Source of the DNA: Planctomycetaceae bacterium
Lineage (GTDB): Bacteria > Planctomycetota > Planctomycetia > Pirellulales > UBA1268
Direction: 5' to 3'
Length of the DNA stretch: 38,361 nucleotides
Assembly: GCA_947449135.1 (NCBI GenBank)
Contig: CANFQO010000026.1
Location: forward strand, 1 to 38,361
Under the pieces are notes generated by a model. It saw only the letters and a list, made by a program, of their open reading frames with translations. It ran no database searches and was not told the origin of the DNA. Both the position numbers and the translations under genes were made by a program. Positions 1 through 38,361 of this stretch are shown here, in pieces (position 1 is the first letter of the stretch; the number at the start of each line of letters is the position of its first letter).

Positions 1-6
1 GTTCCC

Positions 7-324
7 GTGGCACGTTCCTGTCAGGTCTGCGGCAAGGGTTTCTCCGTCGGCAACCAGGTCACCATTCGCGGTAAGGCGAAGTACCTCGGCGGCGTCGGCA
101 CCAAGGTCACGGGTATCACCCGTCGGAAATTCAAGCCAAATCTGCAGCGGCTCCGGGTCACTCTCGGCGGCACCAACACTTCCATGCTGGTCTGCACGCA
201 GTGCATCAAGGGTGGCAAGGTTTCAAAACTCGTCCGCCAGAAGCCATTCCGGCTCCCGACCGTCGAGAAGTCGAAGCCCTCTGCTGAGGAAGCGGTGCCG
301 TCCGGCCCGCGTGCCCGGCCCTGA
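7..324 (+). CDS. rpmB: 50S ribosomal protein L28
   Basis: Structural protein of the large ribosomal subunit. The 105-residue product opens with the L28 signature MARSCQVCGKGF and has two CxxC pairs (Cys5/Cys8 and Cys63/Cys66), so it is the zinc-ribbon form of L28. The N-terminal two thirds (TRRKFKPNLQ, then LRVTLGG) match the family well. The last 25 or so residues form a Pro/Lys/Glu-rich tail that makes it longer than the usual 60-80 residues. A GTG start at position 7 is used; the sequence upstream lies outside the window, so the ribosome binding site cannot be judged. The gatCAB genes follow on the same strand after about 100 bases, with no clear terminator between. Confidence 0.96.
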   Translation: MARSCQVCGKGFSVGNQVTIRGKAKYLGGVGTKVTGITRRKFKPNLQRLRVTLGGTNTSMLVCTQCIKGGKVSKLVRQKPFRLPTVEKSKPSAEEAVPSGPRARP

Positions 325-421
325 TCGCGAGCGCGGCCTTCCGGGCCGGACGCAGTGAGATGTGGGCTGCAGAGGTGTAGCCCAGCCCCCGTTGGCAACC
401 ACAGAAGAACCGAGCCTGAGC

Positions 422-739
422 GTGAGCACTTCGCCGCAGACGCTGACAACCAAGGACGTGGCCAAGGTTGGCCTGCTCGCGCGGCTGGCACTCTCCGAAG
501 CCGATCTTGAGCGGATGGCCGGCGAGCTGTCCAAAATCGTCGGCTTCGTGTCGATGCTGGGTGAACTCGACACCGCCGACGTGGCGCCGCTGGCACATCC
601 GCTCGACACGCAAAACGTCTTCCGTGACGACGTGCCGGCCGCTTCGCTCTCCACCGCAGAGGCCTTGCAGTCGGCGCCGCGACACGACGGCGAGTGTTTC
701 CTCGTGCCGGCCGTGCTGGGCGAATCGAGTGCGGCGTAG
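422..739 (+). CDS. gatC: Asp/Glu-tRNA amidotransferase subunit C
   Basis: Small subunit of the GatCAB complex, which converts misacylated Glu-tRNA(Gln) and/or Asp-tRNA(Asn) to the correct amide form in the cytoplasm. It wraps around GatA and stabilises it. The 105-residue product has the GatC pattern: a start helix with DVAKVGLLARLAL, then FVSMLGELD, then the HPLDTQNVFRDD loop that contacts GatA. The GTG at 422 gives normal GatC length. A GTG at 362 in the same frame would add 20 residues (GCRGVAQPP and so on) that do not look like the family. No strong ribosome binding site is visible for either start. gatA follows with its ATG 93 bases downstream. Confidence 0.93.
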   Translation: MSTSPQTLTTKDVAKVGLLARLALSEADLERMAGELSKIVGFVSMLGELDTADVAPLAHPLDTQNVFRDDVPAASLSTAEALQSAPRHDGECFLVPAVLGESSAA

Positions 740-831
740 ACGCTCGCTCTATCCCCGGCGGCGGCTCGTCATCGCTTTCCTGTCATCGTTTGTCGTCACG
801 GCCTACGACGCGTCACCATCGCCCGAGCATC

Positions 832-2366
<1,535 letters not shown>

Positions 2367-2370
<4 letters not shown>

Positions 2371-3863
2371 GCACCAACACCCCCTACACCACGATCATCG
2401 GTCTGGAAGTGCACGTGCAGTTGATGACCCGCACGAAGCTCTTCTGCGGCTGCTCCACGAAGTTCGGTGGCGCACCAAACACGCAGGTCTGCCCGACCTG
2501 CCTCGGCCTGCCCGGCTCGCTGCCGGTGATGAACCGCCAGGCGTTCGACCTCGCCCTGCGGGCGGCACTGGCGCTCGAGTGCACGATCGCCCCGTTCACC
2601 AAGTGGGATCGTAAAAACTACTTCTATCCCGATCTTCCCAAGGGCTATCAGATCAGTCAGTTCGACCTGCCGTTTTCGAGCGATGGGTTCCTGGAGGTGG
2701 TCGACCCGAAGGGGGCCTTCGAGCCGCGTCGCGTGGGCATCGTCCGCGTGCATCTGGAAGAGGACGCCGGAAAGAGCATGCACGACGATGCAGCCGGCAC
2801 GGGCGACACCCGCATCGATCTGAACCGCGCCGGCACGCCGCTGTGCGAGATCGTCACACAGCCCGATCTGCGGAGTCCGCAGGAGGCACGAGCCTGGCTC
2901 AACGAACTGAAGCTCCTGCTCGTCTACCTCGGCGTGAGCGACTGCAACATGCAGGAGGGCAGCCTCCGCGTCGATGCCAACGTGAATCTGCACATTCCTG
3001 TGCCGGCGACCGCCGGGGCTGAGGCCCGTATCGCGAAAACGCCGATCGTCGAAATCAAGAACATGAACAGTTTTCGATCCGTCGAGCGGGCCCTCACCTA
3101 CGAGGCCGCCCGGCAGTGGGAGGAATGGCAGGCGACGAAGGCCGAGATGGGGAAGACTCCGAAACAGACACGCGGCTGGGACGATCCCGCCGGCATCACG
3201 CGTGCCCAACGACACAAGGAGGAGTCGAGCGACTATCGCTACTTCCCCGAGCCCGACCTTGTGCCGGTGACGGTGACCGCAGAGCGGATACAGTCGATCC
3301 GTGGTGGGATGGGCGAACCGCCAGTGTCGCTCCGCAAGACGCTCGCCTCACAGTGGCAGATCTCGGCCTACGACGCCGATGTGCTCGTGAACCAGGGCCG
3401 TGAACTCGTCGACTACTTCGAAGACCTCGCTACCCGCGTGGGCGAGGGGAAGGTGGCGAGCAACTGGATGCAGCAGGACGTGCTCCGCATCCTCAATGAG
3501 ACCAATGGCACGGTATCCGCGTTTCCCGTACGACCGGCGGGCCTCGCCGACCTGATCGGCCGCGTGAAGAAGGGCGACTTCGATACCAGCCGGGCCCGTG
3601 AAATTTTTGCCGAGATGGTGACCAGCGGCCGTCCAGTCGATGACGTCGTGGCGGGCATGGGCATCTCCGCAGTCAGCGACGACGACGTGATCGCCCTCTG
3701 TCGCGAACTGCTGGCCGCCAATCCGAAGATCGTGGCAGACGTGAAGAGCGGCAAGGAGCAGGCCGCCGCCGGACTGATCGGGCAGGCGAAGAAGAAAAAC
3801 GCCAACGTCAATCCGGGGAAGGTGCGGGCCATCTGCCTCGATCTGATCCGCGAGATGGGGTGA
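2367..3863 (+). CDS. gatB: Asp/Glu-tRNA amidotransferase subunit B
   Basis: tRNA-binding and kinase subunit of GatCAB: it phosphorylates the misacylated Glu or Asp and completes amidation with ammonia from GatA. The 498-residue product has the GatB opening GLEVHVQL followed by the zinc-site cysteines (CGCS and CPTCLG). It also has the KNYFYPDLPKGYQISQ block, the EIKNMNSFRSVERAL block, and the DYRYFPEPDL motif of the cradle domain. The C-terminus is the helical YqeY-like tail (ARAWIN-like helices, then KVRAICLDLIREMG). The start ATG overlaps the gatA stop by four bases (ATGA). The complete gatC-gatA-gatB set shows that this organism uses the indirect route for Gln-tRNA and/or Asn-tRNA. Confidence 0.97.
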
Positions 3864-3934
3864 AAGCCCGGGCAAATGCCCCAAACCGCCGCAAACCTCC
3901 CCAGAGAGAGGGCCGGAGAGCAGGGTCCCGCGCC

Positions 3935-4750
3935 ATGACTCGCGTCGTCACGCTCACCACCGACTTCGGCTCTGGCAGCGGCTACGTCGCCGAACTGAAG
4001 GGCCGACTTCTCCAGGCCGCGACTCCATTCACGCTCGTTGACATCTCGCACGACGTGCCGCCCCACGACATCCGTGCCGCTGCGTGGCTCGTGGGTCAGA
4101 GCTGCCCCGCGTTTCCCTCCGGCACGCTCCACATCGTCGTCGTCGATCCCGGCGTTGGCACGCAGCGACAGCTCATCTGGGCCAGACTCGGCAGGCAAGG
4201 AGCCCATCCCAGCCACGATCAGGATTTTCTCTGCCCCGACAACGGCGTGCTCACGCTGGCCTTGGAGCGGCTTTCACTGATCGCAGCACGCAGTCTCCGC
4301 GTGCCGCCCAATGCCGCGGCGACGTTTCATGGCCGCGACGTTCTCGCGCCCGTGGCTGTCGAAGTGCTCGATGGAATGGATCCTGAGTCGCTGGGCGACC
4401 CGCTCGACCAACTCACCAGAATCCGTTGGCCCTGCCCCAAGGAGACGCCCAGTGGCGTGCAGGGTGAAGTGATCCACGTCGACGCCTTCGGCAATCTGGT
4501 GACAAGTCTCCCGGTCACGCTGCTGCCGCGACTCCAAGCGGCCGGCCGGCTCCGCGTAGGCCCGCACGAGATCAGCACCATCGTCCGGACCTATGGCGAC
4601 GCTGTTCCAGGCACGACCGTGGCGCTCGCCGGCTCGCAGGGCTTCATCGAGGCGGCCGTCGTGGAGGGCCGGGCCGCCGAGCGGCTCAACGCCCAGATCG
4701 GCACGCCCGTGGCGATCGAAGCACCGGCTTCGGAGTCCAGGCCGTCGTAA
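3935..4750 (+). CDS. SAM hydrolase (adenosine-forming), DUF62 family
   Basis: Predicted S-adenosyl-L-methionine hydroxide adenosyltransferase, which splits SAM into adenosine and methionine using water; it is related to the SAM-dependent chlorinase and fluorinase. The 271-residue product begins with the family pattern VVTLTTDFG and continues with DISHDVPPHD and VVVDPGVGT. The expected Asp-Arg-His triad is present: Asp71 and Arg78 (DPGVGTQR, the usual seven-residue spacing) and His132 (FHGRD). The C-terminal beta-domain has VDAFGNLVTS. The ATG at 3935 gives normal family length; an in-frame GTG at 3860 overlapping the gatB stop would add 25 basic residues unlike the family. The physiological role of this family is unsettled. 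It is probably co-transcribed with gatCAB. Confidence 0.9.
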   Translation: MTRVVTLTTDFGSGSGYVAELKGRLLQAATPFTLVDISHDVPPHDIRAAAWLVGQSCPAFPSGTLHIVVVDPGVGTQRQLIWARLGRQGAHPSHDQDFLCPDNGVLTLALERLSLIAARSLRVPPNAAATFHGRDVLAPVAVEVLDGMDPESLGDPLDQLTRIRWPCPKETPSGVQGEVIHVDAFGNLVTSLPVTLLPRLQAAGRLRVGPHEISTIVRTYGDAVPGTTVALAGSQGFIEAAVVEGRAAERLNAQIGTPVAIEAPASESRPS

Positions 4751-4834
4751 AAACGCCTCGCACGCCTTCGCAGTCTTAGAGCGCATCTTAGACAGCTGTA
4801 GCGACGACTTGATACACCTGAAAAGGTAGGCGAG

Positions 4835-4901
4835 GGGGTCGGCGGAAGCTCGAGGAGCGTTGGGCCGCCGCGGCCCCCGCGACGAGACTTTTGCCGACCC
4901 C
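4835..4901. other. Branched inverted-repeat element between convergent genes
   Basis: A perfect 9-base stem (4835-4843 with 4893-4901, GGGGTCGGC/GCCGACCCC) encloses two small hairpins: GCTC-GAG-GAGC at 4848-4858 and GGGCCG-CCG-CGGCCC at 4862-4876. The result is a three-way junction on paper. It lies between the SAM hydrolase (+) and the PDZ gene (-), so it may act as a bidirectional terminator, but neither side has a clean U-tract. The rest of the 183-base gap shows nothing. Confidence 0.4.
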
Positions 4902-4933
4902 GAAGCCGGTGCTACACCTAAGTCAGATGCGTT

Positions 4934-6022
4934 CTAACGTGGCTGCTGTTGTTGCTGCAACTGCTGCACGAACGGCAGCCGCACGCCCTGCGCGCGATCG
5001 TAGCGAGCCTGCAGATCAGCGAGTTGCGCGGGCGTCGGCGGAACGCCATACAGCTGACGGAACACGTCGGTGACGTAGAGGTCCCGATTCGACCGCTGCC
5101 GTTCGAAATATTCCGAACTGCTTAGAATGCCGGCCTGCACGTCGGCGAGCGACTTTCCCTGCTGGAGATCGGCCAGCCAGACCTCGGTCTCGTAGGGCCG
5201 CGGCGGGCGTCCGAGATAGGTCTGGATCCACTGCTGAATCTGGGCACTGGGCACCACGGCCGTCGGTGCCGGCGCGGCCTGCCCCGCCAACGTGAGATCG
5301 ACCCGCTGCTCACGGTCGAGCGATGCGAGAGTGACCGGCGAGGTGGTCTGCAAGAGCACGTGGCCAGCATCCTCCACCCGGGCGTCGACCGCATAGCGAT
5401 GCGCGGGCGTCGGCGCTGGCGGATCGAGCCGATACGACACCGGAAATCCACGCGCCACGGGAAGCTGACCTTGCGTGAGCGCCACATCCCGCCACTGCGG
5501 CTCGGTGACGTCGAGAAGCCGTACGGTGATCACCGAGGTCGGAGGCACCTGCAGGCCCTGAGGGGCATTGAGCACGCCGTTGATGGCACGCGATGCCGTG
5601 CCGAATTGCGCGGGCAAGGAAACCAGGCCACCGGTACGTCCATTGCGAACGAGGAGCGGCACGCGGCCTGCCGAGTCCACGCGCCGTGCCAGTTCGTCGC
5701 CTACGTCGTAGAGCCGGTCGCCCACCATGCCGACCTGATAGCCCGCCACGTTGACGATTGTGTCGCCCGCCTGCAGGCCGGACGCCTGTGCCACCGACCC
5801 GGGATTCACGCTGACCACCTCGACGCCAGTGGCCGTATTTTGCGCCATGATGCCGAGCGGCAGCGTCGCGGGGCGGGCACTCGGCACGGCACTCGCGGCG
5901 ACGGTATCCCGCACTCTCGCATCCTGTGCCACCGACATCCCCGGGGCGAGAAACAAACCGGCCAGAGCAACGGATGACAACGATGCCATCGGACGGAAGG
6001 CAGCGAATTGCAAGCATTTCAT
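4934..6022 (-). CDS. Exported PDZ protein with YscW-like and DUF4214-like regions
   Basis: An exported protein of about 362 residues with an unusual domain order. Residues 1-33 look like a signal peptide ending near SVAQDA. A PDZ domain follows (residues about 50-130, with LGIMAQNTATGVEVVSV and GLQAGDTIVNVAG). Next is a segment resembling the YbaY/YscW lipoprotein family (ITVRLLDVTEPQWRD, FPVSYRLDP, RYAVDARVEDAGHVLL). The C-terminus has two units like the DUF4214 repeat (TYLGRPPRPYETEVWLADL with SSEYFERQ, then RQLYGVPPTPAQLADLQ) and ends in a Gln tract. Starts at 6046 or 6097 are also open; 6022 best fits a signal peptide. It is the last gene of the channel cluster; the gap to the PstS-like gene is about 100 bases. 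The function is not known. Confidence 0.75.
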   Translation of the reverse strand: MKCLQFAAFRPMASLSSVALAGLFLAPGMSVAQDARVRDTVAASAVPSARPATLPLGIMAQNTATGVEVVSVNPGSVAQASGLQAGDTIVNVAGYQVGMVGDRLYDVGDELARRVDSAGRVPLLVRNGRTGGLVSLPAQFGTASRAINGVLNAPQGLQVPPTSVITVRLLDVTEPQWRDVALTQGQLPVARGFPVSYRLDPPAPTPAHRYAVDARVEDAGHVLLQTTSPVTLASLDREQRVDLTLAGQAAPAPTAVVPSAQIQQWIQTYLGRPPRPYETEVWLADLQQGKSLADVQAGILSSSEYFERQRSNRDLYVTDVFRQLYGVPPTPAQLADLQARYDRAQGVRLPFVQQLQQQQQPR

Positions 6023-6122
6023 GATGGTGCTGATGATCCAATTCATGCGCGGAAATCTGTTCACGAACCCCGACAACGCAGCTGACACACGCGGCACACT
6101 CGCCGCTCACACCGAATGAGCA

Positions 6123-7166
6123 CTACCTCGCCATGGACCAGCCGAGCAGTTCCTTCTGGGCATGGATTTCGCCGCGAGTGAGCGGCAGGAGGGCATCCTT
6201 GGCCACATCGAGCTGGCCAGAATAGCTCAGCACATACTCCATGAATTGACGCACCTGCGGCAGCATGGAGCCTTCTTTCGGCACGGCCACTGCCAGAAAC
6301 AGCGGCCGGCAATCGGGAGTACGATCCGAGCCCACGACGGCGTCGGCCAGCGGCGCCGCATTGGCTGGGATCACCAGAGGCAGCCGCTTCACGCCCGGCC
6401 AATGAGCATGTTCATCGCCCACCAACCCCAGACCTCCACGATCGGCTGCGATCGCTTCAGCGAGTTCGGCCTCGGTCTTGTGTTCGGCGATCGCGAGCTG
6501 ACACGACGTCGCTCCGGTCAGCAGCCGGTCCATGTGCCAGCGCGTTCCCGATCCCAGCCCCCGGCCATGCACGCGAATGGGCACATCCTTCCACTCGGCA
6601 CTTCCGTTGAGGCGATCCCAGTGGGTCGCCGCCAGAGCCTCGGTGGTGGCAGCGTTGTCCTTCGAGGCCGGCCGCAGGATTCCGGTCTCGGGCGACCAGA
6701 GCAACTCAGTGACCGGATTAGCAGGGTGCACAATCCAGACGAGACGGTCGAATGCCGCGACCACGACGACCAGTCGCTTGTTGCTCTTCTGTTCCCACGC
6801 AGCCTTCTCGGCATCAGTCACCGGTCGGCTCATGAGGGCGATGTCGGCCGTGCCATCGACGAGCGACTGCCAGCCGGCCTCTGAACTGTTGCTGGCGACG
6901 GAGCACTCTGCCTGGGGATGTATTTTCACGAAACCATAGGCCCACTGCGCCGCCGCCTGCTGGAGCGTCGAGGAACCAGCCAGTCGGATTGTCCCCTGCG
7001 TGCCGGCCTTGGGTTGGTAGGTCATGGAGGCGAGGTCGGCCAAGGGGTTTGCCGACGACGACGATGGGGAATCGACTGCCGGCTCCTGGGCGACGGCCAG
7101 TCCGCCACCTGCTGCGAGCAGCCATACGACCATTGGAAAAAGACGACGAAAAACTGTGTGCATCAT
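6123..7166 (-). CDS. PstS-like periplasmic substrate-binding protein
   Basis: A 347-residue exported protein of the phosphate-binding (PBP-like) superfamily. Residues 1-27 form a signal peptide (hydrophobic VVWLLAAGGGLAVAQ). A Ser-rich linker follows, then the PstS-type opening IRLAGSSTLQQ at residues 60-70, with a Ser-Ser-Thr where PstS contacts phosphate. NSSEAGWQSLVDGTADIALMSR is the second typical block, and HGRGLGSGTR resembles the hinge-side ligand loop. No PstC, PstA or PstB partner lies nearby, so it is unlikely to be an uptake component here; its neighbours are channel and ExbD-like genes. The start is the first of two adjacent ATGs, preceded by AGGGAG. The ligand is unknown; phosphate is only a guess from the fold. 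Confidence 0.8.
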   Translation of the reverse strand: MMHTVFRRLFPMVVWLLAAGGGLAVAQEPAVDSPSSSSANPLADLASMTYQPKAGTQGTIRLAGSSTLQQAAAQWAYGFVKIHPQAECSVASNSSEAGWQSLVDGTADIALMSRPVTDAEKAAWEQKSNKRLVVVVAAFDRLVWIVHPANPVTELLWSPETGILRPASKDNAATTEALAATHWDRLNGSAEWKDVPIRVHGRGLGSGTRWHMDRLLTGATSCQLAIAEHKTEAELAEAIAADRGGLGLVGDEHAHWPGVKRLPLVIPANAAPLADAVVGSDRTPDCRPLFLAVAVPKEGSMLPQVRQFMEYVLSYSGQLDVAKDALLPLTRGEIHAQKELLGWSMAR

Positions 7167-7254
7167 GCGGAGGATCTCCCTTGGTGGGGGAGCTTACGGG
7201 ATCGCTCCGCAGTCCGTGAAGCTCACTTTCCGAGGCGGATTTCCGCCGCGGGCT

Positions 7255-8253
7255 TCACTGCACGACAGACTTGCTGCCTTCCGTGGAGCCGCCGATAGGG
7301 GCCCCCTCCGGCATCGGCCGACAGGCCGTGGGAATGCCCAGCCGATGCATGTCTTCCCGGACGGTGCGGTAGACGTCGAAGCTGTCGGGATAGCACCAGA
7401 GCGTCACCGTCGTCTCGGGCGTCACTGCCGAGAGCACCTGCCGAAACCGCGACCGGGGTGAGAGAGCCTCCTCGGTGGTCTCGCCATTGCCCATACCGAC
7501 CGGCCGCACCACCCACTCGCGAGACCGGATCAGGACCTGCCCTCGCGACTGATCCACCTTCGCCTCGATCACGTAGTCGAGCGAAAATCCCTGCACGGGA
7601 CCGACCGATTCGATCCGCGACGCCAATTCCGCAATGGAGCCGGAATGCCGCCGCGTCTGCGACTTCGCCAGTTCGAAGAGCTCCTCGATCGGAATGAATG
7701 CGATCCGGCCCTCACCCAGACGGAAATGGATCTCCTCCCCATTGACAGTGCGGCCGACCGGCGTGGGATAGGCCAGCACTTCCTTCGTCGTGGCCGGCAG
7801 ATGGGCCAGCCCTTCAGCCTCGAGCGTGCAGTGCTCGATCTCCGTCTCGAGTTCCTTGCGCCGCGCCGCAGCCTCAGCGGCCTTGACCTTCACGGCGTCG
7901 GTTTCTTGCTTGCGTCGGTCGATCTCCAGAGTGGCCGCCGACACCGCCGTGGCGAGTTGCAGCCGCGCCTCCCCAGCAAATGCGGCGGCTGTCGCGACCG
8001 TGCGGCCCTGTGCCGCCAGTTCCTCGACCTCGCTCTCGGCCAGCGCGACCTTCTGATCCAAAACGTCCACTTCCTGCTCGAGCGCGGCGACGCGGTCGCT
8101 CTGGACCGGCATCGCATTCTGAATCACCTGCCGTGCCCGACCGCCCACCAACATGACGAGAATAATGAGGATGCCGACGATGTTCGTGACCACGTCAAGG
8201 AACGAATCCTGACCGGCGGAGCTTATATCTTCTGGCTTGGGTCGAGGCATCAC
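7255..8253 (-). CDS. ExbD/TolR/MotB-like protein, small partner with membrane Asp
   Basis: A 332-residue protein with one N-terminal membrane helix (residues about 18-36, FLDVVTNIVGILIILVML). Its layout matches the ExbD/TolR/MotB type, including an aspartate (Asp20) at the start of the helix, where these families have the proton-carrying Asp. A long coiled coil follows (about 45-140, heptads such as ALEQEVDVLDQKVALAESE). A mixed alpha/beta domain of unknown type fills residues 160-320 (FRLGEGRIAFIPIEELFEL, TVTLWCYPDSFDVYRTVRED). There is no OmpA-like peptidoglycan-binding domain. It starts 15 bases after the stop of the larger ExbD-like gene and is probably part of the same operon. It presumably pairs with the MotA/ExbB-like channel at 10346-11659 and its larger partner in the inner membrane. 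Confidence 0.72.
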   Translation of the reverse strand: MMPRPKPEDISSAGQDSFLDVVTNIVGILIILVMLVGGRARQVIQNAMPVQSDRVAALEQEVDVLDQKVALAESEVEELAAQGRTVATAAAFAGEARLQLATAVSAATLEIDRRKQETDAVKVKAAEAAARRKELETEIEHCTLEAEGLAHLPATTKEVLAYPTPVGRTVNGEEIHFRLGEGRIAFIPIEELFELAKSQTRRHSGSIAELASRIESVGPVQGFSLDYVIEAKVDQSRGQVLIRSREWVVRPVGMGNGETTEEALSPRSRFRQVLSAVTPETTVTLWCYPDSFDVYRTVREDMHRLGIPTACRPMPEGAPIGGSTEGSKSVVQ

Positions 8254-8267
8254 TCACACTCCACGGT

Positions 8268-10349
8268 TCAACGGGCCGGCACGACGGCAGTAGTCCGGTT
8301 GATGGGGGGCAGGGGGCGGATCTGGTCACGTCTGTCGCCGGACCGCGTATCGATACCACTCTCGGCGAGCAGACGCTCAAGATCCTCACGACGCGAGCGG
8401 CCGTCGGCGGTTTCAGAGAGGACCAGTTCCGGCTTCCAATACATCCGATCGCCAGCAATGCCCCACCGCTCCACCCGCGTATGAACGGTGGCGACGAGCG
8501 GATCAATCGCGTCGGCTGTGTCCCCGGTCACCGGGAGACGGGTTTCCACTCGGCGGCCCGAGTCGTCGAGGAAGCGCAATTCGTGCAGCGAGCATTCCAC
8601 GCGAATCGGCCGGGTGAGCGGAATCGGTCGGTCTTGCGTGGCGAGGCTTGCCCAGTTCTTGCCGCGAGACTGAGCCATCGATGCCGACGCTCCCGCCTGT
8701 CCGCCAGCCTGTCCGCCAGCAGCGCCACCAGCCTGACCGCCAGCCTTCGCGAGCCCGGGCATCGCCGGTCCGCTGCCGCCGCCTGCCGAGCCACCGCCCT
8801 GTTGATCGGTGCCGCCGCTTGAGCCTCCTGCGGAAGAGCCACTGCCTCTCGCGGAAGAGCCGCCAGCCACAGAGGAGCCACCAGCACCTTCGCCACTGAC
8901 TCCGCTGGCGGGCCCACTGCCGCCACTCGTCGCGTTGCTGCCAGCCGCAGCCGATGATCCCGTTGCAGCCTGGCCACCGGCGCCATTCGGGCCACCAGTC
9001 GTTCCCGGGCCGCCCGTTCCGAACGTTGATGTGCCACTGTATCGATCACCGGCGGCTCCCCCGACTGCTCCTCGACCACCAGCCCCGAACCGGCCGCCGT
9101 CGGTCCCGCCAGCGCCACCACCCAGAATGACGTCGCCGCCCGTGCCGTATCCGTCGCCCGCACCGGTCGAGTCGACGGCACCCCCTGAGGCATCGGTCCG
9201 GGCCGCGCCACCCTGGGCGGCACCATTGCCCCCTCCTGCCGCCCATGTACCTCGGCCCTGGCCGCTGCCGCTTGCGTCGCCCGAGCCGTCGCCCGAACCC
9301 CCTTGGCCGCCCCCAGCGCCCGCCTGTTGTCCGTTTTTCCAGTCCCACCGCGACTGGTCGCCGAGCACGCTCGGCCCGCCATCGGCGACGACCCCACCGC
9401 GGGTTGGCGCTGCCCTGTATTGCTGCGGTGGCCGCACCGGCCGCGCCGGACGCACCTCCGCCAGCCACGCCAGTCGTGCTCGCGATTCCTCGATCGCTCG
9501 CTTCTCCACCTGGGCCAGCATTGGGTCGGACGGCGGAAACGTGAGCGTCCAATCCTCATCGATGAGCTGGTAGCCAAACTCGCTGCCCCACGACTGGATC
9601 GCCTCGCGAGCCGCGTAGTAGGCCATCACCCCCGACGGCCGCACGAGCAGAAGCGGATAGGGCTGCGCCGCCGGGTCATTCGTGCCCCCTTGCGCAGCAA
9701 CGATATGCTCGCGAGCCGCCCGCAGCGCACTGGCAAGCGGGTTACCAGGTCCCGGCGGACCTTCGAAATCTCCCGGACTCAGCCGAATGCCCTCCGGTTG
9801 CAGGAAGACGCCGTCGCCGCAGCATTCGATATAGAGCGGCCGACGGTGCGTGCCATGGCGTCCCTCATAGGGCACGACGGCGTAGGCCGGTGGCTTCGTG
9901 TCGCGGCCTTCACGGGCCTTGTCGAGCGACTCCCGCGTACTTTTGAGCCGCTCTTCCAGACTGCGGAGTGTGTCATCGTCGACCGCCACCGCTCCGGTTT
10001 CGGAGGCCAGCGCCGCCGCAGTCCGCTCCAGCTTCGCGAGTTCATCCTGCAGATGACGGGTGTTTTCCTCGATGCCCGCCAGCTGCATCCGCGCGTTGGC
10101 GAGCTCCTCGGCCGTCCGCTCACGCACGCCCGCCAGCTGATCACGCCGCCACATGAGGCTGTCGCGCGCGATCTCCAGTTCTGCGGAGAGCTCCTCGCTC
10201 TCTTGATCGAGCTTGGCCGCCTCATTCTGTTTCACGGACCGGCTGAAGAGCACCAGCACGACCAGCAGCGCCCCCATCGTGCACAACAGCACGGCGAGAA
10301 ACGGAAACAGTGAAATCGTCGGCCCCGCGACGGCTAGTTTGCGGCTCAT
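8268..10349 (-). CDS. Large ExbD-like protein with Gly-rich linker, lacking the membrane Asp
   Basis: A 693-residue protein with one N-terminal membrane helix (residues about 12-35). The helix begins SLFPFLAVLLC, which aligns with the TolR/ExbD pattern PFIDVLL, but the protonatable Asp position is Ala19. A coiled coil fills residues 40-140. A folded region follows (about 150-300, with PLYIECCGDGVF and WGSEFGYQLID). Residues 340-563 are an extreme Gly/Ser/Ala low-complexity stretch. A C-terminal domain (575-690) ends in a segment (WKPELVLSETADGRSRRED) that resembles the C-terminus of the small ExbD-like partner. Its ATG overlaps the stop of the channel gene as ATGA, so the two are translationally coupled. 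No peptidoglycan-binding domain is visible. The function is unknown; a role as a second, non-protonatable stator subunit is inferred. Confidence 0.72.
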   Translation of the reverse strand: MSRKLAVAGPTISLFPFLAVLLCTMGALLVVLVLFSRSVKQNEAAKLDQESEELSAELEIARDSLMWRRDQLAGVRERTAEELANARMQLAGIEENTRHLQDELAKLERTAAALASETGAVAVDDDTLRSLEERLKSTRESLDKAREGRDTKPPAYAVVPYEGRHGTHRRPLYIECCGDGVFLQPEGIRLSPGDFEGPPGPGNPLASALRAAREHIVAAQGGTNDPAAQPYPLLLVRPSGVMAYYAAREAIQSWGSEFGYQLIDEDWTLTFPPSDPMLAQVEKRAIEESRARLAWLAEVRPARPVRPPQQYRAAPTRGGVVADGGPSVLGDQSRWDWKNGQQAGAGGGQGGSGDGSGDASGSGQGRGTWAAGGGNGAAQGGAARTDASGGAVDSTGAGDGYGTGGDVILGGGAGGTDGGRFGAGGRGAVGGAAGDRYSGTSTFGTGGPGTTGGPNGAGGQAATGSSAAAGSNATSGGSGPASGVSGEGAGGSSVAGGSSARGSGSSAGGSSGGTDQQGGGSAGGGSGPAMPGLAKAGGQAGGAAGGQAGGQAGASASMAQSRGKNWASLATQDRPIPLTRPIRVECSLHELRFLDDSGRRVETRLPVTGDTADAIDPLVATVHTRVERWGIAGDRMYWKPELVLSETADGRSRREDLERLLAESGIDTRSGDRRDQIRPLPPINRTTAVVPAR

Positions 10350-11659
10350 GCAACCTTTCCGGTACGGCGGACGGCCTGGAGCTCGACCCGACGGGTTTCG
10401 CCCGACACATCGCCAGCCCGGACAGCCAGCAACTGGACCGCCGCGGCGAGCATGGACAGTGTCTCGTCGAACCGCCCAGTGGCGGCCAGCGTGTTGAGGT
10501 TGGCATCCAGCGACCGCTCGAGCGCGGAGAGGTCGCGGGTGGCGTCGACGACCTTGCCGAGCAGGGTCGTCTGATCAGCCAGACTGCCTTGGTGCTGTTG
10601 GAGACCACGAACGGCGTGGGCCAGCGAGTCTGCCGCCTGCGTCCAGCGATCTTCACGCTGCGAGAGCAGTTTGTCGTGCGATTCGACGAGCGCGTCACTC
10701 CAGCGGCTGAGCGTGCCGTCGAGCGATGCAGAGAGGGAGTCATTGAGCGTTTTGCCCGCGTCGTCGAGCACTTTGGCGAGGTTCGTGGCCGCCGTCCGCT
10801 CCAGAGCCCGCCACGACTGCGCCTGGGCCTCGATCAGCTGGCTGGAACTGCGGCTGACGGTCTCGGCCAGCCGGGCCACAGCGAAGGTGGCACCGCCATC
10901 GCCCGCGAGCGACTGGAACCGGCCAGCCAGTGCCGACCATGCCGCCTCGTCGACGTCGCCCAGCAACGCCTGCTCGGAGCGGTCGACGATGAACTGGAGG
11001 AGCATCAGCACCATCGACAGCCCAAGAGCGATGGCCGTCGTGTCGAACGCCGTGCCGAGACCTGAGACGACGCCCGTCATGTTATCGAGCTGCGACGGCG
11101 AGAGGCAGGCGATCGCGTCGGTGATGCCGATCACGGTGCCCAAAAAGCCCATGATTGGAATCGCCCAGATCACGAACCGCACCAATCCATAGCTCTGCGC
11201 AGCCCGCGCGGCATCGAGGTCAGAGAGATATTTGAGATGGTCCTCGAGGGTGTCGGCGGATCCGGTGCGAACGACGATGTCGAGCGCCTCGCGGAGGCGG
11301 CGGACCACGTAAGACGATTGATTTCGATGGCTTTTTCCATCCGCTTCCACCAGCGAGTCAGCCACCAACTGAGCGTCCGCGGGATTCTGCCCCCCCTCGG
11401 GGATCGGTTCGAGCCACTCGCCACTGACATCCCGCCTCTGACTGCGGACTTCGGCGCCCTTGATCACGAGCGCTGCGAGGCCGACGAAAAACATCACCAC
11501 TTCGACGTATTCGACCCAGTGCCCCGCCAGATACCGAATCACCAACGGATTGGTGATCACGCCCATGTGGATCAGGCCAAAAAAGCCAAAACTGAGGGCC
11601 GCCCCCCACAGAATCGGAGAGCGGATCAGGAAGGTCGTCAGGGAGTTGAGTTTCGACAC
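10346..11659 (-). CDS. MotA/TolQ/ExbB-family proton channel protein
   Basis: Inner-membrane channel subunit of the type that uses the proton gradient to drive work in the envelope. From the GTG at 11659 it has 436 residues. Membrane helices are seen at about 10-33, 50-67, 160-190 and 203-226. The last two carry the MotA_ExbB pattern: GFLGTVIGITDAI, then LGTAFDTTAIALGLSM with the conserved polar Thr residues that line the proton path. Residues 230-436 form a long cytoplasmic coiled coil, much longer than in TolQ or ExbB. The GTG start has TGAGGACC just upstream; an in-frame ATG at 11731 would add 24 residues and has no clear ribosome binding site. It is the first gene of the cluster, and its stop overlaps the next start (ATGA). 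Confidence 0.85.
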   Translation of the reverse strand: MSKLNSLTTFLIRSPILWGAALSFGFFGLIHMGVITNPLVIRYLAGHWVEYVEVVMFFVGLAALVIKGAEVRSQRRDVSGEWLEPIPEGGQNPADAQLVADSLVEADGKSHRNQSSYVVRRLREALDIVVRTGSADTLEDHLKYLSDLDAARAAQSYGLVRFVIWAIPIMGFLGTVIGITDAIACLSPSQLDNMTGVVSGLGTAFDTTAIALGLSMVLMLLQFIVDRSEQALLGDVDEAAWSALAGRFQSLAGDGGATFAVARLAETVSRSSSQLIEAQAQSWRALERTAATNLAKVLDDAGKTLNDSLSASLDGTLSRWSDALVESHDKLLSQREDRWTQAADSLAHAVRGLQQHQGSLADQTTLLGKVVDATRDLSALERSLDANLNTLAATGRFDETLSMLAAAVQLLAVRAGDVSGETRRVELQAVRRTGKVA

Positions 11660-11903
11660 GGAGATGGTCCTCAGAAACGGCGGGGAGCGACGATGCCGGA
11701 ACGCATGGTCGTACCGACGTGTCTTCTCCATCGGTAGGGTCTGCCTGATCGATTGAATCGAAACAGCCGATCGCGAAAAAGATGCGGGATGGAACAACCA
11801 CGCCGGCAAGCCTGGCAGCCTAGGGGGACTGCGTGTTGGAGCGGCCAAGAACCTCCCGCGTGCTGACGGGCCAATGAATTCCCTGGCCCGCAGCTCTGAC
11901 TGC

Positions 11904-11933
11904 TTGAACGCACTCTTTCAGCCGCCATAGACT
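11904..11933 (+). promoter_or_regulatory. Possible sigma-70-type promoter for the 11984 gene
   Basis: TTGAAC (11904-11909) and TAGACT (11928-11933) are 18 bases apart, with the start codon 50 bases further on. The surrounding 11660-11983 gap separates divergent genes. Apart from this it shows only a 13-base palindrome (TCGATTGAATCGA, 11749-11761), and no clear promoter for the channel operon on the minus strand. Confidence 0.35.
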
Positions 11934-11983
11934 CTCAGGCTCAGGACCCCGCTCAACAGGCTCACCAGCTGTCAGGAATCACC

Positions 11984-12370
11984 ATGCCCCATTTTTGGAA
12001 TTCCGGGAATGTGGACACCCGCCGCGGTCTCATCGCGGCCGGATGCCTCTCTGCAGCGGTGGCCATCGCTGCCGTACTGGGCGGCGGCGGCCTGGCAGCG
12101 CAGCGGGCAGGGCGGGCCCCACAGGCTGCAGCGGGCGATCAGGCCGGCCCGCTCTGGACACTGTCGAGCCCTCTTGACGACGGCCGTCAGATGCTGCTGA
12201 TCGTCGACCAGCAGAACCGCTCACTGGCGATTTATCACGTCGACCCAGCCACCGGCTCGCTCACGCTCAAGAGCACGAGGGATATCAGCTGGGACCTCCT
12301 GGTCGAAGACTTCAACTGCCAGGAGCCAAGGCCGTCTGCTCTGAAGAAAATGCTGGAAATGCCGAAGTAA
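11984..12370 (+). CDS. Small conserved exported or membrane-anchored protein
   Basis: A 128-residue protein of no assigned function. Residues 13-38 form a hydrophobic Ala/Gly-rich segment after an Arg pair (TRRGLIAAGCL), which could be a signal peptide or a single membrane anchor. The C-terminal part (QMLLIVDQQNRSLAIYHVD, then LKSTRDISWDLLVEDFN) resembles a short conserved motif that I associate with planctomycete hypothetical proteins; this is from memory and unchecked. The ATG is preceded by CAGGAATC. It diverges from the channel operon and is followed after 176 bases by the membrane-anchored HTH gene. Confidence 0.7.
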   Translation: MPHFWNSGNVDTRRGLIAAGCLSAAVAIAAVLGGGGLAAQRAGRAPQAAAGDQAGPLWTLSSPLDDGRQMLLIVDQQNRSLAIYHVDPATGSLTLKSTRDISWDLLVEDFNCQEPRPSALKKMLEMPK

Positions 12371-12413
12371 CCGGCAGCGGTGCCCGTGCCGGGTGTATCG
12401 ACTGTACCCAGGT

Positions 12414-12440
12414 TTGCCGGCCGGTGTGGACCCGTATAAT
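12414..12440 (+). promoter_or_regulatory. Promoter candidate with perfect TATAAT
   Basis: TTGCCG (12414-12419) and TATAAT (12435-12440) are 15 bases apart, slightly short of the optimum. It lies in the gap before the HTH gene whose ATG is at 12547, which would give a leader of about 100 bases. Confidence 0.45.
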
Positions 12441-12546
12441 CGAGAAGACGAATTCAGATGGAGGGAGGACGGTCGCCTCCCCACCGTCTCTCCCCGGTCA
12501 CGGATCATGTCGGTCGGGTTCATGCTTTTTTGAATGTGAAGGCACC

Positions 12547-13815
12547 ATGGCCGGCAAATTTCTGCTGATCGAAGAGGCGGCCCGCCAACTCGGCGTCACT
12601 GCGGACGAGATTCATCGCTTCGTCGAACGCAAGAAGTTGTTTCCGCTCCGCGACGGAGCCACGCTGAAATTCAAGGCCGATGAGATTGAGCGATTGATGG
12701 CGGAGTCGGCCGAGCAGAGCGGCACGTCGGGGCTGGAGCTTGAGCTTGATCTGGATGACGAGCCAAAGACGGTGCCGGATGGTATTCCACAAGGAAAGAC
12801 GGTCGACCTTGAACTGGTCGACAGCGTTGTCGTTACCGGCAGTCCGCTCCCGGGCACGTCGGGGGAGCCCGACAGCCTGGTCATCGGTGGGAGCGGCCCG
12901 CTCGCGGGCAGTTCCGCTGGCGACGTGTCGTTGGGGGCGGCCATCGGCGGCGCGGAATCGATTTTTTCGGTCGATTCGGGCTCGCAAAAGGACGTCGCGC
13001 GAGCAACGTTGGGCTCCAGCAACGTGATCGGCGGGCTTGAGTCCATGGACCTCGACATTGATTCGATCGCGGGCCTCTCGTCTCCGGCACTCGCAGCTTC
13101 GGCATCGCCCGCGGAAGGGTCGGCGGCGGGCCCTGCCGATTCTGGCACCCTTGACATCGACCTGTCCGGCATTGGCGGCGGCTCGCAGCCGAGCAACGCC
13201 TCCGGGTTGAATGCCAGCGGTTCACTGGTGTTCGGATCGGACGTCAACACCGCGGGCGGCTCCGGTCCACCGACCAACGCCGGATCGGCACTGTCGGGTG
13301 CACTCGATAGCGGACTGTCGTTGGAGGATGACGACGCGGCGGTGGAGGGGATCGATTTGGGGCCGCTGGATGCCGGGCTGGCTGGCGGATCTCTGGCCGC
13401 CGGGAACAGTGCCACCGACCTGGGAGGAGTGGAGTTCGACCTCCCACACATCGACGAAAGCGTCGACGATAACGATGACAGTGCGTCCGTTGTCGCCTTC
13501 GACACGGGATCGGGAGAGACGGGGGCGGGGGATTCGTTCTTCGGAGATGCCGTCGGCGAGAGTTCCGGCTACAGCGGTGACATGCCGCTGTCGGCTGACA
13601 TCATGCCCAACCTCGATGGTGGCATTGCCGTGGACATGGTGCGCGACACCCGATTCAGCACCTGGCAGATTTGCGGGCTCGTCTGCTGCTCACTCCTGCT
13701 GCTCACCGGCGGCTTCGTGATGTTCGATCTGATGCGGACAATTGGCAGCCCGAACGACCTCGTTCTTTCCGGCCCGCTCCTGAACCCGCTTTCCTCCGTC
13801 TTTGGCTGGCGGTAG
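12547..13815 (+). CDS. Membrane-anchored excisionase/MerR-like HTH protein
   Basis: A 422-residue protein. Residues 1-60 look like a helix-turn-helix of the excisionase/MerR type (LIEEAARQLGVTADEIHRFV, then LFPLRDGATLKFKADEIERL). A long region rich in Ser, Gly, Asp and Ala (about 65-365) has no recognisable fold and carries many acidic Leu-Asp-Asp repeats. Near the C-terminus is one membrane helix (about 373-396, CGLVCCSLLLLTGGFVMFDL) followed by 25 residues. This layout puts a nucleic-acid- or protein-binding head in the cytoplasm on a disordered, acidic tether. The ATG at 12547 matches the start of the HTH motif; the frame is open upstream to 12424 but without similarity. The target is unknown. 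Confidence 0.72.
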   Translation: MAGKFLLIEEAARQLGVTADEIHRFVERKKLFPLRDGATLKFKADEIERLMAESAEQSGTSGLELELDLDDEPKTVPDGIPQGKTVDLELVDSVVVTGSPLPGTSGEPDSLVIGGSGPLAGSSAGDVSLGAAIGGAESIFSVDSGSQKDVARATLGSSNVIGGLESMDLDIDSIAGLSSPALAASASPAEGSAAGPADSGTLDIDLSGIGGGSQPSNASGLNASGSLVFGSDVNTAGGSGPPTNAGSALSGALDSGLSLEDDDAAVEGIDLGPLDAGLAGGSLAAGNSATDLGGVEFDLPHIDESVDDNDDSASVVAFDTGSGETGAGDSFFGDAVGESSGYSGDMPLSADIMPNLDGGIAVDMVRDTRFSTWQICGLVCCSLLLLTGGFVMFDLMRTIGSPNDLVLSGPLLNPLSSVFGWR

Positions 13816-13862
13816 TCGCCCCGTATGCTCCCGGCGACGGCCCACCGTGCTACCATACGAGG

Positions 13863-14483
13863 ATGAAGCTCTTTGCACGCTCCTCGTTCTTCTGGGCGAT
13901 CGTCGCCAGCCTGACCGCGTCCTGCCGACCAGCCACGGACGTTCAGCCGAACGACGTGCGCACGTACACGGCGCCCAAGTCGGCTAGCCCTGCGGAGGCA
14001 GCGGCGAAGCCAGCACGAAACGCCGCGGCAACTCCACCGGTGGCCGCGGCAACCGGAGGGCCGGCGCTCGAATACGACCTGCCCGCGGGCTGGACGGACG
14101 TGGGAGCCAGCGGCATGCGGTTGGCCACCCTGCGCACCGGTTCAGGCGACGCCGCAGACGCCGGCGAGATCACAATCATTCCTGCCTCGGGCACGCTCCA
14201 GGGCAACGCTGCCCGTTGGCAGGAACAACTCACCCCGGGCGCCGATCCCGATCTGGTCGCCCGCGCCATGGAGAACGCGGAAACGGTGCCGGTCAACGGC
14301 GTGGAGGGCACCATCCTTTTGCTCGTGGACGACGCGACGGACAATCAGCAGGCAATTCTGGCCGCCATGATCCCGTTCGAGCCATCGACCTCGCTGTTCG
14401 TCAAATTCAAGGGCTCTGCCGCACAGGCCGTCACGCTCCGCGAACCGTTCACCGCATTCGTCCGCTCGATCCGGTGGAAGTGA
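13863..14483 (+). CDS. Predicted lipoprotein of unknown function
   Basis: A 206-residue protein. Residues 1-21 read as a lipoprotein signal peptide (MKLFARSSFFWAIVASLTASC), with Cys21 as the lipid-attachment residue; Thr at -3 is permitted but not the commonest choice. An Ala/Pro-rich linker (about 30-65) follows. Then comes a compact domain with DLPAGWTDVGASGMRLATL, EITIIPASG and NAARWQEQL, ending near FTAFVRSIRWK. No enzyme motif is visible. The start is set by the signal peptide; the frame is open upstream to 13671 without sense. A GAGG sits directly before the ATG, too close for a normal ribosome binding site, so a leaderless or weakly initiated mRNA is possible. The next gene is ccsBA, 94 bases downstream. 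Confidence 0.72.
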   Translation: MKLFARSSFFWAIVASLTASCRPATDVQPNDVRTYTAPKSASPAEAAAKPARNAAATPPVAAATGGPALEYDLPAGWTDVGASGMRLATLRTGSGDAADAGEITIIPASGTLQGNAARWQEQLTPGADPDLVARAMENAETVPVNGVEGTILLLVDDATDNQQAILAAMIPFEPSTSLFVKFKGSAAQAVTLREPFTAFVRSIRWK

Positions 14484-14577
14484 CTTCACCGCCCTCCCCA
14501 CCAGACGCTCGGCACGCAAAACCCTCTTCAGCGACTTCCAAAAGCACGTTCACGTCCTCTCGCACGGATCCACGCCC

Positions 14578-17500
14578 ATGGCAACTGGCCGTCTCCCTTC
14601 GCACGACAGTGCCTCGACGCTGCGTTTTGAGGCTCGCTCTTCCGGCCGCAATGGGGGCTCGGCAGGCTGGCAAGTTCTCCGGGCCTGTGGCTCGCTCAAG
14701 GTCACGGTCGTGATGTTTCTTGCCGGCATCTTCCTGCTCTTCGTCGGCACACTGGCGCAGGACGAGAAGAATCTGCCAGAGGTGAAGCAGGAGTATTTCA
14801 ATAGTTGGATCGCGAATGTGCCGTTTTCCGACTTCTTCCCGGTGACGATCTTCGGGCCGTCCACACTCACGGGCTGGTTCCCCTTTCCGGGCGGCGCCAC
14901 GGTCGGTTTGGTGCTGCTCGTCAACCTGGTCGCCGCCAAACTCACCCGCTTTCATGTGCACGCCGCGGGGACCCGGCTGGTGGTCGGCACTCTGGTGTCG
15001 CTCGTCGGCGGGTTGTTGACCATGTTCGTGATCCTGAGCGGGCACTATGCCGACGGGCTGCAGGGCCGGCCGCCGATCGACTACGCGACCGTGTGGCGGC
15101 TGGTCCAAGGCTCTGCGGTGGGTTTGGCCGGCGGGCTGCTCTGGGCTGCGATCGCTGGCCGCGATCTCAGCCGGCTGACGCGGATCGTGCTCTGGCTGGC
15201 CATGGTGGCTGCCGCAGCGGTGGCGACGATCAGCCTGTTTGGGGGCGAGAACTGGCGGATGAGCGAGCCGGGCCTGCGGATCATGTGGCAGTTGATCCAG
15301 TCGAGTGTGGCGTCGCTCATCCTGCTGGCAGGCCTGGTGATGGTGTTCGGCAGCCGGGGTGGCAATGTGCTGATCCATCTGGGCGTGGGGCTGCTCATGC
15401 TTGGGCAATTCGCCTTCGGCGACCGCCAGATCGAGGAACGCATGGCGCTCATCGAGGGGCAATCGAGCACCATGGCCCTCCGCACCGATGAAACCGAATT
15501 GGCGGTGATCCGGCCCGACGACGCGGCAAACGATCGCGTCACGGTGATCTCCGGCCGCCTGCTGAAGGCTCGCTCCGGGGGCGAGCCGATCGTCGTCGAC
15601 GACCTTCCGTTCGATGTCCGGGTGCTCTCCTTCTTTCCGAATTCAAGCGTGATCCGCGTGGGCCCGGTCGCGCCCAACTTGGCGACGACGGGACTCGGCA
15701 AGAGTTGGTTGGCAACCGACAAGGCTCCCGAGGGGGGCGCAAGCTCCAAGACAAACATCGCTTCGGCTTATGTACAACTGCGAAACCGCGCAACCGGCGC
15801 CGACATGGGCACGTTCCTCGTCAGTCAGTTCATGAACGACCAGGCGCAGATCTTCATGGGCGGCGGCCGCGACGAGGTCGATACGGCCAGCGTCGACGGC
15901 ACGCCATTCCAGCTGCAATTGCGGTATCGCCGGGAATACAAGCCCTACTCCATCACGCTCACCGACGTCCGGCGGATTAACTACGGTGCCAGCGAGACGC
16001 CCCGTGACTACTCCTCCTACGTGACGTTCACCGACACCGCCACAAAGGCGCAGCAGGACGGCCGCATCTGGATGAACAATCCGGTGCGGTACCGCGGCGA
16101 AACCTTCTACCAGAGCCAGTATTCGCAGGTGGAGCTCCCCAACGGCACACGGAGCGAAATGACCGGCCTGCAGGTGGTTGAAAATGCCGGTTGGCTGATC
16201 CCCTACGTCGCCTGTGTCCTCGCCCTCTGGGGCATGCTCGCCCACTTCGGCGGCACCTTCCTGCGGTTTGCGGACCGCTACGATCGGGGTCTGGAGAGAA
16301 GCCTGGCAGCGCGACCCAATCTTGATCCGAGCCGAGCCGATGCGGCCCTCGCAGCGAGTGCATCTGGCAGCCGCCCGGGCTCCAGCCGCAACCAGCGGCG
16401 GGCTGACCGCCGGGCCGGAGATCGGCTGGCGTCGGCCGGCGGAACAGGCATCCGCCCCACCACGACAGCATCCGATCTTGTCATGCCACTCCTGGCCCTC
16501 GGGCTCGTGGGATTCTTCTGTCTGATGGCCACCTATGACCGATCGGCACGGGGAGATACTCGTGACTGGCGTTCCGCCGCAGCGTTGCCTGTCTTGCACG
16601 AAGGACGGATCAAGCCGCTCGACACGGTGGCCCGCAACACGCTGCAGTTGCTCGGCAACAGGACAAGCGTGGTCATGCCGAAGCCGGGCGAGGCCCCTCA
16701 ACAGGCTCCGGAGAGAGCGGCCGTCGATCTGCCGGCGGGCACGGTGTCGGCAACGGAGTGGATGCTGGGCATGATGGCTGGAGCCGACTGGGTGGAGCAC
16801 GCTCCGGTGTTCCGGATCGACGCCCAGGAGGTCACCGACCTGTTCGATCTCTCGAGGCGAAAGGGCCATCGCTACAGCCATGCCGAACTTGAAAACGGCC
16901 TGCCCAAACTCCGCAAGCAGCTTGAGTCGATGCGGGACGTGCCACCGGAGCAATTCAGCTTTACCCAGAAGAAGTTCTCCGAGATCAACCAGAAACTGAT
17001 GGCCTACGACCTGCTGCGCTACAGCTATGAGACCCCGCGGCTACCAGACCCTGGCGAAGGTGAAGAAGCGCGGAAGGAACTCCTCAGCGAGATGGAGCGG
17101 GTGATGCAGATGGCCCGACGGATCGAGGCGAGCCATCCGCCCGCGGCACTCCCTCCGAAGCCAGCGGCCGGCAACTCTACCCTCCCCAAAGGCTCGCCCC
17201 GCGAGGGGGAAGGGGAGTGGCAGTCGCTCTACCCTGCCTGGGTATCTGCCATCGTCGGCCGGCTCTTGGCTGGCCGACCCGGCCAGCCGGCGTTCGAAGT
17301 GAATCCAGGTCTGCTCCCGCTGACCGAATTGCTCGGGGCCGTGAGTCGCACGCCAGCCGAATTCAATCGGGCACTGGATACCTTCAAGGCATCCACGGCC
17401 TCGCTTCCCGAGGTTCGCGCCGTCGTCGACAAAACCGTCTACGAGGCCTGGCTCAATCGCTTCAATCCCATCGATCTGGCCAAGTGGCTCTACGTGCTGG

Positions 17501-18381
17501 CTGGCGTCGTCTGTTTTTCGAGCTTCCTTATCGGCAGGCGACCGCTGAACCGCTTCGTGTTCTGGATGCTCGTGGGCATTCTGATCCTCCACACGTTTGC
17601 CCTCGGCAGCCGTATTTACCTCACCGGCAGGCCCCCAGTTGTGAATCTCTATTCATCGGCTGTCTTCATCGGCTGGGCCTGCGTGCTGGCGGGGCTGGCC
17701 CTCGAGGCGTTGCACGCCAACGGCATCGGCAATCTCGTCGCGGCGATCAGTGGAGCCCTCACGCTGATGGTGGCATACGGCCTCGACTCAGGCGACACAA
17801 TGCACGTGCTGCAGGCGGTGCTCGACACGCAGTTCTGGCTCTCCACGCACGTCATCACGGTCACCCTCGGCTACGGCGCCACCTTCCTGGCAGGAGTGCT
17901 CGGCATCTTCTCGATCGTCCAGCGGGTCGCAGAACGGTGGACGGTGTCGACCGAGTCGCAACGGATTGCGGCCCGAAGTGAGCAGGATCAGCTCTATCGC
18001 ATGACCTACGGAGTCGTCTGCTTTGCACTCTTCTTCAGCTTCATCGGCACGGTGCTCGGAGGCCTCTGGGCCGACGACAGCTGGGGCCGCTTCTGGGGCT
18101 GGGATCCGAAGGAGAACGGCGCCCTGATGATCGTGCTCTGGAACGCCGCCGCCCTTCACGCGCGGTGGGACCGCTGGCTCGGCCCCCGGGGCTTTGCCCT
18201 CTTTGCCATCGGTGGCAACATCATCACGGCCTGGAGCTGGTTTGGCACCAATCAGCTCGGCATCGGGCTCCACAGTTATGGATTCACCAGCGGCGTGCTG
18301 ATGCTCCTGGCCGGTTTCGTGGCCAGCCAACTGGTGCTCATCGCGGCCGGCTGGCTCCTCACGCGGCCAGACGCCGACTGA
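14578..18381 (+). CDS. ccsBA: Fused ResB-CcsA cytochrome c synthetase (system II)
   Basis: Membrane enzyme that moves haem outward and ligates it to apocytochromes c. The 1267-residue product joins both system II parts. The N-terminal ResB/CcsB part (to about 560) has the opening LKVTVVMFLAGIFLLFVGT, a membrane His in VLIHLGVGLLM, and a large extracytoplasmic domain with YRGETFYQSQY. A hydrophilic middle section (about 600-960) begins near LPVLHEGRIKPLDT. The C-terminal CcsA part (about 960-1260) has the tryptophan-rich WWD haem motif WGRFWGWDPKE, with NGAL after it in place of the common TWAL. It also has candidate haem-ligand histidines in LSTHVITV and GLHSYGF. It is convergent with comEC. 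It fits with the di-haem cytochrome encoded at 34064-35770. Confidence 0.93.
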   Translation: MATGRLPSHDSASTLRFEARSSGRNGGSAGWQVLRACGSLKVTVVMFLAGIFLLFVGTLAQDEKNLPEVKQEYFNSWIANVPFSDFFPVTIFGPSTLTGWFPFPGGATVGLVLLVNLVAAKLTRFHVHAAGTRLVVGTLVSLVGGLLTMFVILSGHYADGLQGRPPIDYATVWRLVQGSAVGLAGGLLWAAIAGRDLSRLTRIVLWLAMVAAAAVATISLFGGENWRMSEPGLRIMWQLIQSSVASLILLAGLVMVFGSRGGNVLIHLGVGLLMLGQFAFGDRQIEERMALIEGQSSTMALRTDETELAVIRPDDAANDRVTVISGRLLKARSGGEPIVVDDLPFDVRVLSFFPNSSVIRVGPVAPNLATTGLGKSWLATDKAPEGGASSKTNIASAYVQLRNRATGADMGTFLVSQFMNDQAQIFMGGGRDEVDTASVDGTPFQLQLRYRREYKPYSITLTDVRRINYGASETPRDYSSYVTFTDTATKAQQDGRIWMNNPVRYRGETFYQSQYSQVELPNGTRSEMTGLQVVENAGWLIPYVACVLALWGMLAHFGGTFLRFADRYDRGLERSLAARPNLDPSRADAALAASASGSRPGSSRNQRRADRRAGDRLASAGGTGIRPTTTASDLVMPLLALGLVGFFCLMATYDRSARGDTRDWRSAAALPVLHEGRIKPLDTVARNTLQLLGNRTSVVMPKPGEAPQQAPERAAVDLPAGTVSATEWMLGMMAGADWVEHAPVFRIDAQEVTDLFDLSRRKGHRYSHAELENGLPKLRKQLESMRDVPPEQFSFTQKKFSEINQKLMAYDLLRYSYETPRLPDPGEGEEARKELLSEMERVMQMARRIEASHPPAALPPKPAAGNSTLPKGSPREGEGEWQSLYPAWVSAIVGRLLAGRPGQPAFEVNPGLLPLTELLGAVSRTPAEFNRALDTFKASTASLPEVRAVVDKTVYEAWLNRFNPIDLAKWLYVLAGVVCFSSFLIGRRPLNRFVFWMLVGILILHTFALGSRIYLTGRPPVVNLYSSAVFIGWACVLAGLALEALHANGIGNLVAAISGALTLMVAYGLDSGDTMHVLQAVLDTQFWLSTHVITVTLGYGATFLAGVLGIFSIVQRVAERWTVSTESQRIAARSEQDQLYRMTYGVVCFALFFSFIGTVLGGLWADDSWGRFWGWDPKENGALMIVLWNAAALHARWDRWLGPRGFALFAIGGNIITAWSWFGTNQLGIGLHSYGFTSGVLMLLAGFVASQLVLIAAGWLLTRPDAD
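17174..17218. repeat. Palindromic in-frame insert inside ccsBA
   Basis: Outer arms CTCCCC (17182-17187) and GGGGAG (17212-17217) enclose an inner hairpin CTCGC-CCC-GCGAG (17193-17205). The segment encodes a Gly/Glu/Pro/Ser-rich linker (STLPKGSPREGEGE) in the hydrophilic middle section of CcsBA. It looks like a small palindromic repeat that landed in a tolerant loop without breaking the frame. No second copy is seen in the window. Confidence 0.45.
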
Positions 18382-21245
18382 GAATCCCATCGCTCACGCT
18401 CCGGACTTGCATGACCGTTCCCATAAAAGCCCCGGACGGAAGTCCGGGGACTCCGGTGCGTTGGGCGATCCCGGATCTGCATGGCTCGCGGGCTGGCATT
18501 CGCACCCGGAGTCCCCCAGCTTCCGCCGGGGGCTTCTTGTCCAAGGTCGGCAGGCACCTGCCGCCAGCGGTCACCGTCAAACTGCTCCACCCTCACCGAT
18601 GAGGCGGTGAGCGTGAGGGCGATGGCGCCGCCGGCTGATTCGGCGTCTGGCCCCGTCTTGATGACGCTGACCAGCCCACCATCCAGCCGCGCCCCGGCAT
18701 AGGCATCGCGAACCTCCGGCCACCCGGCGGCCCCCAGGCCGCTCACGACCACCCAGTCAGCCGCCGTAGCCCGTGCGATGTCGGGGGGCAGGCTTGTGCG
18801 GCTGCCATGATGCGGCGCCACGAGCACGTCGCAACTGTCTGGGTCGGATGCCACAAACCGGGCCAGAGCCTCCCCTTCAAGGTCGCCGGTAAGGAGCAGC
18901 CTTCGGCCCGCGGATTCGACGGCGAGCACGAGACTCGTTTCGTTGTCGGTTGTCGCATCAGCCGCTGATGCCACTGCGTGCTGTTCCAGATCGCTGTCCT
19001 CGACCTCTGGATGCAGGACGCGAATCCGGCAGAGTGAATCGAGCGCGAACGAATCGCCCGCCTGCGCGGCCCGTACTCTGATCCCCGCCACCCGCGCCTG
19101 CCGTAAAAGTTCCGCTACCGCCCACGACTCACTCACGAGGAAGGGCGGTGGCACAACGATCTCTCCCACGGTAAACCGCTCGAGCAGCTCCGGCACGGCA
19201 TTGAAGTGATCCGTGTCGGCATGCGAGATGACGAGCGTATCGATCTGCGTGACACCCTCGTGCCAGAGAACGGCCGTCATGGCCCGCCTGGCTGCGGATG
19301 GCGCACCGAGCCTTCCGGCGTCGTACACCAGGCACCGGCCCGCCGGGCTTCTGACGACGATCCCGCAGCCATGTCCCATCGCCGCCACCACCACCCGCAT
19401 TTCGGCGTGTTGTGGAGAGACAAGCCGCTGCATCAGCAGGGCGGCCCACCCAACGCCCGTCCATGCCACGGCCACGACCACCCAGGTGCCGATGCGGGCC
19501 AACCGCTCCCGGGACACGACAAGCAGCGTGAACACGAGCACCGCATACCATCCTGCCACCCACCACTCCGGCGGCCCAGTCACCCAGAAATAGCCGCCCG
19601 GCAAGCCGGCGGCCCAACGCACCACCGCCCCAATGCACCGCAGCGTGGCATCGCAGGCCCAGCCGCAGCCCGCCGCCAGCGTGGCCGACAGAGTCGCTGC
19701 CACCAGGCAGAGAAACCCCCACGCCATTGCCACCGCCACCAGCGGCGCGATCACCGGATTGAGGACGAGGCCCACCGGACTGACGAGGTGAAATCGGGCC
19801 GCCACCACCGGTGCCGTCACCGCCCAGACGGCGGCGCCTGTGATCACCGTCTCGAGCACCTGCCGACCGATCCGTCGAAGCCGCTTTTCCAGAGGGGAGC
19901 GGCTGCGTTCGATGAGCCGTTCGATGGGATCGTCGGGATCGGTGCGGGGCAGGGCGGCCGAGGCTCCGATCAGCACGGCTGTCGACAGAAACGAGAGTTG
20001 CGAGCCGACCCGAAACAGTTCCGGCGGATGCCAGAGGAGCACGAGGATCGCCGCCAACGCCAACGAATTGGCCGCCAGCGACCGCCTTCCGATCGCCGCT
20101 CCCAGACAGGCCAGCCAGATCAACAGCGTTGCCCGCACGACGGGCGTCTCCGCCCGCACGAGCGTCATGTAGAGCCCTGTGCAACAGGCCACCGCCACGA
20201 GCGACCAGCCGCGGGGTAGGGCGAGCATGCGGAGCAGCTTGAAGAGGGCCAGCGATAACAGCCCCACGTGAAGGCCCGAAATAGAGAGAATGTGGATCGT
20301 CCCGGTGACGAGAAATTCAAGCGACTCCTCGCGGGGCAGCGACTCCCGACTGCCGAGAAGCAACGCCGCCGCCAGTGGCGCACACTCCGGCGAAAGATGG
20401 CGGCGCAACACTTCCACGCCGCCGCTGCGCAACCGATCGATCCAGGTCATGAGCGACCAGCCGCCGGGCCGGACCAGCACCCGTACGCACGCAGCCGAAT
20501 GAGCTCGCACGATCGACAGGCAACGCAGTAATCGGGCCCGCTCGCGAAAATCAAACTCGTCCGGATTGAGAGGCGGTGGAGGCCGCATGCCCCGTCCCAG
20601 CACCCGCACCCGACATCCTGCCGAGAGATCGGGCGGTTCGCCATCCACGATCACAGCCGCCCGTCCGGACGCCGGCCGCCAGGATGCGCCGCCGCGAACG
20701 GCCTGCACCGCGACCACGCATTCGCTTGACGGTCGTTGCATCACGGCCTGCGCGGACTCACCTCGCAGTGGATCCAATTGGGGTGCCGACAGCCGCCGTG
20801 GCGATTCCAACACGATCCCCTCGATCGCTACCGGCTGCGGCGAGGATGTCAGACTCCAGGCCAGGTCGTCATGCGAAAACAGGTGAGAGCGGACCGCACA
20901 CCAGCCCGCCCCGCCACAGGCAACCGCTGCCAATAACGCCACACCCGCCCAGCCCGGACGTGCCATGCGATCCAACAGGCCCCAGCCAAGGATCGCCCAG
21001 ACCAGCAGGGCAGCGACCGCGGCCAGCCACCAGACAACAGCCGACACAGCGATCATGCCCCCGATCGCACAGCCCGCCGCAAGCGCCGCAGCCACCGCCA
21101 CCAGCGGCCGATCGGGCAGCGGCTCCCGCCGCCCGATCGAGGCGAGCCACTCTGAACTCACATCTGAGCTCACACGTCCGATCGCGTGGATACGCGATCG
21201 GACAAGCCCGCGGACCATCAGCGCAAAGGAATGCGAATCTCCCAT
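18276..21245 (-). CDS. comEC: DNA internalisation protein ComEC/Rec2
   Basis: Inner-membrane channel that carries single-stranded DNA into the cell during natural transformation. The product is about 989 residues: N-terminal membrane helices and an oligonucleotide-binding-like region, then the Competence-domain helices (GTIHILSISGLHVGLL is the family signature), then a metallo-beta-lactamase-like domain with SHADTDHFN (HxDxDH) and APHHGSRTS. The ATG at 21245 is chosen; an in-frame TTG at 21281 preceded by AGGGGA is an alternative. The last 75 or so residues (after RWRQVPADLG) are not family-like: the frame reads through an inverted REP-like pair and overlaps the end of ccsBA by about 105 bases, so the ancestral stop was probably further upstream in the gene. 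Confidence 0.9.
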   Translation of the reverse strand: MGDSHSFALMVRGLVRSRIHAIGRVSSDVSSEWLASIGRREPLPDRPLVAVAAALAAGCAIGGMIAVSAVVWWLAAVAALLVWAILGWGLLDRMARPGWAGVALLAAVACGGAGWCAVRSHLFSHDDLAWSLTSSPQPVAIEGIVLESPRRLSAPQLDPLRGESAQAVMQRPSSECVVAVQAVRGGASWRPASGRAAVIVDGEPPDLSAGCRVRVLGRGMRPPPPLNPDEFDFRERARLLRCLSIVRAHSAACVRVLVRPGGWSLMTWIDRLRSGGVEVLRRHLSPECAPLAAALLLGSRESLPREESLEFLVTGTIHILSISGLHVGLLSLALFKLLRMLALPRGWSLVAVACCTGLYMTLVRAETPVVRATLLIWLACLGAAIGRRSLAANSLALAAILVLLWHPPELFRVGSQLSFLSTAVLIGASAALPRTDPDDPIERLIERSRSPLEKRLRRIGRQVLETVITGAAVWAVTAPVVAARFHLVSPVGLVLNPVIAPLVAVAMAWGFLCLVAATLSATLAAGCGWACDATLRCIGAVVRWAAGLPGGYFWVTGPPEWWVAGWYAVLVFTLLVVSRERLARIGTWVVVAVAWTGVGWAALLMQRLVSPQHAEMRVVVAAMGHGCGIVVRSPAGRCLVYDAGRLGAPSAARRAMTAVLWHEGVTQIDTLVISHADTDHFNAVPELLERFTVGEIVVPPPFLVSESWAVAELLRQARVAGIRVRAAQAGDSFALDSLCRIRVLHPEVEDSDLEQHAVASAADATTDNETSLVLAVESAGRRLLLTGDLEGEALARFVASDPDSCDVLVAPHHGSRTSLPPDIARATAADWVVVSGLGAAGWPEVRDAYAGARLDGGLVSVIKTGPDAESAGGAIALTLTASSVRVEQFDGDRWRQVPADLGQEAPGGSWGTPGANASPRAMQIRDRPTHRSPRTSVRGFYGNGHASPERERWDSQSASGRVRSQPAAMSTSWLATKPARSISTPLVNP
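18425..18537. repeat. Inverted pair of REP-like palindromes (BIME-like)
   Basis: Two 32-base units, 18425-18456 and 18506-18537, are inverted copies of one another with only a few differences. Each ends in ACTCCGG facing inward. Each is itself a hairpin with an 8-base stem and a GGAA loop (CCCCGGAC-GGAA-GTCCGGGG in the left unit; the right unit has one wobble). Outward of each stem lies CTTTTA (minus-strand reading) or CTTCTTG (plus-strand reading), so the pair could also end transcription of both convergent genes. Confidence 0.8.
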
Positions 21246-21408
21246 ACCTGTCTTGGCGAGAGCCGCAGCCAGAAGGGGCAACGATCCCCTAGCATGCCCC
21301 CGAGGGTCACCGCGTCATTCGAACGCGATGGCGTCGATAGCCACGTGGGCCTCGGGGGGCTCCGGTCGGCGACGAGACGCATGGCCGTTGAGGCCGTCAC
21401 TCGTCAGG

Positions 21409-22821
21409 TCAGCCCAGTCCCGGAATGATCCGTCCTTGCGCGAGCGTCGATTGAAGCGACTTGGGAAGGCTGTCGAGGAGCCGCACTTCGGAGAGGTCGA
21501 GCAACGATCGCATGATCGTCCCCACGAGGTCGGGGATGAACACCGGATCGGAGGCGGGTTCACCACCGTCGCGGCTCGACCGACCGATCACGTTCCCTCT
21601 CCCCAGACCGCCTCCGTAGAGGACGAGAGGAGCAAGGTTGCCCCAGTGATCACGGCCGCCAGCCGCGTTGAGCACCGGCGCACGGCCCATCTCGCCGCAG
21701 CACACCAGAAGGATCTTCTCCGACAGTCCGCGGGCCTCGATGTCGTCGATGAGGGCAGCCACAGCATGATCGAACGGGGCTCCGACGTATCTCATTCCCT
21801 CAGCGATTGGGGCATTATTGGCGTCGGCATGCATGTCCCAGACAAAGCTCGTTGTCACCGTCACGAACCCCGCTCCGTGCTCGCAGAGACGCCGGGCGAG
21901 CAGGAGTAGTTTGCCGATCGACTGCCCATGGTCAGCGTAGTGCTTGTGGTTGTTCCACTTCCTGTCGATTGCCTCGGGGCGAAAGAGGGGCGCCGTGTCA
22001 TACCGCTCGACGAGGCGGGGATCCTCCTTATCGAGGTCGAAGGCGTCCGACACGCCCCGGAGGAGGGCGTCGAAGGCGGAGTCCTGAATGACGCCAGCGC
22101 CGCGCACGGCCGCAAGGTCCCGCCACCGCCTGCCCCGGTCAAGCTCGGCGAGCAGCCCGCGCCGGTCGCTGAGCCGGTCCTGCGGGAGGCGGATCTTCAT
22201 GTCCTCCTGGAATCCCGCGCCGCCGCCAGGGACGAGCGGTGCATAGGTCGGGCCGAGGTCGCCGGCGGAGGTGAAGTCGCCGAACTGGGTGATCGGCGGT
22301 CCGGCGCCGTCGAGCACGGCATGAGGGAAGAGCGTGACGTTTGTCGGCATTGCAGTGGCCGGCCGCATCGGGCCGGCCACCCGTGCGTAGAGCGAGCCGA
22401 TATTGGCCCGCTGCGTGGCTGCGCCAACGACTGGCTTGATGTCATGGTTGCCGTCGCCGGTGACAAACGAGCGGACGATGTTGAGGAGGTGCGCCCGCTT
22501 GGCAAGTTGAGGAAAGGTCGCGCCGAACGCTATCCCAGGGATCGACGTGGCGACGTCTCCGGTCTGGGAGTGGACGTTCGAGGGGCCTTCCGACTTGGGA
22601 TCGAACGTCTCGAACTGCGACGGTCCACCGTGCATGAAGAGAAAGATGACCGAGCGGTCGCGGAGGTACGGCTTCAACGCATCAGCAGCGAACACGCGGC
22701 CGTCGGCTGCGCCATGACCCAGAAATCTCGAAAGGCCGGCCAGCCCCGCCGATCCGACGCGGAGGAATGAACGACGAGCCAAGCCTCGACCGACGCGCAT
22801 CCCGTCGCCGATTGTGAGCAT
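21409..22821 (-). CDS. DUF1501 family protein (sulfatase-like fold), Tat-exported
   Basis: A 470-residue protein of the DUF1501 family, which is abundant in planctomycetes and related to the alkaline phosphatase/sulfatase fold; its substrate is not established. Residues 15-35 carry a Tat-like signal (ARRSFLRVGSAGLAGL). Family landmarks are FLFMHGGPSQFETFDPK, the block HKHYADHGQSIGKLLLLARR, FVWDMHADAN, and LVCCGEMGRAP with GGRDHWG near the C-terminus. The ATG at 22821 is preceded by GGAGAGGATG and gives the usual length; the frame is open further upstream to 23256 but that part lies over the neighbouring gene and is unlike the family. No DUF1549/DUF1553 cytochrome partner sits beside it, as is often seen in planctomycetes. 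Confidence 0.9.
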   Translation of the reverse strand: MLTIGDGMRVGRGLARRSFLRVGSAGLAGLSRFLGHGAADGRVFAADALKPYLRDRSVIFLFMHGGPSQFETFDPKSEGPSNVHSQTGDVATSIPGIAFGATFPQLAKRAHLLNIVRSFVTGDGNHDIKPVVGAATQRANIGSLYARVAGPMRPATAMPTNVTLFPHAVLDGAGPPITQFGDFTSAGDLGPTYAPLVPGGGAGFQEDMKIRLPQDRLSDRRGLLAELDRGRRWRDLAAVRGAGVIQDSAFDALLRGVSDAFDLDKEDPRLVERYDTAPLFRPEAIDRKWNNHKHYADHGQSIGKLLLLARRLCEHGAGFVTVTTSFVWDMHADANNAPIAEGMRYVGAPFDHAVAALIDDIEARGLSEKILLVCCGEMGRAPVLNAAGGRDHWGNLAPLVLYGGGLGRGNVIGRSSRDGGEPASDPVFIPDLVGTIMRSLLDLSEVRLLDSLPKSLQSTLAQGRIIPGLG

Positions 22822-22884
22822 GTGTGCATCCTCTCCGGAAAACAGCATTCTACCCAAGGGAACCGGCAGGGAAGCACGCCCATC

Positions 22885-22914
22885 TTTACGACCGAGTTTT
22901 TTTTTGCCTATCAT
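22885..22914 (+). promoter_or_regulatory. Possible promoter for the GspE-like gene
   Basis: TTTACG (22885-22890) and TATCAT (22909-22914) are 18 bases apart, with a nine-base T-tract in the spacer. The predicted start would give a leader of about 54 bases before the ATG at 22975. On the other strand a TAGAAT lies about 30 bases before the DUF1501 start but without a clear -35 box. Confidence 0.35.
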
Positions 22915-22974
22915 CCCGTTCTGGGGAACGTACTTTTTCACTCTCGCACTCGCGAGCACGAAGGCCGGAGCACC

Positions 22975-24924
22975 ATGGATGCCTTGCTTAAAATGCCCCT
23001 GATGGCGGATCTGTCTCCCGCCGCTCGAGAACTGATCGCTGCCCGGGCGAGCAGGCGAAAGGTGCCCGCCAGCGAGAAGGTCGTGAAGCAGGGAGATCGC
23101 GACACCGACATGTACATCATCGCGGAGGGCACCTTCCGGGTGACGATCACCTGCGAGGCGCTCGGCATCGAACGCGATCTGAAAACCCTCACCCCAGGTG
23201 ACTGTTTCGGAGAAACCGCCCTGCTTTCGGGAGAGCCGCGGACGGCCACCGTCCAATCAGTCGAAGGTGGCGAGGTCTGGGTGCTCAGCCGCACCGACCT
23301 CGAGGCCGTTGCCAAGGAGGAACCGGAGACGCTGCTGGCCCTGTGCCGCATGCTCGCCCGACGGTTCGAGGCGATGTCTCGGCGCGAGGCCACCCTCCGC
23401 TTCCTGCATCTCGAGGATTTTCCCGAAGCCCACAAGCACTGCGACGCGCTGCACCAACGGGTGTCGGGATACTGCCGGGCGATTGCCCTCGAGGCCTCGG
23501 CCGACCACGCGCTCGTGGCCATGGTGAACCCCTTTGACGCCACCAACCGCGGCTTCATTCGCGAAGCGCTCCGCGGTCGACGGATCGAGTTTGCCGCCAT
23601 CAGCGCAGACGATTTCGAGCGGTTCGCTGCCTCGCACTTTCACCAGCCCAGCCGTCCCGCAGCGGCCGACATTCAGGATATCGGCGTCGATGCGATTGAC
23701 AGCAACGGCCAGCCACAGCCGCTCGGCGAGCACCAGACCGCAGAACTGCTCAAGATGTCGTTCCGCACGGCCGCCCTCTCCGGCGGAAGCGACGTGCACT
23801 TCGAGCCCGGCGAAAAGACAGGCCAGATTCGAATGCGGCTCGACGGTGATCTGACGACCATCGAATCGGAGATTCCGATGCGGTTGTTCGAGCGGATCGT
23901 TTCCCGACTCAAGGTGATGTCACAGTTGGACATCACGGAGCGCCGCCGCTCGCAGGACGGCCGCTTCACCCTCACCGTGGGCGAACGGCGTTTCGACGTG
24001 CGATTGAGCACGATGCCTTGCGTGGCAGGCGAAAAGATCGTGCTCCGCCTGCTCGACTCCAGCCAGCATCGCCAGCGACTTCGTGATCTCGTACTCAGCG
24101 GTCCGCTCGGCGAGAAGCTGGCGGACATGTTTCACAACCCGACCGGGCTGATCCTCGTCGCAGGACCAACGGGCTCCGGCAAAACAACCACGCTGTATGC
24201 CGGCATTGAGGAAATCTGGCAGGCGTCCCAGACGGTGAACATCATCACGCTGGAAGATCCCGTCGAATATCGCCTCCCCTACGCCACGCAGGTGCAGGTT
24301 GACCGGGCGCTCGGGGTGACGTTCTCACAATCCCTCGCCACGGCGCTCCGACAGGATCCAGATGTTGTGCTCGTCGGCGAGATGCGGGACGAGGAGTCGG
24401 CCAACATCGCCGTCGAGGCGGCGACGACCGGCCACCTCGTTCTCTCGACCGTGCACTGCGACTTCGCGACCGAGGCGATCGCCCGGCTGCGCCGCCTGAA
24501 CGTGAAGACGTTCCTCATCGCCGCCACCCTGCGGTGCGTGATCGCCCAGCGGCTCGTCCCGAGGATCTGCCGAGCCTGCGCCGAATCCGCTGCGGACCAG
24601 CCGATCGTCGACCGGCTCGTCGCGTCGGGGATCATCGAACCAGCGGAGCGGGCGACGCTCCGGAGGGGCATGGGGTGCGACGTCTGCCAGGGTCGCGGAA
24701 CCATCGGTCGTGTCGGCCTCTACGAGGTACTGCTGATCGACCAGACCATACGGACGCTGATCGAACGGGATGCCGGGTGGAGCGAGATCTCCGCCGTGCT
24801 CACCAACGAAAATTTCGTGTCGATGCAGCGATATGCAAAATTCCTGCTGACACAGGGCATCGTCGCCCCGGAGCACGCGGCTGAATGCTTTCCACTCCAG
24901 CAGAGCTTCGCAGGGAACCTCTGA
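22975..24924 (+). CDS. Cyclic-nucleotide-binding domain fused to GspE/PilB-type ATPase
   Basis: A 649-residue cytoplasmic ATPase of the type II secretion/type IV pilus assembly family. Residues 1-130 form a cNMP-binding domain with the phosphate-binding cassette FGETALLSGEPRTATV; the Glu and Arg that bind the cyclic nucleotide are both present. Residues about 150-260 resemble the GspE N-terminal domain (VAMVNPFDATNRG). The ATPase part has SDVHFEP, Walker A GPTGSGKTTT (near residue 400), the Asp box TLEDPVEY, Walker B DVVLVGEMRD and the His box TTGHLVLSTVH. The zinc-type CxxC pairs are CRAC and CDVC (from about 530). The ATG at 22975 follows GGAG at good spacing. No other secretion or pilus gene is in the window. 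The fusion suggests control of the motor by cAMP, cGMP or another cyclic nucleotide. Confidence 0.88.
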   Translation: MDALLKMPLMADLSPAARELIAARASRRKVPASEKVVKQGDRDTDMYIIAEGTFRVTITCEALGIERDLKTLTPGDCFGETALLSGEPRTATVQSVEGGEVWVLSRTDLEAVAKEEPETLLALCRMLARRFEAMSRREATLRFLHLEDFPEAHKHCDALHQRVSGYCRAIALEASADHALVAMVNPFDATNRGFIREALRGRRIEFAAISADDFERFAASHFHQPSRPAAADIQDIGVDAIDSNGQPQPLGEHQTAELLKMSFRTAALSGGSDVHFEPGEKTGQIRMRLDGDLTTIESEIPMRLFERIVSRLKVMSQLDITERRRSQDGRFTLTVGERRFDVRLSTMPCVAGEKIVLRLLDSSQHRQRLRDLVLSGPLGEKLADMFHNPTGLILVAGPTGSGKTTTLYAGIEEIWQASQTVNIITLEDPVEYRLPYATQVQVDRALGVTFSQSLATALRQDPDVVLVGEMRDEESANIAVEAATTGHLVLSTVHCDFATEAIARLRRLNVKTFLIAATLRCVIAQRLVPRICRACAESAADQPIVDRLVASGIIEPAERATLRRGMGCDVCQGRGTIGRVGLYEVLLIDQTIRTLIERDAGWSEISAVLTNENFVSMQRYAKFLLTQGIVAPEHAAECFPLQQSFAGNL

Positions 24925-24963
24925 CACGGCTGCCGTCGCTCGATCAGCCGTGGCCACACCGCG

Positions 24964-25851
24964 TCATCCGCGGCGGCGGGCCTGCACGATGCGAGGAAGC
25001 CCCGCCAGATCCTTGAGCGTGGGCTCGGGCTCCAATTCGGCGTGCGCAGCGATGACCTGTTCGGCAGCGGTCGCAGTGGATGGCCCCACCTCCACCAGAA
25101 GCCAGCCTCCGGGAGCGAGCGTCTTCGCAGCCGCCGCAGCGAGCCGGCCGATCACCTCCACGCCGGTTGGCCCCGATACGAGCGCCGTCCGAGGTTCATG
25201 CAGCCGCACGTCGCGGGGCAGGGCATCGAACTCATCCTCACGCACGTAGGGCGGGTTGCTCACGATCACGTCCCACGGCCCGGCGGCTGCGGGCGCGTCA
25301 AGCAGATCACACTCCACAAACTTGATCCGATCCGCGACCCCGTGTCGTGTCGCGTTGTCACGAGCCACCGCAAGCGCTGCCGGCGAGATGTCGGTGGCGA
25401 CGAACGCCGCCCGTGGCATCCGCTTCGCCAGCGTCACAGCGATCGCGCCAGACCCGGTGCCCACGTCGACGATCCGAGCCTGCTCCCCGGCAGACTGGCA
25501 GATATCGATCACGCGGATCACGAGGCCCTCGGTCTCGGGCCGTGGTATCAGCACCGCCGGACTCACGCCGAAAGGCAGCGAGAAGAATTCCTTGTTGCCG
25601 ACTAGATACGCTACCGGCTCCCCTTCGCCTCGCCGCTTCACCAGACCGCGAAAACGCGCCCGTTCATCGTCGTTTACCGGCACGTCAAACGCGGTGTAGA
25701 GGGCAATCCGCTGGCAACCGCGGACGAACGCCAGCAGCACCTCCGCGTCGAGCCGCGGGGACTCGCTGCCCCGGGATGCGAGCCAATCGGTTGTCCAGGT
25801 GAGCAATCGCCCCACTGTCCAGACATCACTGTTTGCTTGTTCGCCGGCCAT
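24964..25851 (-). CDS. prmC: Peptide chain release factor N5-glutamine methyltransferase
   Basis: Methylates the Gln of the GGQ motif in RF1 and RF2, using SAM. The 295-residue product has an N-terminal helical domain (VGRLLTWTTDWLASRG), the linker segment PVAYLVGNKEFFSLPF, and the SAM-binding Rossmann motifs (RIVDVGTGSGAIAVTLA). The catalytic NPPY motif lies in VSNPPYVREDE. The ATG at 25851 follows GGAG at eight bases. It lies directly downstream of prfA, its substrate gene, on the same strand, with a 96-base gap; this is the usual rpmE-prfA-prmC order. Confidence 0.95.
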   Translation of the reverse strand: MAGEQANSDVWTVGRLLTWTTDWLASRGSESPRLDAEVLLAFVRGCQRIALYTAFDVPVNDDERARFRGLVKRRGEGEPVAYLVGNKEFFSLPFGVSPAVLIPRPETEGLVIRVIDICQSAGEQARIVDVGTGSGAIAVTLAKRMPRAAFVATDISPAALAVARDNATRHGVADRIKFVECDLLDAPAAAGPWDVIVSNPPYVREDEFDALPRDVRLHEPRTALVSGPTGVEVIGRLAAAAAKTLAPGGWLLVEVGPSTATAAEQVIAAHAELEPEPTLKDLAGLPRIVQARRRG

Positions 25852-25947
25852 GCGGGGCGCTCCACCGTGTCCGTGAGGGTTGATCCAGCGTGTGTGGTGT
25901 TCCCGATACCGTCCAGGAGGTGATCCACCGGGCCTTCCCCCGGGGCA

Positions 25948-27033
25948 TCAGGCCGGCGCCGCTTTCGATGTTCGCTCCATCTCGCTTCTCCGGAGCTCTC
26001 GGGCATACAACTCGATGGCATCGATCACGAGGCCCAGCCGTCCGGCCATCACCTGATCCAGCGTGAAACTCTCGTTGATCCGATGGTCAGTCAGACGGTT
26101 CTGCGGAAAGTTGTACGTGCGGATTCGCTGGCTGCGGTCGCCCGAGCCGACGAGCGTCTTCCGCTCTGCGGACCGCTTATCATGCTCGATCTGCCGTCGG
26201 TATTCGTAGATCCTGGTCTTCAGCACGCGGAGCGCCTTGGCCAGATTCTTGTGCTGGCTCTTCTCATCCTGGCACTGCACCACGATGCCGGTTTCCATGT
26301 GCGTGAGGCGGACGGCTGAAGCCGTCTTGTTGACGTGCTGTCCGCCCGGCCCGCTCGCGCAAAACAGATCTTTCCGGTATTCGTCGGCCGACAGCGACAC
26401 TTCCACGTCCTCCGGCTCCGGGAGCACTGCCACAGTGGCAGCAGACGTGTGAATCCGTCCCTTTGTCTCCGTGTCGGGGACCCGCTGCACGCGGTGCCCG
26501 CCGCTCTCGTGCTGCAGCTTCCGATAGATCGCCGGTCCCGACAGCCCCAACACCAGCTCCTTGAAGCCGCCAAGTTCCGTCGGGCTCGCGTCCAGCACCT
26601 CGACATCCCAGCCCCGCTCGGTGCAGTAGCGGCGATACATCTCATAGAGGTCGCGCACGAACAGCGCCGCCTCGTCGCCCCCAGTGCCGGCCCGCAGCTC
26701 CATGATGCAGCGGCCCCGGTCAGCATCCTCGTCGTCGGAGCAGAGTTCGAGGAGTTCATCCCACTCCTGCTCCCGCCGTTGACGCAGGCTCGGCAGTTCC
26801 GATTCGGCAAGATCCTTGAGGTCGAGATCGGCGCCCGCGGCCATCTCGACATGCTCGGCAATCTCCCGCTCGAGTGACACGAACTGCCGATATTTGAGCG
26901 CCAATCGGGCGAGCGTGCCGTGCTCCCGGGCGGAGGCAGACAGCCTCGCCTGGTCCGCCAGCACCACCGGATCGACGAGCGCGCGTTCAAGCTCCTCGAA
27001 TCGGGAAAGCTTGGCTTCGAGTTGCTCTCGCAT
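25948..27033 (-). CDS. prfA: Peptide chain release factor 1
   Basis: Recognises UAA and UAG and triggers peptide release. The 361-residue product has the RF1 N-terminal coiled coil, the block [20 protein letters not shown], the recognition domain [18 protein letters not shown], and the catalytic GGQ at residues 230-232 (GPGGQHVNK). The C-terminal domain has [14 protein letters not shown]. The stop-codon tripeptide is Pro-Asp-Thr instead of the PAT/PVT of well-studied RF1 proteins; acidic residues at this middle position occur in some lineages as far as I recall. The start follows AGGATCC. It is flanked by rpmE upstream and prmC downstream. Confidence 0.96.
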
Positions 27034-27073
27034 GGATCCTGAGAACCGCCCTCCTGCTGCGCCGGAAGCCCTT

Positions 27074-27334
27074 TCAGGAGGCCGGGGCTTCGACCGCGGC
27101 GGCCGGCTTCTTCGACTTCTTCAGGCTGGCATAGCCCGCAGTGGCAAACTTCGACTTGAACTTCTCGATCCGGCCGGCGGTGTCGACGAACTTCAGCTTG
27201 CCCGTAAAGAAGGGGTGGCAGACGTTGCAGATGTCGACCTTGATCTCGGGTACGGTGCTGTGCGTCATGAACGTGTTGCCACATCCGCATTTGACGACCG
27301 TGTCGAGATACTTCGGGTGGATGCCTTCTTTCAT
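27074..27334 (-). CDS. rpmE: 50S ribosomal protein L31
   Basis: Component of the large subunit at the bridge to the small subunit. The 86-residue product begins MKEGIHPKY and has the zinc-binding type of L31 cysteines (CGC at 16-18, CNVC at 36-39), so it is the zinc-containing form. The central block [20 protein letters not shown] is typical. An Ala/Lys-rich tail makes it slightly long. The ATG at 27334 has a purine-rich GAAGAGAAGACC before it; the frame continues upstream to 27574 without sense. It is followed by prfA after 40 bases, and its own promoter is predicted at 27425-27453. Confidence 0.95.
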
Positions 27335-27424
27335 GGTCTTCTCTTCTTTTTCTTCTTGAATCTTGCGGCCCGCACGGGGCGGTGAACGAGAGTGGTTATC
27401 GGGTTTGAGCGGAGGAAACCAATA

Positions 27425-27453
27425 ACAATACCCGCTTCGCTTCCGGCGGGCAA
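27425..27453 (-). promoter_or_regulatory. Promoter candidate for rpmE-prfA-prmC with overlapping inverted repeat
   Basis: Read on the minus strand, TTGCCC (27453-27448) and TATTGT (27430-27425) are 17 bases apart, giving a leader of about 84 bases before rpmE. A perfect 9-base inverted repeat (TTCGCTTCC at 27436-27444, GGAAGCGAA at 27458-27466) covers the -35 box and half of the spacer and could be an operator. Confidence 0.55.
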
Positions 27454-27506
27454 CGCGGGAAGCGAACCCCCCGGAAAAAGCAGGGACTGGCGGTTTCCAC
27501 CACCGG

Positions 27507-29279
27507 CTAGGGGTTTGCCTTCTTTTCCAGTTCTTCCGCGAGCAGTCGGCTCCCGAACCGCTGCGGAGAAGCATCTTCGCGGAGCAGTTTGACAGCCTCC
27601 TCCGTGCGGCCGAGCCCGATCAACGCCCGGGCCAGATTCACACGGGCCGCGTCGGTCCACCTGCTATCGGGAGCCGCCTCCAATGTCATGCGTCCCAGAT
27701 AATCGACTGCCGTAGCATTCTCCCCCTCGAACAGCGTGAGCACTCCGAGCCAGTAGGTGGCATCTTCCTTCATCTGCTCAAAGAGTCGCCTCACTCCGTC
27801 GGCCTGCTCCGGAGGAAACAGCTTGAGGGCGGCGGCAATTGCCTGCCTCCCCGGTCGGGCCGCGAGGTAGCTCGCCTTTGCCCCCTCCGGTCCGTCGAGT
27901 TCGCCGCGGAATTCCCGAAGCCGGGCGGCATAGAGCGGTCGCATCACCCGCGTGCTGCGCTGCCCCTCCAGGCCATCCGCCTGGCCAGGCTGAGCTACCG
28001 TCACGGACATCACCGCCAACTCCCTTCCCGCAGCCACTTGCACGCGGGCTGAGTCGCCTTGTCGCCGGGTCAGCACCTCCCAGGGAAACTCCCAAAGAGC
28101 AACCCGGCGTTCAGCACTGGCTCGGTCGCCTGCTGCGGTCGCCACGGACGATAAAGCCTGCGAGGCCCGTGTACCCACGGCAGACGCATCGATCGCGAGT
28201 TTCATGCTCCGCGAGCCGACGAGTTGGTCATCCATGGCCCGCATGCGACGCGAGAGGCTCCAGGGATCGGCCGCCACAAGCACAGATAGTCCGGCGATAT
28301 CCGCCGCCTGCACCGGGTAGCTGCGGTCGGCAACCGAGAGTCGCTCCAGGATGATGGGGTCGGTCGCCGCCTGCCGGGCAGTGGCCACTCCGGTTCCATC
28401 CGGTCCCGCAATGGGGATGCCATAGGTGGGCTCGAAGAGCCACGCCTCTCCGCTCGCAATGACCGCAGGAATCCAGGCGCGAACGCCACCGCGATCGGCG
28501 TCGCCAGTGGCCAGCATCACGCCGTCGAGCCCAGCATGCCGGAGCAATTCGAGAAAGATCCACGCCCGCTGCGCCGGGCTTGCCCGCCCCGAGAGCAGGA
28601 TCTCACCGGGCAGAAACCAACGAGAGCCTGGAGCGGAATCGGACGACGTCATCGGCGGATCACTGACCAGCGCCAGTGACCGCACCGTCCAGCGAAAGAG
28701 ATTGACTGCGATATCGAGATCCTCGACGGCGTCTCCCCGCGCACTGGCAGCGATATCAGCCAGCCAACGCTGATCACGCAAGGCTGTCATGTCGCTCGCC
28801 GCATCAAACACCGCACTGCCGAGTGTTTGCGGCGTAGCGCCGGCACGCAGGCGATCGGTCACGGAGTCAAAGAGTGGATCAACCTGCCACTTGGACGCTG
28901 GAGTCGCCCCGGCGATCACCGCGGCATGGCTCCACTGGTTCAGTCGGTCGAACACCTGCGCGAAGGCCGACTCTTCGTCGTAGTCCTCGAGCCTATCGAG
29001 AACCGACACCGCGCCATCAAGCAGTTGTTCTCGGACATCCTCCGAGACGGCCGGCATCACCCGCACCTGCTCCTGGGACTGCACCCTGGGTGGCGGGGGT
29101 GGCGAGCCGCAGCCGACCAGCAGCACAACGGCCACAAGCAGCGAGCCTCCGACAAGCAGGCGTTCCATGCGCGGGAGCTGCCCAACGGACCGCGATCTTC
29201 TTAAACGACTTGCTTCCGTGCTCCCCATCCTCAAGCACCTCACGCCCAGTGCGTTGCGGCCTAATGCCCGCCGATTCAT
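27507..29279 (-). CDS. Lipoprotein with degenerate transglutaminase-like domain and TPR tail
   Basis: A 590-residue product when read from the ATG at 29279, whose A is shared with the kdsA stop (TGATG) and which follows GGAGG at seven bases. A later ATG at 29168 gives a compact lipoprotein signal ([20 protein letters not shown], 553 residues). The middle part resembles a transglutaminase-like fold ([20 protein letters not shown], then RAWIPAVI and LFEPTYG), but the expected Cys is missing, the His position is Arg and the Asp position is Glu. It is therefore unlikely to be an active enzyme. The C-terminus (about 480-590) reads as tetratricopeptide-like helices ([41 protein letters not shown]). 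It is probably a periplasmic binding or scaffold protein co-expressed with kdsA. Confidence 0.75.
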
Positions 29280-30130
29280 CAGGTTGCCTCCGTACCTGCC
29301 AGACCATCCAAGCGGGCCTCGTGGATCCGCAGCACCCGTTCCACCACGCCCCGCAGACTCTCCAGCGGCACCATATTCGGACCGTCGCTGGGACTCTTGT
29401 CAGGATCAGGGTGCGTCTCTAGGAACAGGCCGTCAATGCCGACCGCAGCCGCAGCCCTGGCGAGCGGTTCGACCAAGGCCCGATCGCCTCCGGTCGAATC
29501 GCCACGGCTGGCGGGCTGTTGAACGGAGTGGGTGGCGTCGAAGACCACGGGCACGCCCATGGCCCGCATCGTGACGAGGCCGGCAAAATCGTTGACCAGC
29601 CTGCCGTAGCCGAAGAACGTGCCGCGTTCGCAGAGCAGCACGTCCCGGCAACCCCCGGCGAGCAACTTCGCCACCACGTGCTTCATGTCGACCGGGGCGA
29701 CAAACTGCCCCTTCTTGACGTTGACGGCCCGCCCGGTCGCGGCGGCTGCCAAGAGCAGGTCAGTTTGACGGCAGAGAAAGGCCGGAATCTGCAGCAAGTC
29801 GCATACCTGCCCGGCAGCGGTAGCCTGCTCCGGCAAGTGCACGTCGGTGGTGATCGGCAGCCCGGTCGCGGCTCGCACCCGATCCAGCACGGCCAAGCCC
29901 TCGTCCACCCCCAACCCCCGATAGGACGACACGCTCGTGCGATTTGCCTTGTCGAACGACGCCTTGAACACCACGTTGATCGGAAGCGTGGCGGCAAGCC
30001 TGGCCAATGACTCGGCGATACTCAGGCAGAGACTCTCGTCATCAATGACGCACGGGCCGGCGATCAGCAGCAACGGGCAGCCCGGCCCACACTGATGGGT
30101 GCCAACCAACGCTGGGAGTCGAGGATTCAC
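29279..30130 (-). CDS. kdsA: 3-deoxy-8-phosphooctulonate synthase (KDO-8-P synthase)
   Basis: Condenses phosphoenolpyruvate with arabinose 5-phosphate to KDO 8-phosphate, the first committed step to the KDO of lipopolysaccharide. The 283-residue product has [61 protein letters not shown] and [17 protein letters not shown]. Cys27 in AGPC marks the metal-dependent class II enzyme (class I has Asn there). The GTG at 30130 follows CAGGGAA and gives normal length; a TTG at 30160 is in frame but falls inside the predicted -10 box. The gene overlaps the next start as TGATG. It points to a KDO-containing lipopolysaccharide in this organism. Confidence 0.95.
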
Positions 30131-30159
30131 GGTGCGTTCCCTGTCATGGACTGCAGGCA

Positions 30160-30188
30160 ATGATACGGGGACTGCGAACTGTTGTCGC
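30160..30188 (-). promoter_or_regulatory. Promoter candidate for kdsA
   Basis: Minus-strand GCGACA (30188-30183) and TATCAT (30165-30160) are 17 bases apart; the transcript would start about 23 bases before the GTG at 30130. This supports the GTG start over the TTG at 30160. Confidence 0.45.
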
Positions 30189-30486
30189 GGCGGCGATTCT
30201 CTCGCCCATCATGATCGTGCCGAGGGCAGGCAACTAGGGCGAGCCACGATCAACGATGGAAAGAGCTCTTCAAGGTGCTGGTCGCGGACCTTGCGGCAGT
30301 CTGTTGCAGAATGCGGCGCGCCGCGCATTATGCCCAACTCGCCGGACGGTGGCTTGGCCCACCTTCCTTAGCCAGGTGATGTCGTTGTCCGCGTCGACCG
30401 CCGCCGTCCCGCCAGGGCGAAACGCAGCAGAAAAACAGCCGCTCTCCGCACTCATGCCGCCGGCAGAGGGCAGGCCGCCCCCCTCA
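30189..30486. other. Gene-free stretch upstream of kdsA
   Basis: About 300 bases with no convincing gene on either strand. A minus-strand frame here (within 30270-30440) has a short segment (WLRKVGQATVRRVGHNARR) that faintly recalls a helix-turn-helix of IS630-type transposases, but it is too short and isolated to call. Confidence 0.4.
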
Positions 30487-30515
30487 CAAAATCGATTTTG
30501 GGACAGGAATTCCTG
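30487..30515. promoter_or_regulatory. Two adjacent perfect palindromes, possible operator or activator sites
   Basis: CAAAATCGATTTTG (30487-30500) and CAGGAATTCCTG (30504-30515) lie three bases apart, 15 bases upstream of a sigma-54-like promoter. A regulator that binds as a dimer could use either. The sites are closer to the promoter than the usual enhancer position for sigma-54 activators. Confidence 0.4.
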
Positions 30516-30529
30516 CGCTGAAGCGGTTT

Positions 30530-30545
30530 TGGCACGCCGTATGCA
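30530..30545 (+). promoter_or_regulatory. Sigma-54-type -24/-12 promoter candidate
   Basis: The 16 bases TGGCACGCCGTATGCA match the consensus TGGCACG-N4-TTGCW at all specified positions but one (A for the first T of TTGC). The GG (30531-30532) and GC (30543-30544) are ten bases apart as required. Transcription would start near 30556, just before a set of hairpins that ends in a U-tract at 30687-30699. Confidence 0.55.
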
Positions 30546-30555
30546 ATTGACGGAG

Positions 30556-30699
30556 ATCGCCGGGAACACTGGTTCCCGCCCCACCGCACTTTGAAGTGGG
30601 GCCTCCGACCACATCCGGCCGTACGGTCAATCGCCCCTGACCCGTACGGCCAAGACAGGGCGCTCCTGTCGGGTCAGAGGCCCCACTTTTTTCTTTTTT
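30556..30699 (+). ncRNA. Candidate structured small RNA with intrinsic terminator
   Basis: About 145 bases of intergenic sequence that folds on paper as follows. Hairpin A is CGGGAAC-ACTG-GTTCCCG (30561-30578, 7 perfect pairs). Then comes a three-way junction: closing stem P1 (30594-30610 with 30672-30688, 17 positions with one mismatch), P2 (30617-30629 with 30638-30651, one bulge, core GGCCGTACGG/CCGTACGGCC) and P3 (GACAGG/CCTGTC, 30654-30670). P1 is followed at once by TTTTTTCTTTTTTG, the form of an intrinsic terminator. CTGACCC (30637-30643) can instead pair with GGGTCAG (30671-30677), which would break P1. No open reading frame explains the sequence. I do not recognise a known RNA family. 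It ends before the tRNA promoter at 30745. Confidence 0.55.
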
Positions 30700-30744
30700 G
30701 AATTGTCTTTCTGACGATCTGCCCGGGTTTTTGGCCGTTGACCC

Positions 30745-30774
30745 TTGACTGTAGTGGGCTCGGTGCGCTACTGT
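30745..30774 (+). promoter_or_regulatory. Promoter of tRNA-Thr
   Basis: TTGACT (30745-30750) and TACTGT (30769-30774) are 18 bases apart. A second TTGACC lies at 30738-30743. The tRNA begins about 50 bases after the predicted start site. Confidence 0.55.
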
Positions 30775-30830
30775 GCGGAGTTCTAGGAGGCTGGATTTTC
30801 GCGTTTCCCGCGTCCCTCCCGCCCCGTCAG

Positions 30831-30904
30831 GCCAGCGTAGCTTCAATTGGCAGAGCACCGCATTCGTAATGCGGGGGTTGTGGGTTCGATTCCCACCGCT
30901 GGCT
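30831..30904 (+). tRNA. tRNA-Thr (anticodon CGT)
   Basis: A full cloverleaf of 74 bases can be drawn: acceptor GCCAGCG/CGCTGGC with discriminator T, D stem GCTT/GAGC, anticodon stem CCGCA/TGCGG around loop TTCGTAA (anticodon CGT, reading ACG), and T stem GTGGG/CCCAC around TTCGATT. No CCA is encoded. It is followed 115 bases later by the TPR-alphaCTD gene on the same strand with no terminator seen between, so read-through expression is likely. Confidence 0.97.
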
Positions 30905-31019
30905 CTCACCGCATCTTCAGCGATGATTGCCAGTCTCGCCAGTTGCCTGTCTATTAACTCGAGCCCATCTTTCCTTTCCCAGACACTTTCCCACCAGCTT
31001 TTCCAAACAAGGGCCATTC

Positions 31020-32375
31020 ATGGTCGCCACCGTCAAGCACGTTCCCACCAGCATCGACATCCGCGAGCTCGTCACCGGCAACGGCCCATTTGGTCCCAGC
31101 GAAATCCGCGGACTGACACAGGCGCTTGGTGGCGACGCCTCTGCTCACCGTGACGTGCGGGCCGCGGTCCGGGAACTGGAGCAACTCACTGACCGCAGTC
31201 CGGCCGCGTCCGTGAGGCTCGGCGTGTGCCAGTATCTGCTGGGTCGCTACCGAGAGGCGCTCGAAACGCTCCGGTCCGCGGATGGTGGGGCGCTTGCGCT
31301 CTTTCATCAGGGACTGGCCCATGTGGCCCTCGAGGCCTTCGACAAGGCAAAGGAAGCCTTCGATGCCGCGAAGAAATCCGGATACGACGCCATCGCCTGC
31401 GCCGCGGCCGCGGCGGATGCCCTCCGGGCTGGGGGTCATCTCGACGAAGCCAAAAAAGCGGTCGAGGAGATGACGGCTGGCAAGGACGCGGAAGCGGCCA
31501 GTCAATCCGCCGACTACTGGGCCGTGAAGGGGGCCATACTGGCAGACCGGGGCTGCGCCGCCAGCGAGGTCGCCGAGGCGTTCGAGAAGTCTGTCGCCAT
31601 CGACCCGGGACATGCTCACGCGTTGTTTGCGCTCGGTGTGCTCAACGATCGTGCCGGCAACGACGAGGAGGCTCAGGCCTGCTACGAGCGGTCGCTCGAA
31701 CGGTATCCGGCATCCCTCGGGGCGTTGCTCAACCTGGGCATCATGCACGAGGACCGCAACGATTTCGCCAAGGCACAGCAGTGCTACCGCAGGATTCTCG
31801 AAGCCATCCCCGACCATCCGAGGGCGCGGCTGTTTCTCAAGGACTCCTCGGCCGCCGGCGATCTGCGGACAGAGGAGCAGGAGCAGAAGCAGCGTGACCG
31901 GATCGAACAGGTCATGGGCCTGCCGGTCAGCGACTTCGAACTGTCGGTGCGCAGCCGCAATTGCCTCCAGAAAATGGGGATCAACACTCTCGGCGATCTC
32001 GCCCGGACCAGCGAGGCTGAGATCCTGGCCAGCAAGAATTTTGGCGAGACGAGCCTCGTTGAAATCAAGGACATGCTGGCTTCCAAGGGACTCTCCCTGG
32101 GGCAGTTCGCCACAACGGTACCGGCGGAGGAGCCGGAGCCGGAAATGGCCGAGCCATCCGCCGACGAGCAGGAACTGCTGTCGCAGCCGATCACCGAACT
32201 CAACCTGTCGGTCCGGGCCAGGAAGTGCACCACCAAACTGGGCATCAACGTCATCTCAGAACTCGTGCGCCGGACGGCCGAGGATCTGATGGAATGCAAG
32301 AACTTCGGCGTTACAAGCCTGAACGAGGTTCGCGAAAAGCTGTCCGAACGGGGCCTCAAGCTCCGCGGCGACTGA
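31020..32375 (+). CDS. TPR protein with two RNA polymerase alpha C-terminal domains
   Basis: A 451-residue cytoplasmic protein. Residues about 50-285 are tetratricopeptide-type helices (ALALFHQGLAHVALEAFDKA, HALFALGVLNDRAGNDEEAQ, LLNLGIMHEDRNDFAKAQ). Two alphaCTD copies follow. The first (about 300-365) has LSVRSRNCLQKMGINTLGDL and NFGETSLVEIK; the residues equal to E. coli alpha Arg265, Asn268, Cys269, Ser299 and Glu302 are kept, Lys298 is Thr. The second (about 385-450) has LSVRARKCTTKLGINVISEL and NFGVTSLNEVR, with Asn268 replaced by Lys. It has no RpoA N-terminal domain, so it is not RNA polymerase alpha itself. The ATG at 31020 follows AAGGG. It may bind UP-element-like DNA or transcription factors and present them to TPR partners. 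Confidence 0.9.
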   Translation: MVATVKHVPTSIDIRELVTGNGPFGPSEIRGLTQALGGDASAHRDVRAAVRELEQLTDRSPAASVRLGVCQYLLGRYREALETLRSADGGALALFHQGLAHVALEAFDKAKEAFDAAKKSGYDAIACAAAAADALRAGGHLDEAKKAVEEMTAGKDAEAASQSADYWAVKGAILADRGCAASEVAEAFEKSVAIDPGHAHALFALGVLNDRAGNDEEAQACYERSLERYPASLGALLNLGIMHEDRNDFAKAQQCYRRILEAIPDHPRARLFLKDSSAAGDLRTEEQEQKQRDRIEQVMGLPVSDFELSVRSRNCLQKMGINTLGDLARTSEAEILASKNFGETSLVEIKDMLASKGLSLGQFATTVPAEEPEPEMAEPSADEQELLSQPITELNLSVRARKCTTKLGINVISELVRRTAEDLMECKNFGVTSLNEVREKLSERGLKLRGD

Positions 32376-32399
32376 GCGGAAGGTGAGCTGTTTTCGACA

Positions 32400-32429
32400 A
32401 AAACCACCCTCTCGAGGGGGCTTTTGTTT
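32400..32429 (+). terminator. Intrinsic terminator after the TPR-alphaCTD gene
   Basis: The stem AAAACC-A-CCCT, loop CTCG, AGGG-GG-C-TTTT lies 25 bases after the stop and runs into TTTTGTTTG. Confidence 0.6.
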
Positions 32430-32532
32430 GCGTTTGTGGATGGTTCCCGGTACCGTGGTTGTATGCAGGTGGGATGCGACGGCTCGAGCGGAGGCCGGCT
32501 TCCCCTCTGTGCACACCCGGAAGAACCATCGG

Positions 32533-33720
32533 ATGACCTCAGCCAGCCTTAAGGAAAAGCCCGTCCGCGATCTGGCCCGCCTCGCCAAGCAGCACGGTGT
32601 TGCGGGCTGGCATGCCATGCGAAAGGACCAGCTCATCCGGGCCCTGGTCCGCAAGGCCCGAGCGCGGCCACCGGTCGCGGCGGCAGCCCGAAGCGTGGCA
32701 GTTCCCTTGCGCACGAACGGGCGTGACGGTCGCACTGCTGTCCAGAACGCTCGGCCAAAGACGATTGGGAGCTTCCCGAGCGGGCTCCCCGCAGGCGGCC
32801 TGCCCCGTGCCGAGGTCCAGATCCAGGATGCCGCCGTAGCCCTGCGGCTCCAGCAGGCCCGGGAGCGACTCCTCAAGGCCAAAAACCTGACCACGCCCCC
32901 AGAGGGCGGCCGCTCACCCCGTCCCGTGAGGGACCGCATGGTGCTGATGGTCCGAGGGCCTCACTGGATCCACGCCTTCTGGGAACTCACGGCCCGCAGT
33001 ATCGCTCGCGCCCAAGCGGCACTCGGGCAGGAGTGGCACGGCGCCAAGCCAATGCTCCGGCTCATCGAACTGGAAAGCGGCCTCAACGCCTCCCCGTCCG
33101 AACGCGTGGTCCGTGAGATCGCCGTGCATGGCGGGGTAAAGAACTGGTTCATCGATATTCGTGAACCCCACCGCTACCGCTGCGAGATCGGCTACCTGGG
33201 GGTCTCAGGCCGGTTTCATGTCCTCGTGCGGAGCAACGCTGTCACGATGCCGACCACCCCTCAAGGCGACACTCTCGACTCTCACTGGGGCGCGATCGTC
33301 GATGATTGCGAGCGGATCTACGCCATGAGCGGCGGCTTCTCGGCCGAACACTCCAGCACGGAACTCCAGGAACTCTTCGAGGAGCGCCTGCGACGACCAA
33401 TGGGTCCGCCGCCAGCCCGCAGCAGCGGGGCGGAGGACGAAGACGGAGAGGACGGAGCCACGCCGTTTGAGCTCGAAGTCGATGCCGAAATGGTCGTCTA
33501 TGGCGTGACACAGCCTGGAGCCTACGTCACCTTGCAGGGCGAGCCTGTCCGAGTGCATGCTGACGGCACCTTCCGGGTCCGGGTGGAAATGCCCAACCGG
33601 AGGCAGGTGCTGCCGATCGTCGCCAGCACGGCTGACGGCGGCTCGCGGCAGACTGTCGTGATGGCGGTGGAACGCAACACCAAGTCGATGGGCCCTGCCG
33701 GGCGCGATCAGCAGGAGTGA
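32533..33720 (+). CDS. DUF4912 protein with Rho N-terminal-like motif
   Basis: A 395-residue protein. Residues about 5-42 match the Rho_N (SAP-like) motif (LKEKPVRDLARLAKQHGV, then MRKDQLIRAL), a small helical nucleic-acid-binding element. A basic, Arg/Ala-rich linker follows. Residues from about 135 form a DUF4912 domain (VLMVRGPHWIHAFWELT, MLRLIELE, WFIDIREPHRYRCEIGYL). The C-terminus (about 315-385) is a beta-rich module (MVVYGVTQPGAYVTLQGEPV, GTFRVRVEMPNRR). The ATG at 32533 begins directly before the Rho_N motif; the frame is open to 32383, but that segment crosses the terminator of the previous gene. The role of DUF4912 is unknown; RNA or DNA binding is inferred from the Rho_N part only. 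Confidence 0.82.
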   Translation: MTSASLKEKPVRDLARLAKQHGVAGWHAMRKDQLIRALVRKARARPPVAAAARSVAVPLRTNGRDGRTAVQNARPKTIGSFPSGLPAGGLPRAEVQIQDAAVALRLQQARERLLKAKNLTTPPEGGRSPRPVRDRMVLMVRGPHWIHAFWELTARSIARAQAALGQEWHGAKPMLRLIELESGLNASPSERVVREIAVHGGVKNWFIDIREPHRYRCEIGYLGVSGRFHVLVRSNAVTMPTTPQGDTLDSHWGAIVDDCERIYAMSGGFSAEHSSTELQELFEERLRRPMGPPPARSSGAEDEDGEDGATPFELEVDAEMVVYGVTQPGAYVTLQGEPVRVHADGTFRVRVEMPNRRQVLPIVASTADGGSRQTVVMAVERNTKSMGPAGRDQQE

Positions 33721-33828
33721 GCGGCGAGGTATCCGGATCGGGTTGACAGCCAGCGGAAGGAGCGTGCGGCGATACGTTTTCTGTCATGTTCGTGATGCGT
33801 CGATCCATGTCGGTGAGCTCTTAACGAG

Positions 33829-33971
33829 GCTCGTTGGGGGCCGATTGACGGCTCCGGTCGCGTGTATAGCCGAAGGCCTCCCGCCCGGTCAGGAAACTGA
33901 CCTGCGTGGGAAATACCGCTCGGATCACATGCCCCGGAACCCAGGCACCCCCGTCTGTTTTTAAAACGAGC
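33829..33971 (+). ncRNA. Candidate rod-like structured RNA or large terminator
   Basis: Nested pairings run through this gap: GCTCGTT (33829-33835) with AACGAGC (33965-33971), GGGGGCC (33836-33842) with GGC-A-CCCCC (33944-33952), CCGG with CCGG, CCGA with TCGG, CCCGC with GTGGG, and at the tip GGTCAG-GAAA-CTGACC (33887-33902), six perfect pairs closed by a GNRA tetraloop. TTTTT follows at 33958-33962. It lies between convergent genes, so it may simply terminate the DUF4912 transcript, but it is longer and more branched than needed for that. It lacks the signal recognition particle RNA core. The flanks 33721-33828 and 33972-34040 show nothing clear. Confidence 0.4.
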
Positions 33972-34040
33972 TCTCCGCATCACACGGCGCCACGGCATTA
34001 CGGTGGAAAACGTATCGCCCCGCGTTGCTTGCTGTTGGCG

Positions 34041-34079
34041 AAAAATCCCTCCGCGTGCGGCGACTACCGTCGCACGCGG
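34041..34079 (-). terminator. Intrinsic terminator of the cytochrome gene, stop codon in the loop
   Basis: On the minus strand CCGCGTGCG (34079-34071) pairs perfectly with CGCACGCGG (34059-34051), followed by AGGGATTTTT. The TAG stop of the di-haem cytochrome gene (34066-34064) lies in the 11-base loop, so the coding sequence enters the stem. Confidence 0.7.
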
Positions 34080-35770
34080 CTGGCCCGGACCACCCAACTC
34101 TCGAAGACCGTCTGGGGGGTGCCGCGAAAGACGCTGCCGAATGCCTGGTCAAACGGCTTGTCTGCGTCAAGCTGCCTGACGAGAGACTCCAGCCGGCTCG
34201 CGGTCGGCATGATGGCGTCGACAAAACCACCGCTCACCACGACTGCCGCCAGCGGATCGCCGTGGCCGGCAAAGAAATCGGCTGGCGAGCCACTCTGTTT
34301 GAGCGCCGCCGGCAGTTCCCGCCGCCACGCCTTTACAAGATCCGCCTTGGGCTCAGCCTTCATCGCCATTGCCCGTCCGGCGCCTCGGGCAAACCAGGCT
34401 GGGACGCCGCGGCCGAGCAGGGCGGCCGTGGTCATCTGCTCTGTGAGAATGGCCCGGGTATCGGCTGCGTCATCGTTCTTATCTTCCGAGTTCTTCTTTC
34501 CTGCGATCTTGTTCTCCGAGGGCGGAACGACTGCGGCGTAGACCACATCTCCCGACACACCGGCGGCGGCCGTCAGCCCCTTGGGCCGTTCGTCGGAAAA
34601 CACCAACTGCCAGAACTCCGAGAGGTCATAGGCCTTCGCGAAGCCGTAGACGACGATGCCTCCTTTGATCAGTGGCGCATCGTCGCCGCTGATCTGCTCC
34701 CGCAGTCGGCGGTCGACCGCTTCCGCCGCAGCAGCCAACTCATCCAGCCGCGACGCTGACAGGTTGCCGATCACCAGCACGTCGCCCCGCTCGAGAACGA
34801 CGGGCGTCTCGTCTGGAATCGCCCGGGACCAGAGATTGGCCCCGGCCTCAGATCGGACCTTCATCAGTTCCCCATGGGAAAGCTGGCGAGACCGCCCCGC
34901 GGCTACAACCGCGTCCAGTTCAGCCTGCGGCGTGAGCTGATCGAGCTTCAACCCCTGATCGATCCACTTCTCGATCGTCGCAATCACGCTCTCCGCCAGC
35001 GGCGGCTTGCCGAGGGGCATCCGCTGCCCGTCGATCCCGGTTCCCTTGAGTTTCTTGATGAGCAAGCTGTCGGCCCCCTTGCCCGAGACGATCGGCGGAC
35101 CGCCGCGGCCACCGCGGATCAGTCGGTCGAGACTGACCATGCTCAGATTCGCCTCCGGTTGGTCGGCGTCATGACAGCCCGCGCAGTGCTCAAGGAGAAC
35201 CGGGGCGACCGCAGCCGCAAACGACACCTCTCCTGGCTTCAGCTTCACCGCTACGACGGGCTTGGTCGGAGCCGCCGCAGGGGGGCCGGCGGTGGCCTTT
35301 CGCGCCATTGCGTCGATGGGTGCAGCGGGATCAGGACCATCAAAAGGCGCTCCGGCATCGATCCACTTCATCAGCAGCCCTAGGTCCGAGGGCGACACCT
35401 TGCCTCCTCCACGCGGCATATCGCCGCTGAGAATCACCTCCACGAGTCTGCTCGATTGGCCCTCGCCCGGCCGAACCACGCCAGACTTCATCAGCCCCGC
35501 GTAGGACACCATCTGAAACCCACCTTTGCGGCCGGCGATATGACAGCCGCCACAATGGTGTGAGAGGATCGGTGCCACCTGGCCCGTGAACGTCAACGCA
35601 GGCTTGGCGGCAGCAGCAGGTCGCTTGGTCGGCTCAGCCGCGGCAGCCGTGCCACCCTCGACGCTTACCGTCAGGCTCGCCATCAACGCCGCCATGCCGA
35701 TCATCAGGGCCGCGCCGAGACCCCGCCCACGGTGCCCACGAAGAACAGGGGAGAGCATGTCGTGTCTCAT
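34064..35770 (-). CDS. Exported di-haem cytochrome c-type protein
   Basis: A 568-residue protein. Residues 1-45 include an exported-type signal (GAALMIGMAALMASLTVSV). Two c-type haem sites are present: CGGCH at 73-77 in a planctomycete cytochrome C-like module (GQVAPILSHHCGGCHIAG, then MPRGGGKVSPSDLGLLMKWI), and CAGCH at 196-200 in a second module (VAPVLLEHCAGCHDAD, MPLGKPPLAE). The C-terminal 250 or so residues have no haem motif and no recognised fold (IVVYGFAKAYDLSEFWQLVF). The ATG at 35770 is used; the frame is open to 35845. It follows the zinc-ribbon gene with a 40-base gap. Haem attachment would need CcsBA, encoded at 14578-18381. It may be an electron carrier or sensor in the periplasm. 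Confidence 0.85.
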   Translation of the reverse strand: MRHDMLSPVLRGHRGRGLGAALMIGMAALMASLTVSVEGGTAAAAEPTKRPAAAAKPALTFTGQVAPILSHHCGGCHIAGRKGGFQMVSYAGLMKSGVVRPGEGQSSRLVEVILSGDMPRGGGKVSPSDLGLLMKWIDAGAPFDGPDPAAPIDAMARKATAGPPAAAPTKPVVAVKLKPGEVSFAAAVAPVLLEHCAGCHDADQPEANLSMVSLDRLIRGGRGGPPIVSGKGADSLLIKKLKGTGIDGQRMPLGKPPLAESVIATIEKWIDQGLKLDQLTPQAELDAVVAAGRSRQLSHGELMKVRSEAGANLWSRAIPDETPVVLERGDVLVIGNLSASRLDELAAAAEAVDRRLREQISGDDAPLIKGGIVVYGFAKAYDLSEFWQLVFSDERPKGLTAAAGVSGDVVYAAVVPPSENKIAGKKNSEDKNDDAADTRAILTEQMTTAALLGRGVPAWFARGAGRAMAMKAEPKADLVKAWRRELPAALKQSGSPADFFAGHGDPLAAVVVSGGFVDAIMPTASRLESLVRQLDADKPFDQAFGSVFRGTPQTVFESWVVRASRVRR

Positions 35771-35810
35771 GGTGAGAGGCGAACGTTTTTGGCACGCCTT
35801 GATTCCGACG

Positions 35811-36206
35811 TCAGTGGCCCCAGGCCGCCGTCCACCAGTATCCAAGCAGGAAGGCTGCGACCGCGATGACCGGAATCATCGCCAGGTAAGCATAGATGGC
35901 CCGGCGGGAAAGCGTGATGAGGTCCTTGCCACGTTCCCGTTTCAGCAGGGATTCCTGAATGTCGTCCGGCGAAGGTAGTTCAAAGGAGTCTTCCGCGAAT
36001 ACTCCACCAGTTTTTCCGACCCGCGGGACGTTCAGTGACGCCAGTGAACGCTCGACGGCTTTGTCTTCGAACGCAGTGGGCTCGCCTCCGGCCGCGGGCA
36101 CGACCACGCGAGTGCCGCACTTCGGGCAGGGCACGGTGTTGCCTACCCATCGCTTGGGAACATGCAACCTGGACCGGCAGTTTGTACAGCGAAATCCAAT
36201 CGGCAT
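35811..36206 (-). CDS. Small zinc-ribbon protein with C-terminal membrane anchor
   Basis: A 131-residue protein. The N-terminus is a zinc ribbon with two CxxC pairs (FRCTNCRSRLHVPKRWVGN, then VPCPKCGTRVVVP), a type common at the start of planctomycete membrane proteins. A polar, acidic linker follows. One membrane helix lies at about 108-127 (AIYAYLAMIPVIAVAAFLLG), with WWTAAWGH at the end. The ATG at 36206 begins directly at the ribbon; the frame is open to 36341 without sense. It is flanked by a membrane protein gene upstream and the di-haem cytochrome downstream on the same strand. The function is unknown. Confidence 0.75.
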   Translation of the reverse strand: MPIGFRCTNCRSRLHVPKRWVGNTVPCPKCGTRVVVPAAGGEPTAFEDKAVERSLASLNVPRVGKTGGVFAEDSFELPSPDDIQESLLKRERGKDLITLSRRAIYAYLAMIPVIAVAAFLLGYWWTAAWGH

Positions 36207-36258
36207 CACGTACCCGTCCGTTTCAGGAACCGCTGACCAGCGGCCGCTTCGGGACCGC

Positions 36259-36576
36259 TCACGGGGCGGACGAATGATCCTGCGGGGGGCTGGCTGGGCG
36301 ATCTCGGCGGGTCGCACTCCCGTCCAGCGCGACGATCCCACTCACCGTGGCGGTCACGGCAACCGCCAGGAACCAGACCACTCCACCGATGAGACCGACC
36401 CGGCCGCAGACGGCAGCCGCTGCCTGATCGCCCAAAGCAGAGAGCAGGCCTCCGAGCCCCAAGACAATCGCTATCACCATCGGCAGGAGGAGCGTTGCCG
36501 CCACTCCCCAGGCAAGAAACCGCCTCGCGAGTTCCGGCAACGACGTTTCCGGCAGACCAGTATCCCGCATACCCAT
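36259..36576 (-). CDS. Small membrane protein of unknown function
   Basis: A protein of about 105 residues with two predicted membrane helices: ARRFLAWGVAATLLLPMVIAIVL in part (about 18-45) and a second at about 60-85 (IGGVVWFLAVAVTATVSGIV). The C-terminus is short and polar. The ATG at 36576 follows GGGAAAGAGA; the frame is open to 36681. It is the first gene of a likely three-gene operon with the zinc-ribbon and cytochrome genes, and it is divergent from the gene at 36794. No family is recognised. Confidence 0.6.
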   Translation of the reverse strand: MGMRDTGLPETSLPELARRFLAWGVAATLLLPMVIAIVLGLGGLLSALGDQAAAAVCGRVGLIGGVVWFLAVAVTATVSGIVALDGSATRRDRPASPPQDHSSAP

Positions 36577-36793
36577 TCTCTTTCCCACCGGACAGCACCG
36601 GACAATCCGGGCCCTGACGAGCACCTTCACACCAGGCCACCGCGGCCGTGTGTTGCCACCCGCGGAGCCAGATTCAGTCATTGTCGGCCAGCCGTGTTGC
36701 CGTAGTCAAGCAAGTCCGGCGTCTGGGCCCCATCGCGCTCAAGAGGTAGACTATCGGCTCTGACAGGATGTCTTCCCGCTCAAGAGATGTGCC

Positions 36794-38361
36794 ATGGATT
36801 GGATGCGGCCCGCGGTTGCACTCGCTCTGGCGAGCCTGCTCGTGCCGGTAGCCGCACGGGCCGATCAGGTGCAAATGGCCGATGGCCGGGTTCTCAACGG
36901 GCGGTTCGTGCTCCTCTCCGGCGTTGCGATCGCCCCCGAGGCCGAGGGCAGTACGAAACCCTCCGGGGGCACGTCGATCCTGATGTGCGACGACGAACTG
37001 ACTCGCACGATGGTTTCCAAGCGGCGGGTGGTGAAGGCCGAACCTGGCCAGGGGGATCCAGGGGCGGAGAAAATCCTGATCCCACAGCGGATCCCCGACG
37101 CCGGCCGCCGCGTGGCCGGTGTTGGCCAAATCCTGGGCACGACGCCCTTTGACGAATACGGCCGCCGGATCCTCTCGATCGGCACCGCTGGCGGTCGCGT
37201 CGACATCGTGCAGGGCATCACGCAGATCGCCGCCCGGTGGACGAGCGTCGAGGGAATTCTCACCGAAAGGCCGCACCTGCTCGACATGAGGATTGCCACC
37301 TCGTCCATTCCGCGGGACGTGCTCAAACGGGTGATCGACCAGCATCTCGATCGCACCAACCCCGACGATCGGCTGCGAGTGGTGCGTTTGTTTCTGCAGG
37401 CGGAACGCTACGACGACGCCAAACAAGAACTCGACGAGGTGCTGCGTGACTTTCCTGATCTCGCGGAATTGGCACAGCAGCGGAAAGACCTGGCGGCTCT
37501 GGCCGCCGCCAAACTGCTCGACGAGGTGCTGATCCGCGGCCGGGTTGGCCAGGATCGGCTGGCACTCAACCTTCTGGAGCAGTTTCCTGCCGATGACGCC
37601 GGGGGCGAGACGGTGGAGGCGGTCCGCGAGGCCCGCGACCGGTATCGCCAGCGGCAGGAGTCGGCCCGCCTCCTCCTCGAAGAATTGCGGCGTCGGGAAA
37701 GTCAGCTGGAAGAGGAGGACGATCGCCGCGAGGCCGCGGTGATCGTCGATGAGATCGAGCAGGGGCTCTCGTTCGCATCGCTCGACCGGCTGGCAACGTT
37801 CGAACGCTTGGGAACAGACCCGGACATGCCAGCAGATGGGGCCCTGGCGATGGCGATCAATGGCTGGCTGCAGGGGGCGGCCAGCGCCGACCGCAACCTC
37901 AAACTCGCATTGTCTTCGGTGCGGGTGCGGACACTCGTCGGAGACTATCTCCGCACATCGGAGCGGGAAAGACGGGACCAGATCTACGCTCGCCTGGAGC
38001 AGGAGGAGGCCTTCGACGCCCCGACCGTCACCGCGATCGCCCGGCAGATGCGGCCCCCCGTCGACGCCTCCGTGGAGATCGCTCCCGGGCTTCACGAACT
38101 CGAGGTGCCCGGCATCGAAGGGGAGGAGAGTTTCCGCTGTCTCGTGCAGTTGCCTCCCGAATACGATCCGCTCCGCACCTATCCGGCGGTCGTCTCGCTG
38201 CACGCGGCCTGGTCCACTCCGCAGAACCAGATTGAGTGGTGGGCCGGAATGCCGGGGCAGGATGGGCAGCGACGTGGCCAGGCGGCCCGCAACGGCACGA
38301 TCGTGATCGCTCCCGCATGGACCCGCGAGCAGCAGACGTCCTATGACTATTCCGCTCGAGA
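36794..38361 (+). CDS. Exported coiled-coil protein with hydrolase-like C-terminus (cut by window end)
   Basis: At least 522 residues; the frame is open to the last base. Residues 1-22 form a signal peptide (MRPAVALALASLLVPVAARA). A beta-rich region follows (about 25-150, QVQMADGRVLNGRFVLLSG), then helical, charged repeats (about 170-330; LFLQAERYDDAKQELDEVL recalls a TPR unit, followed by RRRESQLEEEDDRREA). The last part (from about 445) looks like the start of an alpha/beta-hydrolase or prolyl-oligopeptidase-type domain (CLVQLPPEYDPLRTYPAVVS, then GTIVIAPAW); the catalytic residues lie beyond the edge. The whole opposite strand is open here too but carries no sensible protein. Confidence 0.78.
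   Translation, partial: MDWMRPAVALALASLLVPVAARADQVQMADGRVLNGRFVLLSGVAIAPEAEGSTKPSGGTSILMCDDELTRTMVSKRRVVKAEPGQGDPGAEKILIPQRIPDAGRRVAGVGQILGTTPFDEYGRRILSIGTAGGRVDIVQGITQIAARWTSVEGILTERPHLLDMRIATSSIPRDVLKRVIDQHLDRTNPDDRLRVVRLFLQAERYDDAKQELDEVLRDFPDLAELAQQRKDLAALAAAKLLDEVLIRGRVGQDRLALNLLEQFPADDAGGETVEAVREARDRYRQRQESARLLLEELRRRESQLEEEDDRREAAVIVDEIEQGLSFASLDRLATFERLGTDPDMPADGALAMAINGWLQGAASADRNLKLALSSVRVRTLVGDYLRTSERERRDQIYARLEQEEAFDAPTVTAIARQMRPPVDASVEIAPGLHELEVPGIEGEESFRCLVQLPPEYDPLRTYPAVVSLHAAWSTPQNQIEWWAGMPGQDGQRRGQAARNGTIVIAPAWTREQQTSYDYSAR

Follow-up and report, generated by a model that had tools for sequence, protein, structure and literature searches.

A candidate sigma-54-controlled small RNA conserved across the planctomycete order Pirellulales

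We identified a single-copy gene for a previously uncatalogued small folded RNA in a 38,361-nt stretch of DNA from a Planctomycetaceae bacterium (contig CANFQO010000026.1 of assembly GCA_947449135.1, hereafter the window), which nearly all families of the order Pirellulales have kept together with a sigma-54-type promoter. The gene was compared across genomes without a measured transcript, and it is best described as a probable trans-acting regulatory RNA with a putative sigma-54 switch. A sequence-only reading of the window had proposed a sigma-54-like promoter, a folded small RNA with its own terminator, a complete transcription unit of about 145 bases between kdsA and tRNA-Thr, and no recognisable RNA family. 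Every computable part of this proposal held when tested. To this we add that the RNA occurs across the order as a single copy, that it has a putative tandem upstream activator site, that the terminator is the closing stem of the three-way junction itself, and that linkage to tRNA-Thr is common but not required.

Identification of the RNA gene

The -24/-12 element TGGCACGCCGTATGCA is located at positions 30530–30545 on the forward strand and matches 10 of 11 consensus positions of TGGCACG-N4-TTGC, a score reached in only 2 of 2559 control stretches of 110 nt. It is the only match without mismatch to a slightly relaxed pattern in the window. Position 30556 lies twelve bases after the -12 C and was taken as the inferred 5′ end of an RNA of about 143 nt (30556–30698, forward strand), whose 3′ end was inferred from the terminator. 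The minimum free energy fold of 30556–30710 is -75.7 kcal/mol (z = -7.3), and none of 200 shuffled sequences folded as well.

No open reading frame starting inside the transcript exceeds 36 codons (30591–30701, TTG start), and the pattern of compensatory change is that of an RNA and not of a peptide. Apart from the tRNA, Rfam 15 gave no match in the window even at E ≤ 5, nor did nine further loci give any at gathering score. A diverged housekeeping RNA (6S RNA, signal recognition RNA, RNase P or similar) could be considered since the RNA is strongly structured, single copy and found across the order. Yet this seems very unlikely, as the Rfam models of these families gave no match, the sigma-54 promoter implies conditional expression, and the RNA is absent from some near-complete genomes of the order and, apart from two weak truncated hits, from the rest of the phylum.

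Distribution within the order

A blastn search found the segment in most genomes of the same family, and a covariance model built from 32 of these found it in 189 of 297 genomes of the order at E ≤ 0.01, although the E-values come from shortly calibrated models. Three contigs that carry it have the same lengths as records titled Pirellulales bacterium (JADHNY010000023.1, JAGYJY010000007.1 and JAICLL010000110.1), so the order is Pirellulales. A second, broader model was used to sample the class and phylum. In one such search all 74 matching genomes were from the order, and in another the only hits outside it were two truncated ones of 42–55 nt at E about 1e-3. No convincing match was thus found elsewhere in the phylum.

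The RNA is present as one locus per genome. Most second hits listed are weak reverse-strand echoes of the same palindromic stem, as seen directly in the own genome. A DNA element or inverted repeat without a functional RNA, such as a mobile element end or an integration site at the tRNA, might be suspected from a long inverted repeat next to a tRNA gene. This is refuted for practical purposes by the single copy in the genome, by the chromosomal neighbourhood kept across families, and by strand-specific G-U pairs, compensatory changes, promoter and U-tract orientation, which all fit RNA. About a third of the genomes in the order gave no match. Some of these were lost to the strict filters, since four genomes (G076, G086, G090 and G110) missed by the first model were recovered with the second, but several near-complete genomes (G040, G141, G144, G174 and others) gave no match even with looser filters and really seem to lack a recognisable copy. 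The two of these that were checked (G040 and G141) encode sigma-54 activators; the missing copies would reflect either lineage-specific loss or strong divergence.

Predicted structure and covariation

The predicted fold consists of a 5′ hairpin, a three-way-junction core and an intrinsic terminator built into the closing stem of the core. The 5′ hairpin (30561–30567 paired with 30572–30578) has seven pairs. Its sequence changes freely, but a hairpin of at least 5 pairs is kept in 53 of 57 homologs tested. The closing stem P1 (30593–30610 paired with 30672–30689, 17 pairs) has the 5′ strand GUGGGGCCUC-C-GACC, with GGGG and CCU nearly invariant across the order, and encloses the arms P2 (30617–30629 paired with 30638–30651) and P3 (30654–30659 paired with 30665–30670). 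The 3′ strand of P1 (GGUCAGAGGCCCCAC) runs into the U-tract TTTTTTCTTTTTT, and together they form the intrinsic terminator (30672–30698), which can be summarised as GGGGCCUC/GAGGCCCC followed by U6 or more. The U-tract is kept among the homologs compared. In families outside the window's own, UGGCCCG stands directly 5′ of P1.

Base pairing is supported by covariation. Among 59 homologs, 95.8% of the pair cells are standard pairs, against 34–49% when the partner strand is slid, and 25 of 30 pairs show changes on both sides (10 of 12 in P2 and 5 of 5 modelled pairs in P3). The covariation score is 0.53, against 0.06–0.08 when the partner strand is slid by 1–3 columns. This alignment was fitted to the model, but a MAFFT alignment of nearer relatives, not fitted to any structure, already gives 14 of 30 pairs with double changes. 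Two features are conserved beyond what pairing needs, namely the GGGG/CCCC core of P1 and the loop of P2 (AAUCGCCCCU in the window; order consensus NCUUGCCCYU). The latter is the one invariant unpaired element, with G30633–C30636 and U30638 identical in 59 of 59 homologs.

Promoter and upstream activator sites

The -24/-12 element (TGGCACG-CCGT-ATGCA in the window) is kept upstream of nearly every homolog. The GG is invariant in 59 of 59 homologs and the GC is present in 58 of 59, and a strict pattern matches 55 of 59 upstream regions, against 2.4% of control stretches from the same loci. RpoN was found in 53 of 59 relatives, including the own genome (contig C66, 13203–13676, E 5e-61).

Expectation-maximisation on the upstream regions gave a 17-bp palindrome with the consensus YGYNGCA-N3-TGCNRCR, mostly 100–210 bases upstream of the -24 box. 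This motif exceeds 11 bits in 49 of 67 loci, against 1.9 in shuffles. In 35 of 67 loci two copies stand 18–22 bp apart, almost always 19 or 20, against 0–1 loci in shuffled controls. The motif was found and scored on the same loci, and the shuffles control for composition but not for shared ancestry among near relatives. Tandem sites on the same face of the DNA are typically used by enhancer-binding proteins, and the palindromes are therefore putative activator sites. In the window, site 1 (TGTTGCAGAATGCGGCG, 30302–30318) is strong with 16.1 bits to the order-wide motif, while site 2 (30321–30337) is degenerate and weak. Site 2 keeps only the core GCA-TTA-TGC, exactly 19 bp after the core of site 1, and the window was not scored as having a pair.

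A second palindrome, GTCTCA-N3-TGAGAC, is enriched in upstream regions (23 of 59 loci at 9 or more of 10 matches, against 0.27 in shuffles), for example at three loci of other families, L077 (-218, -98), L097 (-227, -100) and L074 (-227, -32), relative to the -24 box. It usually lies 205–240 bases upstream of the sigma-54 promoter, nearer the divergent gene, and may be the operator of that gene or of another regulator. As it is missing from most loci of the own family, the tandem TGYNGCA-N3-TGCNRCA fits better as the activator site.

A search of seven genomes for the tandem found close copies (0–1 mismatch) only at the RNA locus or, in one fragmented assembly (G033), on a separate untraced contig, whereas all other matches needed 3 mismatches. 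The activator may therefore serve this RNA alone, but no regulon gene points to its identity. A search with PF00158 gave about eight strong sigma-54 activator genes in the own genome, too many to choose from. In one other genome (G041) a sigma-54 activator gene lies about 4 kb downstream of the RNA (contig C1, 1573779–1574279, reverse strand), which could be the cognate activator or chance.

Genomic neighbourhood

The divergent upstream neighbor in the window is a kdsA-like gene of the DAHP_synth_1 family (29279–30160, reverse strand). Such a gene is kept in 35 of 59 loci, while a gene that appears to resemble diacylglycerol kinase is kept in 19 loci. Downstream, tRNA-Thr(CGU) is found at 30831–30905 on the forward strand and is not part of the unit. 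It is followed by a TPR protein with two C-terminal RNA-polymerase-alpha-CTD domains (30927–32375, forward strand; PF03118, E 6e-42, two stretches). A TPR protein with spare alpha-CTDs is unusual, and related ORFs recur beside the RNA in the own family. The next gene in line (32383–33720, forward strand) encodes a protein with a Rho N-terminal domain and DUF4912, and its relatives recur at six other loci of the family.

The tRNA-Thr lies 130 bases downstream of the RNA in the window and is present in nearly all loci of the own family, and the loop GCCCC could compete with the 3′ strand for GGGGC of P1. The RNA might thus be a 5′ leader, attenuator or riboswitch with the closing stem as a conditional terminator. 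However, tRNA-Thr is absent within about 3 kb in most loci of other families and the downstream genes differ, while promoter, RNA and terminator stay together. The terminator stem is kept in every family and no antiterminator shows covariation. A leader function is therefore unlikely, and the RNA is better seen as a standalone gene.

Possible mode of action

We infer that an enhancer-binding protein binds the tandem palindromes when it senses its signal and opens the sigma-54 promoter in an ATP-driven manner, so that the RNA goes from silent to strongly made. The 5′ hairpin and the terminator stem would protect the ends of the RNA, and the active part would be the UUGCCCYU loop of arm P2. Hfq (PF17209) was not found in any of 39 genomes of the order, while control genomes scored as expected, and the RNA is therefore inferred to work without it.

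The loop is complementary to AGGGGC(AA), a sequence resembling a ribosome-binding site, and we judge it most likely that the loop pairs with short G-rich sequences of target mRNAs and blocks translation starts. C-rich loops of this type seem to be typical of antisense RNAs in Hfq-independent systems. However, the ten-base complement of the extended loop, CAGGGGCAAG, was not enriched in eight genomes (48 non-self hits against 45 for the reversed control). Nearly all hits were inside genes on either strand, and no gene shared across genera carries it near its start. Long, conserved pairing with one target is thus not supported, which leaves room for a short seed or a protein partner.

A somewhat less likely, though possible, alternative is that the RNA is a protein decoy, in which the P2 loop and/or the P1 stem titrate an RNA-binding protein or enzyme without any mRNA pairing, following the logic of GlmY/RapZ, CrcZ/Hfq-Crc or RsmY/CsrA. 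The conserved sequence inside the paired P1 stem is not needed for pairing to mRNA alone and speaks for a protein somewhere in the story, and it is in line with this that no shared target was found for the ten-base loop complement in eight genomes and no Hfq in 39. On the other hand, no repeated protein-binding motif such as GGA loops is kept, since the GGA of the P3 loop is present in some families and absent in others, which argues against a CsrA decoy.

More tentatively, the RNA could represent a new family forming a dedicated switch, in which one activator controls essentially only this RNA. The RNA would then be an order-wide, Hfq-independent regulator with a new mode of action, where an invariant C-rich loop and an invariant terminator stem are read by a protein or by many short seeds.

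Relation to known small RNAs

Small RNAs linked to sigma-54 and an enhancer-binding protein are already known. GlmY of Enterobacteriaceae is switched by QseF/GlrR at a sigma-54 promoter through upstream activating sequences (PMC6075780; PMC7073468). The RNA described here has a different fold, with a three-way junction fused to the terminator, and a different operator motif. CrcZ and CrcY of Pseudomonadaceae are linked to RpoN and CbrB and give global post-transcriptional control (PMC6292655; PMC4063720), but CrcZ works by binding Hfq, and no sequence relation was seen in Rfam. The Qrr sRNAs of Vibrio (sigma-54, LuxO) have an intrinsic terminator and appear to act by a conserved unpaired segment, as is inferred for the present RNA. 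However, they appear to depend on Hfq, to be usually present in several copies and to have four stem-loops, whereas the present RNA is single copy with a three-way junction.

No sRNA of this description in planctomycetes was found in the literature searched, and a sigma-54 regulon survey that includes Planctomycetia does not mention small RNAs in its main text (PMC12316311). The Rhodopirellula-1 motif, which has no Rfam entry and could not be compared directly, is a candidate structured RNA listed for Proteobacteria and Planctomycetes and marked as probably cis-regulatory (PMC2864571). Genome G141, whose size and single contig resemble Rhodopirellula baltica (an inferred identification), lacks the RNA described here.

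Few small RNAs are catalogued in this group, with one review counting 8 distinct annotated sRNAs for Planctomycetes, Verrucomicrobia and Chlamydiae together (PMC9029176). An RNA kept across the families of the order with its sigma-54 promoter and putative activator sites gives a concrete entry point: a gene to delete, a promoter to report on and a named loop to mutate (for instance as a UUGCCCCU loop mutant). It would test how RNA regulation works without Hfq. The comparison also suggests that sigma-54 with dedicated activators has been joined to small-RNA output in yet another phylum, alongside GlmY, Qrr and CrcZ.
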